Below, piece by piece: positions 1 to 64,000 of a stretch of DNA of 64,000 nucleotides. The first letter of the stretch is position 1; every line of letters begins with the position of its first letter. The notes beneath the pieces are model-generated. The model had not been told where the DNA came from. It searched no databases and worked only from the letters and a program-made list of their open reading frames with translations. The DNA is taken from NCBI RefSeq assembly GCF_014695395.1, contig NZ_JACJOF010000004.1:186001-250000 (forward strand), given 5' to 3'. Source of the stretch: Nodosilinea sp. FACHB-131. Its GTDB lineage: Bacteria; Cyanobacteriota; Cyanobacteriia; Phormidesmidales; Phormidesmidaceae. The position numbers and the translations under genes were made by a program.

Positions 1-1865
1 GAGCTGTGGCGCAGGTTAGCCGGATCTTTGGAGCGGGTGGAGCGGCGATCGCGGCCCGACTCAAACACTGCATGGAGAATGCGGTGGATGAGCAGATCCG
101 CGTAGCGGCGGGAGGGGGAAGTGAAGTGGGTATAGCCCTCGGTGAGAGCCAGCCCAAAGTGCAGGTCGGCGTGGGTGCTATAAAAAGCGGGCTGAATAGT
201 CTCGAGTAGCAGGTAGGTGAGAATTTTCTCAGCCCCTGAGGCGGCAAACTGCTCCACAAACCGCTGGTAGTCCTTAGGCTGGGGCGCCGCTTCGTCATCG
301 AGGGTGAGCTGAATCTCCATGTTTTCGGCCAGCTTGACCAATTCCTGCACATCGCTGGCGTCGGGGGCGCGGTGCAGGCGGTAGATGGCGGGCACCCCCA
401 GCGCCTTGAGCTGCTGAGCGATCAGCTGATTGCCCAGCAGCATGCACTCGGTCACAATCTGTCGGGAGGGCAGGCTAGTGGCCGTCACCATCACCCCCAG
501 CAGTCCTTCATCGTCGTACTGAAACTTGGGCGATCGGTAATGGGCTAGCGGCTCACCCGCATCGGCGGGGAAGTCGTACTCGGGCAAATTTAGCTCAAAG
601 GAACCGCGGTGGAGGCGCTGCCGCTTGATCGCCTGGCTCAGGTAGAGCAGGTTATCCATCAGGTCGTAGACTGGCTCTAGAGCCTTGAGGGCCTTCGGCT
701 TGATGCCTAGGCTCTTGAGCACATCGGAGTTGTCGCGCTCCAATATTCCCTGGGCTTCCTGGTAGGAGATTTGGTGATCTACAGCCACCACCGTGGGCTG
801 CACCTCGTACTCCTTCACAGCACCCGTGTCGTCGAGGGTGACCAGCACTGAAATCGCCAGCCGGTCTTTGCCCGCCAGCAGCGACCCCAGCGGCCCAGAC
901 AGGGGGGGCGGCAGCATGGGAATCACCTCATCGCCCAGATAGACCGAGGTGCCGCGCTTGCAGGCCTCCTGGTCAATGGGCGAATGAGCCGGGACGTAGT
1001 GGGAAATATCGGCAATGTGAATTCCTAGCCGCCACTGGCCAGCGGCGGTGCGCTCTAGGCTGATGGCGTCGTCGATCACCTGGGCGTTGGGGCCGTCAAT
1101 GGCTACGGTGAGGGCCTCGCGCAAGTCAAGGCGGTCTTTGAAATCGGCTTTGAGCACGCGGGTGGGCAGCGCCTGGGCGGCTTTGAGCACCGCGTCAGAA
1201 AACTTGCGGGGCAGGTCGTGCTTGCAGTAGACGATGTCGATGTCGGCGGCGGCTTCGGCGTCGCTGCCGAGAATTTGGGCTACCCGGCCCTGGGGCGGGT
1301 GCTGTCCCAGGGGATAGCGCACAATTTCGACATGAGCCAGCTGGTCGACGGCGTCGGCTAGGTTGCCGCCGTTGGCCACCAGGGCTAGCTCAAACAGCAG
1401 GCGATCGTCGAGGGGTACGGCGCGGTAGTCGTCAGATTCTTGCTTGACGCGGGCTAGCACTGAGGCATTGGCCCGCTCCAGAATGAGTTGCACTTCGCCT
1501 TCGGGGCTGCGACGGCGGCTGCCCTCCTTGGTGACTTTGACCAGAACGCGATCGCCGTTCCAGGCCGTATTCAGCTGGCTCTCACGCACGTAGATGTCGT
1601 CGGCCCCCTCTTCGTCCTGAATGGCAAAGCAAAAGCCCTTGCTTGAGCAGCGCAGCTTGCCCTCAATCACATTTTCCCCCAGCTCGCGACGATACTTGCC
1701 TCGCTCTTTGACCAGCACCCCAATCCGCTCTAGGGCATCAACGGCAATTTGCAAGTCACGCTGGCTGGCATCGTCGTTGCAGTGCAGCTTTTTCTCTAGG
1801 CCCTTGAGGGTGTGGGTTTTATCTTTGGCAAAGCTTGCCAGTAAGGCCGCGATCGAGAGTTCCAT
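1..1865 (-). CDS. rnr: Ribonuclease R/II family exoribonuclease, C-terminal end outside the window
   Basis: A 3'-5' exoribonuclease of the RNB family that degrades structured or decaying RNA in the cytoplasm. The ATG at 1865 opens a frame without a stop to the left edge, so about 621 residues are present and the terminal S1 domain is probably cut off. The N-terminus looks like a winged-helix/cold-shock part, followed by the RNB core with the block GIHIADISHYVPAHSP and, near the edge, HFTSPSRRYADLLIHR, which is typical of the family active site. In the metal-binding motif the residues read IDGPNAQVIDDA: the first, third and fourth acidic positions are kept, while the second (Asp in E. coli RNase II) is Val. 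The family call is firm; R versus II cannot be separated without the C-terminus. Confidence 0.9.
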   Translation of the reverse strand, partial: MELSIAALLASFAKDKTHTLKGLEKKLHCNDDASQRDLQIAVDALERIGVLVKERGKYRRELGENVIEGKLRCSSKGFCFAIQDEEGADDIYVRESQLNTAWNGDRVLVKVTKEGSRRRSPEGEVQLILERANASVLARVKQESDDYRAVPLDDRLLFELALVANGGNLADAVDQLAHVEIVRYPLGQHPPQGRVAQILGSDAEAAADIDIVYCKHDLPRKFSDAVLKAAQALPTRVLKADFKDRLDLREALTVAIDGPNAQVIDDAISLERTAAGQWRLGIHIADISHYVPAHSPIDQEACKRGTSVYLGDEVIPMLPPPLSGPLGSLLAGKDRLAISVLVTLDDTGAVKEYEVQPTVVAVDHQISYQEAQGILERDNSDVLKSLGIKPKALKALEPVYDLMDNLLYLSQAIKRQRLHRGSFELNLPEYDFPADAGEPLAHYRSPKFQYDDEGLLGVMVTATSLPSRQIVTECMLLGNQLIAQQLKALGVPAIYRLHRAPDASDVQELVKLAENMEIQLTLDDEAAPQPKDYQRFVEQFAASGAEKILTYLLLETIQPAFYSTHADLHFGLALTEGYTHFTSPSRRYADLLIHRILHAVFESGRDRRSTRSKDPANLRHS

Positions 1866-2392
1866 GTAGCGACTGATTCCTAAAACTATTCATGACTGGG
1901 GTGCCCCGGGCTACGACAGGTCATCAACCCGTGTGAGCACCAGGGATGCGGTCTCAGTACGCTGCCTGTAGCAACGAGGCGACGCCGAAACCAGTGCTGG
2001 GGGTGAAGCCGTAGCGGCAACTGGCCTCGATTCGTCTTCCTCAAGGCAAGGTGCAGACAAGCGCTCTGGCTCCCTCCTCTAGCTATGGCCGAGAGGACAA
2101 CCGACAGACTGGGGTAGCCAACGCCCAAGTGTAACTGCTACAGCCGCAGATGAACCCGGCAGCGAAAAGTAACCCTCACCTCAGGCCCAGCCTCTCAGGG
2201 AGGCTAAACCCCTCAAACGATGGGGAGCCGGTTACACCCTACAGTTTCTCAGGAAATGGACCGCTGTCAAATCTTTTTGTCAATGGAAGGCAACGTTTTG
2301 TAAAGCAGGCGCGAGGTTCAAAGTATCGGGGCAAGGTCCTGAGCTACCCCCAATACCCAACACCCTAAACCTGACACCCCTCCCTCAATCCA
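1866..2392. other. Gene-free 527-bp stretch, possible structured RNA
   Basis: No convincing gene lies between rnr and phoU; the open frames here are rich in Arg, Ser, His and Pro and look accidental. The stretch at about 1890-2130 is GC-rich. It holds the 18-bp motif also found at 28048, a direct repeat GACTGGGGT (1894-1902 and 2107-2115), and a distant complementary pair GGCTAC (1909-1914) and GTAGCC (2114-2119) that could close a domain of about 210 nt. A small hairpin AGCCTC/GAGGCT sits at 2189-2205. An RNA gene is possible but no known family was recognised. Confidence 0.3.
1910..1927. repeat. Dispersed 18-bp intergenic motif, copy 1
   Basis: The 18-mer GCTACGACAGGTCATCAA occurs exactly here and at 28048-28065; a 12-bp core (CGACAGGTCATC) recurs at 42556-42567. 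All three lie in non-coding DNA. Function unknown. Confidence 0.6.
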
Positions 2393-3061
2393 TCACTTCC
2401 GCTCGCCCGTGACAATGTAGGCCACCCGCTTGCCAATGTTGGTGGCATGGTCGGCAATCCGCTCCATATAGCGAATAGCCAACACCAGCAGTACTGTCGG
2501 CTCCACTGAACCAGTCAGGTTGGTCTGGTGGGCTAGTAGGGCGTATAGCTCTTCGTAGTCGGCGTCGATAGCGTCGTCTTTTTGCTTAATCTCTAAGCCG
2601 CTCTTGGCGTCGAGGTCAGAGAGGGCCAGCAGGCACATTGCGACCATCGATCGGCAGCGATCGAGCATGGTCTGCACCCGCCCCATCAGCGGGTGTACGG
2701 GGTAAGGAAAGAGTTTAAGCGCTACTTCCCCCAAATCTTCGGCGTAGTCACCGATGCGTTCTAGGTCGCGCACGAGCTGCATAAAGGCTCCAACGCGCCG
2801 CAGATCCTTGGCCTCGGGCTGGGCCTGGAGCGTAAACAGGTGCATGCAGTCCATCTCGATTTGGCGGTAGAACTGGTCGATCTGCTTATCGTGACGGTGG
2901 AGCCGCTGGGCGGCATCGAGATTGCGATCGCACAGTGCCTCCCGAGCCAGCACGCAGGAGTTTTCAACCAACGCCCCCATGCGCAGCAGATCGCGCTGCA
3001 CCCGCAGCAGCTGCCGATCAAAGTCACCACGGACGGGTTGAGTTGTATCCATATCAAGCAT
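2393..3061 (-). CDS. phoU: Phosphate signalling/uptake regulator PhoU
   Basis: PhoU links the PstSCAB phosphate transporter to the phosphate-sensing histidine kinase and damps the phosphate-starvation response. The protein of about 222 residues is all-helical and shows the two repeated PhoU halves, each with an acidic metal-binding stretch (for example LVRDLERIGDYAEDLGE and AIRYMERIADHATNIGKR). Length fits the family. Three starts are possible: GTG at 3073, ATG at 3061 and ATG at 3052; none has a clear Shine-Dalgarno sequence, and I chose the first ATG. No pst genes or two-component genes for phosphate are adjacent, so phoU stands alone here, divergent from psaM. The assignment is secure; the exact start is not. 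Confidence 0.93.
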   Translation of the reverse strand: MLDMDTTQPVRGDFDRQLLRVQRDLLRMGALVENSCVLAREALCDRNLDAAQRLHRHDKQIDQFYRQIEMDCMHLFTLQAQPEAKDLRRVGAFMQLVRDLERIGDYAEDLGEVALKLFPYPVHPLMGRVQTMLDRCRSMVAMCLLALSDLDAKSGLEIKQKDDAIDADYEELYALLAHQTNLTGSVEPTVLLVLAIRYMERIADHATNIGKRVAYIVTGERK

Positions 3062-3291
3062 CGCGAAGCACACCGAATAAAAGAAAGACCGCAGCGATCG
3101 TGGCTCTTCAGCCTAGCAGCCCCTCAGGGCTAACCCCAACTAGAAACCCTAGCGCTGCCTTGAGGATTCCCGTTAAGCTCTGTAACAGTTAGGCTGACCG
3201 GCCTCGCGAAAGTTCCCATCTTAGTTAACAATCGGTCTAGACCAAGCGTCTTTGCTTAAGCGCTATTCACTCAGCTTGAGGAGTATTTTTT

Positions 3292-3387
3292 ATGCCCCTT
3301 TCAGACACCCAGATCTTTATTGCCCTAGCCGTAGCTCTATTGCCTGGTATTCTGGCAGTTCGCCTGTCTACTGAGCTTTATAAATAG
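3292..3387 (+). CDS. psaM: Photosystem I reaction centre subunit XII (PsaM)
   Basis: A 31-residue single-span thylakoid membrane protein of photosystem I, found near the trimer contact in cyanobacteria. The short frame reads [20 protein letters not shown] then ends in RLSTELYK, which matches the family along its whole length: a short polar N-terminus, one hydrophobic helix with a central Pro-Gly, and a charged tail. A GAGGAG sequence about 8-10 bases upstream of the ATG is a good ribosome-binding site. The gene is monocistronic, divergent from phoU and followed by a strong hairpin terminator shared with the oppositely oriented pyk. It is too short for most gene callers. Confidence 0.95.
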
Positions 3388-3437
3388 GTTAAGCCGGGGC
3401 ATTATTTTAACGTCCCAAAGGCATAGTTCAATAAAGC

Positions 3438-3471
3438 AAAAGACTCCGGCATTCAGGTGCCGGAGTCTTTT
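3438..3471. terminator. Bidirectional terminator between psaM and pyk
   Basis: A perfect 13-bp stem (AAAAGACTCCGGC at 3438-3450 and its complement at 3459-3471) with an 8-nt loop. T-runs follow on either strand, so it can end psaM on the plus strand and pyk on the minus strand. Confidence 0.9.
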
Positions 3472-3508
3472 GTTATAACCGACTGAGAATCAGGCTGGCC
3501 AAAACGCA

Positions 3509-5299
3509 CTAAAAGCTCATGGCGGGCTCATTCTTAACCGGCCCTAGAGCCCCAGAGTAGATCAGCCCCCGCCGGGTATCGAGGGTCAGAATGCTGCCAT
3601 CGCGGATGATTTCGGTGGCGTTTTTAACCCCTACAATCACCGGTACCCCTAGCCGCAGACCAATGACCGCTGCGTGGCTGGTGGGGCTGTCATCTTCTGT
3701 GACAATGCCGCCCGCCCGCCGAATAGCCTCGACAAAGTCGGCGCTAGTATGGGGCACCACCAAAATTTCGCCGTCGTTAAAGTCGTTGACCTCCAAGCTG
3801 GTGTGGGCAACTCGGGCTCGGCCGCTCACCGAGGCTTCGCCAATGCCCACGCCGCGCCCCAGCACCGCTGTCACCACGTCCACCTTGATCAAATCGGTAG
3901 AACCTGAAATCCCTTGCAGCGTCCCCGCCGTTAGCACCACCAGATCGCCGTCGTTGAGCAGCGTCTTTTCTTGGGCAACGCTCATGGCCGCTTGAAAGGT
4001 CTGGGTGCTAGAGGGCAAATCCAGCACCAGCAGCGGCCGCACTCCCCACACCAGCTGGAGCTGCCGCGCCACGTGAACATGGGGGGTGACTGCTAAAATC
4101 GGCGTTTGGGGTCGATACTTCGAGACGTTGCGGGCGGTAGCCCCCGATTTGGTCAGGGTCATGATGGCGGCCGCGTTGAGCTGCGTCGCAATGCGGCCCA
4201 CGGCCTGGCTGATGGCGTTGGGAATTGAGCGGGCTCCGCCACCGTCCTTGCGATCGCCCAGGGTCAGCCCCTCCTGCTCGGTGCACACGGCCACCTTCGC
4301 CATGGTGGCCACAGCCTCTACTGGAAACTTGCCCACGGCGGTTTCGTTGGAGAGCATCACCGCATCGGTGCCGTCAAGAATGGCGTTAGCAATGTCAGAC
4401 ACCTCAGCTCGGGTAGGGCGGGGGTTCGACACCATGCTGTCGAGCATCTGGGTAGCGGTAATTACCGGAATGCCCAGGGCGTTGGACATGGCAATCAGCC
4501 GCTTTTGCAGAATCGGCACCTCCTCGGCGGGTAGCTCGACTCCCAGATCGCCCCGGGCCACCATGACTCCGTCTGAGAGGGAGAGAATAGCCTCCATCTG
4601 CTCAATGGCCTCGTGCTTTTCAATCTTGACGATTACCGGCACATTTTTGCCAGCGGCATGGATAATCTCCTTAATCTCCAGCACGTCCTGGGGGTTGCGC
4701 ACAAAGCTGAGGGCTACCCAGTCAACACCTTGGTTAAGGCCAAACAGCAGGTCTTCGCGGTCTTTGTCGGTGAGTGCCTTAACCGAGAGGTAAACTCCAG
4801 GGAAGTTGACCCCCTTATTGTTCGACAGGGTGCCGCCCACCACCACGCGACAGTGAAGCTCCTGAGCCATCAGATCGACTGACTCTACCTGCATTTCGAC
4901 TTTGCCGTCGTCCAGCAAAATCGTGGAGCCGGGGGGCACTTCCTGGGCCAGCTTGTCGTAGGTGACGCAGGCCCGCTCCTGGGTGCCCAGAATAATCTCG
5001 CTGGTGAGCACAAAGGGATCGCCTTTAGCCAGCTGGATAGGGCCGTGCTCAAACTTGCCCAGGCGAATTTTTGGCCCCTGGAGGTCTTGCAGAATCCCCA
5101 CCGGCTGGTTGAGTTCGAAGGAAATCTGCCGAATCAGGCGAATGCTGCGCTGGTGGTCGTCGTGGCTGCCGTGGGAGAAGTTGAGCCGCAGGGTGGTGGC
5201 CCCAGCCTCGATCAGCTCCCGCAGCACGTCGGCATTTTGGGTGGCAGGGCCGATAGTGGCAACAATTTTGGTGCGGCGGACAGAGTTGCGCAGGGGCAT
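3509..5299 (-). CDS. pyk: Pyruvate kinase with C-terminal PEP-utilising domain
   Basis: Catalyses PEP + ADP to pyruvate + ATP at the end of glycolysis in the cytoplasm. The 596-residue protein begins with the family start (RRTKIVATIGPAT) and has the barrel, the B domain, the substrate loop (VIVKIEKHEAIEQM, then MVARGDLGVELP near residue 250) and the allosteric C domain. An extra domain of about 100 residues at the end (roughly 490-590) carries GGIVTEDDSPTSHAAV, the mobile phosphohistidine-type domain of PEP-utilising enzymes. This longer form of about 590 residues is usual in cyanobacteria and many Gram-positives. The gene faces psaM and shares its terminator. The ATG at 5299 gives the complete N-terminus. 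Confidence 0.97.
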   Translation of the reverse strand: MPLRNSVRRTKIVATIGPATQNADVLRELIEAGATTLRLNFSHGSHDDHQRSIRLIRQISFELNQPVGILQDLQGPKIRLGKFEHGPIQLAKGDPFVLTSEIILGTQERACVTYDKLAQEVPPGSTILLDDGKVEMQVESVDLMAQELHCRVVVGGTLSNNKGVNFPGVYLSVKALTDKDREDLLFGLNQGVDWVALSFVRNPQDVLEIKEIIHAAGKNVPVIVKIEKHEAIEQMEAILSLSDGVMVARGDLGVELPAEEVPILQKRLIAMSNALGIPVITATQMLDSMVSNPRPTRAEVSDIANAILDGTDAVMLSNETAVGKFPVEAVATMAKVAVCTEQEGLTLGDRKDGGGARSIPNAISQAVGRIATQLNAAAIMTLTKSGATARNVSKYRPQTPILAVTPHVHVARQLQLVWGVRPLLVLDLPSSTQTFQAAMSVAQEKTLLNDGDLVVLTAGTLQGISGSTDLIKVDVVTAVLGRGVGIGEASVSGRARVAHTSLEVNDFNDGEILVVPHTSADFVEAIRRAGGIVTEDDSPTSHAAVIGLRLGVPVIVGVKNATEIIRDGSILTLDTRRGLIYSGALGPVKNEPAMSF

Positions 5300-5626
5300 A
5301 AACGACCTCTACTGAGAGTAAAACGCTACCGCATGGGACCCTTAATCAAGCCCGTAGACTAGCAGCCATAAAGCACAGGGATAGTAGCACGAATGCCGAT
5401 GGGCTTTACGCGTCACCCTAAAACCGGCAAAAATTTCAGCGTTTTTACGGACCATGGGCAATGGCCAAGGGGCTAAGGCGAGTGACGCTCGTCTATCACC
5501 TTCTATGGCGCGCTATCGACGGCAAGCTGCCCGGACAGTGGGTATCTTTAGGCTGTGTCATAAAACTTTATTAATAAAGCACCGTAACGTATACTACCGA
5601 AGGCACTGGTGTAGGAGCGACGCATC
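5300..5626. promoter_or_regulatory. pyk-crtR divergent intergenic region with palindrome and putative -10 box
   Basis: This 327-bp gap separates the divergently transcribed pyk and crtR. On the crtR side a perfect 14-bp palindrome CTTTATTAATAAAG lies at 5566-5579, followed by a TATACT hexamer at 5590-5595, about 32 bases before the crtR ATG. The palindrome therefore covers the place where a -35 box or an operator would sit. No gene was recognised in the gap. Confidence 0.45.
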
Positions 5627-6514
5627 ATGTCGGTGGCAGCTGAAGCCCTGACGGTTCGAAAAACGGTTCCCCCTGAGTTACTCAAAACCGAAGGCGGATT
5701 GAGCCTCAACTCTCTCATGTTTATAGCTTCCGTCGGGCTGATCAGTCTGTCTACGGTGGGCTATTTTTGCTGGCATTGGGCCAGCTGGTGTGTGTTTCTA
5801 ATGAACGTGCTGTCCCTACACCTGGCGGGGACAGTGATTCATGACGCCAGCCACAACTCAGCTCACCGCAACCGCGTGGTGAACGCCCTGCTGGGCCACG
5901 GCAGCGCTCTGATCCTGGGGTTCTCATTTCCGGTGTTTACGCGGGTGCATTTACAGCACCACGCCCACGTCAATGATCCTAAAAACGACCCCGATCATTT
6001 TGTGTCGACGGGCGGGCCGCTGTGGCTAATTGCGGCGCGCTTTTTCTACCACGAGATCTACTTTTTTCAGCGCCGTCTCTGGCGCAATTGGGAGCTGCTG
6101 GAGTGGTTTTTGGGTCGCTTTGCGGTGGGACTGCTGGTATTTATCGCCTGTCGGTTCGATTTTTTGGGCTACCTCTTTAACTACTGGTTTTCACCTGCTC
6201 TCGTGGTGGGCATTGCCCTGGGCTTGTTTTTTGACTATTTGCCCCACCGACCGTTTGAAGATCGCGATCGCTGGAAGAATGCTCGGGTCTACCCCAGCCC
6301 AATTCTCAATCTGCTGATCATGGGTCAGAACTATCACCTGGTACATCACCTGTGGCCCTCCGTGCCCTGGTACAAGTACAAGCCAACCTATGAGGTGATG
6401 CAGCCCCTGCTTGATGAAAAAGGGTCTCCCCAGTCCCTGGGGCTTCTACAGATGAAAGACTTCTTCGGCTTTCTGTACGACTTATTTTTGGGCATTCGGC
6501 TGAAGCGACATTAG
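5627..6514 (+). CDS. crtR: Beta-carotene hydroxylase CrtR
   Basis: A membrane di-iron oxygenase of the fatty-acid-desaturase fold that hydroxylates beta-ionone rings to give zeaxanthin and related xanthophylls. The 295-residue protein has hydrophobic segments around residues 28-75 and 165-205 and the three histidine clusters HDASHNSAH, HLQHHAHVNDP and YHLVHHLWPS. Length and order match cyanobacterial CrtR rather than acyl-lipid desaturases, which carry a different spacing of His boxes. It is monocistronic with a strong terminator. Regulation may involve the 14-bp palindrome upstream (inference). Confidence 0.92.
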   Translation: MSVAAEALTVRKTVPPELLKTEGGLSLNSLMFIASVGLISLSTVGYFCWHWASWCVFLMNVLSLHLAGTVIHDASHNSAHRNRVVNALLGHGSALILGFSFPVFTRVHLQHHAHVNDPKNDPDHFVSTGGPLWLIAARFFYHEIYFFQRRLWRNWELLEWFLGRFAVGLLVFIACRFDFLGYLFNYWFSPALVVGIALGLFFDYLPHRPFEDRDRWKNARVYPSPILNLLIMGQNYHLVHHLWPSVPWYKYKPTYEVMQPLLDEKGSPQSLGLLQMKDFFGFLYDLFLGIRLKRH

Positions 6515-6531
6515 AAGAGATAGCTCAACAG

Positions 6532-6580
6532 AAACGACCCCAGATTTAGGCTCACAAAGCCACAATCTGGGGTCGTTTTT
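6532..6580. terminator. crtR terminator, also facing aroH
   Basis: A perfect 15-bp stem (AAACGACCCCAGATT at 6532-6546, complement at 6564-6578) with a 17-nt loop and a T-run on the plus strand. It lies between convergent crtR and aroH. Confidence 0.9.
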
Positions 6581-6599
6581 ACAGGTCAAAATCGTCCTT

Positions 6600-6977
6600 C
6601 TAGCCTGTGACTACCAGGTCGGGACGCAGGTCGCGGGCGCCGCGCAGGTAGACATGCTGAATTTTGCCGTGGGGGACGGGAAGCTGCACATGCATCAGGA
6701 TGCGGATGCAGCAGGGTAAGCTGCCTTCAACATGCATATGCTGCACGTCGAGGAAGGCAACGTTGTCCCACTGAGGCCGCTGGCGGGCGATTGCCGCCGG
6801 AAACACCGCATCCAAGTCGCGGGTAACGGAGAAGGTGGCGCTGATAATGCAGGCCGGGTCGAGGTGGTTGCGCTCTTCGAGGGCATCCATCAACTCTGTG
6901 ACGGCCTCCCGAATCGCCCCCTCCGTATTTTCTGGTACCGTTACCGCTCCCCGAATTGCCCACACTCGCCAGTCCAC
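6600..6977 (-). CDS. aroH: Chorismate mutase, AroH class
   Basis: Converts chorismate to prephenate, the branch point to phenylalanine and tyrosine. The 125-residue protein has the length and layout of the monofunctional AroH fold: an N-terminal RGAVTVPENT block with the substrate-binding Arg, a middle TRDLDAVFPA block, and the C-terminal HVYLRGARDLRPDL block containing a second conserved Arg. It belongs to the Bacillus-type family and not to the all-helical AroQ type. It lies downstream of sppA on the same strand with a 119-bp gap, so co-transcription is possible but not shown. Confidence 0.93.
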   Translation of the reverse strand: MDWRVWAIRGAVTVPENTEGAIREAVTELMDALEERNHLDPACIISATFSVTRDLDAVFPAAIARQRPQWDNVAFLDVQHMHVEGSLPCCIRILMHVQLPVPHGKIQHVYLRGARDLRPDLVVTG

Positions 6978-7096
6978 GCGTTAGCCTCCAAAGGTCATTC
7001 TTAAAGCCCCAACGGCACCGACGGCTACAATTGAGGCGGAGAATTGACTGCATTTTACTGCTTTAATCCTACCAGGGCACTGATCTGTGCTTGCCC

Positions 7097-7951
7097 TTAA
7101 GGACGATAGAGCCACAGGGGCATGCCGCTGGTGGAGCGTTCGAACTCTAGCCACTCTAGGGTTGCATTGAGGGCAGGTAACGACAGGGCGGGGTAGGCTA
7201 GCCCAGAAACAGCGACATGGCTATTGCCAGGCACTAGCCGTCGCAGGAGAGGCTTTTTCTCATCAAAGGTGATGCACTCGGCCTTGTCAGGGTCGAGACC
7301 GGCCAGCTCGGCAGCCCAGCGGCGGGCGTCTTCCTCGCTGCCGAGCCGGTCTACAACACCCAGTTGGAGGGCCTGTTCGCCGGTAAAAATGCGGCCGTCG
7401 GCAAAGCTACGTACCGTCTCTTCGCTGAGGTGGCGAGCCTCGGCAACGGTTTTGACAAACTGGCTATAGCTGACGTCGATCAGCTCCTGCAGAATGCCCT
7501 TTTCGGGATCGGTGAGTTCGCGATCGAAGGCGAGAATGTCTTTATAGGGGCCAGACTTAATCACCTTGAACGACACGCCTACTTTATCGAGCAGGCGCTC
7601 CAGGTTATTACCCCGCAAAATGACGCCGATGCTGCCGGTGATCGTGCCAGGGTTGGCCACAATGTGGTTGGCGCCCATGCCGATATAGACCCCACCTGAG
7701 GCGGAGATATTGCCAAAGCTGGCCACAATTTTGAGCTTGTCTTTGAGCCGTTTGAGGGCAGTGTAGATTTCTTGGGAGTCGCCCACGGTGCCGCCAGGGC
7801 TGTCGATACGCAGCAGCAGAGCCGGAAAGCGCTTTTCCTCAATCTCTTTGAGGGCCTCTAGCATCCGCTTACGGGTGGCGGCCCCGATCACGCCAGTCAC
7901 TTCGATGCGGGCAATGGACTTGCGAGAACGGCGAGAAAACGGCCAAATCAT
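7097..7951 (-). CDS. sppA: Signal peptide peptidase SppA, short form
   Basis: A membrane-associated serine protease that degrades cleaved signal peptides; in cyanobacteria it has also been linked to thylakoid protein turnover. With the start at 7951 (MIWPFSRRSRKSIARIEV) the protein has 284 residues; the frame extends 18 codons further upstream but that part is not conserved in character. The catalytic Ser/Lys dyad is visible as Ser85 in NISASGG and Lys137 in SGPYKD, with the IDSPGGTVGDS block before them. This is the single-domain form, not the long duplicated E. coli type. The N-terminus is weakly hydrophobic. Confidence 0.93.
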   Translation of the reverse strand: MIWPFSRRSRKSIARIEVTGVIGAATRKRMLEALKEIEEKRFPALLLRIDSPGGTVGDSQEIYTALKRLKDKLKIVASFGNISASGGVYIGMGANHIVANPGTITGSIGVILRGNNLERLLDKVGVSFKVIKSGPYKDILAFDRELTDPEKGILQELIDVSYSQFVKTVAEARHLSEETVRSFADGRIFTGEQALQLGVVDRLGSEEDARRWAAELAGLDPDKAECITFDEKKPLLRRLVPGNSHVAVSGLAYPALSLPALNATLEWLEFERSTSGMPLWLYRP

Positions 7952-8207
7952 AGGGGTATCAACAACTGTAGGCGGACAAGGGTGAATAGCAGATAGCCCC
8001 GGCACTGAACGTGCTAGAGCCAGGGTCTATTGTAGCCAAAACAACACTGTGGCGGGGCCTAGCGCCGCAGCTTGCTAGGGATTGAGCGATTCTGGGAAGG
8101 ACAGCGCCCTACCCCGAACTGCGTTAACATTCCTTAAAGAAAGCTTTTTGGCCGCTGCGCTCGCCCTTGGGCGGGTCTTTGAAACTATCGCCCTTCATTT
8201 CCCCACT

Positions 8208-9227
8208 ATGGATTCAGTCTCCGTTCCCCAGCCGGTCACTCGCAACCCCATTGTGCTGATTGCGCCTTTCTTTTTGTGGGGCACAGCCATGGTGGCGATG
8301 AAGGGAGCCATGCCCCACACCACGCCGTTCTTTATGGCGGGTGTACGGCTGGTGCCTGCGGGTCTGCTCGTACTGTTGGTGGGGTTGTTTTTGGGCCGTT
8401 CCCAGACTATTAGCCGCCAGGGCTGGCTGTGGATAGCGCTTTTTGCTCTGGTGGATGGCACACTATTTCAAGGATTTTTGGCGGCGGGTCTGCAGCGGAC
8501 TGGGGCCGGCCTGGGCTCGGTGATGATTGATTCTCAACCCTTAGCGGTGGCGGTCATGGCGCGAGGTCTTTTTGGCGAGTACATCGGTGCCCTCGGCTGG
8601 ATTGGTCTGTTGTGGGGCATTGCGGGTATTAGCCTGCTAGGCCTGCCCGACGAATGGATTTTTTCACTCTTCCATGGCGACACGGCCTGGCTGACTGAGG
8701 GCACCGCCCTAACAACCCTCTCGCAAGGCGGCGAATGGCTGATGCTGCTGGCGGCCCTGTCGATGGCCACTGGCACAATTTTGATTCGCTACGTCTGCCG
8801 CCATGTCGACCCTGTTGTGGCCACAGGCTGGCACATGGTGCTAGGGGGCATTCCTCTGTTTGTGCTGTCGTCCCTGGGGAAAGTGCAGCCCTGGCAGGGG
8901 TTGACGGGATTGGATTGGGGGGCGATCGCCTACTCAACCATCTTTGGCAGCGCCCTGGCCTACGGTATTTTCTTTTTTTTGGCGGCCCAGGGCAACCTCA
9001 CCAGCCTCAGCGCCCTGACCTTTTTGACCCCGGTATTTGCCCTGCTGTTTGGCAACCTGTTTTTGAGTGAAACCTTAAGTGCGTTGCAGTGGCTGGGCGT
9101 TAGTTTTACCCTGGTGAGCATTTACCTGATCAACCAGCGCGATGCTCTGACTCAAAAGCTGCGCCAGTTAACCCTAGCTTACGAGACCGCAACCTCGACA
9201 GACAGTACCCCAGTGGAACCGGACTAG
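8208..9227 (+). CDS. EamA/DMT-family transporter
   Basis: An integral membrane carrier of the drug/metabolite transporter superfamily, substrate unknown. From the ATG at 8208 it has 339 residues with about ten hydrophobic helices arranged as two EamA repeats; the first starts with APFFLWGTAMVAMKG and the second contains a typical IFGSALAYGIFFFLAAQG block. The open frame reaches back to a TTG at 8082 but that extension is not hydrophobic in the right way and has no ribosome-binding site, so I use the ATG. It is monocistronic between sppA (divergent) and a repeat-rich gap. Confidence 0.88.
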   Translation: MDSVSVPQPVTRNPIVLIAPFFLWGTAMVAMKGAMPHTTPFFMAGVRLVPAGLLVLLVGLFLGRSQTISRQGWLWIALFALVDGTLFQGFLAAGLQRTGAGLGSVMIDSQPLAVAVMARGLFGEYIGALGWIGLLWGIAGISLLGLPDEWIFSLFHGDTAWLTEGTALTTLSQGGEWLMLLAALSMATGTILIRYVCRHVDPVVATGWHMVLGGIPLFVLSSLGKVQPWQGLTGLDWGAIAYSTIFGSALAYGIFFFLAAQGNLTSLSALTFLTPVFALLFGNLFLSETLSALQWLGVSFTLVSIYLINQRDALTQKLRQLTLAYETATSTDSTPVEPD

Positions 9228-9237
9228 GCGAGGCAGT

Positions 9238-9417
9238 GGATGGGTGGGGAGTAGGGGGTGGATGGGTAGAGTTGCATCCTGAGCTGACCGCTTGGCTTAA
9301 TCTTCGAAGAGGAAATAGGCAGGCAATCCTGTTGTAGACGATGGCCTAGTTAGAGGTACCGATCCGCTACCCATCCACCCCCTACCCCTTACCCATCCAC
9401 TCCCTACCCATCCACCC
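9238..9417. repeat. Imperfect 32-bp inverted repeat of G-rich/C-rich tracts
   Basis: The 32-bp stretch at 9238-9269 (GGATGGGTGGGGAGTAGGGG...) and 9367-9398 are reverse complements with 29 of 32 matches, separated by 97 bp. A partial third copy follows to 9417. The DNA lies between the DMT gene and the next gene and resembles other G-free tracts in this window (15774-15853, 31252-31315). Confidence 0.7.
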
Positions 9418-9498
9418 TAGATCACGCCGCCCTCGGCAGGTTAAGTTACCTTAGGGGCATCCACACTGGGTAACCGCCGCTGCCAGCTATGGGCCGAT

Positions 9499-10947
9499 AT
9501 GAGATTTAGAATGCCAACGCCAGGAAGAGGGCAGAGCTGCCGCAGTGCTTCTGGGGTGGGGTTTGCTGTTTTGACTCTGGCGGCGGGTTTATCTGTAACT
9601 GTTTTGCCAGGGTTAGGGGCTGCGATCGCCAAAGCTACCACCGACCTAGAGCCTGCCCAACTGGATACCCAGCCGATCGCCCAGACAGAGGCATCTGATC
9701 CTAACCCCGTGCTGCTGCAACCGGGGACCGAAAGCGACGAAGTCACGATGCTTCAGCGGCAGATGCGGCTGCTGGGGCTCTACCAGGGGCCTGTGGATGG
9801 TCGTTATGGGGGGCCGACCCAGGAGGCGATCGCCGCCTTTCAGTCAAAGGCGGGTCTACCCGCTAGCGGCACTCTCGATCAGGCCACCTGGCAGCGCATG
9901 AGCACGCCTCAACTGCTGACTGAGAATACATCCCCTAAACCAGAGGCACCGGTGCTGTTTCCGACGGCTGAAGTGCCAGCGCCATCAGCAGCAACGCCTG
10001 TGGTAGCGACGGCCGATGCTCCTGCACTGGCTGAATCGTCTAAGGCTGAGACCACTGCACTAGCTCAGTCCCCTGCTGATGAAGACCGAGGGGCTGAACC
10101 TTTGGCGGTTGAGACTACCCCAGCGGTTGAAACTGCTGAGTCTGGTCGCCGCTGGACCTGGCTAGTGCTAGGAGGTTTGGCGCTGGTCGGCTGTTTGGTG
10201 GGCTGGCGGTTCTTGGGGCAGGGGCGATCGGCAAAGCGTTCTACCGCTAACTCGGAACGAGTACCCAGCGCAGACTCACAGTCCAGGAGCATTACTGAGC
10301 TTTCCCCAGCCCCAGACAATTCCACTGCTCCCCCGAATACAGTAGGGCACACGGGGACGTTGGATTCTCCTGCCCTTGGTCTGGCTACCCCGGCTGCAGC
10401 GACCACCGACCTGATAGACCCCACTACCCGGCTCACCCCTGGGGACATTGTGGACTCGTTGATCCATGAGCTAGCCAACCGCGATGGTGCGGTACGTCGC
10501 CACGCCATTTGGGAACTGGGTCAGCGCGGCCATTCTGACGCCATTCAGCCGTTGATCGACGGCCTGCTCGATGCCGATTCCCAGGAAAAAAGCTTGATTC
10601 TGGCTGCCCTGGCCGAGATTAGTAGCCGCAGCCTCAAGCCCATGCACCGAGCCTTGGCTCTAGGCCTGCAAGACCCCAGCCCCGAGGTGCGCAAAAACGC
10701 CATTCGCGACCTGAGCCGGATTTACGACACGGTGGTTCAGCTCAGCCACATGCTGGCCCACGCCACCCAAGACCCCGATGTTGGCGTGCAGGAAACTGCC
10801 CAGTGGGCCCTCAACCAGCTCAACCGCATCCCTGCAGCGACCTATTCAGGGGCACTGCCTCCTGAGACTAACTCTCTCGACGCACCTCACGACAGCGATG
10901 GCCAACGACTGACTCCGGAGGGTCATCGTCTCCCTCCCGCTAACTAG
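9499..10947 (+). CDS. Peptidoglycan-binding domain protein with HEAT repeats
   Basis: Function unknown. The 482-residue protein has an N-terminal hydrophobic segment (about residues 20-45, signal peptide or anchor), a PG_binding_1 domain at about 75-135 (LQRQMRLLGLYQGPVDGRYG ... AIAAFQ), a Pro/Ala/Thr-rich linker, a clear transmembrane helix near 219-240 (WTWLVLGGLALVGCLVGW), a second linker, and HEAT-like helical repeats at about 320-450 (RRHAIWELGQRG, RKNAIRDLSRIYD). The arrangement suggests a wall-binding part outside and a protein-interaction part on the other side of the membrane (inference). It lies 49 bp upstream of a glycosyltransferase gene on the same strand, so a shared transcript and an envelope role are likely. 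Confidence 0.82.
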   Translation: MRFRMPTPGRGQSCRSASGVGFAVLTLAAGLSVTVLPGLGAAIAKATTDLEPAQLDTQPIAQTEASDPNPVLLQPGTESDEVTMLQRQMRLLGLYQGPVDGRYGGPTQEAIAAFQSKAGLPASGTLDQATWQRMSTPQLLTENTSPKPEAPVLFPTAEVPAPSAATPVVATADAPALAESSKAETTALAQSPADEDRGAEPLAVETTPAVETAESGRRWTWLVLGGLALVGCLVGWRFLGQGRSAKRSTANSERVPSADSQSRSITELSPAPDNSTAPPNTVGHTGTLDSPALGLATPAAATTDLIDPTTRLTPGDIVDSLIHELANRDGAVRRHAIWELGQRGHSDAIQPLIDGLLDADSQEKSLILAALAEISSRSLKPMHRALALGLQDPSPEVRKNAIRDLSRIYDTVVQLSHMLAHATQDPDVGVQETAQWALNQLNRIPAATYSGALPPETNSLDAPHDSDGQRLTPEGHRLPPAN

Positions 10948-10996
10948 CGCCCATCCGCCTGATCTCCCCACCCCTGATCTTTCCAGCTCTTCCTCT

Positions 10997-12067
10997 ATGC
11001 CCCTTTCTCGTCGCCTGTTGTTTGTCTCAACTCCCGTCGGGCCGCTAGGGTCTGGCCTGGGGGGCGGAGTCGAGCTCACCCTGCTCAACCTCACCCAGGG
11101 AATGCGCGATCGCGGCCATCAAGTAACGGTGCTGGCACCGGAGGGGTCGAGCCTAGGGGATGCTGCTATCGTGACGGTGCCGGGGCAGTTGCAGCCTACG
11201 GCCCATACCCAAGGACGCAGCGCGCCGGTCGTGCTCCCCGCAGACAGTGCGCTGGGCGCTATGTGGCGCTACGCTCGGCAGCACCAGGATGAGTTTGACC
11301 TGATCGTCAACCTGGCCTACGACTGGTTGCCCTTTTACCTGACCGAGTTTTTCGTTACTCCGGTGGCCCACTTTGTTACCATGGGCTCCCTCAGCGATGC
11401 GATGGATGAAGCCATCTGCCAGGTAGCTCAGCAGTTTCCCCAGCACTTGGGGGCCTACACGCGTACCCAGGCCCAAACATTTGGGGTAGCCGATGCCTTT
11501 GAACTGCTTAGCAGCGCCATTGACCTGGACTTATACGAATTTTGCTCAACCCCCGGTGATGCCCTGGCCTGGCTGGGACGCATCTCCCCTGAAAAGGGGC
11601 TAGAGGATGCCCTAGAGGCGGCCGCTATTGCCCAGGCTCCGCTAAAGATTTTGGGCAAGCTGGAAGACGCCGCCTATTGGCAGACCCTTTGCGATCGCTT
11701 TCCCCGCGCCGCCGACTGCTACCTAGGGTTCTTACCCACCCACGAGCTACAGCAGGTGCTGCGCCAGTGCCGCGCCCTAGTGATGACCCCACGCTGGGTC
11801 GAAGCCTTTGGCAATGTGGCGATCGAGGCTCTGGCCTGCGGCGTGCCAGTGATTGCCTATGCCCGAGGCGGCCCGGCTGAAATTGTGCAGCCGGGCAAAA
11901 CGGGCTGGCTAGTGCCGCCGGATGATGTACAGGGGCTAGTGGATGCGATCGCCAAAATCGACCAGCTCGATCGCCACGCCTGTCGCCGTCAAGCCGAAAC
12001 CGAGTATTCCCTCAGTGCTCTAGCCATTCGCTTTGAGCGCTGGTTCGAGACCCTAATCGCGAACTGA
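10997..12067 (+). CDS. GT4-like glycosyltransferase
   Basis: A GT-B-fold glycosyltransferase; donor and acceptor unknown. The 356-residue protein starts with LLFVSTPVGPLGSGLGGGVE, a typical N-terminal glycine loop, has a nucleotide-sugar region near residue 190 (AWLGRISPEKGLEDALEAA) and the family 4 signature EAFGNVAIEALACGVPVIAY near residue 275 with the conserved E-x7-E spacing. No transmembrane segment is seen, so it is probably cytoplasmic. It follows the HEAT/peptidoglycan-binding gene by 49 bp and meets the J-domain gene tail to tail with 25 bp between. Confidence 0.88.
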   Translation: MPLSRRLLFVSTPVGPLGSGLGGGVELTLLNLTQGMRDRGHQVTVLAPEGSSLGDAAIVTVPGQLQPTAHTQGRSAPVVLPADSALGAMWRYARQHQDEFDLIVNLAYDWLPFYLTEFFVTPVAHFVTMGSLSDAMDEAICQVAQQFPQHLGAYTRTQAQTFGVADAFELLSSAIDLDLYEFCSTPGDALAWLGRISPEKGLEDALEAAAIAQAPLKILGKLEDAAYWQTLCDRFPRAADCYLGFLPTHELQQVLRQCRALVMTPRWVEAFGNVAIEALACGVPVIAYARGGPAEIVQPGKTGWLVPPDDVQGLVDAIAKIDQLDRHACRRQAETEYSLSALAIRFERWFETLIAN

Positions 12068-12092
12068 TAGAAAGCCTGAGCGCAAGTAGCTG

Positions 12093-12764
12093 CTACTGGG
12101 CCTGGGGTACGAAATGCTGCCGCAGCTGCTCTAGACGCTGAAAGTCGTGGTGCAGTGCCTGGCGCAGAGAGCGATTTTGCGGGTCAACACGGCGAGCCTT
12201 TTTCAGGCAGGCTTCGGCTTTTTGCAGGTTGCCATGGTTAAGCAAGTCGTGACCCCAGCGGTAATAGGTGATGGCATGCCACTGGCGAATCTCCGGGTCT
12301 TCCGGGAAGCGCTGAACCAGCCCTTCTACCAAAGCCACTGCCCGGGGAAAACGCTGCCCCTTAAATAGCTCTCGCAGCTGCTTAAAACTGTTCACCTTAA
12401 GCTGTTGATCGGCCTCTGACCCTCCAGGGGTTTGGCTAACCGTGAGTTCAACCTCTTCAACAGGTGGAGCGGCGGCGGGTACCGAGGGGCGGTGGACGGC
12501 AGGGGGTGGAGTTGCTTGGGCAGGTGCTTTGGTGGCTGGGCTAGGAGTAGCCTTGCGCTGAGCCGTGATGGCTTCCATGGGCAGCGCATTCACAAGCGCT
12601 TGATAGGCCTGGGTGACCTGAATAAATTTTTCTTTTGCTAACTGATCGCCGGGATTGGTGTCGGGGTGATAGAGCCGGGCCAAGTTGCGGTAGGCCAGCT
12701 TGACATCGCCAAAGCTGGCCCCGGTTCTCAGTCCCAATATGCGGTAGTAATGCGCCAGCGCCAT
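12093..12764 (-). CDS. J-domain protein with TPR-like C-terminus
   Basis: A DnaJ-type co-chaperone that should stimulate a DnaK ATPase. Residues 5-60 form a J domain with the HPD tripeptide (ARLYHPDTNPGD); the Gly/Phe region and zinc fingers of true DnaJ are absent. After a Pro/Ala-rich linker (about 70-110), the C-terminal 100 residues look like TPR-type helices (LLNHGNLQKAEACLKKARRVDP). It lies 76 bp downstream of clpP3 on the same strand, so it may be co-transcribed with the Clp genes, linking substrate handling with proteolysis (inference). Confidence 0.87.
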   Translation of the reverse strand: MALAHYYRILGLRTGASFGDVKLAYRNLARLYHPDTNPGDQLAKEKFIQVTQAYQALVNALPMEAITAQRKATPSPATKAPAQATPPPAVHRPSVPAAAPPVEEVELTVSQTPGGSEADQQLKVNSFKQLRELFKGQRFPRAVALVEGLVQRFPEDPEIRQWHAITYYRWGHDLLNHGNLQKAEACLKKARRVDPQNRSLRQALHHDFQRLEQLRQHFVPQAQ

Positions 12765-12840
12765 AGTTCGCCAACTCAGTAGAATGAGGTACGTGTGCTG
12801 GCCCTATTCTGCCAACGGTCGGCAAAAATGGCGCAGCCAA

Positions 12841-13476
12841 TTACACCGCAGCGGTGGCAGGAGAGACGATTTCCTGAGTGCGGTCTTCAATCACTCGGTC
12901 GATCAGGCCGTAGGCGACGGCCTCCTCTGCCGACATGAAGTAGTCGCGATCGGTGTCCTTCTGAATTTGATCAATGGAGCGACCGGTGTGGCGGGCCATC
13001 ATCTCGTTGAGTTCTTGACGAACTCGCAGAATTTCTTTGGCCTCAATGGCAATGTCGCTGGCCTGGAGACGCTGCCGACCAGTGCCGCCCATGGGTTGGT
13101 GAATCATGATCCGCGAGTGGGGCAGGGCAACCCGCTTGCCGTGGCTGCCCGCCGCCAGCAAAAACGCCCCCATGGAAGCGGCCAGACCCAGACAGATAGT
13201 GACCACGTCAGACTTGATGTACTGCATGGTATCGTAGATGGCCATGCCCGCCGTCACCGACCCCCCGGGGGAGTTGATGTAGAGGTAAATGGGCTTGGTG
13301 TTGTCGTCGGAGTCGAGGTACAGCATCGCTGCCACGATGGAGTTGGCCAGAGTGTCGGTGACCTCTTGACCGAGAAAAATAATCCGCTCCTGGTTTAGGC
13401 GGGTGTAGATGTCGACCCACTGGGAGTACTGGCTACCGGGCAAACGATAGGGGACTTTGGGAGTGCCGATGGGCAT
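12841..13476 (-). CDS. clpP3: ATP-dependent Clp protease proteolytic subunit, ClpP3 type
   Basis: Catalytic serine protease subunit that pairs with ClpR in a mixed ring and works with the ClpC chaperone. The 211-residue protein keeps the catalytic Ser101 (GLAASMGAF) and His126 (IMIHQPMGG) and an Asp-containing segment near 175. It follows clpR by 92 bp on the same strand; this order, clpR then clpP3, is the known cyanobacterial arrangement and is the basis for the P3 label. Length and start ([15 protein letters not shown]) fit the family. Confidence 0.93.
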
Positions 13477-13568
13477 AGTGCTCTTTCAACCTAAAAATAA
13501 AACAACGGACGTGGGATGGTTAAAGACCGGCCTTAAGGGGCGATTGCTCCTAAACCTGGTACCTAGGC

Positions 13569-14252
13569 CTAAAGCCCTGCCCCAGCGGGCACCGGCAACT
13601 CTTTGCGGCTAGACAGCACCCGGTCGATGATGCCGTATTCCTTGGCTTCTTCTGGGTTCATGTAGAACATACGATCGGAGTCGCTCAGCACCTGCTCTAG
13701 GGTTTTGCCGGTGCTCTTAGCCAGAATGCTCATCATGGAGCGCTTGTTGTCGAGCACTTCCTTAGCCCGAATCTCGATGTCAGTGGCCTGGCCCTGGGCA
13801 CCGCTGCGAGGCTGGTTGAGCACAATGCGAGCATGGGGCAGACTAGCCCGATAGCCCTTGGTGCCCGCCGCCAAAATTACCGCCGCTGACCCCATGGCCT
13901 GACCAATGCAGATGGTGTGCACGGGGGGCTTGATGTAGTTCATGGTGTCGCAGATGGCAAAGGCTTCGGTGTCATAGCCAACCATGCTGCCGTCATGCCA
14001 GGAGGTGCCAGTAGAGTTGATGTAGAAGAAGATCGGCTTATCGGGGTCATCAAACTGCAAAAAGAGCAGCTGAGCAATAATCAGCTCAGTAACGTCAATA
14101 CCTACCTGCTGTTTAACGTCATCCCCTGAGAACAGGGGCAGGCCCAGATACACAATCCGCTCCTTGAGCAGCAAGGAGGGCAAATCTGGGGGCGGCGTAC
14201 GGTACGTCGCATCGCCATACGGTGCCTGCACGGCTTTAATCTCTAAACTCAT
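13569..14252 (-). CDS. clpR: ClpR, inactive ClpP paralogue
   Basis: Non-catalytic partner of ClpP3 in the essential cyanobacterial/plastid-type Clp core. The 227-residue protein aligns with ClpP3, but the active-site Ser is replaced by Gly121 (ICIGQAMGSAAV against [12 protein letters not shown]) and the catalytic His by Asn146 (IVLNQPRSG against IMIHQPMGG). The insertion near residues 80-95 (STGTSWHDGSMVGYDTEAFA) is characteristic of ClpR. First gene of a leftward unit with clpP3 and the J-domain gene. Confidence 0.95.
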   Translation of the reverse strand: MSLEIKAVQAPYGDATYRTPPPDLPSLLLKERIVYLGLPLFSGDDVKQQVGIDVTELIIAQLLFLQFDDPDKPIFFYINSTGTSWHDGSMVGYDTEAFAICDTMNYIKPPVHTICIGQAMGSAAVILAAGTKGYRASLPHARIVLNQPRSGAQGQATDIEIRAKEVLDNKRSMMSILAKSTGKTLEQVLSDSDRMFYMNPEEAKEYGIIDRVLSSRKELPVPAGAGL

Positions 14253-14446
14253 AGACCGAAGACGCCCAAATACGCGTTTTTAACAGTGTAACGCGGGATT
14301 GAGCTGGGTTCTATGCCACCGCCAAGACGGATATCCCCACCTCAGTCTCTGTCGAAATGTAGAGCCCGATTGCTACTTTCTGGAGATGTATACCATTGGG
14401 CTTAACTCTAAAGTAAGGAAAGATTTTCGTTAAGGAAATTAACCCT

Positions 14447-14629
14447 ATGTCCATTGAAGATCGAGTCAAGGCGACCGCTCAAAATATCGAGGGCAAGGTG
14501 CAAGCTGCTGCGGGTGAAATTACAGGCGACACCAGGAGCAAAGCGGAGGGGCATGCCAAGCAGGCCGAAGCCCAAGCCACCCACGCTAAAGAAGATGTGA
14601 AGGATGCGCTGAAAAGAGCCATCGACTAA
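14447..14629 (+). CDS. CsbD-family stress protein
   Basis: A small hydrophilic protein (60 residues) of the CsbD family, made under general stress in many bacteria; biochemical role unknown. The sequence shows the family block VKATAQNIEGKVQAAAGEIT followed by Ala/Lys/Glu-rich helix. It has no Cys and no membrane segment. The ATG is preceded by AAGGAAATT, a fair ribosome-binding site, and a strong terminator follows, so it is monocistronic. Confidence 0.9.
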   Translation: MSIEDRVKATAQNIEGKVQAAAGEITGDTRSKAEGHAKQAEAQATHAKEDVKDALKRAID

Positions 14630-14669
14630 GCGTTACAGCCTACCGTTTAAATCCTATTAATGACCCGTT

Positions 14670-14696
14670 GGGGCAGCCACTGGCTGCCCCTTTTTA
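14670..14696 (+). terminator. Terminator of the csbD-like gene
   Basis: Perfect 9-bp stem GGGGCAGCC / GGCTGCCCC (14670-14678 and 14682-14690) with a 3-nt loop and a TTTTTA tail. Confidence 0.92.
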
Positions 14697-14849
14697 TTTG
14701 ATATTTGTTGGATGCAATGACGAGGGAGTAAAGATGTCGCCCAACTGTGGTTGGCAGCGCAATTGCTGAGTAAATTTCAGTTTGGGAGCCAAAATGGGTT
14801 CTCTAAACCAGAGAGGATTTCCTGTCTAACGTTGGGGCGTGCCGCGACT

Positions 14850-15779
14850 ATGTTCTCGATTTTTATATTGACCCACAATGAGGAGCGGGATATTGCCGCT
14901 TGTATAGAGTCGGCCTTGCTGTCTGACGATGTCATTGTGGTGGACTCGTGCAGCAGCGATCGCACCCAAGCTATTGCCACCCAATACCCCGTCCGCTTCA
15001 TCGAACATCCCTTCGCCAGCCACGGCCAGCAGCGCACCTGGATGCTGGAGCATGTTCCCTATCGCTACGACTGGGCCTACATTCTCGAAGCCGATGAGCG
15101 CATGACGCCAGAGCTGTTTGCCGAATGTTTGGCGGCGATCGCCCAACCCGACAGCGACACCGTGGGTTACTACGTGGCCGAGCGAGTCATGTTTATGGGC
15201 AGCTGGATTCGCCGCAGCACCCAGTTTCCGCGCTACCAGCTGCGGCTGCTGCGCCGGGGCAAAGTGTGGTTTGACGACTACGGTCACACCGAGCGCGAGA
15301 TTGTAGATGGCCCCACCGGATTTTTGCAGGAGACCTATCCCCACTACACCTGTAGCAAGGGACTCAACCGGTGGATCGATAAGCACAACCGCTACTCCAC
15401 CGATGAGGCCGCCGAAACCCTGCGGCAGCTCAAGGAAGGCCGCGTAGACTGGCGGGCCATGATTTGGGGCAAGTCTGAAGTCGAGCGCCGCCGAGCGTTA
15501 AAGGATCTCTCGCTGCGACTGCCCCTGCGACCCCTGACCCGGTGGCTCTACATGATGTTTATCCTCGGTGGCTGGCGCGATGGTCGCGCCGGGCTGGCCT
15601 GGTGCACCCTCCAGGCGTTTTATGAGTATTTGATCGTCCTCAAGGTGCGCGAGCTCAATCACCCCGAATATCTGACCGGCGTACAACCGGAGCAGGCAAA
15701 CACTGCGTCAAACAGCTCCCAACCTATGGAAGAGCATCGCCCAGTTTCATCCAGTGTCGCCGCCCCGCCAATGCAATAA
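14850..15779 (+). CDS. Family 2 glycosyltransferase
   Basis: A GT-A-fold glycosyltransferase resembling the WaaE/KdtX-like group that acts on surface polysaccharide or lipid-linked sugars; exact substrate unknown. From the ATG at 14850 it has 309 residues and begins with SIFILTHNEERDIAACIES; donor-site aspartates appear in VIVVDSCSSDRT and in the block ILEADERMTPEL near residue 80. A hydrophobic stretch near 240-260 (RWLYMMFILGG) suggests membrane association. The open frame extends to 14751 with a non-ATG start, but the conserved domain begins right after 14850. An ABC exporter follows after 95 bp. Confidence 0.87.
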   Translation: MFSIFILTHNEERDIAACIESALLSDDVIVVDSCSSDRTQAIATQYPVRFIEHPFASHGQQRTWMLEHVPYRYDWAYILEADERMTPELFAECLAAIAQPDSDTVGYYVAERVMFMGSWIRRSTQFPRYQLRLLRRGKVWFDDYGHTEREIVDGPTGFLQETYPHYTCSKGLNRWIDKHNRYSTDEAAETLRQLKEGRVDWRAMIWGKSEVERRRALKDLSLRLPLRPLTRWLYMMFILGGWRDGRAGLAWCTLQAFYEYLIVLKVRELNHPEYLTGVQPEQANTASNSSQPMEEHRPVSSSVAAPPMQ

Positions 15780-15853
15780 CCCCTCATCCCCCCATCTTCC
15801 TCATCTCCCTACCTTCCCCACCCCCCATCCCCCTACCCACTCACCCTCCCTAG
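15774..15853. repeat. G-free C/T/A-rich tract
   Basis: About 80 bases without a G on the plus strand (runs such as CCCCCCATCTTCCTCATC), lying between the glycosyltransferase and the ABC exporter. Similar tracts occur at 9367-9417 and 31252-31315. Function unknown. Confidence 0.6.
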
Positions 15854-15874
15854 CCAAGACGCTATCGTAGAAAA

Positions 15875-17728
15875 ATGAGTGAATACAGGGTAAAACGGGT
15901 TTCGGCTCCCCCCAAAAAAGCGTCGTGGCGCAATCTGGGTCAGTCCTTGGCCATGTATCGCTACGGACAGCGAGCTCTTCAGCTGGTGTGGCAGACCGAC
16001 TGGCGGCTGACAGTGGCGTTAGGGTTGCTAACCCTAGTGGCAGGCTTGCTGCCGGCGGCGATCGCCTACGTTGGCAAGCTGATTGTCGATGGTGTGGTCA
16101 AGGCCGCCCAGTCAGGACTGGCAATTGATCGCCAGGCAGCGCTGATGTACCTGGCTTTGGAAGCGCTATTGGTGGCAGGCTTGGCGGGGGCACGCCAGGG
16201 CTTGACCCTATGCCAATCGCTGCTGCGGGTGCTGCTAGGGCAGCGGGTCAACGTGATGATTCTCGAAAAGGCCCAGACCCTGCCGCTGACCTACTTCGAA
16301 GATTCTGAGTTTTACGACAAAATGACCCAGGCTCGGCGCGAGGCGTCGTCGCGGCCTCTGAGCATGGTGAATCGCACCTTTGGGGTGGTCCAAGACCTGC
16401 TGTCGCTGCTCACCTTTGGAGGATTGCTGCTGCAATTTTCGGGTTGGGCAGTGGCGCTGCTGGCGATCGCTACCCTGCCGGCCTTCATCGCTGAAACCCA
16501 GTTTGCCGGGGAAGCCTTTCGCCTGTTTAAGTGGCGATCGCCCGAAACCCGCCAGCAAATCTATTTAGAGGCGCTGCTGGCGCGGGAGGATTTTGCCAAA
16601 GAGGTAAAGCTGTTTGGCCTCGGGTCGCTGCTGCTCGATCGCTACCAGGATATTTTTCAGCGCCTCTATAAAGAAGACCGCAGCCTGACGGTGCGCCGCA
16701 GCGGCTGGAGCTACGGGCTGGGCTTGCTCAGCACTGTATCGTTTTACCTGGCCTACTGCTGGATTGTGCTGGAGGCGATCGCAGGCCGCATTTCGCTGGG
16801 CGAGTTGACCATGTACCTGACGGTGTTTCGCCAGGGGCAGACTACCTTTGCCAGCACCCTAACAGCGATCGGCGGCATGTACGAAGACGGATTGTACCTG
16901 GCCAACCTCTACGAATTTCTCGAACAGCCGGTGCCGGAGGATATGGGCACCGCCGATCGGGGCCTTGACCCCAGCGATGGGCTGCGGTTTGAGCGGGTGT
17001 CATTTAGCTATCCGGGCAGCGATCGCCTGGCGTTAGAAGGGGTTTCTTTTCACCTGAAACCGGGGGAAAAGATGGCGATCGTGGGCGAAAACGGCTCCGG
17101 CAAAACCACCCTGATCAAGCTGTTGACCCGGCTCTACACCCCCAGCGCGGGCCGCATTTTGCTGGATGGCCGCGATCTGCAAGAGTGGGATGCCGACGTG
17201 GTGCAGCAGCGCATCGGCGTGATTTTTCAGGACTTTGTGCGCTACCAGTTTAAGGTGGGCGAAAACATTGGCGTCGGCGATGTCACCGACTTTGAAGATG
17301 CCCAGCGTTGGCAGGTCGCCGCCGCCAAGGGCACCGCTACAGAGTTTATTGAGGATCTGCCGGAGGGCTTTAACACCCAGCTGGGGAAGTGGTTCTTTGG
17401 GGGGCAGGAGCTTTCGGGCGGCCAGTGGCAAAAGATCGCCCTCTCCCGCGCCTTTATGCGCACCGAGGCTGACATTCTGGTGCTGGATGAACCCACCTCG
17501 GCCATGGATGCAGAGGCTGAGACCCGTCTGTTTGAGCAGTTTCGGGCCGCCACCCAAAATCAGATGGCGATCCTGATTTCCCACCGCTTTTCGACGGTGC
17601 GGCGGGCCGACAACATCATTGTGCTGGCCCAGGGCAAGCTAATTGAGCAGGGCAGCCACGAGGAGCTGCTGCGGCAGGACGGTCGCTACGCCCGCTTGTT
17701 TACGATGCAGGCGGCGGGGTATTTGTAA
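15875..17728 (+). CDS. ABC exporter, fused membrane and ATPase domains
   Basis: A half-transporter that should dimerise to export a lipid, peptide or drug-like compound; substrate not known. The 617-residue protein has about six membrane helices in residues 40-330 and an ATPase domain with Walker A GENGSGKTT near 405, the signature LSGGQWQK near 515, Walker B ILVLDEPTS and the switch His in ISHRFS. The N-terminal tail of about 35 residues is basic and hydrophilic. It follows the GT2 gene on the same strand, so export of a glycosylated product is an attractive guess only. Confidence 0.9.
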   Translation: MSEYRVKRVSAPPKKASWRNLGQSLAMYRYGQRALQLVWQTDWRLTVALGLLTLVAGLLPAAIAYVGKLIVDGVVKAAQSGLAIDRQAALMYLALEALLVAGLAGARQGLTLCQSLLRVLLGQRVNVMILEKAQTLPLTYFEDSEFYDKMTQARREASSRPLSMVNRTFGVVQDLLSLLTFGGLLLQFSGWAVALLAIATLPAFIAETQFAGEAFRLFKWRSPETRQQIYLEALLAREDFAKEVKLFGLGSLLLDRYQDIFQRLYKEDRSLTVRRSGWSYGLGLLSTVSFYLAYCWIVLEAIAGRISLGELTMYLTVFRQGQTTFASTLTAIGGMYEDGLYLANLYEFLEQPVPEDMGTADRGLDPSDGLRFERVSFSYPGSDRLALEGVSFHLKPGEKMAIVGENGSGKTTLIKLLTRLYTPSAGRILLDGRDLQEWDADVVQQRIGVIFQDFVRYQFKVGENIGVGDVTDFEDAQRWQVAAAKGTATEFIEDLPEGFNTQLGKWFFGGQELSGGQWQKIALSRAFMRTEADILVLDEPTSAMDAEAETRLFEQFRAATQNQMAILISHRFSTVRRADNIIVLAQGKLIEQGSHEELLRQDGRYARLFTMQAAGYL

Positions 17729-17801
17729 ATCGGGCCTATTTCCCCCTACGGCTACCGATTACGATGGGCATACTGCCCGTGGAGTGAGCTAGCCGTCGAC
17801 T

Positions 17802-19619
17802 GTGAAACGCGTTCGATTTTGGTTAGGTAAATTAAACCTGCGCCGCAGCTTTCGCAGCCGCTTGGGTGCAGCGATCGCCACCACTATCCTCATCTTCTCG
17901 ATGCTGCTGGCGGCGGTTGTGGGTGAAATCAGCCAGGCCCAAGCCCAGAGCGATCGCGGCGAACGGATGGCTCAGTTGGCCTACCAGCTCGCCGGTGCCC
18001 TCGATCGCGACATGTACATCTACTACCACGAGCTGCAAACTGTAGCTTTGCTAGATGACATGCGATCGCCAACCCAGCCAGCCGAGTCCAAGCGGGTCTT
18101 ACTAGAACGACTGCAAGAATCCTTTAGTGACTTTGCCTGGATTGGTTTGACCAATCCTAAGGGCGTTGTGCTAGCCAGCACCCACCGCCTGTTAGAAGGG
18201 GCAAACGTGGCCGAACGGCCCTGGTTTGTTGAAGGTCAGACCCAGGCCAACGTGCAGAACGTGCACCCGGCCAATCTGCTTGCAAACCTGCTGCCCAACC
18301 CCAGCCGAGAACCCATTCGCCTGGTAGACATCGCCACCCCGGTGCGCACTTTAGAGGGCGAACTGATGGGCGTATTGGGCGCACACCTCTACTGGCAGTG
18401 GGCTACCACCCTGCGCGATAACCTGCTCATCCCGCTGCAAGATTATGGTCAGGTTGACATTCAAATTTTGGCGAATACGGGGCAGGTGCTCTTGTCCCCT
18501 AATCAGGACCAAAGCTATGAGCAATTTTCTCCCAACCTCTTTCAACCACTGGTCAGCTTTCAGGCTGCATTGCAGGGGCAAACGGGCTTTGTAGTAGAGC
18601 CCTGGTTTGACGACAACACCTACGTTACCGGCTACGCTGCCACCCAGGGCTATCGCACCTACGAGGGGTTGGGGTGGATTGTCTTAGTGCGCCAGTCTAC
18701 CGACGAGGCGTTTGCCGCTGCCAGCGCGCTCAAGGGCAGCATTTTTTTGTGGGGTGTAGTGCTTGGCATCATCAGCGGTGCCCTGACCTGGTGGATTGCG
18801 GGGCAGATGATCAAGCCGGTGCTGGTCATTGCTGCTACCGCCGAACGCATTCGCACAGGGGATACCCATATTTCCATGCCCATTTTTCCTGGCCGGGACG
18901 AGATTGCTCAGCTGTCGCGATCGGTGGCTCAGCTATTTGCCAATCTGGAGCAGCAAACCACTCTGCTTCAGCAGTTCAATGCTGACCTCGAAGCTCAGGT
19001 GGCGGCCCGCACCGATACGCTTAAGCAGCTCAACCAGCAGCTCCAGAGCGAAATTGACGTGCGCAGGCAGGCCGAGCTAGCCCTGCAAAGCGCCAACCAA
19101 GAGCTACAGCGACTCACCTTAGTAGACGGCCTCACTACTATTGCCAACCGCCGCCACTTTGACCAATACCTGGAGCAAGAATGGCGACGCGCTGTCCGCG
19201 AGCATCAGCCTTTCTCTCTCATCTTGCTGGATATCGACTACTTCAAGCTCTACAACGACCACTATGGTCACCAGGCAGGGGATGTCTGCCTGCGCCTGGT
19301 GGCCCAGACGATCGTTCAAACCATCCACCGCGGCACCCACCTCGCGGCCCGCTATGGCGGCGAAGAGTTTGCGGTCGTTTTGCCCAGCACTGATGCCTAC
19401 GGCGCTGTCTACCTAGCTGAAACCCTGCGTCAGGCGGTGAAGGCGTTGCATCTGCCCCATGCAAAATCCATCGTTAGCCCTTGGATTACCCTCAGCCTGG
19501 GTATTGCCACCTGTCAGCCCTCGGTCACCCTCGATCCCATTAATTTGATTACCGCCGCCGATGCCCGGCTCTATCAGGCTAAGCAGCAGGGCCGCGATCG
19601 CATCCAAGCTGAGCCTTGA
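17802..19619 (+). CDS. Membrane diguanylate cyclase with extracellular sensor and HAMP
   Basis: Synthesises cyclic di-GMP in response to an external cue. The 605-residue protein has a first membrane helix at about 23-45, an extracytoplasmic sensor of about 260 residues resembling a Cache domain (LANTGQVLLSP, WFVEGQTQ), a second helix near 312-335, a HAMP linker, a coiled-coil stretch, and a GGDEF domain at about 440-600 with the active motif GGEEF. The inhibitory I-site five residues upstream reads RGTH rather than RxxD, so product feedback at the classical site is probably absent. The start is GTG at 17802. The EF-hand gene follows after 145 bp. Confidence 0.92.
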   Translation: MKRVRFWLGKLNLRRSFRSRLGAAIATTILIFSMLLAAVVGEISQAQAQSDRGERMAQLAYQLAGALDRDMYIYYHELQTVALLDDMRSPTQPAESKRVLLERLQESFSDFAWIGLTNPKGVVLASTHRLLEGANVAERPWFVEGQTQANVQNVHPANLLANLLPNPSREPIRLVDIATPVRTLEGELMGVLGAHLYWQWATTLRDNLLIPLQDYGQVDIQILANTGQVLLSPNQDQSYEQFSPNLFQPLVSFQAALQGQTGFVVEPWFDDNTYVTGYAATQGYRTYEGLGWIVLVRQSTDEAFAAASALKGSIFLWGVVLGIISGALTWWIAGQMIKPVLVIAATAERIRTGDTHISMPIFPGRDEIAQLSRSVAQLFANLEQQTTLLQQFNADLEAQVAARTDTLKQLNQQLQSEIDVRRQAELALQSANQELQRLTLVDGLTTIANRRHFDQYLEQEWRRAVREHQPFSLILLDIDYFKLYNDHYGHQAGDVCLRLVAQTIVQTIHRGTHLAARYGGEEFAVVLPSTDAYGAVYLAETLRQAVKALHLPHAKSIVSPWITLSLGIATCQPSVTLDPINLITAADARLYQAKQQGRDRIQAEP

Positions 19620-19764
19620 CCGTCGTGCTATTGGGCCAAAGCTCTACCCGATTCACATGAAGAAACTAGCTGAGCCTGGGGATGGCCGACTCAGCTGGCA
19701 ACCTGAAAGTGCTATAGGCTAATGACTGTAGTAGCAACTGCCGGCGCAGAGGGGAATACAGGCC

Positions 19765-20310
19765 ATGCTAACTGACTTGCAACAGCGCAAATTGACCAAG
19801 TTGTTTAGCATGTACGACTCTGACTACACGGGGGTGTTGGTCAAAAAAGACTTCGAGCTGATGTTTAAGAAGCTGTCTACTCTGCGCAACTGGTCACTGC
19901 GATCGCCCCGCTGCCTGGTGCTGCAAGACAAGCTGATGCGCAAGTGGCAGGGGCTCGAAAAAAAGGCCGACACTGCCCACAATCACGAAGTTTGCCGAGC
20001 CGAATGGCTGGCTTACTACGACGACAGTCTATCTGATACTGAGCCTCACAATGACGACATTCTCAGCCTGATGGAGATCATCTTCGATGTCTTTGACCAG
20101 GATGAAGATGGCAAAGTTAACCAGGCTGAATGGGGACAGTTGCTGGCTGCCTTTAATGAGTCGCCGGTCTATGCGCCACTGGTGTTTCCACCGCTAGATA
20201 CCGACCAGGATGGATGGCTCACCAAGGCCGAGTTTTTGCAGCACTTCAGCGATTTTTGTTGTAGCGACGAGGCCGATAACCCGGCCAATGGCATGTTTGG
20301 GCCTTACTAG
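19765..20310 (+). CDS. EF-hand calcium-binding protein
   Basis: A soluble 181-residue protein likely to bind calcium; role unknown. Three EF-hand loops can be read: DSDYTGVLVKKDFE (near 18-31), DQDEDGKVNQAEWG (near 113-126) and DTDQDGWLTKAEFL (near 150-163). The second and third have all expected acidic positions; the first is weaker. No signal peptide or membrane helix is seen, so cytoplasmic calcium sensing or buffering is likely. The ATG is preceded by GAGGGGAATACAGGCC. It follows a diguanylate cyclase gene, but a functional link is only suggested by position. Confidence 0.87.
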   Translation: MLTDLQQRKLTKLFSMYDSDYTGVLVKKDFELMFKKLSTLRNWSLRSPRCLVLQDKLMRKWQGLEKKADTAHNHEVCRAEWLAYYDDSLSDTEPHNDDILSLMEIIFDVFDQDEDGKVNQAEWGQLLAAFNESPVYAPLVFPPLDTDQDGWLTKAEFLQHFSDFCCSDEADNPANGMFGPY

Positions 20311-20394
20311 ACATAGGCTGTGCCTCATTCCGGTGAACATATTGATGGCCGTGACATAGCGTTGCCGGTGGACGACATCGTAGAGCCAGCCGAC

Positions 20395-20478
20395 GCATTG
20401 CCATAGCAGGCGATCGCATTGCTATAACCAGGCACCGCATTGCCATTACCACCCCCTGCATTGGCAAAACCACAGCGT
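20395..20478. repeat. Four 21-bp tandem units beginning GCATTG
   Basis: GCATTG(C/G)(C/T)A starts at 20395, 20416, 20437 and 20458, exactly 21 bp apart; a further copy starts at 20521, which is in register (63 bp later). Units share GCATTGCCATAACCA-like cores but differ at the end. No spacer-like unique segments, so it is a degenerate minisatellite, not a CRISPR. Confidence 0.8.
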
Positions 20479-20502
20479 GATCATCAATGTCACGCTGTGG
20501 TT
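20468..20502. terminator. Perfect 13-bp hairpin in the repeat region
   Basis: AACCACAGCGTGA (20468-20480) pairs perfectly with 20490-20502 around a 9-nt loop. No clear T-run follows, so it could be a weak terminator for the EF-hand gene or a structural element. Confidence 0.5.
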
Positions 20503-20980
20503 ATAGCGTTGTCGCTGCCTGCATTGGCATAACCAGCGGTGGTTTTAAGATATCCATTGGGCGTATGGCGATTAGAAGGGGAGGAGTGCGATCGCGCCCC
20601 TCACTCACTTAGCAAAACGCATCGTACCGAAATCCTGCGATCGAGCATTCCCGCAGCGACCGAGTTTCTTCTTTACACCACTGAAGATCAACGTCATTGA
20701 TTTAGAAACCCGGTTTCTAGCTTCCTTCCCTTGGACACTTTAAAGACTTGTCAAGGCTTCATCAAGAAACCTTTCTGCTTGGGAAATAGAGTGATATAAA
20801 CGAAAGTAACAGCAGCAATCATCGGCATCCCGACCGGAAAACCGTGGATTGTGTTTGTAGTCCTTCAATCACAGAGCTTTGCTCTTAGATAGCCTTTGCC
20901 TCTATCCCCTCCTAGTAGGGGTTAGGGGTAGGTTAACTCAATTCCCGTTGCTCTCAACTCTCCGCTCTCAGTGACCGCCC

Positions 20981-21505
20981 ATGACCAGTGTCATCCCGTT
21001 TCATAACCCGGACGATCGCTTCTACTACTTTGCCTACGGCTCTTGCATGTGCCCGGTCGATTTGAAGCGATCGCTGGGCGAAAGCACCCACGCCTACGTG
21101 GTTGGGCCAGCGACGCTCGCTGGGTATCGGCTGGGGTTCTTTCGGCGATCGCGCCTGCGCAACTGCGGCGTATTGGATGTTGTCCCCGACCCCACCGCCA
21201 AGGTGCAGGGCGTACTCTACCACCTGCCCTGGCGACTCAGCCCCGCCCTGGATCTGCGCGAAGAGGGTTATTGCCACGAAATGGTCACCGTAGTGGCTAA
21301 CGGGCAAGCCTATGCCCAAACCCGCACCTACTCAGTGATCAGCAAGACCCACGCAGAAATTGCCCCCAACGAGTGGTATTCCAGCGTGGTCATGCGGGGG
21401 GCTGCTACCTGTGGACTGCCAGAGGAATATTGCTGGAACCTATTTCATCACATTCATTCGCTGCAACGGCGGCAGGCCGCGACTCCGCTACGGCACACGG
21501 CCTAA
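20981..21505 (+). CDS. Gamma-glutamylcyclotransferase-like protein
   Basis: A protein of the GGCT/BtrG-like fold, which releases 5-oxoproline from gamma-glutamyl amines; true substrate unknown. The 174-residue sequence has the family substrate loop as YFAYGSCMCPVD (usually YGSNM), then the GVLYHLPW block and the general acid region DLREEGYCH, where the first Glu would be catalytic. No signal peptide. It is followed by trpB on the same strand with a 69-bp gap. The annotation rests on fold-level motifs, so the specific reaction is uncertain. Confidence 0.8.
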   Translation: MTSVIPFHNPDDRFYYFAYGSCMCPVDLKRSLGESTHAYVVGPATLAGYRLGFFRRSRLRNCGVLDVVPDPTAKVQGVLYHLPWRLSPALDLREEGYCHEMVTVVANGQAYAQTRTYSVISKTHAEIAPNEWYSSVVMRGAATCGLPEEYCWNLFHHIHSLQRRQAATPLRHTA

Positions 21506-21574
21506 CCCGCTAGCAACGGGTCAGGGCATTCCTTATAATGAGGGCTACTTACAACCCTTCACCCCGCTGCCACC

Positions 21575-22819
21575 GTGACCCAGACGCCGCTTTCGCCTCG
21601 CCCTGCTGTAACCGATGCTCGTCCCGATGCCCTGGGCCGCTTTGGCCAGTTTGGCGGCAAGTACGTGCCCGAAACTCTCATGCCCGCTCTCTTTGAGCTA
21701 GAGCAGGCGTTTTACCAATACCGCGACGAGGCCGACTTTGAGGCCGAGCTGAATGGCCTGCTCAAAGACTACGTCGGCCGAGCTACGCCCCTCTACTTCG
21801 CTGAGCGGCTCACTGCCCACTACCGCCGCCCCGACGGCAGCGGACCCGATATTTATCTCAAGCGCGAAGACCTCAACCATACTGGGGCGCACAAGATCAA
21901 CAATGCTCTAGGGCAGGTGCTGCTGGCCAAGCGCATGGGCAAGCAGCGCATCATTGCTGAGACCGGAGCCGGGCAGCATGGGGTTGCCACCGCTACGGTG
22001 TGCGCTCGGTTTGGCCTCCAGTGCATCATCTACATGGGCGTGCAAGACATGGAGCGCCAGTCGCTGAACGTGTTTCGCATGCGGCTGATGGGGGCCGAAG
22101 TGCGCGGCGTGACGGCGGGCACCGGCACCCTCAAAGACGCCACTTCTGAAGCGATTCGCGACTGGGTGACGAACGTGGAAACCACCCACTACATTCTCGG
22201 TTCCGTCGCCGGCCCGCATCCTTACCCCATGATGGTGCGCGATTTCCACGCCATTATCGGCGAAGAGACCCGCGCCCAGTGCCAGGAGAAGTTTGGTGGC
22301 CTGCCCGATATTCTGATGGCTTGCGTGGGCGGTGGTTCTAACGCCATGGGCCTGTTCCATGAGTTTGTCAATGAGCCCACGGTGCGGATGATTGGCATTG
22401 AGGCGGCGGGCAGCGGTGTGGCCAGCGGCAAGCATGCCGCCACCCTGACGGAGGGCCGAGTTGGTGTGCTCCACGGGGCGATGAGCTACCTCCTACAAGA
22501 TAGTGAAGGCCAGGTGATTGAGGCTCACTCCATCAGTGCTGGTCTAGATTATCCCGGTGTTGGCCCTGAGCACAGCTTTCTAAAGGACGCAGGCCGAGCC
22601 GAATACTACAGCGTCACCGACCAGGAGGCACTAGACGCGTTTCAGCGGGTGTCGCGTCTGGAGGGCATTATCCCTGCGCTGGAGACGGCCCACGCCTTTG
22701 CCTATCTCGAAACGCTGTGTCCTCAACTGACGGGCAATCCCCGCATTGTGATCAACTCCTCGGGTCGAGGTGACAAGGATGTGAATACGGTGGCTAAGGC
22801 GTTGGGCGGGCTGGAGTAA
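21575..22819 (+). CDS. trpB: Tryptophan synthase beta subunit
   Basis: Catalyses the final step of tryptophan synthesis, joining indole and serine with PLP in a complex with TrpA. The 414-residue protein has the N-terminal block [18 protein letters not shown], the PLP lysine Lys107 in [10 protein letters not shown], the catalytic Glu in [12 protein letters not shown] and the phosphate loop GGGSNAMG near 250. The start is a GTG at 21575; no in-frame ATG would keep the conserved N-terminus. No trpA or other trp gene is next to it, which is normal in cyanobacteria with scattered trp genes. Confidence 0.97.
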
Positions 22820-22874
22820 AGCTAGCCTCCGCTGGATTGTCTAACTCGTAAATCAATCAAAGGAGGAGTTGCAG

Positions 22875-23128
22875 ATGAGCAGCGAAGCCAAGGTTGAGTC
22901 AACGTCTTTGACGATGCGGATTATCAGCTCTGGATAGCCGATACGGTTGCTTATCTGCAATCCCGCAGCTTTGATGCGCTCGATTTGGAGAACCCGATTG
23001 AGGAAAATGAGAGCTTGAGCCGCAGTGATAAGCGATCGCTGAAGAGTAGCCCCATGCGGCTTTGCGAGATTCCTGAGCAACCCTGGTTTGGCCTTGAGCA
23101 GGCTCTAGACCACGACTGGTTGCCCTAG
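22875..23128 (+). pseudogene. Decayed DUF29-family gene
   Basis: A good ribosome-binding site (AGGAGG near 22861) precedes an ATG at 22875, but that frame stops after 20 codons. A second frame from about 22904 to the stop at 23126-23128 reads FDDADYQLWIADTVAYLQSR and then ALDLENPIEENESLSRSDKR, which is the N-terminal half of DUF29 (usual form LDLENLIEEIESL). It then jumps to EQPWFGLEQALDHDWLP, which resembles the normal C-terminal end of the family. So the gene appears to carry a frameshift near 22900 and an internal deletion of roughly the middle half. DUF29 genes are abundant and unstable in cyanobacterial genomes, often as degraded copies. Confidence 0.7.
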
Positions 23129-23162
23129 CAGCCTGACCCATCTGACAACAATTAGGAGACCC

Positions 23163-23789
23163 ATGGCCGACGGTTTTGAAATCTGCGATCGCGACCTCAC
23201 CCCCGACCTGCTGGCTCGCTATCAACAGGCTAGTGCGATTGCCTGCGACACCGAGACCATGGGGCTACTGCCCCAGCGCGATCGCCTTTGCCTGGTGCAG
23301 CTCTCCGACGCCGAGGGCTATGTGTCGGTGGTGCGCATCGAACTTGGCCAAAAAGAAGCCCCTCTACTCAAAGAACTACTGGAAGCGCCGAACGTTCTTA
23401 AGCTGTTTCACTTTGCTCGGTTCGATTTAGCCACCCTCAAGCACAATCTGGGCATTACCGTGGCCCCGGTGTTTTGCAGCAAAATCGCCAGCAAACTGAG
23501 CCGCACCTATAGCCCCCGCCACGGCCTCAAAGAGTTGGTTAAAGAGTTAGAGGGCATCGAGCTCGACAAAACCGCCCAAAGCTCTGACTGGGGCAACGCC
23601 ATGAATCTTTCCGACGAGCAGCTGCGCTACGCCGCTAATGACGTGCTCTACCTGCACAGCATTCACCAAACCCTGACCGCCATGCTCAAGCGCGAGGGCC
23701 GGTGGGAGCTAGCGCAGGATTGTTTTAACTGTTTGCCCACCTTCGTCGCCCTAGATTTGCTTCAGTACACAGGGGTGTTCGAGCATTAA
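23163..23789 (+). CDS. RNase D-like 3'-5' exonuclease
   Basis: A DEDDy-family exonuclease acting on RNA or DNA 3' ends. The 208-residue protein shows exonuclease motif I (AIACDTETMG), motif II (LFHFARFDLATL) and motif III (YAANDVLYLH, with the Tyr and Asp five apart). It consists of the nuclease domain only; the HRDC domain of E. coli RNase D is missing, as is usual for the short cyanobacterial form. The ATG at 23163 has an AGGAGA sequence 7 bases upstream. Followed by the CP12-like gene. Confidence 0.9.
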   Translation: MADGFEICDRDLTPDLLARYQQASAIACDTETMGLLPQRDRLCLVQLSDAEGYVSVVRIELGQKEAPLLKELLEAPNVLKLFHFARFDLATLKHNLGITVAPVFCSKIASKLSRTYSPRHGLKELVKELEGIELDKTAQSSDWGNAMNLSDEQLRYAANDVLYLHSIHQTLTAMLKREGRWELAQDCFNCLPTFVALDLLQYTGVFEH

Positions 23790-23912
23790 TTGATTATCCC
23801 CTTTCCTCCCTCGGGAGGCTGCGCTAAGGCTTTGTTTAAGGAACGGCTGCTGCGATCGGGAGACAGGTAAGATAGGCCCATACCTTGAAGATGATCTACG
23901 AGGAAAACGACT

Positions 23913-24146
23913 ATGAGCGTTGACAGCAAGGATTTCCAAGACGAACTGCAAAAGGCGATCGACTACGCCCATCAAATCACCGCCGAAAAGGGCGAAACCT
24001 CTGCCGAAGCCGCTGCCGCCTGGGACGTGGTGGAAGAGATGCGAGCCGAGGTGTCGCACCAGCACCAGATTCCTAAGAAAACCGGCTTTGATCGGTATCT
24101 AGAAGACAATCCTGAAGCGCCTGAAGGCTTGATATACGACACTTAA
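23913..24146 (+). CDS. CP12-family Calvin cycle regulator without cysteines
   Basis: CP12 normally forms a redox-controlled complex with GAPDH and phosphoribulokinase. The 77-residue protein has the family core AAAAWDVVEEMRAEVSHQ and the tail FDRYLEDNPEAPEGLIYDT, matching the C-terminal region that enters the GAPDH active site. All four regulatory cysteines are replaced: Thr and Ala at the N-terminal pair, Leu and Gly at the C-terminal pair. A disulfide switch of the usual kind is therefore not possible. The gene lies alone between an RNase D-like gene and an RRM gene. It could be a redox-independent paralogue if a normal CP12 exists elsewhere in the genome. Start ATG at 23913 with GAGGAAAACG upstream. 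Confidence 0.85.
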   Translation: MSVDSKDFQDELQKAIDYAHQITAEKGETSAEAAAAWDVVEEMRAEVSHQHQIPKKTGFDRYLEDNPEAPEGLIYDT

Positions 24147-24313
24147 GGACTGCTCCTGGGAAGTGGCTTGACCCCTTCCAGGGGCAGATTTGCAGTGTTA
24201 AAATTGTCTTAGTTAGTTTTCGGTAGATTTCGCTTGTTTCATTTCATTCTGATTTCCGATACAGCTTTGTCTCCGTTTACTCACTGCACTTTGTACAGTA
24301 CGGAGACAATCCT

Positions 24314-24622
24314 ATGTCACTCTACGTTGGTAACTTGTCCTACGATGTCACTCGCGAAGATTTAGAGCGGGTGTTTGCAGAATACGGCGACGTTAAGCGG
24401 GTCAGCCTGCCCACCGATCGCGAAACCGGTCGCCCCCGAGGCTTTGCCTTTGTGGACATGGCCGCTGAAGCTCAAGAAGACACCATCATCGAAGCCCTTG
24501 ATGGAGCCGAGTGGATGGGCCGTGAATTGCGGGTCAACAAAGCTCGCCCCCGCGATGACGCTCGCAGTAGCAGTGGCGCTGGCGGCGGCAATAGTGGCAA
24601 CTACCGTCGCACCGGCTTCTAA
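24314..24622 (+). CDS. RRM-type RNA-binding protein
   Basis: A small cytoplasmic RNA-binding protein of the cyanobacterial Rbp group, often cold-induced or involved in mRNA localisation. The 102-residue protein has one RRM with RNP2 LYVGNLSYDV at the start and RNP1 RGFAFVDM near residue 44, followed by a short Gly/Ser/Arg-rich tail (SSSGAGGGNSGNYRR). A leader of about 150 bases with AT-rich sequence precedes the gene, which is common in cold-regulated genes of this type (inference). A clear terminator follows. Confidence 0.93.
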   Translation: MSLYVGNLSYDVTREDLERVFAEYGDVKRVSLPTDRETGRPRGFAFVDMAAEAQEDTIIEALDGAEWMGRELRVNKARPRDDARSSSGAGGGNSGNYRRTGF

Positions 24623-24660
24623 ATCTGTTTAGTCGGCTCCGTAAGCGTTAAATATGTGAA

Positions 24661-24689
24661 GGGTAGGCCATTGCGGTCTACCCTTTTTT
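24661..24689 (+). terminator. Terminator of the RRM gene
   Basis: GGGTAGGCC / GGTCTACCC (24661-24669 and 24675-24683), nine pairs including one G-T, 5-nt loop, followed by TTTTTT. Confidence 0.92.
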
Positions 24690-24766
24690 GAGGCTACGGC
24701 GCTAGATCTCAGAATTTTGCCATCGTCTCAATCTGCGGCAAGGTCTGCCCTGGAATCCTAAAACTG

Positions 24767-25690
24767 CTACTGAAAACTTGCCCGCTCGGCCTCCACTGGG
24801 GAGCGATCGACGGTGGGCTGAGGCCTACCGTTGGCATCCAAATAGCCCAGCTCTTGCAAAAAGGCATAGAGGGCAGTGGGAAAGTCGGGATAGGCACCGG
24901 CTGATTCACCCTGGTCGGTGTAGATTTGCAGGCCCCAGTCGTCGGTGCGATCGTAGTGGGCCAGCATAAACAGCCAGGCTTCTCGGTAGCGGCCGAGGCG
25001 AATGTTTTGAGCTACATAGCCCGCTAACACCCCGTTTTTGTCGCTGCGATCGGCAAACTCTGGGTCTTCTACCGTGAAGCGCATAGCAGCCGCAGTGTCC
25101 TCCAAATAATTGGTGAACTGCGTTGTGGTGTCGCGGTACTCGCCATTTTCGTAGGTGAGAATGATGCTGGGTGGGTACGACCCGGCGTAGGAGCTAAAGC
25201 TGTAGAAAAAAGCGTTGTCGAGGGTGACAAACTCCATCAGCCCATCGCCATCAAGGTCTTTGAAGTCGCCGCCGCCCCCGTCGAGGTAGCCAAAATAAAC
25301 GGGGTTAAACTGCTCGTTTTGCCAAGTGTAGGTGGTGGTGGCCAAGCAGCAGTGGGCACCACCGCTGTAGGTTTGAACCACCACCTCTGAAGTGCCATCG
25401 CTGTCGAGATCGATTAGCTCAATGCCCGCAAACATCGCAGCGGTGTCGGTGGTGGACAGCTTGAGCTCGTTGTTGTGAAATAGCTGAATCGTCAGGTTGT
25501 CGCTAACGTCTTCGGCGTCGTAATCGAGCGGCGTATAGCTGACGACGACGCGAATGGCCCCCTGCTCGATCGCTTGATCGCTGATCGCTTCAGTGTCGGA
25601 ATCAATTTCAATGCGGGGATTTTCTGCTAGGGCGGGCAGGCCCAGAGCCAACAGACTACCGATAAGCAAGCTTTTGAGGATGGCTTTCAT
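24767..25690 (-). CDS. Exported protein with Asp-rich calcium-like repeats
   Basis: Function unknown. With the ATG at 25690 the 307-residue protein has a standard signal peptide (MKAILKSLLIGSLLALG then a PALA cleavage site), so it is periplasmic or secreted. Two calcium-loop-like segments, DLDSDGTSEVVVQ and DLDGDGLMEFV, occur about 55 residues apart and resemble FG-GAP/VCBS-type repeats, each followed by beta-like strands. The C-terminal 100 residues are rich in aromatic helices and no motif was recognised. The pair Cys-Cys in GAHCCLA is unusual for an exported protein and could form a disulfide. A small membrane protein gene lies 66 bp upstream on the same strand. Confidence 0.75.
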   Translation of the reverse strand: MKAILKSLLIGSLLALGLPALAENPRIEIDSDTEAISDQAIEQGAIRVVVSYTPLDYDAEDVSDNLTIQLFHNNELKLSTTDTAAMFAGIELIDLDSDGTSEVVVQTYSGGAHCCLATTTYTWQNEQFNPVYFGYLDGGGGDFKDLDGDGLMEFVTLDNAFFYSFSSYAGSYPPSIILTYENGEYRDTTTQFTNYLEDTAAAMRFTVEDPEFADRSDKNGVLAGYVAQNIRLGRYREAWLFMLAHYDRTDDWGLQIYTDQGESAGAYPDFPTALYAFLQELGYLDANGRPQPTVDRSPVEAERASFQ

Positions 25691-25756
25691 CAACTGTCTT
25701 ATGTCTAATGACATTACTTACGTGGTTTGCTCAGCTTGCCCCGGTTGATTCTGCCG

Positions 25757-26176
25757 CTACCAGCGTCGCCAGTGGCGTTTGCCCACCACAAAAATTCCCA
25801 GCAGCACTCCTACCAGGAGGGGGTAAGACATGGCAACCAGCGCGGTAGGGATGGGCAAAAACCCTTTGACAAACAGCACCAGGGCGATGCAGGGCACCAA
25901 CGCCCATAGTACGCCAGTGTCGATGTACACACTCTTAAACCAGCGTTCCAAAATGGTGAGGCCTAGGGCACCGATGCCAAAGCCGGCGGCGATGGGCAGC
26001 GCCATGAACAGCAGCTGCATCAGGGGCATTAGGCTGCTGCCGGTGTTGGCTAGCAATAGGGCTAATCCCTGGGCTAGCAGCAGGTCGGCGGCGGTGGCGA
26101 TCGCCACCGCTACCAAAGCCACCTGAAACAAAATCGCCCAGGGCAAAGACTTAAACCGCCAAAAGGGATTACGCAT
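25757..26176 (-). CDS. Small integral membrane protein, unrecognised
   Basis: A 139-residue protein with four hydrophobic helices (about residues 12-35, 45-72, 85-106 and 113-130) and a basic C-terminus (GKRHWRRW). No motif or family was recognised. The first residues, MRNPFWRFKSLPW, are amphipathic and basic, which would place the N-terminus in the cytoplasm. It is probably co-transcribed with the downstream exported protein at 24767, 66 bp away. Confidence 0.7.
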   Translation of the reverse strand: MRNPFWRFKSLPWAILFQVALVAVAIATAADLLLAQGLALLLANTGSSLMPLMQLLFMALPIAAGFGIGALGLTILERWFKSVYIDTGVLWALVPCIALVLFVKGFLPIPTALVAMSYPLLVGVLLGIFVVGKRHWRRW

Positions 26177-26404
26177 AGCCGCAGCAATAGGAAGTCAAGC
26201 TCATTATTGCGCTGAATTTTCAATCTGGCTGTGGGAATGGTATCAATTGTGGGGCTAGACGAGTGTCCTGCTTCCCCTCAAAAGCAGGGATGATTGCCGT
26301 GATAAGTAAATCTTTGCTGTGCTGATGCCTTAGATATGGGATAACAATAGATGCGGGTTCAGGCGATCGCCTGGGCCTGATTGCCCTAACTTCCTGCGTG
26401 ATCT

Positions 26405-27226
26405 ATGGAAAAGCTGCTGCAAGGTCTGCGTGAGTTTCAGGAAAACTATATTCCCGACCACCAAGAGCTGATCCAGCAGTTGGCCAAAGGCCAGCACCCT
26501 CGGGTGTTGTTTATCGGCTGCTCCGACTCGCGGGTGGACCCCACTATCATTACCCAGGCGGATATCGGTGATCTGTTCATCATCCGCAACGCGGGCAATA
26601 TTATTCCCCCCTACGAAGCCACCAACGGCGGCGAAGGAGCCACCATTGAGTACGCTATGGAGGCCCTTGATATTCGCCAGGTGATTGTCTGCGGCCACAC
26701 CCAGTGCGGAGCTATGAAAGGGCTGCTTCAAATCGGTGAGCTAGAAGAAAAAATGCCTCTGGTCTACCACTGGCTGCGCCACACCGAAGCCACCCGCAAG
26801 CTGGTCGAAGACCATTACAGTGATTTGCCCAAAAAAGAAAAGCTTGATTTGCTGGTGGCCCAAAACGTCCTCACCCAAATCGACAACCTGCAAACCTACC
26901 CTTCGGTGCGCTCAAAGCTGCACGCAGGCACCTTGGCCATCCACGGCTGGATCTACAAGCTCGATACCGCCGAGCTTCTGGCCTACGACGAGGATTCTAA
27001 AGCCTTCATACCGCCCCACAGCAAAATTTATGCCGACCTAGAACATGCTAAGTCGGTTAAGCCCGGTGGGCTTTCCCTGGAGTTTAACGACACCGTCAGG
27101 CCGGGTGCTGGTGCTCCTTCGATGGCCCTCCCCAAATTTTCCGAACCGGTGCAACCTTACTGGCCCGGTGCTAACCGCCTCAGCCCTGAGCAGGCCGCCC
27201 GCATTTACCGAGGCGCTGGGGGGTAG
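26405..27226 (+). CDS. ccaA: Beta-type carbonic anhydrase, carboxysomal CcaA
   Basis: Interconverts bicarbonate and CO2; in beta-carboxysomes CcaA supplies CO2 to Rubisco. The 273-residue protein has zinc ligands Cys39, His98 and Cys101 (GCSDSRVD and CGHTQCGAM) with the Asp41/Arg43 dyad. Beyond the catalytic part (about 1-205) it has the C-terminal extension typical of CcaA, ending in LSPEQAARIYRGAGG, a short conserved tail associated with carboxysome recruitment through CcmM. It meets the lipoprotein gene tail to tail with two bases between. ccm genes are not in the window. Confidence 0.92.
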   Translation: MEKLLQGLREFQENYIPDHQELIQQLAKGQHPRVLFIGCSDSRVDPTIITQADIGDLFIIRNAGNIIPPYEATNGGEGATIEYAMEALDIRQVIVCGHTQCGAMKGLLQIGELEEKMPLVYHWLRHTEATRKLVEDHYSDLPKKEKLDLLVAQNVLTQIDNLQTYPSVRSKLHAGTLAIHGWIYKLDTAELLAYDEDSKAFIPPHSKIYADLEHAKSVKPGGLSLEFNDTVRPGAGAPSMALPKFSEPVQPYWPGANRLSPEQAARIYRGAGG

Positions 27227-27228
27227 GG

Positions 27229-27798
27229 CTACCGATCAAAATTCGCAATTCGCCGCGCTGCGCCAATGCTCTGCTCGCCGGGGCCAAAGGTGACCTCTAG
27301 CGCCTGCTGCTCGGCAAAGGCGCTAGAGGCTTCGCGATAGACGGTGCGGGTAGTGGGTAGGGTGCGCCGCTGACCGTTGTAGTCAAAGGTGATGGCGTAC
27401 TTAACATCCTTGAGCAGTATCGGATCGGTGCGCTGCTCGATGGCTTCGCGCTTGCGGGCTTCTAGCTCATCAGCAGTGGGGCGAGGAGGCAAGGGCGGCC
27501 AATACAGCCCGTTGTCGTCGGGGCCGGTGGCGGCACCTTCAGGGCGCACGCCGTTGCGGTTAACGAGGGAGTTAGACTCGAAGGTTTCTTGGTGAATGGT
27601 CTGGCGGCGGTCAAAGCTGCGGGCGTAGTCGACCTGCCAGGTTTGGGTAACGGTGGCAGTGGCCTCGTAGGTGCCGGTGGTGACGGTGTTGCCGGTAGCA
27701 GGGTAGTTTTCGCAGCCCGCAACCAGGCCCAGGGTTAGTCCTAGCGCACTGGCCTGGAGCCAGCGAGGTACAGAAAACGTAGAGGACAGCGTAGACAT
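27229..27798 (-). CDS. Putative lipoprotein, function unknown
   Basis: A 189-residue protein if the start is the ATG at 27798 (MSTLSSTFSVPRWLQASALG), with a lipobox LVAGC near residue 28, so it should be lipid-anchored in a membrane. The open frame extends 38 codons upstream but that part lacks sense as a signal sequence. The mature part has a Thr-rich strand segment (TGTYEATATVTQTWQVDY) and a Pro-rich centre (WPPLPPRPTADE). No family was recognised. Confidence 0.72.
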   Translation of the reverse strand: MSTLSSTFSVPRWLQASALGLTLGLVAGCENYPATGNTVTTGTYEATATVTQTWQVDYARSFDRRQTIHQETFESNSLVNRNGVRPEGAATGPDDNGLYWPPLPPRPTADELEARKREAIEQRTDPILLKDVKYAITFDYNGQRRTLPTTRTVYREASSAFAEQQALEVTFGPGEQSIGAARRIANFDR

Positions 27799-28213
27799 AG
27801 CAACGGTCGGTGGTTTGTTGACGGATTGTCTGTATATAGACGCTACCAGCGCTTTGTATAGACCGCCTATGTAACGCGGCAGAGGATAAAAGTGGCACAA
27901 GAGGATGGTCAACCGGGTGAGTCGTTCGCTGCAGCAGCACTTTTCTCAGGGTATGGCTTTACGGTTCGGGGGCTAGAAGGTAAAAAGTCGGCCACTTTAA
28001 CCCGACGTTATCTTGTTGAGACCGTCCAACCGCTTACGATGGGGCAAGCTACGACAGGTCATCAAACCGTCGCCGAGCTTAAATTACGTTGTGTATCGAT
28101 TTAGTGCATCTGCCTATCGCTGACCGAGCGTATTGATCAAACCTGGTGAATACTACGCTCCTGCTTTGGCATATTAAAGCTGCCCGGCTGCCCCCACCGT
28201 GCGTTAATCTCCT
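27799..28213. other. Gene-poor leader region upstream of the secretion exporter
   Basis: This 415-bp gap divides the leftward lipoprotein gene from the rightward exporter. An open frame of 70 codons at 27892-28104 has no ribosome-binding site or recognisable motif and is not called. The gap holds copy 2 of the dispersed 18-bp motif. No clear promoter boxes were identified. Confidence 0.5.
28048..28065. repeat. Dispersed 18-bp intergenic motif, copy 2
   Basis: Identical over 18 bp to 1910-1927. It lies about 150 bp before the ATG of the ABC exporter and after a GGGG run, as copy 1 also does. Confidence 0.6.
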
Positions 28214-31198
28214 ATGACTCAAACGTCGCTCTCGATTCAGCAAACTTTTCAGTCTCTGGAGCCGTTTGATCGGCTGCCTGCCGAGGCGTTACAGCAGCTC
28301 TTGCAAACGGCCCAGCCCCTCAAGTACCGCGTCGGCCAGCCATTGCTGCGGCGGGAGGTGCTGACCCAGCAGGTGATTGTGCTGCTGGAGGGGCAGGCCC
28401 GGCTGCTGGGTTACGACCCGCGCAGTCAGCAGCCGGTGACCCTAGGTCGCTTTAGCCGGGGTGAAATGCTAGGGGTGATCAGCTTGATTCGCGGGGTGCC
28501 CTGCGAAACGGTAATCGCCTCAAGCGAGGTGCTGGCCCTCACCCTGCCGTCGTACACCTTCTTGAGTTTGCTCAACGAGTACCCGGAGTTTGGCGGGGAG
28601 GTACGCGATCGCGTCTATGCGATCGAGGCCTTTGACCTGGTCGCCGAGCATGCCAAAACCCACGCCCTCGATGTGGGCGATCTCAGGGCCAAGGCCCAGA
28701 CTGTCTGTGACGAATCGGCGATCGTCACCCTGCCCGCTGGTTCTAACAACCTAGCCCAGCTCGATCGCGCCCTGCTCTGGGTGCTCAGCGGAGGCACGGT
28801 GCTCAACCTGCCCGTGGGTTCAACCCTGGCGCTCGATCGGCCCGTGGAGATCCTCAGCCCCCAAGGAGCGCGGGTGCTAGGCATGACCCCGGCGGTGCTG
28901 GCCGAAACCCTGCCCGAACCCTCTGATCTAGAGCCAGAAGCCGTTGCTCGATCCGTAGAGGTGCTAGATGTCAACGACATTCCCTACGCCACCGAGGCCG
29001 ATCTGGGGCCCCGCGCCCAGGCGTCCTCAGCTATAGAGAAGTCGTCGGGCCGCGGCTACCCCTTCGCGCGGGGTCGGGGCGAGGTCGATGGGGCGCTGGC
29101 CTGCTTCGACATGCTCAGCCAGCAGTTTTCCATGCCCTTTCGCAAGGACGTGATTCGCCGCATTTTGACCAACCAGCATGAGCGCATGGGCCAGCTGTCG
29201 CTGCCGATCTGCGGCTCCGTAAGTGAGATGATGGGCCTCAAAACCCAGCTAGTGCGGGTGCCCGTAGGGGCCTTTGGCCGCCTCAATACCCCCTGCCTGA
29301 TCCGCTGGCAGGAGAGCTTTGCGGTGCTCTACGAAACCAGCGAAAAAGCTTACATTCTGGGCGACCCAGCGGTGGGCGTGATTCGCCGCACCCCTGAGAG
29401 CTTTGCCGAGGCCTGGGGCGAGGGTGGAGAAGTCCTTTTATTAGAGCCCACCCGCGAAACCCCCCAGCAAAAGTTTGGCCTCCAGTGGTTTTGGCCCTCA
29501 ATTCAAAAGTACCGCTGGGTGCTGATTGAGGTGTTTGTGGCCTCGTTCTTTGTGCAGCTGTTTGGCTTGGCCAACCCGCTGATGGTGCAGATCATCATTG
29601 ACCGGGTGATTGTGCAAAACAGCGTCGATACCCTGCAAGTGCTGGGCGTTTTCCTGGTGGTGGTGGCCATTTTTGAGGCCCTGCTCACCAGTCTGCGCAC
29701 CTATCTGTTTGTCGATACTACCAACCGCATCGACATGGCTCTGGGGTCGGAGATCATCGACCACCTGTTTCGTCTGCCCCTGCGCTACTTTGACAAACGC
29801 CCCGTGGGCGAGCTCTCCAGCCGCATCAACGAGCTAGAGAACATTCGCCAATTTCTCACCGGCACGGCGCTGACGGTGGTGCTCGACGCGGTGTTCTCGG
29901 TGCTGTACATCGTGGTGATGTTCATCTACAGCTGGGTGCTGACCCTGGTCGCCCTGGCCACGATTCCGCTGTTTGTGCTGGTGACAGCGCTGACTGCCCC
30001 CATTGTGCGCAAGCAGCTGCGCATCAAGGCTGAGCGCAATGCCGCCACCCAGTCGCTGCTAGTGGAGTCTCTGTCGGGCATTCAGACCGTCAAGGCCCAG
30101 AATATTGAGCTGCGCACCCGCTGGAAGTGGCAGGAGCGCTACGCCGAATACGTTAGCGCTGGGTTTAACACAGTGTTGACCTCCACCACCGCCAACTCGG
30201 CCAGCAACTTTCTCAACAAGCTCTCGGCTCTGCTGGTGCTGTGGGTGGGGGCCTACCTGGTGCTGGAGGGGCAGCTCACCCTGGGTCAGCTGATCGCCTT
30301 TCGGATTATCTCGGGCTACGTGACTGCGCCGATTTTGCGCTTGGCCCAGCTGTGGCAAAACTTTCAGGAAACGGCTCTGTCCCTGGAGCGGCTGTCTGAC
30401 ATCATCGACCATCCTCAAGAGACGGAGGCCGACGAAGCCAACCAGATTCCGATGCCTGAGATTACCGGGCAGGTCACCTTCGAGAACGTGGCCTTTCGCT
30501 TTGCGCCCTCAGGACCACTGCAATTGGCCAGTGTTAGCCTGGAGTTTCCGGCGGGAATTTTCATTGGTGTAGTGGGTCAGAGCGGCTCGGGTAAGAGCAC
30601 CCTGATGAAGCTGCTGCCTCGCCTCTACGAGCTCGAGTCGGGCCGCATTCTAATCGACCACTACGACATCAGCAAAGTCGAGCTGCATTCGCTGCGGCGG
30701 CAGATCGGCATTGTGCCGCAGGATAGTCTGCTGTTTGAGGGCACCATTCAGGAGAACATCTCACTCACCAACCCTGATGCTGAGCCCAGCGTGATTATTG
30801 AGGCGGCAAAAATTGCCTGCTGCCACGACTTCATCATGGATTTACCCCTGGGCTACAACACCCGTGTCGGCGAGCGGGGCTCGACCCTATCAGGTGGGCA
30901 GCGGCAGCGAATTGCGATCGCCCGCACCATTCTGCAAAATCCACGTCTGCTAATTTTGGATGAAGCCACCAGCGCCCTCGACTACGACACCGAGCACCAG
31001 GTCTCGATGAACCTCAAAGGCTGGGCCGAGGGCCGCACGGTGTTCTTCATTACCCACCGGCTTAACACCATTCAGCAGGCCGACCAGATTTTGGTGATGG
31101 AGCAGGGTTCAGCGGTCGAGCTGGGCACCCACGCCGAATTGATGGAACTCCAGGGCCGCTATTTCACCCTCTACCAGCAGCAGCTCACCGGCGTCTGA
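28214..31198 (+). CDS. Type I secretion ABC exporter with cNMP-like N-terminus and degenerate C39 domain
   Basis: An HlyB-type inner-membrane exporter, working with the HlyD adaptor downstream. The 994 residues divide into a cyclic-nucleotide-binding fold (about 10-145), a linker region, a C39-peptidase-like domain (about 290-415), six membrane helices (about 430-720) and an ATPase with Walker A GQSGSGKST near 790, signature LSGGQRQR near 892, Walker B LLILDEATS and ITHR. In the C39-like part the Cys expected before GPAC is absent (VDGALACF) and the His is replaced (SFAVLYE), so it should bind substrate rather than cleave leader peptides. The cNMP fold lacks the Glu and Arg that normally hold the cyclic phosphate (GVISLIRGVPCETVIA), so ligand binding is doubtful. 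Confidence 0.92.
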   Translation: MTQTSLSIQQTFQSLEPFDRLPAEALQQLLQTAQPLKYRVGQPLLRREVLTQQVIVLLEGQARLLGYDPRSQQPVTLGRFSRGEMLGVISLIRGVPCETVIASSEVLALTLPSYTFLSLLNEYPEFGGEVRDRVYAIEAFDLVAEHAKTHALDVGDLRAKAQTVCDESAIVTLPAGSNNLAQLDRALLWVLSGGTVLNLPVGSTLALDRPVEILSPQGARVLGMTPAVLAETLPEPSDLEPEAVARSVEVLDVNDIPYATEADLGPRAQASSAIEKSSGRGYPFARGRGEVDGALACFDMLSQQFSMPFRKDVIRRILTNQHERMGQLSLPICGSVSEMMGLKTQLVRVPVGAFGRLNTPCLIRWQESFAVLYETSEKAYILGDPAVGVIRRTPESFAEAWGEGGEVLLLEPTRETPQQKFGLQWFWPSIQKYRWVLIEVFVASFFVQLFGLANPLMVQIIIDRVIVQNSVDTLQVLGVFLVVVAIFEALLTSLRTYLFVDTTNRIDMALGSEIIDHLFRLPLRYFDKRPVGELSSRINELENIRQFLTGTALTVVLDAVFSVLYIVVMFIYSWVLTLVALATIPLFVLVTALTAPIVRKQLRIKAERNAATQSLLVESLSGIQTVKAQNIELRTRWKWQERYAEYVSAGFNTVLTSTTANSASNFLNKLSALLVLWVGAYLVLEGQLTLGQLIAFRIISGYVTAPILRLAQLWQNFQETALSLERLSDIIDHPQETEADEANQIPMPEITGQVTFENVAFRFAPSGPLQLASVSLEFPAGIFIGVVGQSGSGKSTLMKLLPRLYELESGRILIDHYDISKVELHSLRRQIGIVPQDSLLFEGTIQENISLTNPDAEPSVIIEAAKIACCHDFIMDLPLGYNTRVGERGSTLSGGQRQRIAIARTILQNPRLLILDEATSALDYDTEHQVSMNLKGWAEGRTVFFITHRLNTIQQADQILVMEQGSAVELGTHAELMELQGRYFTLYQQQLTGV

Positions 31199-31211
31199 AC
31201 GGCACGCCAAT

Positions 31212-31264
31212 TTTTAATTTTGAACTTTGAATTTAATCCTCCAATTCAAAGTTCAAAATTAAAA
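31212..31264. repeat. Perfect 20-bp inverted repeat between the secretion genes
   Basis: TTTTAATTTTGAACTTTGAA (31212-31231) pairs perfectly with 31245-31264, loop 13 nt. It is AT-rich, unlike its surroundings, and would fold in the mRNA between the exporter and adaptor genes, possibly altering stability or partial termination. Similar AT-rich palindromes are common intergenic repeats in filamentous cyanobacteria (recalled, not checked). Confidence 0.85.
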
Positions 31265-31315
31265 CTCCCCATCTCCCCTACCCCCTCACCCCCTTACTCC
31301 CCTACTCCCCCTACC
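31252..31315. repeat. G-free tract just before the HlyD start
   Basis: From 31252 to the ATG at 31316 there is no G on the plus strand; the tract is mainly CTCCCC/CTACCCC. No Shine-Dalgarno sequence is therefore present upstream of the adaptor gene. The context suggests either leaderless-like initiation or coupling with the exporter gene. Confidence 0.6.
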
Positions 31316-32839
31316 ATGGTTCGCATCAACAGCATCCCCCCTACCCCCCCCGCCACCCCCGACCAAAACGGCGATGTCGTGCTGGCCAACCAGCCCTCGC
31401 GGCAAAAGGTGCAGTTTGACAAGCCGGTGATTCTTCGTCAGTCGCCTCGCTGGTCCCGGGCGGTGGTGTGGAGCCTGGTGGGGGTGACAGCGTTTACCCT
31501 AGCCTGGGCCTGTTTGGCTAAGTTTGAGGAGGCTATCCCGGCCCAGGGCAAGCTAGAACCCAAGGGCATGGTGCAGCCGGTGCAGGCTCCGGTGGGCGGC
31601 GTAGTGCGCGAGGTGCTGGTCGCCGAGGGACAGGCTGTGGAGGTGGGCGACCCGCTGCTGCGGTTTGACCCCGAGACTACCCAGGCTCAGCTCACCTCCC
31701 TGGAGACCATTCGCACCAAGGTGCGGGAAGAAAATGCTTACTACAAATCGCAGCTAGCCGACAATATTGAGGCCAGCGCCCCGGTAGATATCGCCCCCGG
31801 TTTGATTCAGCTGACCAGCAACCGCGCCGCTCTAGTGGCCGAAAACGCTCTCTACCGCGCTCAGCTAGCGGGGGATGTGACCGGGGAAAGCTTGCCTGTC
31901 GCCCAGCGCGATCGCCTGCGGGCTTCTAATGCCGAACTCAACTCGCGCCTCAGCATCGCTAACCTGGAGGTTGACCAGCTGCGTCGCCAGCTCACCCAAA
32001 CCGAGGCCCAGCTGGCCAATGCCCGCGATGCGCTGCGGGTCAACCAAAATATTCTCGATCGCATTCGGCCGCTGTATGAGGCCGGGGGCATTGGTGAAAT
32101 TCAATACCTCCAGCAGGAGCAGGAGGTGAATAACCGCCAGACTGAGGTCAATCGCTTGGTGGAGGAAGGGCAGCGGCTAGAGCTGGCGATCGCCCAGGCC
32201 CAGGAGCAATTTCGCAACACCTCAATCGCCTCCCAGGATGACCTGCAGCAGCGGATCGCCGCCAACGATAACCAGATCGCCACCATCGATAGCCAACTGA
32301 CCAAAACCATTCTCGAAAACGACAACCGCCTGCAAGAGCTTGACAGCCAGATTGCCCAGCTTCAGCAAACCCTCACCTATCAAGAACTGCGCGCCCCGGT
32401 GAACGGCACGGTGTTTAACCTCAAGGCCAACCAGGCGGGCTATGTAGCTAACTCCACCGAGCCGATTCTTGAAATTGTGCCCAGCGATGCCCTGGTGGCG
32501 CGGGTGTTTATCACCAACCGCGATATTGGCTTTGTGCGCGAGGGCATGGAGGTCGATGTTCGCATTGACTCATTTCCCTACAGCGAGTTTGGTGATGTGA
32601 AGGGCACCCTGACCCGGATTGGCTCCGACGCGCTGCCCCCCGACCAGATCAACCCCACCTTTCGCTTTCCGGCAGAGATTACCCTAGGCGATCAGGCGAT
32701 TGCGATCGATGGGCAGCCCGTGAAGCTGCAATCGGGCATGTCCCTGAGCGCCAACATCAAGACCCGGCCTCGGCGAGTGATCACCATCTTCTCCGACCTG
32801 TTTGTGCGCAAAATCGACACGATCAAGACGGGCGGCTAG
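31316..32839 (+). CDS. HlyD-family membrane fusion protein
   Basis: Periplasmic adaptor of a type I secretion system, bridging the ABC exporter and a TolC-like outer membrane pore. From the ATG at 31316 the protein has 507 residues: a Pro-rich cytoplasmic tail, one membrane helix near 45-65 (VVWSLVGVTAFTLAWACLA), a biotinyl-lipoyl half (PVQAPVGGVVREVLVAEGQAV), a long coiled coil (about 160-330), the second lipoyl half (LRAPVNGTVFNLKANQAG) and beta-barrel domains. The frame also opens at 31220 but that section is translated from a G-free tract and is not conserved in type. A TolC gene is not in the window. Confidence 0.92.
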   Translation: MVRINSIPPTPPATPDQNGDVVLANQPSRQKVQFDKPVILRQSPRWSRAVVWSLVGVTAFTLAWACLAKFEEAIPAQGKLEPKGMVQPVQAPVGGVVREVLVAEGQAVEVGDPLLRFDPETTQAQLTSLETIRTKVREENAYYKSQLADNIEASAPVDIAPGLIQLTSNRAALVAENALYRAQLAGDVTGESLPVAQRDRLRASNAELNSRLSIANLEVDQLRRQLTQTEAQLANARDALRVNQNILDRIRPLYEAGGIGEIQYLQQEQEVNNRQTEVNRLVEEGQRLELAIAQAQEQFRNTSIASQDDLQQRIAANDNQIATIDSQLTKTILENDNRLQELDSQIAQLQQTLTYQELRAPVNGTVFNLKANQAGYVANSTEPILEIVPSDALVARVFITNRDIGFVREGMEVDVRIDSFPYSEFGDVKGTLTRIGSDALPPDQINPTFRFPAEITLGDQAIAIDGQPVKLQSGMSLSANIKTRPRRVITIFSDLFVRKIDTIKTGG

Positions 32840-32884
32840 CCATTCAGACAGCGCTTAAAGTTATTACAGATGCGGGTTTGGGGC

Positions 32885-32945
32885 GTGAGGTGCAGGGTTT
32901 AGGGCTGCACCTCACACCCTAAACCCTGCACCTTAAACCCCTTTT
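32885..32945 (+). terminator. Two mutually exclusive hairpins after hlyD-like gene
   Basis: Stem A: GTGAGGTGCAG (32885-32895) with 32905-32915, 11 perfect pairs. Stem B: AGGTGCAGGGTTTAGGG (32888-32904) with 32917-32933, 17 perfect pairs, followed by a CCCCTTTTT run. The two stems share bases and cannot form together. Stem B looks like the terminator of the secretion operon. Confidence 0.75.
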
Positions 32946-33075
32946 TCAGCCTGTCCTCCCCCTGCCGGTTCTTTCCGTGACGACTCATTCATAGAAAAAG
33001 CAGACTAAGTCTTCCTGATTTGATAGAATAGCGTCTATGTAAAAAGCGCCGTTGCTTGATTGGGGAGGTCGTTCG

Positions 33076-34050
33076 TTGATTCATGCCACGCTGCACCAGC
33101 TTAAGGTTTTTGAAGCAACTGCCCGCCACGGCAGCTTTACCCGCGCCGCCGAGGAACTCTACCTGACCCAGCCCACGGTGTCGATTCAGGTGAAGCAGTT
33201 AACCAAGGCGGTGGGGCTACCTCTGTTCGAACAGATTGGCAAGCGCCTCTACCTCACCCAGGCAGGGCAAAAGCTGCTAGAAACCTGCCAGGAAATTTTT
33301 GACGGCCTTGACCAGTTTGAGATGGCGGTATCTGACCTCAAGGGTCTCAAACAGGGCCAGCTGCGCCTGGCGGTGATTACCACGGCCAAATATTTTGTGC
33401 CCCGGCTGCTGGGACCATTTTGTCAGCGGTTCCCCGGCATTGATATTTCGCTGAAGGTGACGAACCACCAGCAGATTCAAGAGCGCATGGCCAACAACGA
33501 TGACGATCTCTATATCATCAGCACGCCGCCCGAGCAGCCCGATCTGAAGATCTACCCCTTTCTTGAAAATCCCCTGGTGGTGCTGGGGCCGCAGGATCAC
33601 CCGCTGGTGGGCAAGGCGCGATCGCCCATCAGCGTTCTCAATGGCGAGCAGTTCATCATGCGCGAGCCAGGGTCAGGCACCCGTCACGCGGTGCAAAAGC
33701 TGTTTGCCGAGCACGATGTGAATGTGAAGGTGCGGCTGGAGCTGGGCAGCAACGAGGCGATTAAGCAGGCGATCGCAGGTGGTCTGGGCATCTCAGTGCT
33801 GTCGCTGCACACCATTATCTCTGAGGGCACCAGGGGTGAGTTTGCCATCCTTGATGTTGACCACTTCCCCATCGATCGCCACTGGTATGTAGCCCACCTG
33901 GCGGGTAAGCAGCTCTCGGTAGTGTCTCAAGCATTCTTGAGCTATCTGCTGGAGGAAAGCCACACCCTAGTAGAAAACCTGCTGCCGGGGATTAGTCGGG
34001 CGCCAGCTGCGATCGACCCTAAGGGTGCAGAGCTCCTGACCAAGGTTTAG
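33076..34050 (+). CDS. LysR-family regulator, CbbR/CmpR-like
   Basis: A LysR-type regulator with strong similarity in style to cyanobacterial regulators of carbon assimilation genes. The 324-residue protein has a helix-turn-helix (ATARHGSFTRAAEELYLTQPTVS) near the N-terminus and a substrate-binding domain with blocks LRLAVITTAKYFVPRLLGPF, MREPGSGTRHAVQKLF and LGSNEAIKQAIAGGLGISVLS. The frame reaches back to a TTG at 33052, but the TTG at 33076 has GGGAGG 7 bases upstream and starts right at IHATLHQLKVF, so I use it. No ATG is available. Whether it is CmpR, RbcR or NdhR cannot be settled here, and no target genes are adjacent. Confidence 0.9.
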   Translation: MIHATLHQLKVFEATARHGSFTRAAEELYLTQPTVSIQVKQLTKAVGLPLFEQIGKRLYLTQAGQKLLETCQEIFDGLDQFEMAVSDLKGLKQGQLRLAVITTAKYFVPRLLGPFCQRFPGIDISLKVTNHQQIQERMANNDDDLYIISTPPEQPDLKIYPFLENPLVVLGPQDHPLVGKARSPISVLNGEQFIMREPGSGTRHAVQKLFAEHDVNVKVRLELGSNEAIKQAIAGGLGISVLSLHTIISEGTRGEFAILDVDHFPIDRHWYVAHLAGKQLSVVSQAFLSYLLEESHTLVENLLPGISRAPAAIDPKGAELLTKV

Positions 34051-34150
34051 CCTGAGAAGGTGAGGCTACCTAAATCCCCCTTCAAAAAGAGGTCTTGTTA
34101 ACCCATAGACCTACCAACTCTTCTGTTTGAGGCGATCGCTAACCCTGGCC

Positions 34151-35032
34151 ATGAAACAACTCTCGCCGGAACAACGCGAACTGGTATCGTCGCTCGTAAA
34201 GCGGCTTGGCACGATCCGTGGGATTAGGGCTGTCGTGCTTGGGGGGTCGCATGCCCGCGATCGCGCTCAGCCAGAGTCAGATATCGATCTCGGTATCTTC
34301 TACTCAGAAGCGGATCCTTTCTCTATTCAAAGCCTTCGTGAGCTGGCTGACGCCGTCAACGACACCGCCGCACCAGTAGTCACAAACTTTTATGAGTGGG
34401 GTCCCTGGATTAACGGTGGAGCCTGGCTGACCATTGGCGGCCAGCGCGTCGATTTCCTCTATCGCAGCCTCGAACACATGGAGCGAGTCATCGCCGAGGC
34501 TGAAGCAGGCCGGTACGAGCTTCACTATTCCCAGCAGCCACCCTTCGGATACTTCAGCGGCACCTACCTTGGCGACATCGCGGTATGTGTTCCCCTGTTT
34601 GATCCCGAGGCACGGCTCGATTTGCTGAAGCGGCGGGTCGCGGACTACCCGGAGGCCCTGCGGCGGTCCGTAATGCAGGACTATCTTTGGATGGCCGAAT
34701 TTGGGCTCGCTGGATTCGCCCGCAAGTTTGCCACGCGCTCTGACAGTTATGGGACGGCAGCTTGCCTAACCTGTGCCGTGAACCAGCTGGTATTGGTGCT
34801 TTTCGCTTTGAACCGCACCTACCTGATCAACGACAAGACGGCCCTTGAGGAGATTGCCGAGTTTGAGCAGGCCCCGCGGGAATTCGGGCTTCGGGTGCAG
34901 AAGACGCTCGCGCACCTTGGTGCGTCTCCTACGGAACTCATCGCTGCTGTTGAGAGCGTCGCGCAACTGGTTCGGGAGACAGTTGATCTAACAGACGGGC
35001 TATACCAGCCACGCTACCCGCTACCAACGTGA
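34151..35032 (+). CDS. Nucleotidyltransferase-domain protein
   Basis: A predicted nucleotidyltransferase of the kanamycin/minimal-NTase type; substrate unknown. From the ATG at 34151 the 293-residue protein has the signature VVLGGSHARDRAQPESDIDLGIFY near residue 30 with the GS and the two catalytic Asp residues two apart. The rest is helical and may bind the partner or substrate. The codon use and lack of internal HIP1 octamers differ from neighbours, and AT-rich sequence follows, which is consistent with transfer (inference). No partner antitoxin-like HEPN gene is adjacent, so a toxin-antitoxin role is not supported. The frame extends to TTG 34127. Confidence 0.78.
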   Translation: MKQLSPEQRELVSSLVKRLGTIRGIRAVVLGGSHARDRAQPESDIDLGIFYSEADPFSIQSLRELADAVNDTAAPVVTNFYEWGPWINGGAWLTIGGQRVDFLYRSLEHMERVIAEAEAGRYELHYSQQPPFGYFSGTYLGDIAVCVPLFDPEARLDLLKRRVADYPEALRRSVMQDYLWMAEFGLAGFARKFATRSDSYGTAACLTCAVNQLVLVLFALNRTYLINDKTALEEIAEFEQAPREFGLRVQKTLAHLGASPTELIAAVESVAQLVRETVDLTDGLYQPRYPLPT

Positions 35033-35263
35033 TTGGGGCCAATCAGCATATTGTTTGATTAAAGAATTCATTCAAAATATTGATGCCTAGCTCACGGCCT
35101 AGTCATTCGGTAGCTCTACCTACCCATGTGTTGCCTCGTTAGTAGAGCTGAAATGTCTAACTGGCCTTTTTCGTGCCACAACTATCCCGCTAATTCAGCG
35201 TTACAAAAACTTTGGATGGCCAAGCAAGATTGCGCTACGTTGAGAGAAACTTAGGAATAAATT

Positions 35264-35710
35264 TTGGCAAATATCACTTCTCCCAAGAGGGGGCGTTGTA
35301 GATGCGGGCAGGTTCAATTTGAAGTAAGTTCAGAACCTCTAATTACCATGGCCTGCCACTGCACCGGCTGCCAGCAAATGACATCCAGCGCCTTTTCGCT
35401 AAGTGCCCTCCACCCGAGCCAAAGCTTCAAAATTACATCGGGTAGCCCGGTGATTGGCGGCCTGCATGGCGCGACCCGCCATTATTTCTGTGGCCACTGC
35501 ATGAGCTGGCTTTTTACCCGTCCCGAGGGTCTAGATGACTTCGTGAACATCCGCGCCAGCCTAATGGACGATGCTCGGTTGTTTAGCCCGTTCATTGAAA
35601 CCTATACCGACGAAAAGCTGCCTTGGGCAACAACACCTGCCACCTATAGCTTCAGTAAATTTCCGCCACCAGAACAGTTTCCAACACTACTGGCAGAGTT
35701 TGCAAAATGA
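35264..35710 (+). CDS. GFA/CENP-V family zinc protein
   Basis: Member of the glutathione-dependent formaldehyde-activating (GFA) fold, which holds structural and catalytic zinc ions; the real substrate is unknown for most members. The 148-residue protein has the expected cysteines: [20 protein letters not shown] and YFCGHCMSW. The start is TTG at 35264 with TAGGAATAAA upstream; no ATG precedes the first zinc motif. It stands alone, separated from neighbours by 231 and 43 bases. Confidence 0.87.
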
Positions 35711-35753
35711 TGGGAGCCACCAAAAGCGAATCTTTTGCCCCTGAAGGTAGGGG

Positions 35754-36548
35754 TTAGCTCGGTAGGCGCAGCGCTACAGTGTAGGACGGGCGCTGAGATT
35801 TTTCTCGTTGGGTTTTGACCAGGCGAAAATCTTGGTCGATATATAGATGGTCAAGGCGAGGCCGAGCTTTGGCGATTTGCTCGTATTGCTTTGTCGTAAC
35901 GCGATTCTTACCCTGTGTGGGCACAGCGGTTTGCTGCTGAGATGCAGGATTTTTTTGATAATTGGCTACAGTTTGATCGAACCAATCTTGAGCCGCCTCA
36001 GCACTAAAGGAAGGCGAACCAAAGCGCAAAACCTGCCGGATACAAACGTTTTGAATTTCCCAATAGTCTTGCCCTAGTTGCCCTGGAGCTGAGGGGTGAT
36101 CAGCTTCCGCCAGCGCTTGAATTTCGTAGCTCTGCATGATCATGAAATCGTAACTGAGTAGCCAGCGAGAGACCCAGCTCAAAATTGGGGTTTTACGGCC
36201 CGGTTTGTAGCGGGCTAAATTGGCGTAAAAGCCATTGTCGTCAAAGATTTGGTAGGACTCGTGATGCACTCGGCCGGGGATGATGTCTTGAAACGGAATA
36301 GTAGACCAAATAGGAATCCAAATTCCTTTTAGCAAAGAGATTTGTTGATTCAAATCGGGAGTAGGGTTACGGCGTTCTAACTCACTAAAGAGCGGCAACA
36401 GGGTCTCGTTTGCTAAACGAACCTTCTTGGCCATTGGCTCAGCCTCTCGCTCGTCTACTTGCTTCAGCAGACTAGCTTTTAAGGTAGAAGTGCTGGCCGC
36501 TGCCAGGGCAGCAGCTTCAAAGGGAGGAGCTAATAAACCAGAGTTCAT
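35754..36548 (-). CDS. PAP/fibrillin-like protein
   Basis: Likely a plastid-lipid-associated protein/fibrillin-type lipid-binding protein, a family in cyanobacteria and chloroplasts linked to thylakoid membranes and stress. With the ATG at 36548 it has 264 residues. The region about 30-110 reads as a fibrillin start: FSELERRNPTPDLNQQ, SLLKGIWIPIWSTIPFQDI, then GFYANLARYKPG. The rest is helical and ends in a beta strand (PSYTVALRLPS). The open frame reaches 36659 and overlaps hisA, but the ATG at 36548 leaves 58 bases between them, which is the natural reading. It follows hisA on the same strand. Confidence 0.65.
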   Translation of the reverse strand: MNSGLLAPPFEAAALAAASTSTLKASLLKQVDEREAEPMAKKVRLANETLLPLFSELERRNPTPDLNQQISLLKGIWIPIWSTIPFQDIIPGRVHHESYQIFDDNGFYANLARYKPGRKTPILSWVSRWLLSYDFMIMQSYEIQALAEADHPSAPGQLGQDYWEIQNVCIRQVLRFGSPSFSAEAAQDWFDQTVANYQKNPASQQQTAVPTQGKNRVTTKQYEQIAKARPRLDHLYIDQDFRLVKTQREKSQRPSYTVALRLPS

Positions 36549-36606
36549 ACTTAGATTTGCCTTGTGCAAAATAAGCCTACAGGCCGCTCCTTCACCATAT
36601 CCATCC

Positions 36607-37380
36607 CTAAGCAAAGGCCGAATCACCCAGGGACGGGGGCACATCCTGCCACCGCCCATTGCCCACCGCTCGCACGGCTTCTTTAAGGCTCACATCTCCC
36701 GTGTAGAGGGCTCGGCCCACAATTACGCCGGTAACTCCCTGGCTCTCTAGAGCCAGCAGACTCAGCAGGTCGCGCAGGGCACCGACGCCACCAGAGGCAA
36801 TCACCGGCATCGACACGGCCTCGGCCATGGCTCGCATGGCCGGGATGTTGGGGCCTTGCAGGGTGCCGTCGCGCTGGATATCCGTATAGATCACGGCCGC
36901 CGCGCCGCGCTGCTCCATTTGCTGAGCGAGGGCGATCGCGTCCACCTCCGAGGTTTCAAGCCAGCCGCGCGTGGCCACCTTGCCGTCGCGGGCGTCGATG
37001 CCAACGATGATCTGGCCAGGAAATTCGCCGCTGAGATCGCTGACCAGCTCGGGATTTTCGATCGCAGCGGTGCCGAGGATGGCGTACTGCACGCCCAGGG
37101 AAAATAGATCGGTGACGCGGGCGCGATCGCGCAGCCCGCCCCCCACTTCGATGGGAATGTCTACGGCTTGGGCGATCGCCTCAATAGCCCGCCAGTTCTC
37201 AGGCTTGCCTGACTTGGCCCCGTCGAGATCTACCAGGTGTAGCCGAGTTGCCCCCTGGTCTACCCACTGCCGCGCCACCTCCACCGGGTTGTCGTTAAAC
37301 ACCTCGGTTTGGGCATAGTCGCCCTGATACAGCCGCACACAGCGACCGTCAATCAAATCAATAGCGGGGATGACTTCCAT
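36607..37380 (-). CDS. hisA: HisA, ProFAR isomerase
   Basis: 1-(5-phosphoribosyl)-5-[(5-phosphoribosylamino)methylideneamino]imidazole-4-carboxamide isomerase, the fourth step of histidine synthesis. The 257-residue protein is a (beta/alpha)8 barrel with the two half-barrel repeats: Asp8 in [16 protein letters not shown] is the catalytic acid/base and the second Asp is near residue 130 ([16 protein letters not shown]). The phosphate-binding loops GGGLRD and ASGGVGAL are present. The gene is transcribed leftward, followed by the fibrillin-like gene, and is divergent from fabI. Confidence 0.97.
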
Positions 37381-37515
37381 GGGTAGAAGAGAAGTAAACG
37401 TTCAATTCAACAGGCAAAATTCTGTGTGCCAAGTCTACCCATTCTATCGGGCTATACCCTATTCACCGGCCCCAAATTCCCGTAGACTCCTAAATGCGAA
37501 TCACCACCGAGAGCC

Positions 37516-38292
37516 ATGCTAGACCTGACTGGTAAAAACGCCCTGGTAACGGGCATTGCCAACAATAAATCTATTGCCTGGGGCATTGCCCAGCAGTTGC
37601 ACAAAGCCGGGGCCAACCTAGGCATCACCTACCTGCCCGACGAGAGAGGCAGGATGGAAGGCAAGGTCAAAGACCTGGTTGACCCCCTCAACCCCAGCTT
37701 GTTTTTGCCCTGCAATGTACAGGATGAAGCCCAGGTTGAGCAGGTCTTCAGCACCATTGGCGAAAAGTGGGGCAAGCTCGATATTTTGATTCACTGCCTG
37801 GCCTTTGCCAATCGGGACGATCTAACGGGCGACTTCAGCAATACGTCTAAAGCAGGCTTTCAGCTAGCGCTAGATGTCAGCGCCTACTCGTTAATTACCC
37901 TGGCACGTGGGGCTAAGCCGTTGATGACCGATGGCGGCAGCATTGTTACCCTTACCTACTTGGGCGGCGCGCGGGTGGTGCCCAACTATAACGTTATGGG
38001 TATCGCTAAGGCAGCACTAGAAATGAACGTGCGCTACCTAGCCTCTGAGCTTGGTCCCAACAATATTCGCGTCAACGGCATTTCCGCTGGCCCCATTCGC
38101 ACCCTGGCTTCGTCAGCGGTGGGCGGCATTCTCGATATGATCCACCACGTCGAAGAAGTTGCTCCCCTGCGCCGCACCGTCACCCAGACCGAAGTGGGCA
38201 ATACAGCGGCATTTCTGTGCAGCGACCTATCCACGGGGATGACTGGCCAGATTCTCTACGTCGATTCTGGCTACTGCATCATGGGCATGTAG
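37516..38292 (+). CDS. fabI: Enoyl-ACP reductase FabI
   Basis: NADH-dependent enoyl-[acyl-carrier-protein] reductase, last step of the fatty acid elongation cycle. The 258-residue Rossmann protein has the nucleotide region VTGIANNKSIAWGIAQ, the active-site pair Tyr158 and Lys165 in NYNVMGIAKAALE (Tyr-x6-Lys, the FabI spacing), and SAGPIRTLAS. It matches cyanobacterial FabI over the whole length. The ATG at 37516 is directly at the conserved start MLDLTGKNALV. It is transcribed away from hisA. Confidence 0.97.
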   Translation: MLDLTGKNALVTGIANNKSIAWGIAQQLHKAGANLGITYLPDERGRMEGKVKDLVDPLNPSLFLPCNVQDEAQVEQVFSTIGEKWGKLDILIHCLAFANRDDLTGDFSNTSKAGFQLALDVSAYSLITLARGAKPLMTDGGSIVTLTYLGGARVVPNYNVMGIAKAALEMNVRYLASELGPNNIRVNGISAGPIRTLASSAVGGILDMIHHVEEVAPLRRTVTQTEVGNTAAFLCSDLSTGMTGQILYVDSGYCIMGM

Positions 38293-38435
38293 GGTCGGTG
38301 CAGTTCCTAGAGGTCTGAGTTGACAGATCGACCTAGGCACAGCAAAGAAGAATCCTGGGATCTTGCTGCTGCAGATGGCTTAGTCGAGCTAGTTAAAATA
38401 GAGCCTGGAATCGCAGGGAATAACTCGACGACAGT

Positions 38436-39632
38436 ATGACGAGAGCAGTCCTTCGACCTGGGCTGTGGACGGTGGTGGGTCTAGTCGCCGTGGGTGGGCT
38501 GCTGCGGGTTTCGGTCGATTGGCGACTGCTGGGGCGATCGCTTACCTACCCAGATACCCCCATTACCTCGGCAGACTGGTACCAGCCTCAGCAACTCGTC
38601 CCCGGCGTTGGTCCTCAAGCCCCACCGCTGGCGAAGGCCGAGCCGACCGAAATTCCGCCCGAGGCGCTGCAAAAGGCACTAGACTTTGCCGAGGAGCAAA
38701 ACTCGGTGGCGCTGCTGGTGATGCACCGCGATCGCCTGGTGCTGGAGCAATACTGGCAGGGCCACCAGGCCAATGACCCCGTCAACTCGATGTCGATGGT
38801 CAAAACTCTGCTGGCGCTGCTGATCGGCGTGGCGATCGACGAAGGGCACATCGGCTCTATCCAAGACCCTGTCGACACCTACATCTCAGAATGGGCCAAC
38901 GACCCCAGGGGCGACATTACCCTGGCCGACCTGCTCTACATGCAGTCGGGCTTGCGCAACGACAGCCGCATCGACACGCTGCGCTCTGACCTGGTGCAGC
39001 TCTACGGCGGCTCGAATACCCAAAAACTCATTCTGGATATTCCCTTGGAAAGCGCTCCTGGGGAGGCGTTCGACTATAGCAACTTCAACTCACAACTGCT
39101 CAGCATCGTGCTAGAGCGGGCCACAGGAGAATCCTTTGGTGACTACCTGAGCCGTCGCCTCTGGCAGCCCCTAGGCGCGGGGGATGGCTTTCTCTGGCTA
39201 GACCGTCCGGGGGGGAGCGCAAAACCTTTTTGCTGCTTTTTCGCCACCGCTCCAGACTGGGTGCGGCTGGGGCAAATGCTGCTGCACGGGGGTAAAGTGG
39301 GCGATCGCCAGGTCATCCCCAAAAGCTGGCTAGAGCAAATGTTGGTAGCATCGCCACTGGAGCCAACCTTTGGCCTGCACATTTGGCTCAAAGCCCGCAC
39401 CGCCGACTACCCCCAGGTCAACCGGGCTTCGTCGGCCCCATTTGCCGCTGCCGACACATTTTATCTCGACGGTCGCCACCACCAGCGAGTGTACGTGATT
39501 CCGTCAGAGGAGCTGGTGATCGTGCGCCTGGGCGAAGAGCCCTTCGCCTGGAACGATGCGGTGATTGTGAATGCGATCGTGGAGGGGCTGCGATCGCGGC
39601 AGGAAAGCGATCGTGCTGGGTCAGTACCGTAG
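38436..39632 (+). CDS. Class C beta-lactamase-like serine hydrolase
   Basis: A membrane-anchored or exported serine hydrolase of the beta-lactamase/penicillin-binding fold; could act on wall peptides or small esters. The 398-residue protein has an N-terminal hydrophobic helix (about residues 10-25), then the SxxK motif with Ser and Lys in SMSMVKTLLALL near 127-131, the YxN motif as YSNFN near 212, and a C-terminal block DGRHHQRVYVIP that would carry the KTG-like element (here H-x-G is replaced by G-R-H). The absence of a clean KTG triad makes the reaction uncertain. It follows fabI on the same strand. Confidence 0.82.
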   Translation: MTRAVLRPGLWTVVGLVAVGGLLRVSVDWRLLGRSLTYPDTPITSADWYQPQQLVPGVGPQAPPLAKAEPTEIPPEALQKALDFAEEQNSVALLVMHRDRLVLEQYWQGHQANDPVNSMSMVKTLLALLIGVAIDEGHIGSIQDPVDTYISEWANDPRGDITLADLLYMQSGLRNDSRIDTLRSDLVQLYGGSNTQKLILDIPLESAPGEAFDYSNFNSQLLSIVLERATGESFGDYLSRRLWQPLGAGDGFLWLDRPGGSAKPFCCFFATAPDWVRLGQMLLHGGKVGDRQVIPKSWLEQMLVASPLEPTFGLHIWLKARTADYPQVNRASSAPFAAADTFYLDGRHHQRVYVIPSEELVIVRLGEEPFAWNDAVIVNAIVEGLRSRQESDRAGSVP

Positions 39633-39793
39633 CCCGATGCTCCCAGGACAATTGAGGCTAACTCTCTTGATGAGAGCCATCGCTTAAGGACTGCCGCCCA
39701 GGAAGGCGAAGCTTTGATTTTCCTTAAGGCTGACTTTCTGGGGGGCCGAATGTGGTTTACTAGCGTTTTTCTGCCCCAGGGTAGGCGTTCCTA

Positions 39794-42415
39794 ATGCTAC
39801 GGCCTTCTGGTCTAGACTTGCCGTTGCCTCTCCGTCTCCAGCGATTGGTGCAGCGGGTTGCTGTCATTGTTGCCGTAGCCTGCTTTTTGGGATTGCTAGC
39901 CGCCAAAACAGAATGTGCAGCACCGCCACCCCGCGAGCCACTGGCCACCGACTTCTTCTCTCAGGCCCTAGATACTGGGGCTGAGCCCAACGGTGCCGTC
40001 ACCAACTACGACCGCGCCCTCACCCTGCCCGCTAACCGAGTTGAGACCTTCCCACCCAAGCCTCTGCCTACCGCTCCCTTTCTGCGCCCCAACGGGCTGT
40101 GGAACGGAAGGCTCATTCTCCCCAGTGAGGCCGAATACGCTGCCGTCCCGGGCGACTGGGTGTGGATGGATCTGTGGTATAGCTCCCCTGACTTTCCTGA
40201 ACTGGCAGGCCAAAGGGTGAAGCTCACCTGGAAACCCAATGCCCAATCCCAAGCCTATATGAAGGCCGTTACTCGTGATGTTGCCTTTAATAGCCAGGCC
40301 GAGCGGTTTTTGGCCAACGGCAACATATTGCCCACCCGGCTGAATGGCCGCAAGGCGGTCGGGCCGCTGCAATCTCTAGCGGGGGCACGACCCAACGATG
40401 ACGTTACCGTCCGTTTGGCCGAGGTGGAGGTGGTCACAGAAGGCGATCGCCCCCTACTGCGGGTTGGCCTTGAGCCCATTCAAATCACCGGTAGAGAATA
40501 TGGCCTGGTAAAGCTCCTGGGGCCTGACGAAACCGTCAAGACTTCGCCGCCTACGAGCTGCCCTGGTGAGCCGCCCTGCCCAACCGAATACTTTCGGGTT
40601 CAGTTTTATAACGCCGGATCGGGTAACTTTAGCGGTCCTACGGGCACTGTGCATATTCCGCAGCAGCCGGCGATGGCAGGCGATCGCTTCATGTCTAACC
40701 TGCGAAACTTGGTCGAGTCGCCCGCCGGCAGCGCTGGCTGGTATATCTATGGCAGCCGCGCCGAGGACGGTCTATTCACTGTGCAGGCCCTTAAGCCCAG
40801 AGCCCTGGTTCAGCTTCAGCCTGACGATGTGGTGCTTGGGTTGGTCCCAGGTCGCCGCTACGTCGATCACGACAACTGGCAAGGCACGCCCCAGCGCCAA
40901 GGCACCCTTCAGCGCCTGCTGGTGAGCGCCACCGCTGGCAGTGCCGACACCGCCCAAGCCCAGTGGCAAGAGGGCGACTATGGCCTCGTGATTCACCTCT
41001 TCGGCGGCATCGGCGGCGAGAAAGCAGAGTTTGCTCCAGTCGGCACCATAACTGGCCACTTTGCCTACGGACTAGCGCAGGTGGTGCGCGAACCTATCAC
41101 CAACGAGCTGCAGTTTGATATTCAGTACCAGCAGATCTACGCCCACAACCCTAACGGCATTGTGTCTGGTGCCCACGACTGGGCCGACTACATGGGCGAC
41201 ATGCAGCGGGGCTGGCTCGGCATTCGCCCCGTGTCCGATGTGGTGGTCAAGCTCGACGCCTTCATCGCTCCGTTTCAGTTTGGCGACATGCGCATTTCGC
41301 TGTTTCGCGAGCTGTTGCTACAGCTCCAGGTGATTGCAGCTCGCTATCGCGTTGGCGATGGCACGGGCGTGGCTCCGGTCACCCCCGCCACGTCCTGTGT
41401 GCAAGACTCGAACCAGGCCTTGTTTATTGCGATTCAGCAGATTCGCCGTCAGATCGACAGCCAGCCTGAGATTGCCGCCTGGGTGCAGCAAAACCCTGAT
41501 AGCCCAGAGGTCGAGCGATCTCGACGTTTTGCCGCTTTGGGCAACGACCTCGAAGCGATGCTGGTGCCCTACGGTGTGGTGCGTCCCGACTGGCAAGCCA
41601 ATGCTGAATCGCTGGCTGGGGTTGACTCAACCGGCGATCTTACCAACAGCCGCAGGTTGTTGAGCGGTATGCTCACCTGGCACAGCATGATGCCTCGTTG
41701 GGCCCACGACCGGGTAGCCCGCATTTTTTTGGAGCATGGCGGTCAGCTGTGGTTTTTGCGTACCAACATGGTGGGCGGCTTTGACCCGATGGTGCAGCCG
41801 CTTCCCCCGACGACTTTTTTTGGGGGTGTTCTCATTTTGGGACGGGGCACCCAGCGGCTGGCCGATGCCTTTGCCACCGGGTTGAGCTGGCCCATGGGCT
41901 TGCTGGGGCTGGTCATGCTGTCGCTCTACGGCCTGGTGGCGCTGCCCTTTGGGTTGAGAAAACGATTTTTGGTGCGGCAGCAGGCGGTGGTTAGCCCAGT
42001 AGGCTTTGCTCTGGACGCCCTGCGCCGCTTCGTTGCCCCTGCCCTGCTCGAAGAAACGATCTTTCGCGTCATACTGCTGCCCCACCCGGTGGAAGGGGTG
42101 CCCAGCGATCGCTGGCTGCTGTGGGGCATCGTCAGCTTTGTGGCGTTTATTCTGTATCACGTTGTGTTGGATAGAACCCTGTACAGAGGGGCTGGGGCTG
42201 GCCTCTCTGACCCTCGCTTTTTGGTGCTAGCGGGCTGGTTGGGGCTGGTACTGATCGGCGCGTATTGGATTACGGGATCACTTTGGTTGGTGGTGCTGAT
42301 GCACTGGGTGGTGGTGCTGGTGTGGGTGTATCGCTTTGGCGGCTGGGCGCGGTTGGGTGGTGTGAGGGCGGTCCGGGGTAGAGGGCGCAAGCCGATCGCG
42401 CCGTTTCGGCAGTGA
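39794..42415 (+). CDS. CPBP intramembrane protease fused to a large extracytoplasmic domain
   Basis: An 873-residue protein with a first membrane helix near residues 20-40, an external part of about 650 residues (about 45-690) rich in beta and short repeats, and a C-terminal membrane domain (about 700-860). The latter has the CPBP motifs: EETIFR near 755, FVAFILYHVVLD (Phe-x3-His) near 785, and a His in VVLMHWVVVLVWV near 840. CPBP enzymes are glutamic-type membrane proteases (Rce1/Abi). The ectodomain shows no motif I recognise; the Cys residues at SCPGEPPC and ATSCVQD could form disulfides. A link between external sensing and intramembrane proteolysis is inference. ATG at 39794. Confidence 0.75.
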   Translation: MLRPSGLDLPLPLRLQRLVQRVAVIVAVACFLGLLAAKTECAAPPPREPLATDFFSQALDTGAEPNGAVTNYDRALTLPANRVETFPPKPLPTAPFLRPNGLWNGRLILPSEAEYAAVPGDWVWMDLWYSSPDFPELAGQRVKLTWKPNAQSQAYMKAVTRDVAFNSQAERFLANGNILPTRLNGRKAVGPLQSLAGARPNDDVTVRLAEVEVVTEGDRPLLRVGLEPIQITGREYGLVKLLGPDETVKTSPPTSCPGEPPCPTEYFRVQFYNAGSGNFSGPTGTVHIPQQPAMAGDRFMSNLRNLVESPAGSAGWYIYGSRAEDGLFTVQALKPRALVQLQPDDVVLGLVPGRRYVDHDNWQGTPQRQGTLQRLLVSATAGSADTAQAQWQEGDYGLVIHLFGGIGGEKAEFAPVGTITGHFAYGLAQVVREPITNELQFDIQYQQIYAHNPNGIVSGAHDWADYMGDMQRGWLGIRPVSDVVVKLDAFIAPFQFGDMRISLFRELLLQLQVIAARYRVGDGTGVAPVTPATSCVQDSNQALFIAIQQIRRQIDSQPEIAAWVQQNPDSPEVERSRRFAALGNDLEAMLVPYGVVRPDWQANAESLAGVDSTGDLTNSRRLLSGMLTWHSMMPRWAHDRVARIFLEHGGQLWFLRTNMVGGFDPMVQPLPPTTFFGGVLILGRGTQRLADAFATGLSWPMGLLGLVMLSLYGLVALPFGLRKRFLVRQQAVVSPVGFALDALRRFVAPALLEETIFRVILLPHPVEGVPSDRWLLWGIVSFVAFILYHVVLDRTLYRGAGAGLSDPRFLVLAGWLGLVLIGAYWITGSLWLVVLMHWVVVLVWVYRFGGWARLGGVRAVRGRGRKPIAPFRQ

Positions 42416-42554
42416 CGGGCTTGCAGTGTAAGGCTACGGGAATAGGTAGAAATGACGATGCGATCGCCCAAAAATTTACCTAGGCACTCTTAGATTCCTG
42501 TGGCACAATACCCAGCGGAGCATTGCAGACCAGTGGGTGGCCCCACCGCCGCCT

Positions 42555-42573
42555 GCGACAGGTCATCTGTCGC
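42555..42573. repeat. Partial third copy of the dispersed motif, within a 6-bp hairpin
   Basis: Shares 12 bp (CGACAGGTCATC at 42556-42567) with copies 1 and 2. Here GCGACA (42555-42560) pairs with TGTCGC (42568-42573), a perfect 6-bp stem with a 7-nt loop that contains GGTCATC. It lies 36 bases upstream of the repeat-protein start. Confidence 0.5.
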
Positions 42574-42608
42574 TGATGTTTATCTAAAGGAAAGCAAGGG
42601 TGTTCCCT

Positions 42609-43742
42609 ATGTCTTTGACTGATACTGATTTGTCGCCCAACCAAGATTTTTTCAACGAAGAAGAAGCTGTTGTTGAATTTACTCCCAACGAATCCTTCTT
42701 CAGCAGCACCAGTGTGTTGACCCTGCTAGCCGCTTTCGACCCCAGCTTTGCTGACCTAGTGGCCGATTTGGCCAGCGGCCTGCCCGATGCTACTGGCCAA
42801 ATTTCTGTGGAAGATGGCCGGTTTGCTGCCAACCTGCTGCTGGCCGATGGCACGGCCCTAACGGGCACCTTTGATGCCCCTACAACTCTGCGAGGCTTTG
42901 CCGATCTGGCCGCTGTCTCAGATGGCACCTTCACCCTAGATGGGGGAATCTTAGAGGCGGCGATCGCCACTGATGGTCAAACAGCTACCTTGCCACCGGT
43001 TGACCTAGCTGCTGCCGCTAGCACCTTCGTGCTAGATGCCATCAATGCCATTGATGACACCGTACCGTTTGCCAACGGCGCGTTTACCCTCGATTTAGCC
43101 ACAGCTCTAGGCCCCCTCAGCGGCACCGTGGATGTGGCCGGGGGTGATCTCAACCTCGATCTGGCCACGCCTTTTGGCCAGCTAGTAGCCGACATTGACT
43201 TTGAGGATGACGCGGTCTTCCCCTTCGCTACGGCGCTGCCTCTGGTGAGCGACATCAACGGTGTCGTGGACTTTAACAGCGGCAATATTGTGGCATCCTC
43301 AAGTGTCTATGGCGATCTGTCGGTGCCCCTCTCGGCGGTGACTGGGTCGCTGAATTTCGCTGACGGACTGGCTAGTTTAGACGCCTCGGTGCCCATCAGC
43401 CCTAGTCTGAGCCTGCCGGTCGCGACCGATCTTAACATCGGTCCATTGGCTAGTGAATATGTGGCCGGGTTTGTTCAAGACCTAAACGGTACTGGTACGA
43501 TCACCGACGGCGTGCTTGATGCTGCGATCGAAAGCCCATTGGGGCTGTTTGAAACCGCCTTTGACGTAGTGGCCTTCACCAACCAGGGCGCCGACTTCTT
43601 TGCCGGTATCGATGGCGTTATTGATGTCAGTGGCGGCATTGCTACGGCCTCGTTGACTACGCCCCTCGGCGACATCAACGACAGCTTTGACCTAGCAACC
43701 GTAGCACCAGCGCTGGAAGGTTCTGCCGCTGCGCCGATCTAG
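42609..43742 (+). CDS. Acidic internal-repeat protein, possible beta-solenoid
   Basis: No family recognised. The 377-residue protein is acidic, has no Cys and no signal peptide. About eight imperfect repeats of 25-40 residues can be seen, with a consensus like G-x-h-D-h-x-G-G-h-x-A-h-h-x-T-P-h-G-x-h-x-x-x-h-D: for example GTVDVAGGDLNLDLATPFGQ, then GVVDFNSGNIVASSSVYGD, GTITDGVLDAAIESPLG and GVIDVSGGIATASLTTPLGD. This strand-turn-strand pattern with regular hydrophobics suggests a beta-solenoid. Absence of signal peptide with repeats is common in type I secreted proteins, and a type I system lies at 28214, but RTX nonapeptides are absent. The start could also be GTG at 42600; the ATG at 42609 has AAGGG 8 bases before it. 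Confidence 0.7.
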   Translation: MSLTDTDLSPNQDFFNEEEAVVEFTPNESFFSSTSVLTLLAAFDPSFADLVADLASGLPDATGQISVEDGRFAANLLLADGTALTGTFDAPTTLRGFADLAAVSDGTFTLDGGILEAAIATDGQTATLPPVDLAAAASTFVLDAINAIDDTVPFANGAFTLDLATALGPLSGTVDVAGGDLNLDLATPFGQLVADIDFEDDAVFPFATALPLVSDINGVVDFNSGNIVASSSVYGDLSVPLSAVTGSLNFADGLASLDASVPISPSLSLPVATDLNIGPLASEYVAGFVQDLNGTGTITDGVLDAAIESPLGLFETAFDVVAFTNQGADFFAGIDGVIDVSGGIATASLTTPLGDINDSFDLATVAPALEGSAAAPI

Positions 43743-43783
43743 GCGATCGCAAAGCCTCCAAAGAGCCTCTCAGACAGAACTGT

Positions 43784-43840
43784 AGGAGGGTGCATGATCC
43801 TTTCGGGGTCGGGTTTTAGCCGTTGCACTCTCCTTTTTTT
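43784..43840 (+). terminator. Terminator of the repeat-protein gene
   Basis: GGAGGGTGCA (43785-43794) pairs with TGCACTCTCC (43824-43833), ten pairs with one G-T, with an inner hairpin GATCC/GGGTC and a 7-T run. Strong rho-independent terminator. Confidence 0.88.
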
Positions 43841-43923
43841 GGTCTTTTAGAAGAGCCCCGGCTATCCCTCGGGTAGCTATTGCTGCGTTATGCGTCTCAT
43901 CGCCCTGAAGACCCAACGCACCT

Positions 43924-44655
43924 CTACACCCCCTGAGGCGTTTCTTGCCAGAGCTGGGTGGTTTGGCGCAGGCTGCGGAAGTCGCCATTGCCAATAATTA
44001 AATGGTCGAGCACCGGCACGGCAAGAATCTGCGCCCCCTGAAGGAGCTGACGGGTGAGCGAGAGGTCGTCGGGGGAAGGTTCGAGGTTGCCTGAGGGATG
44101 GTTGTGCGCCACAATGCAGCGCACGGCGCCGTGGCGAATTACGGTTTTGAAGATTTCTCTGGGGTGAGCCAAGGTTTCGGTGGCGGTGCCGATAGTAATT
44201 ACCTTGGTGCCCATCAGCCGGTGGCGCACGTCGAGCAGCACTACGGCGAAGCGCTCCTGGGCTTGCCACATCAATTCGTGGCTGAGCGCGGCGGCGGCAA
44301 TGGCGGGGTCATCTACGACAGTTTTTTCGGGCGGAATCGCTTGCAGCACCCGTTTCCCCAGCTCAATGGCGGCTAATATGGTGGTGGCTTTAGCCGGGCC
44401 AACGCCTGAGATTTGCTCCAGATCGTGGGCCGACACATCCCTTAAAGAGGTGAGCGGATCGCGCTGGTTTTGCCCCATTTCTTGCAGAATGAGCTGGCCT
44501 AGCCCCACCGCTGACAGCTTGCCTGGCCCCTGGCCAGTGCCCAGCAGAATGGCCAGTAGCTCTGCGGCCGAGAGGCTTTTAGCCCCGTAAGATAGCAGCC
44601 GTTCTCGCGGGCGATCGCTCGACGGCATGTCCAACATGCGGACATGGTAGGTCAT
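43924..44655 (-). CDS. radC: RadC/JAB domain protein
   Basis: RadC-family protein with a helix-hairpin-helix and JAMM metal motif; a role in DNA repair was proposed long ago but the biochemical activity is unclear. From the ATG at 44655 the protein has 243 residues: helix-hairpin-helix near 78-92 ([14 protein letters not shown]) and JAMM in [14 protein letters not shown] (His184, His186, Ser188, Asp197). The frame reaches 44703 but the conserved part begins after [10 protein letters not shown]. Divergent from the DUF1824 gene. Confidence 0.92.
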
Positions 44656-44751
44656 GTGGCACCTCTGGTAGCTGGGCCAGGGGCCCATTGCTAGTAAGCC
44701 CAAACCGCTTTGGGATAATTCACCTCCGAAACAGACAACAGAGAACTCCCT

Positions 44752-45186
44752 ATGACCACCTCACCTTTTCCCGCCGCCGCTGCGATCGCCGCCATTCGCC
44801 AGCGGCTGGGCCAGTTTAGCTGCCTCACCACGCCGCCCACCCTTAGCGATGCCGAAGCCGCCCAGGTGCGGGCTGACCTGAGCGACTTTAACGACTGGTC
44901 TGATTACCAAACCTTGGGCATTTGCGCCGATACCTTGGCTGAGGGGCAGCAAGCCCTAGAGTTGTTTTTGAAAGCCCTCGGGGTTACCGTCAGCCTGGAC
45001 CTGCCTGCCCGTGAGGGAGCGGTTTATCTCAAGTTCAACACCCTTAAAGGCGCGTGGTATTTGGATGACTACAGCGGTCAATCGCGCGGGGTGCTAATCA
45101 CCTTCCACACCTCTGACCCTGAGGTAACTGAATTGTCGGGCACCTACGGCCCGTTTCCGTTCGACCTGTTCCCAGCGCAGCCCTAG
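44752..45186 (+). CDS. DUF1824 family protein
   Basis: A 144-residue soluble protein of a cyanobacterial family of unknown function. The sequence has the typical block [20 protein letters not shown] near the centre, followed by [23 protein letters not shown] and a C-terminal [12 protein letters not shown]. No signal peptide, no Cys pairs beyond two isolated Cys. The gene is divergent from radC and ends at a strong terminator shared with the AMIN gene. Confidence 0.8.
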
Positions 45187-45206
45187 TCGATTGAGGTTGA
45201 GAGTGC

Positions 45207-45256
45207 AGCAAAAAGGCTTCAGGTATGAGTATGTTTCTACCTGAAGCCTTTTTGCT
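45207..45256. terminator. Bidirectional terminator between DUF1824 and the AMIN/TrbI-like gene
   Basis: Perfect 19-bp stem AGCAAAAAGGCTTCAGGTA (45207-45225) with 45238-45256, loop 12 nt, and T-runs in both directions. Lies between convergent genes. Confidence 0.95.
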
Positions 45257-45283
45257 TGCCTGTTCTGCTGGATTAGTGCTGGT

Positions 45284-47518
45284 CTACCAGCCGCCGCTGC
45301 CCCACTCGCGGCTGGTTTCTGGGACGGCAGCAATGGGGATGGCGCGGGGAACATCCTGCATCACCTGCACCTGAATCACCTGGTTGGGCTCTATGACAAC
45401 GTACTGGGGAGAGGTGCCCACCACGGTTGTCGCCCCGACTAGAGCGCCACCGAGTAGCCCGATGCCGCTAAAGCCAGTCAACAGCAGCAGAGCTAGGGCG
45501 CCTAACCCCGTTCCAGCGGCCAGGCGAGGACTGCTAACCTCAGTGTTACCCACCATATATTCGGTGGTGCTGGCAAAATCGACCTGCTGCCCGTTGGGGG
45601 CGATCAGCATTTTGCTCACCCAGCGCTGGCCTTCAGGGGTGGGTTCAAATTGACCAATTAGCTGACTGCCCGCCGGGGCGACAATGCCGTTGGTGATGGG
45701 GTCGCGAATGTCGTGGGCCAGCAGCAGCACCTGGTTTTGGCTGGAGCTGGTGTTCAGATCGAGGGGCTCATTACCGACGTAGCGCAGCTCTAGCACCGTG
45801 CCCGCTGCCACCAGCGTGTCGGGGGAAAGGGGGCGATCGCTAGGAGTGGAGTTAATAGCGCTAGGTAGAGCTGCCTGGTCGCCGTTGCCGGGCAGGGGGC
45901 TACCAAACAGAACGGTTTCTCTAGCTGCGGCCAACATCACCGGGCTCGATGGGGGAACTACAGTACCCTGGCTGGTGGTGGTTGGGGCAGTGGGTACGGT
46001 TAGAAGATTGGGGTCGGTGCCAGCTAACTCAACGGGAACAGTGGCCACCGGAGGGGGCTCTTGGCTGATCGCGTTGGGCTGAACGGCAATCGCTCCAGCA
46101 GGTTGGGTTTCAACCATTGCCGTTTCTGCGGGCAATGCTGGTAGGGCTGGCGGGTCGGCGGCAATGACCGGAGCCGGGTTGCTGGCTTCAACCGCAGGGG
46201 TAGTGGTTGGAGCAGCCGTAGCCGCCTCAGCAGGCAGTTCTGGTAGAGCCGGTGGGTCGGCGGCAATGACTGGAGCTAGGTTGCTGACTTCGACAGAAGG
46301 GGTAGGGGTTGGAGCAGCTGCGGTCGTCTCTGCGGGCAATTCTGGTAGGGCTGGTGGGTCGGCAGCAATGACCGGAGTCGGGCTGCTGGCTTCGACGGGA
46401 GGAGCAGTGGTTGGAGCAGCCGCGATCGCCTCCGATTCAACCGCTTCAGGCTCTACCGCTGGTTGCCCAGGGGTTGGCAGCTCAGGTGGGGTGACCGCAA
46501 TCGGCACACCGCTGGTCTCGGTATCAATCGCGGGTGCGGCAGGAGATGCCGGAGGACTGGCTGGCTGGATTGCCACTGCTTCGGGCCCAGGGGTAGGAGC
46601 TGCGGCAACCGGTGGCTGGGCAGTGGTGACAGCGCCCTCGGCCAGCGACGGTGGCTCAAAGGTCAGCACCGAGCCGGTACTGGTGGGGGGCTGTACGGCG
46701 GGCAGTGGGGCGATCGCCGCTTCGGGTGCCGCCCCAGCGGTCGGCGGTTGGGCCGAGGCTGCGCTTGGCCCTTGGGGCGCAGTGGCCACTGGGCCGATCA
46801 CCGCGTCGAGTTCAGCCAGGCTGGGCACCGATATCTGCTCTCCGGGTTGCCCGAGGTTGAAGGGGTCTACGGGCAGAGTCTCAGGCAGGTTCGTCAGGCT
46901 GGCAATATCGCTGGGCAGCATCAAGTTGGCGGCCGATGTGCTCAGCCGTCCGGTACCCGCTTCCGGAAAGCCTAACTGTGGGTCGTTTCCTGGAATCACC
47001 GGCAGTTCCACAATCATGGCGACGTTGCCCGGTGCAGGGGCGCTGCTGGGCGCAGACACCGTAGGGGTTTCGCTAGAACCAGCGGCTAAGGCAGTAAGCA
47101 CCCAGCGGGTTTGATCACCCGCTGCAATTGAGATCAGGCTGACTCCCTCTGCGGCCAGCACAGTGTCGGCGACCAGGTCGAGCACCACCACGGTGGCATC
47201 GTTCACCTGACTGAGGCTGATCTGACTGACGGTACCACTGTAGGTTTGCTGGGTGGCTACCGTTCCCAGCTGGGTTTGGGGCAGGGTCACCACAATTTGG
47301 GAGGCGTCCGCTGCGACGGCATATTGGGGAGTGATGCCGCTGGGCAGGGTAAAGGTTAACTGCTGGGTCGCTGGGTCAAACTGCCAGGCAGTAAGGGTTT
47401 CGGCCTGGGCGGCGGGGCTGATAAGCAGCAGGGTAGACACCATTAGACCAACGCCTGCCCAGCCACCCAGACGGTAGCCGGTACGCGATGCAGCAGAATG
47501 GTGGGTTGGGTGTTCCAT
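45284..47518 (-). CDS. AMIN-domain envelope protein with TrbI-like C-terminus and 34-residue repeats
   Basis: A 744-residue exported protein. It has a signal peptide (hydrophobic core about 22-38, cut near AQA), an N-terminal AMIN-like domain (about 40-150, LTAWQFDPATQQLTFTLPSG) that should bind peptidoglycan or envelope parts, a long Pro/Ala/Thr-rich stalk (about 150-560) and a C-terminal part (about 580-744) resembling the TrbI/VirB10 beta-barrel region (SQLIGQFEPTPEGQRW, EPNQVIQVQVMQDVP) with a hydrophobic segment near 680-705. In the stalk three tandem 34-residue units share APVIAADPPALPELPAE. The AMIN-plus-VirB10-like layout suggests a structural protein spanning the wall; no conjugation genes are near. 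A long opposite-strand frame across the stalk (46164-47114) is a shadow. Confidence 0.75.
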   Translation of the reverse strand: MEHPTHHSAASRTGYRLGGWAGVGLMVSTLLLISPAAQAETLTAWQFDPATQQLTFTLPSGITPQYAVAADASQIVVTLPQTQLGTVATQQTYSGTVSQISLSQVNDATVVVLDLVADTVLAAEGVSLISIAAGDQTRWVLTALAAGSSETPTVSAPSSAPAPGNVAMIVELPVIPGNDPQLGFPEAGTGRLSTSAANLMLPSDIASLTNLPETLPVDPFNLGQPGEQISVPSLAELDAVIGPVATAPQGPSAASAQPPTAGAAPEAAIAPLPAVQPPTSTGSVLTFEPPSLAEGAVTTAQPPVAAAPTPGPEAVAIQPASPPASPAAPAIDTETSGVPIAVTPPELPTPGQPAVEPEAVESEAIAAAPTTAPPVEASSPTPVIAADPPALPELPAETTAAAPTPTPSVEVSNLAPVIAADPPALPELPAEAATAAPTTTPAVEASNPAPVIAADPPALPALPAETAMVETQPAGAIAVQPNAISQEPPPVATVPVELAGTDPNLLTVPTAPTTTSQGTVVPPSSPVMLAAARETVLFGSPLPGNGDQAALPSAINSTPSDRPLSPDTLVAAGTVLELRYVGNEPLDLNTSSSQNQVLLLAHDIRDPITNGIVAPAGSQLIGQFEPTPEGQRWVSKMLIAPNGQQVDFASTTEYMVGNTEVSSPRLAAGTGLGALALLLLTGFSGIGLLGGALVGATTVVGTSPQYVVIEPNQVIQVQVMQDVPRAIPIAAVPETSREWGSGGW
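46140..46445. repeat. Three 102-bp tandem units inside the AMIN/TrbI-like gene
   Basis: A GGTAG(G/A)GC(T/C)GG block starts at 46140, 46242 and 46344, exactly 102 bp apart, encoding 34-residue repeats in the Pro-rich stalk. Units differ by scattered silent and replacement changes, so the duplication is not recent. Such arrays can change copy number. Confidence 0.85.
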
Positions 47519-47887
47519 GGGTTATGTCTCCCTCTGGGGCGGTGTGAGTGTGGAGTGAACGCAGATACCAATGATTTTTTCGGCAAACGCTAGATGTAGC
47601 GTCAAACCTAGGTTTACCTAGCCTAAATACAGCGTGAGCCCAAAGCCTAACTAAGGATACGCACAATTTTGAGAATTGCAAGGGGGAGAGGAGAGTTTAA
47701 GCAGGTTGAAGATCAAGGTGACGAGGGGATAGAAAGTGAGGGGAACTTGTGGGGGAGCGATCGCGTCGCGCACTACAGGGAATCGCTTTTGGGGTTAAGC
47801 CTTGCGGGCTGGTCTGTAGTTCAGCCGCTGGGGCACCCTGAGCAAAGATATACTCACACGCCAAATCGACTTCTGGAGGCAGCACAC
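47519..47887. promoter_or_regulatory. Divergent intergenic region with putative -10 box for the COP23-like gene
   Basis: The 369-bp gap between the leftward AMIN gene and the rightward COP23-like gene. A TATACT hexamer at 47849-47854 lies 34 bases before the COP23-like ATG and may be its -10 element; no convincing -35 box is seen. An open frame through most of the gap (from 47669) is in phase with the gene but has no ribosome-binding site at its start. Nothing else recognised. Confidence 0.4.
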
Positions 47888-48607
47888 ATGGTTCGTTCTA
47901 CGACTGGCACGTTCGCTAAAGTACTTATGGGTGGGCTAGCCACCGCCCTACTGACCGGACCGTTTGGGGCTGTGGGCCAAGCCCAAACTCCAGAAAGCAC
48001 CCCTGAAGGGAATTCCGAAACTACTCCGGCAGAGCCCGCTGAGGCCGATACCGCGCCGCGCTTCACCTGTCAGATGCAGGACGGGCAATACACCGTAATG
48101 TATTCCCCTACCAGTCAGCCGGGGCAGTCCTACCCCTGGGCGGTACCCCAAGATATGGGCAGTGCCTGGCCTGCCGAACGACGCTGTGCCACCATTAGCG
48201 CCCGCCTAGAGGAGTACCGTCCTGACGGTCTGATGGCTCTTGAAACCTCGGTAGAAAACGGCTACAACACCGTATGCGTGACCACCGAGTCCACCCCCGC
48301 CTGCCGCATCGTATTCACCGTGCCCCCGGGGCAAGATGCGACAGCAACCCGCGATCTCGTGTTTGACAACCTGGCCATCGCCGACCGAGGCGACCAAACT
48401 GACGCGGTGACCACCTTTGCGGGCGGCAATAGCGATGTGCTGGGCCAAATTGGCAATATTTTGGGTCTGCCCAGTTCCACCAGCAGCTCGCGCAGCAGCG
48501 GCATCAACCTCAAGCCCTTTCTCGACCCCACCGATGGCGGCACCGGTGCTCGCCTGAGCGGCGGCAGCCCCAACGGTCGGTCCCTCAACCCTGATGCGTT
48601 TCGCTAG
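47888..48607 (+). CDS. COP23-like exported protein
   Basis: Similar to cyanobacterial COP23, a membrane-associated protein whose amount cycles with circadian time; role unknown. From the ATG at 47888 the 239-residue protein has a signal peptide with a hydrophobic core near 10-28 and an AQA cut site, then an acidic linker and the COP23-type region with cysteines in RFTCQMQDGQYTV, ERRCATISARLE, NTVCVTTE and PACRIVFTV, probably forming two disulfides, followed by a Gly/Ser-rich tail. The frame extends to 47669 upstream but the ATG at 47888 gives a normal signal peptide and has TGGAGGCAG upstream as a good ribosome-binding site. Confidence 0.8.
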   Translation: MVRSTTGTFAKVLMGGLATALLTGPFGAVGQAQTPESTPEGNSETTPAEPAEADTAPRFTCQMQDGQYTVMYSPTSQPGQSYPWAVPQDMGSAWPAERRCATISARLEEYRPDGLMALETSVENGYNTVCVTTESTPACRIVFTVPPGQDATATRDLVFDNLAIADRGDQTDAVTTFAGGNSDVLGQIGNILGLPSSTSSSRSSGINLKPFLDPTDGGTGARLSGGSPNGRSLNPDAFR

Positions 48608-48622
48608 AAGCGCTAGGCTGAT

Positions 48623-49243
48623 CTAGTCCACCATGTGTTGAGCAAAGAGATAGCTCAAAAATAAAATTTGCAGAGCGGTAAACAAGCTGGCGGCAAACCC
48701 TGCCCAGTAGACGCTGGTGTAGAGTTGCCCCCACCGCTGCAATGCCGGCGCTGGCCCAGAGTCCTGGGCCAGCGCTGTTTTTATCCGCTGCCAAAACCAA
48801 ATCATGCCGGTAAAGTGAACTGTCAGCAGGGTTGGCAGCGTTATTGCCGCAGCCAGCTTAATGGGGCCAATGGACTTGTGGGAATAGGCTGACGAACTGA
48901 GGGCTAGCATGTAGCCGGTAAACCCCAACGCCAGAAAAAGCACGGCGGCGATCGCAATCCACCTCGCCCAGTGACCGGGTCGCTCCGGTGCTTGGCTCCA
49001 CTGCCTCAGTACCCAAGTCAAACTCATTGCCAGCAGCGCCGCTAGGGCCAAACTAGTCCACAACCACAGGGTCTCAGGCACCCACTGCAGCCAGGGCACC
49101 AGCGTACCGGCATTACCGCTATTCACCTCAAAGCTGGGGTCTCGTCGGGGCGACACCTGGTGAATCAACCCTGCCAGCCCCGCCGAGATCAGCACCAATC
49201 CCCCAAAGCTCACCAGAGAAAGCCGCTGAACGCGTTGTCCCAT
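48623..49243 (-). CDS. Multi-span membrane protein, unrecognised
   Basis: A 206-residue protein with about five membrane helices (near 10-28, 58-80, 92-115, 125-150 and 175-200) and short loops. One segment has LKLAAAITLPTLLTVHFTGM-like spacing of His in a helix (actual: KLAAAITLPTLLTVHFTGMI), which could bind haem or metal, but this is weak. A DUF4079-type or cytochrome b561-like relation was considered but not supported. Convergent with the COP23-like gene, 15 bp between. Confidence 0.65.
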   Translation of the reverse strand: MGQRVQRLSLVSFGGLVLISAGLAGLIHQVSPRRDPSFEVNSGNAGTLVPWLQWVPETLWLWTSLALAALLAMSLTWVLRQWSQAPERPGHWARWIAIAAVLFLALGFTGYMLALSSSAYSHKSIGPIKLAAAITLPTLLTVHFTGMIWFWQRIKTALAQDSGPAPALQRWGQLYTSVYWAGFAASLFTALQILFLSYLFAQHMVD

Positions 49244-49451
49244 GGCTGTTGGCTCCCAAAGCTCGTTAAAAATTGCTATGGGTTAAGACGGCGGATTGGG
49301 GCAATGGTTGCCGCGGTTCCTACAGAAGGCTGCACCAACGCCCTGCAACGCTAAGGCTATCGAAATGACCCCGCTGATGGCCATCGCGTCCGGGCCTGTG
49401 GGCAAGGGGCAAGGCTTCGTGGTAATCAGAAGGCAGTAACGGCGTGGTTCT

Positions 49452-50339
49452 ATGTTTATCCCTCCCGGTTTTATCCAGCGATCGGTGGCCCTGAGCTTGG
49501 GCACCGTAGCCTACATCGAAGCTGACCCTGGCTTCTGGCCTAAGGCCCCGGTCTCAGCCGTGCCGCTGTTATTTGTCCACGGCTTTGGCGGTGGGTCGTC
49601 GAGCTATGAGTGGTCCAAGGTATATCCAGCCTTCGCCGCCGAACACCCGGTGCTGGCCCCCGATCTGATCGGCTGGGGTAGCTCCGACCATCCCGATCGC
49701 CCCTTGACCACCGCCAACTACCTGAGCCTGCTAAGCGAATTGATCGACCTCTGCCCGGCTCCACCCGTGGTGGTGTCCTCATCCCTCAGCGGGGCCATGC
49801 TGGTGCGGGTTGCCATTGACCACCCCGATCGCCTGCGAGGACTATTTTTGGTGACCCCAGTGGGGCTGGCCGACTTTGGCCAAGACCCCAGCCGCTCACC
49901 GATCAACCAGCTCGTGAAGCTGCCGGTGATTGATCAGGTGCTCTATCGAGGGGCGATCGCCACCGCCGAGGGCATTAAGCTGTTCTTGACCCAGCGCCAG
50001 TTTGCCGACGCTAGCAAAATTTCTGACGACATGGTAGCGGCCTACCTGAAGTCGGCCCAACAGCCCAATGCCGATGTCGCTGCTCTCGCCTTTGTGCGAG
50101 GTGACCTGAGCTTTGATCTGGCCACCTACCTGCCCCAGCTCACCATTCCCACCGCCCTGCTCTGGGGGGAAGTAGCCCAGCTCACTGACGTGTCGATTGG
50201 TCGCCGGTTCGCAGCCCTTAACTCCGCTGCCATCCGCCACTTTGAGGTGCTGCCGGGGGTAGGGCTGACCCCTCAGCTGGAGCAGCCTGGAGTCACTATT
50301 GGGCTAATTCAGCAATTTTTGACCGATTTGGCCCAGTAG
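49452..50339 (+). CDS. Alpha/beta hydrolase fold protein with degenerate catalytic triad
   Basis: An alpha/beta hydrolase-fold protein of 295 residues. The oxyanion segment FVHGFGGGSSSYEW, the block DLIGWGSSDHPDRP and the nucleophile turn are present. The nucleophile Ser111 is kept, although the elbow reads SSSLSG instead of GxSxG. At the usual Asp position (WGEQD in typical members) it has WGEVA, so Ala242, and at the usual His (GAGH) it has GVGL, so Leu272. Two of three triad residues appear lost, pointing to a pseudoenzyme or a binding protein. It converges on the WG-repeat lipoprotein gene with a two-base gap. Confidence 0.83.
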   Translation: MFIPPGFIQRSVALSLGTVAYIEADPGFWPKAPVSAVPLLFVHGFGGGSSSYEWSKVYPAFAAEHPVLAPDLIGWGSSDHPDRPLTTANYLSLLSELIDLCPAPPVVVSSSLSGAMLVRVAIDHPDRLRGLFLVTPVGLADFGQDPSRSPINQLVKLPVIDQVLYRGAIATAEGIKLFLTQRQFADASKISDDMVAAYLKSAQQPNADVAALAFVRGDLSFDLATYLPQLTIPTALLWGEVAQLTDVSIGRRFAALNSAAIRHFEVLPGVGLTPQLEQPGVTIGLIQQFLTDLAQ

Positions 50340-50341
50340 AG

Positions 50342-51475
50342 CTACTCCAACCTCTTGAAGCCAACCCCAGTGAGAACCTTACCCTCAGTGTCAATAAAGC
50401 CCCAGCGGTTGTCGATTTGCACCCGTGCTCGCCCTTCCGAAAACCGCCCGGCATTGGTGTACTGGGGTTCTACGATCCAGGCTCCCTTAGGGTCAATATA
50501 GCCATAGAGCCCATCTTTCTGAACGGCAGCCAGTCCCTCGGAAAAATCGGCGGCGTAGGCGAAGCTGGGAGCAATGGCGACTTGGCCGGTGCGGTCGATG
50601 TAGCCCCACTGACCCTCGCTCAGCACGGCCGCCAGCCCCTCCGAAAAGTCAGAAGCAAAGGGTAGAGTCGCCTCCACCACCATGGCCCCAGTGGCATCAA
50701 TAAAGCCAAAGTTGCGGCCCTGGCGCACCCGGGCCAGGCCGTCAGAAAAGCTAAAGGCCCCATCGTAGCTGGGGGCGATCGCCATCGTGCCGCTGGGGTC
50801 AATGTAGCCGTAGAGCCGATCTACCCGCGCCACCGCCAGTGATTCAGAAAAGCTCCAGGCATCCTTTAGCTCCAGGGGAATGGCGGTGTGGCCTTCGGGG
50901 TCGACGTAGCCGTAGGTTTCCCCCAGCTTCACCAGGGCGCGATCGCCCACAAACTGTTCCGCCAGGTCGAACTGGGGCTCAATCACCCACTCACCCTGGC
51001 GATTGATATAGCCATACTTGGTGCCCCCCTGCACCGCCGCCAGCCCTTCAGAAAACGACTTGGCCTTGCGAAACTGCACCGGTATGGCCCACTGACCCTG
51101 GCGATCGAGGTAGCCAAAGTAGGCTCCAGCTTGGGCGACCGCCAACCCTTCGGCGTAGTCGGCGGCCATAGTGATGTTGTCGTCAGTAACCCTGATGGTC
51201 AGGTTGCCCTCGCGATCGATATAGCCCAGGCTGGTTTTGAGGCGCACCAGGGCGACCCCTTCGGCAAAGTCTGAGACGGTATCGAACAGCAGGGGGCTAG
51301 TCATCGCGCTGGCCAGAGCAATGGGTTGAGGGTTTATGAACTCTAGCATTACGGTGGTTTGCTGCGGCATGCCGCCAAAGGCAGCGGGGAGCGGCTCACA
51401 GGCCACCAGGGTCGGCAGCACCAAGGCTACTCCGCCCCAGCCCCACGTCCACTGTCGTCTGTGCGATCGCGCCAT
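50342..51475 (-). CDS. WG-repeat lipoprotein
   Basis: A 377-residue lipoprotein: signal sequence with lipobox LVAC near residue 23-26, then a short linker and about eight WG (KWG) beta-repeats of around 40 residues, with repeated patterns such as YGYIDPKGAWIVEPQY, WGYIDRTGQVAIAP and FGFIDATGAMVVEA, each followed by FSEGLA or similar. WG repeats form beta-propeller-like or solenoid binding surfaces; most members have no known role. The mature protein should sit at the outer face of a membrane. It lies tail to tail with the degenerate hydrolase gene. Confidence 0.9.
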   Translation of the reverse strand: MARSHRRQWTWGWGGVALVLPTLVACEPLPAAFGGMPQQTTVMLEFINPQPIALASAMTSPLLFDTVSDFAEGVALVRLKTSLGYIDREGNLTIRVTDDNITMAADYAEGLAVAQAGAYFGYLDRQGQWAIPVQFRKAKSFSEGLAAVQGGTKYGYINRQGEWVIEPQFDLAEQFVGDRALVKLGETYGYVDPEGHTAIPLELKDAWSFSESLAVARVDRLYGYIDPSGTMAIAPSYDGAFSFSDGLARVRQGRNFGFIDATGAMVVEATLPFASDFSEGLAAVLSEGQWGYIDRTGQVAIAPSFAYAADFSEGLAAVQKDGLYGYIDPKGAWIVEPQYTNAGRFSEGRARVQIDNRWGFIDTEGKVLTGVGFKRLE

Positions 51476-51625
51476 AGAAATCTCCCTGGCCTTGCCTAGG
51501 CCTGCGATGGCAACTTCCCTGGCCCCCTACCCCTGTAACCATGACGAATTTTTTCCCGGCTGTGGGGAGAAAATCAAAAAATCTAGGCTCAGTACCCAGT
51601 AGAGAGCAAGCGCAGGCGACGCCCT

Positions 51626-52459
51626 TTAGCCTCCCGCCTCGCCCAGGTTTAAGGACAGCTGCGGGTAGAGCTCGCGGTAGAGGGTTTCTAGGTCGCCTCG
51701 GCGATACATGTGGCGGTTGCCGCGCCGTGAGGTGCGGCGTTCACAGCCTCGGGCGTCGAGCTGCTGCTGTAGCTCGACCCGGGTGCAGTCAAACACCTTG
51801 ACAGCATCCCGCAGGGGCACCCACTGCTCAGCAAACTGCTGCCGCAGGGCATCGTCAGAGGTGTTGGCCAAGCGCTCTAGCAGCAGGTTGGCCAGCAGCC
51901 AGCAGGCCTTGGTATCGGCTAGGGCGCGGTGCGATCGCCCCACATCAAAGCCAAAGTGTCGTACCAGCTGCGGCAGACTGCGGGAGGGCAGATCGGCCAG
52001 CAGCAGCCGAGACAAAATTACGGTGCAAAACTGCTGGGCCTCAGGGCGCTTAAACCCCTGACCTAGCCGCTGGTACTCCGCTTGAATAAAGCTGTAGTCA
52101 AAGGCCAGGTTGTGGCCGGTGAGTACCCCCTGGTCGAGGGGCGATCGCAGCGCCTGCCACACTACATCGGCAGCGGTGCCCTGCTCGACCATGGCGGTGG
52201 TGATGCCCGTCAGCCGGGTAATGGTGTACGGTACGCGCACGTTGGCATTGACTACAAAGGACGCCTCGTGGGTAATTCCCTGGTCTAGCGAACCCTGTAC
52301 CACCGCAATCTCAATCACCCTGGCCTCGTCTGGGCGGGACCCAGTTGTTTCAACATCGACAACCGTCAGCAGCCCCTGAGACAGCTGGCGGTAGTAGGCC
52401 AACAACTGGTCTGTCAAGAGCGCAGATTGAGCAATGCCACCCACCGACACAGGAACCAT
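51626..52459 (-). CDS. DnaQ-type (DEDDh) 3'-5' exonuclease
   Basis: A DEDDh exonuclease similar to the epsilon subunit fold, with an added C-terminal part. The 277-residue protein has ExoI VVDVETTGSRPDE, ExoII TGHNLAFDYSFI and ExoIII SHRALADTKACW, so Asp, Glu, Asp, Asp and His are all in place. After the nuclease (about 30-195), the last 80 residues are helical and basic (CERRTSRRGNRHMYRR), which may bind nucleic acid. The frame opens at 52513 but ATG 52459 is the first well-placed start. Not a dnaQ gene of replicative type by context; possibly a repair or RNA-processing enzyme. Confidence 0.87.
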   Translation of the reverse strand: MVPVSVGGIAQSALLTDQLLAYYRQLSQGLLTVVDVETTGSRPDEARVIEIAVVQGSLDQGITHEASFVVNANVRVPYTITRLTGITTAMVEQGTAADVVWQALRSPLDQGVLTGHNLAFDYSFIQAEYQRLGQGFKRPEAQQFCTVILSRLLLADLPSRSLPQLVRHFGFDVGRSHRALADTKACWLLANLLLERLANTSDDALRQQFAEQWVPLRDAVKVFDCTRVELQQQLDARGCERRTSRRGNRHMYRRGDLETLYRELYPQLSLNLGEAGG

Positions 52460-52592
52460 AGGGCAATGACTACGGGGAACCCTCCTAAGGTGCCATATTT
52501 TGTCCGATGCCACCGCCCAAACTCCAAAAACTTACCCAGGCAACCTAATAGCTACCGGGCTAAGTTAATGGATCGAGCATATTCCGGTGAAA

Positions 52593-53636
52593 CTATCCAA
52601 CCTTGCGAGACGCGGTCTCATCCACAGCTGGCTTGCGCCAGAGCCGGGCAAAGCGCTCCTTGATCACGAGCCACAGGAAGGGAAAATCGTCGACTAGGTA
52701 ACGCTTCCACAGCCGCCCAGGCTCGGTGCTCAGGCGGTAGAGCCACTCCAGGCCCAGCTTGCTCAACAATTCTGGGGACCGGGGCTTGTTGCCCGCTTCG
52801 AAGTCGATGGCGGCCCCTACGGCCAGGAAAATATCAATATTGGGCAGCTGATCGCGGTACTTGGCAATCCACTTTTCCTGCTTGGGTGCGCCAACACCCA
52901 CGACCAGCACGTTGGCGGGCGACTGACGAATCATGTCTAGAATGCGATCGCACTCGGCCTCGTTCTTTTCAAAGCCAAAAGACGGCGAATGGGCCTGCAC
53001 AATAATTTGCCGACCAATGCGAGCGTTGATGCGCTCCATCGCCTGAGCTGCAATGCCGTCAGCTCCCCCCATCAAAAAGATTTTAATGGCTTCATTATTT
53101 CGGTGGTGCTCACAGAACATTGGGAATAGATCCGACCCCGAGATCTTGGCCTTGAGAGGCGTACCCAAAAATTTAGAAGCAAACATGAGCACCTGGCTAT
53201 CGCAGACGCGATAGTCGGCCTTGCTGTAGGCCTTGACAAAGTCCATATCCTTTTGGAGCTTCATCAGGTGATCGACGTTGGGGGTAAACACCACGCCCTT
53301 CTTCAGCTGGCTCAAAAAGTCATTGACCGAAATGTTGTCGATCGGAATACTGAGAATTTCGACCTGGGTCTGAATGCGCTCATACTGCTGTTTGCGCAGC
53401 TCTCGAGCGGTGGATTCTAGGGCTGCTTTACGAAACTGCCGATACAGCTGCTTGACGTTTTCTGCGGGCACCGGCTCACCAGCCTGAACCGCCGCTAGGG
53501 AAGCACCCGCCGGGTCAATCGATGACAAATTGCTGGGCTCTAAACCCTGCTCTACAACTGGGTTGATAACGACTTCGTTGACAACAGCTGCATCAATAGC
53601 TGATGTAACAGCTTGTCCAGTAGACTGTGACTCCAT
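52593..53636 (-). CDS. WecG/TagA/CpsF-family glycosyltransferase
   Basis: A GT26-family glycosyltransferase that adds a sugar (for example N-acetylmannosamine or its uronic acid) to a lipid-linked precursor. From the ATG at 53636 the protein has 347 residues: an N-terminal extension of about 90, then the conserved GT26 core with VVFTPNVDHLMKLQKDMDF, RISGSDL-like GSDLFPMFCEH, and VVGVGAPKQEKWI near residue 230, ending in a C-terminal basic tail typical of membrane association. An upstream TTG extends the frame by 6 codons. The extension with AVTSAIDAAVVNEVV is unusual. No other polysaccharide genes are adjacent. Confidence 0.88.
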   Translation of the reverse strand: MESQSTGQAVTSAIDAAVVNEVVINPVVEQGLEPSNLSSIDPAGASLAAVQAGEPVPAENVKQLYRQFRKAALESTARELRKQQYERIQTQVEILSIPIDNISVNDFLSQLKKGVVFTPNVDHLMKLQKDMDFVKAYSKADYRVCDSQVLMFASKFLGTPLKAKISGSDLFPMFCEHHRNNEAIKIFLMGGADGIAAQAMERINARIGRQIIVQAHSPSFGFEKNEAECDRILDMIRQSPANVLVVGVGAPKQEKWIAKYRDQLPNIDIFLAVGAAIDFEAGNKPRSPELLSKLGLEWLYRLSTEPGRLWKRYLVDDFPFLWLVIKERFARLWRKPAVDETASRKVG

Positions 53637-54165
53637 AGGATTATCCAACTTCAAGAACCAGAGAGATACCGATCAACTAAAGCGCTTAGGTAACTGTTTG
53701 CCCTACGCCAAACAATCCCCATCGCTTGCTCAACCCTCGATGGCCCGTTGGGCAAATGCACCGCTGCTACAAACTAGCTTAGTGTTATAGAAATAACTAG
53801 TCATCTCAGTATAATCACGGTATTTTATCGGGGTGCTTGCTGGTTGGGTGGTGGGAAGGGGTGGCCCACCTCAACCCAGTGCGCAGATCTTCGCTTATTG
53901 TCTCAGGAGACTCACTCAGTCTAGGGCAGGGTGCGAGAAAGCACGGACAGCATCGACACAGTTCATAAAAGCTGAATACCTCTGTGAAGCTGACTTTGAC
54001 TTCATGGCGATCGCAGGATGCAGGAACCTGAGGTGATAGCGGCTCAGGCTGCTGTTCCCGCTATCCTTTAGAATTGCAGCAGTCTGACTAATGCTTTGGT
54101 GGTTCTGTACGGCCTTTCACCGAGTACGGATTAACTCCAGGGCGCTTGAAAACTGCCGTTACCTA
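53637..54165. promoter_or_regulatory. Divergent intergenic region, 529 bp, with putative -10 box
   Basis: Between the leftward WecG-like gene and the rightward flv1. A TATAAT hexamer lies at 53810-53815 on the plus strand, about 350 bases before the flv1 start, and a second AT-rich patch with the direct repeat AACTAG (near 53772 and 53795) faces the WecG-like gene. A long untranslated leader for flv1 is possible. No gene was recognised in the region. Confidence 0.4.
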
Positions 54166-55884
54166 ATGCCCATGACCTCCCCTCCTCGCGATGTTCAGCT
54201 TTACGCTATGGCCGCAGGCACTACCGTACTGCGCTGCCGCAGTTGGAACCGCCTTCGGTTTGAGATTGAGTACGGGTTAGAGCGTGGCACTACGGCAAAC
54301 AGCTATCTAATTCAGGCCGATCGCATCGCCCTCATTGACCCCCCTGGTGAATCGTTTAGCGACATATTTTTGGCTGCCCTAGAGGGCCACATCGACCTCT
54401 CTCAGCTGAATTACATTGTTTTGGGGCACATCAACCCCAACCGGGTTGAGACTTTAAAGATTCTGCTGAAGCGGTTGCCAGAAGTCACCGTGGTGTGCTC
54501 TAACCCTGCCGCCCTGGCCCTCAATGACCTGCTGCCCGAGGCCTCGTCTCGCCTTCGGGTAATTCGCAGCGGTGACGATCGCCTCGATTTAGGCCAGGGC
54601 CATCACCTTCAATTTGAGCTGATTCCTACCCCGCGCTACCCTGGCGGGCTGGCTACCTTTGACCCTTACTCCCAGGTGCTATATTCTGACAAGTTCTTTG
54701 GGGCTCACCGCTGTGACGATGCGGTCTTTGACCTCAGCTGGCAAGACCTGCTCGAAGACCGCCGCTACTACTTCGACTGTCTGTTTGCCGCCAGTGCTCG
54801 CCAGGTGCTAGCTGCCCTGGGGCGTGTGGCCACGCTGCCCTTTCAGACCTTGGCCCCTGGTCACGGGCCGGTGGTGCGCTACAGCCCCCGAGAACTGGTG
54901 CAGAGCTACCGCGACTGGGGCCAAGCCCAGACCAGCCAAGACCTGTCGGTGGCGCTGATCTATGCTTCGGCCTACGGCAATACGGCCACCATTGCCCAGG
55001 CGCTAGCCCGAGGCATCACCAAGGCTGGGGTGTCAGTGGAGTCAATTAATGCTGAGCAGGCCAGCCCTGATGAAATCAAAACAGCTGTGGAAGGCTCGGC
55101 TGGGTTTTTAATGGGGTCGCCTACCCTGGGCGGACATACCCCTACCCCCATGCAGACGGCCCTGGGTATTGTGCTGTCGACCGCTTCTAAAACCCAGCCC
55201 GCCGGGGTGTTTGGCTCCTTTGGCTGGAGCGGGGAAGCCATCGATCTGCTGGAGAGCAAGCTGAAGGACGGCGGCTATAGCCTGGCCTTTGAGCCCATCC
55301 GCGTTAAGTTTAAGCCCACCGATGTCACGCTCAAATATTGCGAAGAGGTGGGTACTGACTTCGCCCAGGGGCTTAAAAAAGCCACGCGGGCAAAGCAGCC
55401 TCGCACCCCGGCCTCAGCGGTGGAACAGGCCGTGGGCCGAATTGTGGGGTCACTGTGCATCGTCACCGCCCGCCACGGGGAGGTGTCGAGCGCCATGCTG
55501 GCCTCCTGGGTGTCCCAGGCTTCCTTTGCGCCGCCGGGCTTTACGGTGGCGGTGGCCAAAGATCGAGCGATCGAGTCGCTGCTGTACCCCAGCTACGCGT
55601 TTGTGCTGAATATTTTGGCCGAGGGGCGGCATCTGGGGCCGATGAAGCATTTTCTCAAACCCTTTGCCCCTGGCGAGGATCGCTTCGCCGAAATTGAGAC
55701 TGAGGTGGCCGAAAATGGTGCGCCGATATTGACCGAGGCGATCGCCTACCTAGAGTGCACCGTCGAGCAGCGCATGGAGTGCGGCGATCACTGGCTGGTA
55801 TACGCCACGGTGCAGGCGGGCCGGGTATTGGATGGCAACGGTAAAACCGCCATTCACCACCGCAAGACCGGCACCCACTATTAA
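54166..55884 (+). CDS. flv1: Flavodiiron protein Flv1 (class A)
   Basis: Oxygen-photoreduction protein that, paired with Flv3, takes electrons from photosystem I to reduce O2 to water. The 572-residue protein has a metallo-beta-lactamase-like domain (about 1-250), a flavodoxin domain with FMN site (ALIYASAYGNTATIAQAL, near 270) and a flavin reductase domain at the end (about 420-570). At the diiron site the usual H-x-E-x-D-H is H-I-N-P-N-R, the non-canonical type of class A Flv1/Flv2, and the sequence LGHINPNR is close in character to Flv1. flv3 is not in the window. The open frame starts at 54091, but ATG 54166 precedes the conserved TSPPRDVQLYAM. Confidence 0.88.
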   Translation: MPMTSPPRDVQLYAMAAGTTVLRCRSWNRLRFEIEYGLERGTTANSYLIQADRIALIDPPGESFSDIFLAALEGHIDLSQLNYIVLGHINPNRVETLKILLKRLPEVTVVCSNPAALALNDLLPEASSRLRVIRSGDDRLDLGQGHHLQFELIPTPRYPGGLATFDPYSQVLYSDKFFGAHRCDDAVFDLSWQDLLEDRRYYFDCLFAASARQVLAALGRVATLPFQTLAPGHGPVVRYSPRELVQSYRDWGQAQTSQDLSVALIYASAYGNTATIAQALARGITKAGVSVESINAEQASPDEIKTAVEGSAGFLMGSPTLGGHTPTPMQTALGIVLSTASKTQPAGVFGSFGWSGEAIDLLESKLKDGGYSLAFEPIRVKFKPTDVTLKYCEEVGTDFAQGLKKATRAKQPRTPASAVEQAVGRIVGSLCIVTARHGEVSSAMLASWVSQASFAPPGFTVAVAKDRAIESLLYPSYAFVLNILAEGRHLGPMKHFLKPFAPGEDRFAEIETEVAENGAPILTEAIAYLECTVEQRMECGDHWLVYATVQAGRVLDGNGKTAIHHRKTGTHY

Positions 55885-56166
55885 GCTGCGTGAACGACTG
55901 GCCCCGAAGTGGTTACGCCATAACCGAATATGCTACCAGTAGGGATACTGCCCAAGGGGCTGAGCGGCTTAACTGGAGACTGTTTCAGCTTGCCATGAAA
56001 CCTAGAGCGTAGGTTCAGCGGGCGGGGCAAATTGGGTCAGGGTGCCGGTGGTTTGGGTTCAGTGAGCCCAGGCAACCGGGGCGGTTGGGCATCCTATAGC
56101 CAACACCGCCAACCGTGACATAGGTTAACCGCTCACACAGTAAACCGCTTTAAAATCCCAAGGTTT

Positions 56167-57603
56167 ATGCCCGTTGTTTCTCACTGCTCCGATCGCGACC
56201 AGACGTTGCAGTCGGCCTACCGGTTTTTAGATCGTCGGCTGGGTCAGGCGCGGCAGGTTCATCAGCCCCAGCTGGTGAACCTGAGTTTTGATATTCCTCC
56301 GGTTGACCCGCTGGTGGTGTTGGCCCGGCTGGCTCCTAGCAGCGATCGCCACCTGTACCTTGAAACCCCCGCCGCCCAGCGATCGGTGGTAGGATTTGGG
56401 GCCGCGCTGGTTTACGAAACTGCGGGCGCGCGCCGGTTTGCCCAAGCCCGCCGATTTATTGAGCAGTGGCGCAGCAAAACCCACCGCTACAGCGAAGCAG
56501 GGCCAGCTGCGGCCCTCAGTGGGGCCGATGGACCCCGATTTTTTTGCGCATTCACCTTCTTTGCCGACTCCCAAGATGGCGAGACGGCCTTTCCGGCGGC
56601 GACGGTGGTGTTACCTCAGTGGCAGCTAGTGCGCCAGGGGGGGCAGGGCGTCCTAACGCTGAATTACCTAGTGACGGCAACCTCCGACGTAGACACCATC
56701 ATTGACGACCTGGCTAACCAGCTGCGCGCAGTAGAGCGCCTGGGCACGGCTCCCTGGCGCGATCCGCTGCATCCGGCTCGGCTGCCGGTACAGCCTGTGC
56801 CCGAGGCTGGCCAACAGTTCAGGACAGCTGTGGATCGTGCCCTGGGCTATATGACCCAGCATCCGGTGCAAAAAATTGTGCTAGCTCACGCCCTAGACTG
56901 GGTCAGCACTGAACCGATCCAGCCTCTAGCGGCCCTAGGGCGTCTGCGGCAGCGCTACCCAGACTGCCACGTGTTTTCGGTGGGCCGGGGCAACGGTAAG
57001 ACGTTTATGGGGGCCAGTCCAGAACGGCTGCTCAGCCTCACCCAGGGCCAGCTGATCACCGATGCCTTAGCTGGGTCGGCACCTCGGGGGTCGGCACCAT
57101 TCCAGGATGACTATCTCGCCCAGGGGCTGTTGCACAACCCCAAAGAACGGGGAGAGCACCGGCTGGTGGTGGAGTTTTTGGCCCGGCAACTGCGGAGCGT
57201 AGGGCTATGGCCCCAGTACCAACCTCGGCCTAAGGTACGGCGGCTGTCCAACATTCAGCATTTGCATACGCCGATGCGTGCCCGCGTGCCCCGCCATATT
57301 CACCCGCTGCATATTGTGGAGGCCTTGCACCCAACTCCCGCGGTGGCCGGGGTGCCAACCCGCGAAGCCTGCGACCAGATTCTGCGCTTTGAGGATTTTG
57401 ATCGAGGGCTCTACGCGGCTCCCTTGGGATGGGTGGGGGCGAATGGCGACAGCGAGTTTATTGTGGGCATTCGCTCGGCTTTAGTGGCGGATACTTGGGT
57501 GCGGCTGTACGCCGGGGCTGGTATTGTGGCAGGGTCTAACCCCGATCGCGAGTGGGCAGAAATTAAGCTCAAGCTGCGCGCCCTGGGCGAGTCGCTGGTG
57601 TAG
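56167..57603 (+). CDS. menF: Isochorismate synthase MenF
   Basis: Converts chorismate to isochorismate, the first committed step of phylloquinone (vitamin K1) synthesis; the quinone is the A1 electron acceptor of photosystem I. The 478-residue protein belongs to the chorismate-binding family with conserved blocks KIVLAHALDWVSTEP, VGRGNGKTFMGASPERL, the catalytic AGSAPRGSAPFQDDYLA and the metal-binding block LHIVEALHPTPAVAGVP. It is followed after 17 bases by menD. Unlike trpE or pabB it lacks glutaminase features and has the isochorismate-type motif order. Confidence 0.93.
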   Translation: MPVVSHCSDRDQTLQSAYRFLDRRLGQARQVHQPQLVNLSFDIPPVDPLVVLARLAPSSDRHLYLETPAAQRSVVGFGAALVYETAGARRFAQARRFIEQWRSKTHRYSEAGPAAALSGADGPRFFCAFTFFADSQDGETAFPAATVVLPQWQLVRQGGQGVLTLNYLVTATSDVDTIIDDLANQLRAVERLGTAPWRDPLHPARLPVQPVPEAGQQFRTAVDRALGYMTQHPVQKIVLAHALDWVSTEPIQPLAALGRLRQRYPDCHVFSVGRGNGKTFMGASPERLLSLTQGQLITDALAGSAPRGSAPFQDDYLAQGLLHNPKERGEHRLVVEFLARQLRSVGLWPQYQPRPKVRRLSNIQHLHTPMRARVPRHIHPLHIVEALHPTPAVAGVPTREACDQILRFEDFDRGLYAAPLGWVGANGDSEFIVGIRSALVADTWVRLYAGAGIVAGSNPDREWAEIKLKLRALGESLV

Positions 57604-57620
57604 GCCCCTGCTGTTGATCC

Positions 57621-59402
57621 ATGACCTTTGACTTTCGCAACACTAACGCCCTCTGGGCCTCGGTGCTGGTGGCCACACTGGCTCGGCTGGGGCTCAAAAC
57701 CGCTGTAATCTCGCCTGGTTCACGCTCTACGCCGCTGACTGTGGCTCTGGTCAGCCATCCTGAGATTGAGGCGGTGCCGGTGCTCGATGAGCGATCGGCG
57801 GCATTTTTCGCCCTGGGCCTGGCTCGGCGGACCGGGCAGCCGGTGGTTTTGGTCTGCACCTCCGGCACCGCCGGGGCCAACTACTACCCCGCTGTTATCG
57901 AGGCGCGAGAAAGCCGCATTCCTCTGCTGGTGCTGACGGCCGATCGCCCTCCCGAGCTGCGCGATTGTGCCTCGGGCCAAACCATTGATCAGCAAAGGCT
58001 GTTTGGCACGTTCCCGAATTGGTATGCGGAGCTAGCGGTGCCCGTGGCAGAGCTGGGTATGCTGCGCTATCTGCGACAGATCTTAGGACAGGCCTGGGGG
58101 CAATCGCTTTATCCAGTGGCGGGGCCGGTGCACCTCAACTGTCCCTTCCGCGACCCCTTAGCCCCCATTGCCGATGGTTCGGTAACGCACTTAAAAGACG
58201 AACTCAGCGACGACTTTCTAGCGGCGGTTGGAGTGCCGGCGCCTGAGGAGTTCTCGACGCTAGGGATAGATTTGCCCTGGCTGGAGACCTGGCGGAAATG
58301 CGATCGCGGCTTAATCATCGCTGGCCCAGCCCAGCCCGTCGATCCGTTGGGCTACTGCAAGGCCGTTGCAGCTCTAGCCGACCACCTGGGCTGGCCAGTA
58401 CTGGCCGAGGGGCTATCGCCGCTGCGCAATGCTGCTGGGTTGAATGCTTCTCTGGTCACCACCTATGACATCGCATTGAGACAACCCACCTGGGCAAAAG
58501 ATCTGGTGCCTGAGCAGGTGATCCAGCTCGGCCCGCTGCCCACCAGCAAACGACTGCGCCAGTGGCTACAGACAGCCCAGCCTCGCCGCTGGGTCGTTGA
58601 CCCTGGAAGCGCCAACCTCGACCCTCTCCACGGTCCGGTGACGCCCTTGTCCCTCAGCGTTACCGCCCTGACCCAGGTTTTGCCTCCAGTTTTAGAAGCG
58701 CGTCTGCCTGGTTGCTACCACGATCAATGGCTAGTGTTAGAGGCGAGACTGCGCCAACAGCTCGATCGCGCCTTGGCAGATCTGGATCAACTCTTTGAAG
58801 GCAAAATACCCTGGCTGCTGGCCCGCTCTTTGCCGAAGGAAACTGCGGTAGTGATCGCTAACAGTATGTCAATCCGCGATGTGGAATGGTTTTGGCCGCC
58901 GGGCGATCGCGCCCTGCGCCCCTACTGCAACCGGGGGGCTAACGGTATCGACGGCACACTATCGACGGCCCTAGGCATCGCCCACGGTGGCCCGCCTGCG
59001 GTGCTGCTGACGGGCGATCTGGCCCTGCTGCACGACACTAACGGCTGGCTCAGCGTGCCGCGCCTGCGGGGTCATCTCACCGTGGTAGTCGTGAATAACC
59101 GGGGGGGCGGTATCTTTGATCAACTGCCCGTTGCCACCCTGCCCACCCCTGGCGAACGCTGGTTTGAAGACTTCTTTACCACGCCCCAAACCGTCGATCT
59201 CAACCGCCTCTGCGCCGCCTACGGGGTAAACTACGAGCGAGTTGAAACCTGGAGCCAGCTCACGGCCAGCGTCAGCAGTTTACCTACCACCGGAGTGAGG
59301 TTGCTGGAGGTACGGTGCGATCGCACCCAATCCCACAATCTTCGCCAGCAGCTCCTCACTCCCCCAGAGGCTCTATCAAACCTTTTGACCCAGAACCCTT
59401 AG
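57621..59402 (+). CDS. menD: MenD, SEPHCHC synthase
   Basis: 2-succinyl-5-enolpyruvyl-6-hydroxy-3-cyclohexene-1-carboxylate synthase, a ThDP-dependent enzyme acting on isochorismate and 2-oxoglutarate. The 593-residue protein has the MenD start (NALWASVLVATLARLGLKTAVISPGSRSTPL), the ThDP-activating Glu region with DERSAAFFALG and TSGTAGANYYPA, and the Mg/ThDP-binding block NRGANGIDGTLSTALG near residue 440. It is 17 bases downstream of menF and almost certainly in the same transcript. Convergent with the histidine kinase gene. Confidence 0.95.
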   Translation: MTFDFRNTNALWASVLVATLARLGLKTAVISPGSRSTPLTVALVSHPEIEAVPVLDERSAAFFALGLARRTGQPVVLVCTSGTAGANYYPAVIEARESRIPLLVLTADRPPELRDCASGQTIDQQRLFGTFPNWYAELAVPVAELGMLRYLRQILGQAWGQSLYPVAGPVHLNCPFRDPLAPIADGSVTHLKDELSDDFLAAVGVPAPEEFSTLGIDLPWLETWRKCDRGLIIAGPAQPVDPLGYCKAVAALADHLGWPVLAEGLSPLRNAAGLNASLVTTYDIALRQPTWAKDLVPEQVIQLGPLPTSKRLRQWLQTAQPRRWVVDPGSANLDPLHGPVTPLSLSVTALTQVLPPVLEARLPGCYHDQWLVLEARLRQQLDRALADLDQLFEGKIPWLLARSLPKETAVVIANSMSIRDVEWFWPPGDRALRPYCNRGANGIDGTLSTALGIAHGGPPAVLLTGDLALLHDTNGWLSVPRLRGHLTVVVVNNRGGGIFDQLPVATLPTPGERWFEDFFTTPQTVDLNRLCAAYGVNYERVETWSQLTASVSSLPTTGVRLLEVRCDRTQSHNLRQQLLTPPEALSNLLTQNP

Positions 59403-59416
59403 GCTACAAACCCGAC

Positions 59417-60538
59417 TTACTTGCCCTGACTCCCCTTCGCCTGGGGTAGCCAAAACGTAAACTCACTGCCCTGGCCCAAGGTGCTTTTAACCTCAATTTT
59501 GCCCCCTTGCACCTCGACCAAGCGGCGGCAGATGGTGAGACCTAGACCTGTACCCCCAGAATTGCGGTTGCGGGAGCGATCGGCCCGCCAAAATCGCTCA
59601 AATACGTAGGGTAAGTCTTCCTCAGCAATCCCAATGCCGGTGTCAGTCACGCTGACATAGACCCGGCCGCTCTGGAACCACGCATTGACTGTAACCGCGC
59701 CCTTCTCGGTGTAACGCAGGGCGTTACCCAGCAGATTGATCACAATTTGCTCAATGCGGCTGGGGTCGGCGTGCACCAATGGCAAATCGGACGGACACTG
59801 CAATGTAATCGTGACGCGATCGGTGTTGGCAAGCTGGTCAGCGAAAGGACGCACCAGCGCGGTCAGCAGTGGGCACAGCGCCACCGTCTGGGCTTGAATG
59901 GGGAGATAGCCTGCCTCCAGCTTAGACAGCTCTTGCAGGTCATTGACCAGGCGCTGAAGGCGCGTTGTTTCCCCCGCTAGCCGTTGATAAAGTTCGGGTT
60001 CTGGGGCAACGGTGCCATCGGCCAGCCCCTCAAGATAGCCGTGGATAATGGTCAGCGGGGTGCGCAGTTCGTGGGTGAGGTCGCCAATCAGCTCGCGGCG
60101 GTGCTCTTCCACACCCTCCAGGTCTGCCGCCATGCGGTTAAAACTGCTGGCCAATCGCTGAATTTCTAAAATTTCTGAAGGCGGCACGCGAGCGTTCAAT
60201 CGGCCAGCGGCAAACGATCGCGTCACCTCCGTCATCTGGTCGAGCGGGCGAATAATGCGTCGCGACACCAAGTAGCTCAGTCCCCCTGCGGTGCCCCCAC
60301 CCACCAAAATCGCCCACAGCATGCCTCGGCTCCAGGCGGCCTCAAACCCCTTGACTAGCTGGGTACGGCGCTGCACGCTCAGCACCCCATTCTCATAGCG
60401 CTCCAGGGAGATCACAAAGAGACGGGGGGTATAAAGCCTGCCAAAGATGGCCAGGGCCAAAATGCCAATTCCCATCACTGCCAGATGAGAGATGAAGAGA
60501 CGACTACGGAGGCTAATCTTGGCCATAGTACAGGGCAA
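59417..60538 (-). CDS. Orphan sensor histidine kinase
   Basis: A membrane sensor kinase. The 373-residue protein has two membrane helices (about 13-32 and 72-92) with a short external loop of about 40 residues, HAMP (about 93-145), the phospho-acceptor His156 in HELRTPLTIIHGYLEG, and the ATP-binding domain with the N box (INLLGNALRYTEKG), G1 (DTGIGI) and G2 (GGTGLGLTI). No response regulator gene is adjacent, so its partner is unknown. It follows the ferredoxin gene by 48 bases on the same strand. The short external loop argues against a large ligand domain. The start at 60538 has a possible alternative ATG at residue 5 (MAKISLRSR), which gives a more usual N-terminus. Confidence 0.92.
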   Translation of the reverse strand: MPCTMAKISLRSRLFISHLAVMGIGILALAIFGRLYTPRLFVISLERYENGVLSVQRRTQLVKGFEAAWSRGMLWAILVGGGTAGGLSYLVSRRIIRPLDQMTEVTRSFAAGRLNARVPPSEILEIQRLASSFNRMAADLEGVEEHRRELIGDLTHELRTPLTIIHGYLEGLADGTVAPEPELYQRLAGETTRLQRLVNDLQELSKLEAGYLPIQAQTVALCPLLTALVRPFADQLANTDRVTITLQCPSDLPLVHADPSRIEQIVINLLGNALRYTEKGAVTVNAWFQSGRVYVSVTDTGIGIAEEDLPYVFERFWRADRSRNRNSGGTGLGLTICRRLVEVQGGKIEVKSTLGQGSEFTFWLPQAKGSQGK

Positions 60539-60586
60539 CCTTTGTTTAGCCCAGAGAGGAAACTCAGAACCCTAGGCTAGACAAAA

Positions 60587-60814
60587 CTAGGCCGGAGTGT
60601 TTTGTAGGTCAGGCTTTTCTTCGGGTAGAATAGCGCCTTCTACAGGGCACACCTGGAGGCAAATCCCGCAGTCAATGCAGGTTGAAAAGTCAATCCAGTA
60701 CCAATCGGTGCCCTTGGTATTTTTGCCGGGGCCCTCGTGGATGCAGGCGACTGGGCAGGCGTCAACGCAGTCGGCGACGCCCTCACAAACGTTAGTCACA
60801 ATGGTATGAGCCAC
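60587..60814 (-). CDS. Bacterial-type ferredoxin with two cluster motifs
   Basis: A 75-residue electron carrier. The second cluster motif C-x2-C-x2-C-x3-C-P is standard (CIDCGICLQVCP). The first motif reads C-x5-C-x3-C-P-x2-C (VCEGVADCVDACPVAC), which departs from the usual C-x2-C-x2-C-x3-C and may hold a [3Fe-4S] or modified [4Fe-4S] cluster, as in seven-iron ferredoxins. This variant is found in cyanobacteria as a short paralogue. Position: between hisZ (129 bp away) and the histidine kinase (48 bp), all leftward. Confidence 0.9.
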   Translation of the reverse strand: MAHTIVTNVCEGVADCVDACPVACIHEGPGKNTKGTDWYWIDFSTCIDCGICLQVCPVEGAILPEEKPDLQNTPA

Positions 60815-60943
60815 AATCTCTCCTCACGGGCACGAAATAATATTGGGAACTTGAGGTTCCCTTGGGTAGACAGTTGAGGCTGCCCTAACCCTGAAACTCT
60901 TTTCCCAGAAGGAATTAAGCCAGGGCTGCCGCCATCCCCCACG

Positions 60944-62200
60944 TTAGTTCAGAGCTTCAATATCTGGCAAGCCGTCGGGGCCGATCCAGGCAATGCGGCT
61001 GATGCGGCGCTGACGGGCTAGATCGCGGGTGGCAGCGGGCGGCTCACCGTTGGCTAGGTGCACCTCAGCCCGCACCAGACTGGCTGAGGCCCGTAGGGTT
61101 TGGGCGTAGGTAAAGGCTGCTGCCGCTGCCTGGGGCGCGGTGGGCACTACCAGCCAATCGCTAGGGGGCGTATCCTGAGGCAGATGGCCCGTAGGCAGTA
61201 GCGCCTGGTGCAGAGCCTCAATGTTGAGTACGAAGCCAATCCCCGGAAACCCCTGGCTCTGCGCCTGAAAGACACCCAGTAGGTGGTCATAGCGGCCCCC
61301 CTGCCCAAGCACTTGGCAGCCCTGCTCAGGGCCAGTGACCACCTCAAATACCAGCCCGGTGTAGTAGTCAAAGGGTTGAATCAGGCTGAGATCGAGCGTC
61401 AAAGCGGGGCGTTGGCCCCCTTGGGTCCGCTGACTATCGCCTGCCATGTTGATGACGTCTCGCACTAGGGCAACCAGCGATTTTAGACGCTCCACCGCTG
61501 TCTGGGCTTCAGGCTCTAGGACAAGCTGCCCCAGAGCCTGAAGCACGTCCTCAGGGTGACCGCGGAGGTCGAGCAGATGCAGGGCATGGTGATGCAGCTC
61601 TGGGGCTAGGCCCATGTCATCGAGGGCTACCCGGTCGAGGGTAGCCAGGGCTTGACGCACCGCCTGGCGCTGGTCAGGGGAAAAGGGGGTAAGCAACGCC
61701 TGGGTAAGCTGGGCGTCGCCCAAGATCAAGCACCAGGAGTCGAGGGAGAGGCTGTGGAGACAGTCCAGCAGCAGCAGCACGATCTCGGCATCGGCTACGG
61801 TTGCCCCGGCTCCGAGCAGCTCGACTCCAGCCTGGTAAAACTCCTGCTGGCCCCCATGGCTACCCTGAGTGGCCTGGCGAAATACGTTGGCGTTGTAGTA
61901 GAGCCGCTGGGGATAGGTTACTCGGGCTAGGCGAGTAACAGCGGTGCGGGCGATCGAGGCGGTCAGCTCAGGCCGTAGCCCCAGACGCTTACCCGCGACG
62001 GGTTGAAGCTCAATTACCGCTTCCTGATCGATGGCTCCCCCTGCCATCAGGGTATCCATCCGCTCTACGGTGGAGGTGATAATGCGGTGGTAGCCCCAGC
62101 GCTGGAATACCTGTTCTAGGCGATTCTCAATCCAGTGTTTTTGAGCAACGTCGAGGGGCAGTAGGTCGCGGGCGCCGGCCGGGGGTTGGTAGGTCATCAC
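60944..62200 (-). CDS. hisZ: HisZ, regulatory subunit of ATP phosphoribosyltransferase
   Basis: Histidyl-tRNA-synthetase-like regulatory subunit that works with short HisG in the first step of histidine synthesis. The 418-residue protein has class II synthetase motifs: MTYQPPAGARDLLPLD at the start, ELTASIARTAVTRLA, and the motif 2-like RLYYNANVFRQ, but differs from real HisS in the anticodon region and is shorter than typical HisS (about 425-430 with full C-terminus). The motif LDLSLIQPFDYYTGLVFEV is typical of HisZ. The start overlaps the stop of the upstream J/TPR gene by four bases (ATGA), suggesting translational coupling. A hisS on this window is absent. Confidence 0.9.
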   Translation of the reverse strand: MMTYQPPAGARDLLPLDVAQKHWIENRLEQVFQRWGYHRIITSTVERMDTLMAGGAIDQEAVIELQPVAGKRLGLRPELTASIARTAVTRLARVTYPQRLYYNANVFRQATQGSHGGQQEFYQAGVELLGAGATVADAEIVLLLLDCLHSLSLDSWCLILGDAQLTQALLTPFSPDQRQAVRQALATLDRVALDDMGLAPELHHHALHLLDLRGHPEDVLQALGQLVLEPEAQTAVERLKSLVALVRDVINMAGDSQRTQGGQRPALTLDLSLIQPFDYYTGLVFEVVTGPEQGCQVLGQGGRYDHLLGVFQAQSQGFPGIGFVLNIEALHQALLPTGHLPQDTPPSDWLVVPTAPQAAAAAFTYAQTLRASASLVRAEVHLANGEPPAATRDLARQRRISRIAWIGPDGLPDIEALN

Positions 62201-63159
62201 TTTTTCTTGCCTCCAAACAGGCCAAAGAAACCGCCGCCCTGATTAGAAGATTTGGAGTTAGCGGCTTTGGCATTACTCCCCTTTGATTTGGCGGTTTGAG
62301 CCGACCCGGACGCAGACCCACCGCTAGCTTTATCTACCCGCGCCTGAACGGATTGCGCCCTTTCGTCATTGGGGTCGATCTCGAGGGCGCGTTTGGCGTG
62401 AATGCGGGCCATGGTGCTCTGACCGGCTTTGAGATAAATCGCCGACAGGTAGCTATGGCACTGAACATTGTTGGGATAGGCTTTGACGGCCTCCCGCAGC
62501 TCTAAAATGGCTCGGCTATAGTCGCGGTTTAGCTCATACTCTTGAGCTCGGTTAACGTAGCTCTCTAAAATAGCCGCCTGATTTTGCCGAGGCGTTGGCA
62601 CTGTCGTCGTGGGGCTGGTAGGGGCAGCATTGGGTCGCGGTTTAGCCGCGCTAGCCGGGGAACCAGCCGATGGTCCATCGTTGGCACTGCTGCGGTACAG
62701 ATAAATTAGGTTGAGCTCACTCAGTTGGCCAATTACCCCAGTCACATTCTCCAGATCGTCGAATTGGCTTTCGGCTAAGCTGCTAACGGCTTTACGATAG
62801 GCCGCGTCGGCATGGGGAGCTTTGAGCAGGGTCTGAGCCTCTGTAGAGCTAACTGTGGGTGCTGTGCCGACTTGGCGCAGGGACTGCCCTTTAAGCTTGA
62901 GCATGATGCCATGCTCAGTGCTTGATTTTTCTTGGGTCAGGGCCTCGTAGGCGGGGTTGACCAGCTTGGAGAGAACGTCGCTGGCCCGCTGGGCATCGAT
63001 AGTGGTGGACCCAGACAAACTGTCGGGATGCAGCATGCGGGCGATCGCCAGGTAGCGCTTGCGCACGGCCTTGGCATCGGCGGTTACTGGCACTCCCAGC
63101 ACAGCGTGATGATCATCAAAGTCAAGTTGAAACAGCCCTTGATCTGGTTTCATGGTCAC
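62197..63159 (-). CDS. J-domain protein with TPR repeats
   Basis: A co-chaperone-like protein of 320 residues: J domain near residues 14-75 (DDHHAVLGVPVTADAKAVRK, HPD in RMLHPDSLSGS), a Pro/Ser/Thr-rich linker, two TPR-like helical pairs (about 200-270, ILESYVNRAQEYELNRDYSR then NNVQCHSYLSAIYLKAGQ) and a Lys/Ser/Gly-rich tail ending in GGGFFGLFGGKKK, which may bind membranes or nucleic acid. It sits between an IMPase gene and hisZ; overlap with hisZ is four bases. A second J-domain protein with a similar plan lies at 12093, so two such co-chaperones occur in this window. Confidence 0.85.
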   Translation of the reverse strand: MTMKPDQGLFQLDFDDHHAVLGVPVTADAKAVRKRYLAIARMLHPDSLSGSTTIDAQRASDVLSKLVNPAYEALTQEKSSTEHGIMLKLKGQSLRQVGTAPTVSSTEAQTLLKAPHADAAYRKAVSSLAESQFDDLENVTGVIGQLSELNLIYLYRSSANDGPSAGSPASAAKPRPNAAPTSPTTTVPTPRQNQAAILESYVNRAQEYELNRDYSRAILELREAVKAYPNNVQCHSYLSAIYLKAGQSTMARIHAKRALEIDPNDERAQSVQARVDKASGGSASGSAQTAKSKGSNAKAANSKSSNQGGGFFGLFGGKKK

Positions 63160-63299
63160 TTACCCGAGGGACGACTCAGGGAGCAATAAGACACAAATTA
63201 AATTCTCTTCACTCTACCCAGTCAACCTCAGTTTAACCATCCCCTGGTTTTTTTAGCGGTTTGAGGCCAACTAGAACCGAAGATCGAGTTGCGAACTGG

Positions 63300-64000
63300 C
63301 TAGATGAGGGAGGGGAGCACTAGCGGCTTAATTTTCCCAAGGGTCTGGCTCATGGCCCCATGAATCTGGCCGTTGGTGGCCAACAGCCGCCCCGACATCA
63401 CATCCAGGGGCGAGCCATCGTAGGCAGTCACCTGGCCCCCAGCTTCCTGCACGATCGCAATCCCAGCGGCAATATCCCAGGGCGACAGCCCTCGCTCCCA
63501 ATAGCCATCTAGGCGGCCACAGGCGACGTAGGCGAGGTCAATGGCGGCGGACCCCCCGCGGCGCACCCCCTGGGTGAGATGGGTGAAGTGGCAAAATTCG
63601 GCATAGTTATTGTCGGGAGTTTCACGGCGATCGTAGGCAAATCCGGTTACCAGCAGACTTTGAGACAGCTGATCCGTGGTCGATACTCGAATCGGGCTGC
63701 GGTTGAGGGTAGCCCCTAAGCCCTTAGCCGCGCGAAAGAGATCGCAGTGGATTGGGTTATAAACTACCCCAAGCACCGGCTCTCCCTCGGCCAGCAGCCC
63801 AATGGACACCGCACAGAATGGGTACTGGTGGGTATAGTTGGTGGTGCCGTCGAGGGGGTCTATGGCCCATAGAAGACCGGTCCCTCGCTCTCTAATTACC
63901 CCAGACTCTTCAGCTAAGATGCCGTGGTCAGCGGGGAGGTGTCGCTCAAGTACGGCCATAACGGCCGCCTCTGCGCTGCGATCGGCTTCGGTGACCAAAT
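63300..64000 (-). CDS. Inositol monophosphatase family protein, N-terminus outside the window
   Basis: A Mg-dependent phosphatase of the IMPase/FBPase/HisN superfamily. About 233 residues are present; the frame is open at the right edge, with the start beyond 64000. Metal-site motifs: LAEESG near the start of the fragment, WAIDPLDGTTNYTHQYPF (the DPLDGTxN signature) and the C-terminal SPWDIAAGIAIVQEAGG. The substrate could be inositol phosphate, histidinol phosphate or others; the gene is upstream of hisZ but the spacing (140 bp to the J/TPR gene) does not prove a histidine role. No other features were found between 63160 and 63299. Confidence 0.9.
   Translation of the reverse strand, partial: LVTEADRSAEAAVMAVLERHLPADHGILAEESGVIRERGTGLLWAIDPLDGTTNYTHQYPFCAVSIGLLAEGEPVLGVVYNPIHCDLFRAAKGLGATLNRSPIRVSTTDQLSQSLLVTGFAYDRRETPDNNYAEFCHFTHLTQGVRRGGSAAIDLAYVACGRLDGYWERGLSPWDIAAGIAIVQEAGGQVTAYDGSPLDVMSGRLLATNGQIHGAMSQTLGKIKPLVLPSLI

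Follow-up and report, generated by a model that had tools for sequence, protein, structure and literature searches.

A cysteine-free CP12 maintained by selection in Nodosilinea belongs to a subfamily with many members in hydrogenase operons

Textbooks present CP12 as the Calvin cycle's thioredoxin switch, and a CP12 gene encoding no cysteine at all raises two questions, namely, where such a protein comes from and what it can still do. Here we address them for one gene in a window of 64,000 nucleotides from Nodosilinea sp. FACHB-131 (contig NZ_JACJOF010000004.1, positions 186,001–250,000; all coordinates below are those of the window). The features of the locus are as follows.

23163..23789, + strand: upstream neighbour rnd, an RNase D-like 3'-5' exonuclease, adjoining the gene in the relocated group (genomes where the gene follows rnd)
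23866..23876, + strand: conserved promoter-like GGTAAGATAGG element with a -10-like TAAGAT, 47 nt before the start, from comparison of upstream regions
23913..24146, + strand: CP12-0 coding sequence, 77 aa without cysteine; an intact ORF kept in 25 of 26 genus genomes
23925..24062, + strand: predicted two-helix hairpin, residues 5–26 and 31–50 (AlphaFold2 model, mean pLDDT 78.5)
23979..24011, + strand: residues 23–33 (T..A), where the N-terminal cysteine pair has been lost, from alignment columns
24018..24041, + strand: CP12 core AWDVVEEM, residues 36–43, read from the translation; PMC3906501 gives the core as AWD_VEE
24099..24128, + strand: positions of the lost C-terminal cysteine pair, residues 63–72 (L..G), after which Leu73 replaces the usual Arg, from alignment columns
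24314..24622, + strand: downstream neighbour, an RRM RNA-binding protein, adjoining most relocated copies of the gene, L041 and L125 excepted

The ORF is intact, running from the ATG at 23913 to a stop ending at 24146, and a Shine–Dalgarno-like GAGGA lies ahead of it at 23900–23904. The sequence-only reading had placed its product in the CP12 family, and this assignment holds: the protein matches PF02672 (CP12) with 79.9 bits (cut-off, 22.7 bits) over profile positions 2–70 of 70, and its best E-value against solved CP12 chains is 2.4e-14. PF02672 is the sole Pfam family on the protein, hence CBS domains are absent from its N-terminus; no NCBIfam model matches above the cut-offs. The core AWDVVEEM is present, as had been claimed, and alignment with 37 distinct four-cysteine CP12 domains places Thr23, Ala33, Leu63, and Gly72 in the switch columns, precisely the four replacements named earlier, so that the motif of the C-terminal pair, CxxxPxxxxC, is lost at both ends (L63, G72). 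The claim that the GAPDH-facing tail is conserved was stated too strongly. The protein does still end in NPEAPEG-x-x-Y-D, but both C-terminal cysteines and the arginine following the fourth one are gone (canonical E-C-R-x-Y-D versus E-G-L-I-Y-D, with Arg changed to Leu), and a Cys4 mutant of CP12 is reported to lose GAPDH binding (PMC9514657).

A frameshift or a sequencing error hiding the cysteines was considered and rejected, since a close, full-length, open orthologue is present in 25 of the 26 genus genomes and none of the 25 proteins contains cysteine; the close matches include named records under such names as Nodosilinea, Leptolyngbya, and Phormidium. Among 18 distinct relocated genes, the median dN/dS is 0.029 (maximum 0.104; 150 pairs; median dS about 1), and the hox-linked cysteine-less copies yield a median of 0.033 (15 pairs, six genes); among 25 distinct cysteine-less genes, 48 of the 77 columns are invariant. 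That the gene is a functionless, decaying paralogue is extremely unlikely given these ratios and the open frame in 25 genomes, even if two observations point the other way: the gene is absent from one genus genome (G021, 87% complete), and a further copy, from the metagenome-assembled genome of Nodosilinea sp. WJT8-NPBG4 (L067), otherwise well conserved, has TAG at the Trp37 codon, due to either a mutation or an assembly error. Thus, the cysteine-free CP12 is not an error, and it is kept by selection rather than decaying, as the sequence-only reading had supposed.

The same reading had allowed that the class might not be new, and it is not. CP12-0 is one of eight published CP12 types, distinguished by the presence or absence of the two cysteine pairs and of the core (PMC3906501), and its exemplar in the legend to Figure 1 of that paper is Leptolyngbya_CP12-0 (the type of Stanley, Raines and Kerfeld 2013). 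The window protein is stand-alone, has the core, and has neither cysteine pair; it therefore belongs to this known type. "Leptolyngbya" is the older name that Nodosilinea nodulosa PCC 7104 (L073) bore when it was sequenced, and the exemplar (IMG gene 2509777734) and the window gene, likened by name and definition alone, are probably the same orthologue. The section on this type in PMC3906501 is silent on hox genes and on a two-step loss of cysteines. The new part is the probable origin of the gene: by its sequence relationships, the cysteine-free CP12 belongs to a subfamily with many members in hox operons.

It is not the only CP12 of its genome. The proposed search for a second one with cysteines found a CP12 with all four on another contig (G000:C5:163326-163535); it shares the family and the core with the window protein, whereas the two are only 41% identical, differ in the cysteines, and fall into separate regions of the tree. 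Phosphoribulokinase (PRK) of this genome also has all four cysteines (Cys 19, 41, 230, 236).

A profile of the subfamily run against 388 genomes identified 34 members with at least 145 bits, the next CP12 scoring 107 bits; G024, which lies outside this sample, was added from the genus search, giving 35 subfamily genomes. The best-scoring CP12s outside the subfamily are mostly CBS-CP12. In a tree built with the four cysteine columns removed (69 usable columns; 97 of 165 inner branches open), the subfamily forms one set with SH-aLRT 100, plus one stray row (L057), and lies on the CBS-CP12 side, next to CBS-CP12 of family codes f34 and f11 (support 87). The four-cysteine domains mostly form another set (33 of 37, support 96), with four elsewhere, and 19 CBS-type rows share the canonical side of the root, which has weak support, as do the deep forks. 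With moderate confidence, we consider the window protein to be a stand-alone CP12 that either arose from CBS-CP12 or is its sister. The latter type (PDB 5nmu, 5npl, 5nvd) is the neighbour of the subfamily in the tree, and many of its members reside in hox operons; it differs from the window protein in having CBS domains and in the N-terminal pair, which is present in 65 of 68 distinct CP12 domains of the CBS type. The solved CBS-CP12 chain 5nmu retains the C-terminal pair and is thus an imperfect model for the window protein.

Two further groups of CP12 domains were observed. A divergent group (L246, L260, L270, L217, L268, L271, L269, L248, L286-L288, L290, L300, L309-L312) consists nearly entirely of long CBS-type ORFs, several of them next to hoxH, and lacks the usual Cys4; its members share a W/F-C-S/A/G-G motif a few residues past the Cys4 place, possibly providing a replacement cysteine. 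A third CP12 paralogue clade (LEHARRL...AIAWETVEEL; L122, L123, L289, L291-L299, L301-L307), found in many genus and family genomes, comprises 19 distinct domains, with the N-terminal pair in none and Cys4 in 15.

The hox-operon location of many relatives is not visible within the window, where the gene sits between rnd and the RRM gene, not between hoxY and hoxH; in near relatives it also follows rnd, the usual order being trpB-rnd-cp12-RRM. Moreover, a search with PF00374 found no NiFe large subunit in the window genome, the same search being positive in five of 14 control genomes. In 11 of the 35 subfamily genomes, the gene lies between hoxY (upstream) and hoxH (downstream) on one contig, both within the genus (G001, G002, G014, G015, G018, G024) and outside it (G026, G033, G092, G193, G336). 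The same arrangement is seen in four named records (L075-L078), whose proteins are identical to some of those from the eleven genomes. In G006, hoxY precedes the gene, the contig ends, and hoxH starts another contig, which is probably the twelfth case. The distance from the hoxY stop to the gene is 20–50 nt in ten of the eleven cases (157 nt in G092), and that from the gene to hoxH, 23–298 nt. The gene order in L106 is hoxE-F-U-Y-cp12-hoxH: Pfam finds a small-subunit-type protein and a NiFe large-subunit protein there, with hoxE-, hoxF-, and hoxU-type genes upstream; neither HoxY nor HoxH of L106 has an NCBIfam match over the cut-offs, the best models being Vhu-type hydrogenases. We take these genes to be hoxY and hoxH from Pfam, the adjoining hoxE/F/U-type genes, and general knowledge of the operon. 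Neither hoxY nor hoxH was found in the 9–10 kb around the subfamily gene in G159, G032, G227, G298, and G381. Within the genus, HoxH is found at E 1e-60 in 11 of 26 genomes, seven with the linked gene (counting G006) and four with hox apart from CP12-0 (G005, G013, G016, G025), and 14 genomes, the window genome among them, have CP12-0 without HoxH at this threshold.

The upstream regions also differ between the two settings. The element GGTA[AC]GAT[AG]GG occurs at -47 to -53 in 12 of the 18 distinct CP12-0 genes of the relocated group and in none of six hox-linked ones, which suggests that a promoter was gained after the move; a consensus scan around the window gene found neither a sigma-70 promoter nor a terminator. 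A phage origin of the gene found no support: no phage-borne relative was confirmed in viral_contigs and no PHROG matched at E 0.01.

In order to see the linkage across the class, 126 hoxH neighbourhoods were scanned with a CP12 profile built in this analysis (threshold 45 bits), one from each of the 125 genomes, out of 388, with HoxH at E 1e-140, and one from G024; most span 7.4 kb, eight about 10 kb, and 16 of the rest are shorter at contig ends. A CP12 or CBS-CP12 domain scoring at least 45 bits is present in 44 neighbourhoods, from 15 of 26 family codes, the family count being the fairer measure because of the shared ancestry of the neighbourhoods. The CP12 density (151 matches in 57 genomes) predicts about 0.47 such neighbourhoods among 126 by chance. 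All 44 domains are on the hoxH strand and 40 lie between hoxY and hoxH, 28 of these in ORFs longer than 150 aa and 12 alone; of the other four, three are downstream, and one is upstream in a neighbourhood where hoxY was not found. Pfam identifies two of the long ORFs, in L230 and L231, as CBS-CP12, and the others, judging by length, are likely of the same kind. Seven more neighbourhoods contain weak CP12 matches below 30 bits, and 75 of 126 contain none. Weak-match ORFs precede hoxH in L239, L255, L262, and L264-L266, the one in L262 being, by Pfam, a CBS protein that carries just the first half of the CP12 domain; G013, G016, and G025 have such an ORF in a hox cluster whose hoxH is more divergent (69–71% to the query).

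Cys4 is absent in all 44 distinct hox-linked domains. Nevertheless, the explanation that hox linkage caused this loss found no support, since, of 38 distinct CBS-type domains with no hox gene beside them in the sequence covered, 31 also lack Cys4 (seven have it). These 38 were chosen by hand among the matches listed and are not an even sample; the loss thus belongs to the CBS side of the family.

A putative CBS-CP12 is alr0765 of Anabaena PCC 7120. In a published hox table of this strain it follows hoxY and is annotated as a hypothetical protein (PMC4915528). No CP12 is listed in the described hox region of Lyngbya (PMC2674450), and the hox genes of Nodularia are reported to be contiguous, with no additional ORFs (PMC3610870), which counts against a universal link of CP12 and hox. 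Our literature search found no paper tying CP12 or CBS-CP12 to hox genes; an earlier mention is possible (Stanley 2013, McFarlane 2019, Yu 2020, Hackenberg 2018).

The distribution of cysteines within the subfamily points to an ordered loss. Ten of the 35 subfamily genomes are outside the genus, and in the ten distinct proteins that they encode the N-terminal pair is intact, with Leu/Val and Ala/Ser in place of the C-terminal one, which is the pattern of the CP12-N type (stand-alone, N-terminal pair only); the arginine is retained there, with E-A-R-x-Y in nine of the ten and E-S-R in one. The window protein differs from CP12-N in having lost the N-terminal pair too, as have the genus members generally, where this pair is replaced by Thr (once Ser) and Ala. 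The divergent genus member G018 (3.2 Mb) has T-A-L-A with EAR retained, and the other 24 distinct genus genes have Gly at the fourth place and EGL. We suggest that the C-terminal pair would have been lost before the subfamily spread and the N-terminal pair at the base of the genus, and that afterwards, within a single branch of the genus, the gene moved to its place behind rnd, while the hydrogenase disappeared or gave way to another. This order is deduced from sequence states, neighbours, and distribution, the branching within the subfamily being weak. Outside the subfamily, the N-terminal pair is also gone in two CBS-type CP12s, L052 (A/A) and L338 (S/A), hence such a loss probably happened more than once.

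What could a CP12 without a thiol switch do? An AlphaFold2 model (22 CP12 rows) predicts helices at residues 5–26, 31–50, and 58–65 without a disulfide; it superimposes on CBS-CP12 5npl with 1.3 Å over 49 residues and, with 3.2 Å over 69 residues, on the CP12 chain of 6kez, a plant GAPDH/CP12/PRK complex. The six top structural matches are CBS-CP12 and CP12, including CP12 in GAPDH or GAPDH/PRK complexes, with Z of 6.1–6.9, a modest value that a common arrangement of helices could also give; unrelated helical chains from the same comparison (VIA-align; best Z 5.7) were set aside. In the reading that we prefer, the helical hairpin and the AWDVVEEM core would still form without a disulfide and bind PRK, restraining it independently of thioredoxin, with control exerted by the amount of protein rather than by thiol state. 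Tight binding of GAPDH would be unlikely, because both C-terminal cysteines and the following Arg are gone, so PRK may be a likelier partner than GAPDH. In the hox setting, the protein would be made together with a hydrogenase working in dark, anoxic, reducing cells, and a redox-blind brake would keep the Calvin cycle shut down under conditions that prevent canonical CP12 from closing its disulfide switch. That CP12-0 came from a hox-linked subfamily near CBS-CP12 and acts as a thiol-independent PRK partner set by its abundance is a tentative proposal, to which we give a little less than an even chance.

Published experiments bear on this proposal in both directions. CP12 of Synechococcus PCC 7942, naturally without the N-terminal pair, is reported to assemble into the complex with PRK and GAPDH, and CBS-CP12 to inhibit PRK with no ternary complex formed, although a CBS-CP12 did not replace canonical CP12 (PMC9514657). 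On the other hand, CP12 with Cys1 changed to Ser reportedly fails to bind PRK, and replacing all four cysteines left a strain unable to grow on glucose, same as the deletion (PMC9514657), while in a second study the four-cysteine mutant brought back glucose growth in part, after a long lag (PMC9623430). These mutants imply that a cysteine-less CP12 might bind little. Besides, as the window genome has no hydrogenase, the anoxia rationale cannot account for the retention of CP12-0 there.

The genomic linkage itself invites another explanation, in which the subfamily arose to regulate, assemble, or sense the state of the Hox hydrogenase or its NAD(P)H diaphorase, a different client being acquired later by the relocated copies. 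The position between hoxY and hoxH, on the same strand, in 40 of the 44 CP12-bearing neighbourhoods fits it, as does the impaired state on glucose of Synechocystis both without hoxH (PMC9195167) and without cp12 (PMC9514657, PMC9623430), the conditions differing between these studies. We still regard it as unlikely: the CP12 core is kept in sequence, 14 genus genomes retain CP12-0 without HoxH, and 82 of 126 hoxH neighbourhoods have no CP12 with at least 45 bits, so a nearby CP12 is not needed by Hox.

Alternatively, both enzymes could be the targets. A constitutive scaffold, the kind of partner that the sequence-only reading had suggested, binding GAPDH and PRK whatever the redox state and always locking a share of both, would explain why the tail still ends in NPEAPEG-x-x-Y-D and why the residues around the hairpin are conserved; given the loss of both C-terminal cysteines and of the Arg after Cys4, together with the behaviour of the Cys4 mutant towards GAPDH, it seems quite improbable. 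A competitor, or buffer, would occupy surfaces of PRK or GAPDH without completing the complex and so limit canonical CP12. The presence of canonical CP12 in the same genome and the retained hairpin with an altered tail agree with this role, which would, however, need expression comparable to that of canonical CP12, and we consider it a very doubtful candidate.

Returning to the PRK-directed brake, it may be part of a wider pattern, proposed here with some reserve, since we judge it somewhat less probable than its opposite. CP12-type regulators would recur in cyanobacterial bidirectional-hydrogenase operons, where a CP12 or CBS-CP12 made with HoxYH and lacking the GAPDH thiol switch would coordinate hydrogenase-driven fermentation or redox poise with PRK, and the window CP12 would be a descendant outside the operon that has outlived the hydrogenase as a thioredoxin-independent brake. 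The hox neighbourhood of the relatives suggests a tie between hydrogen metabolism and the control of carbon fixation, and it may hint at the condition in which these proteins originated, namely, dark, anoxic, reduced cells. That a genus keeps a cysteine-free CP12 under strong selection shows that CP12 can be useful without the thioredoxin switch, and the linkage to hox opens the role of CP12-0, and that of many CBS-CP12 proteins, to direct test.
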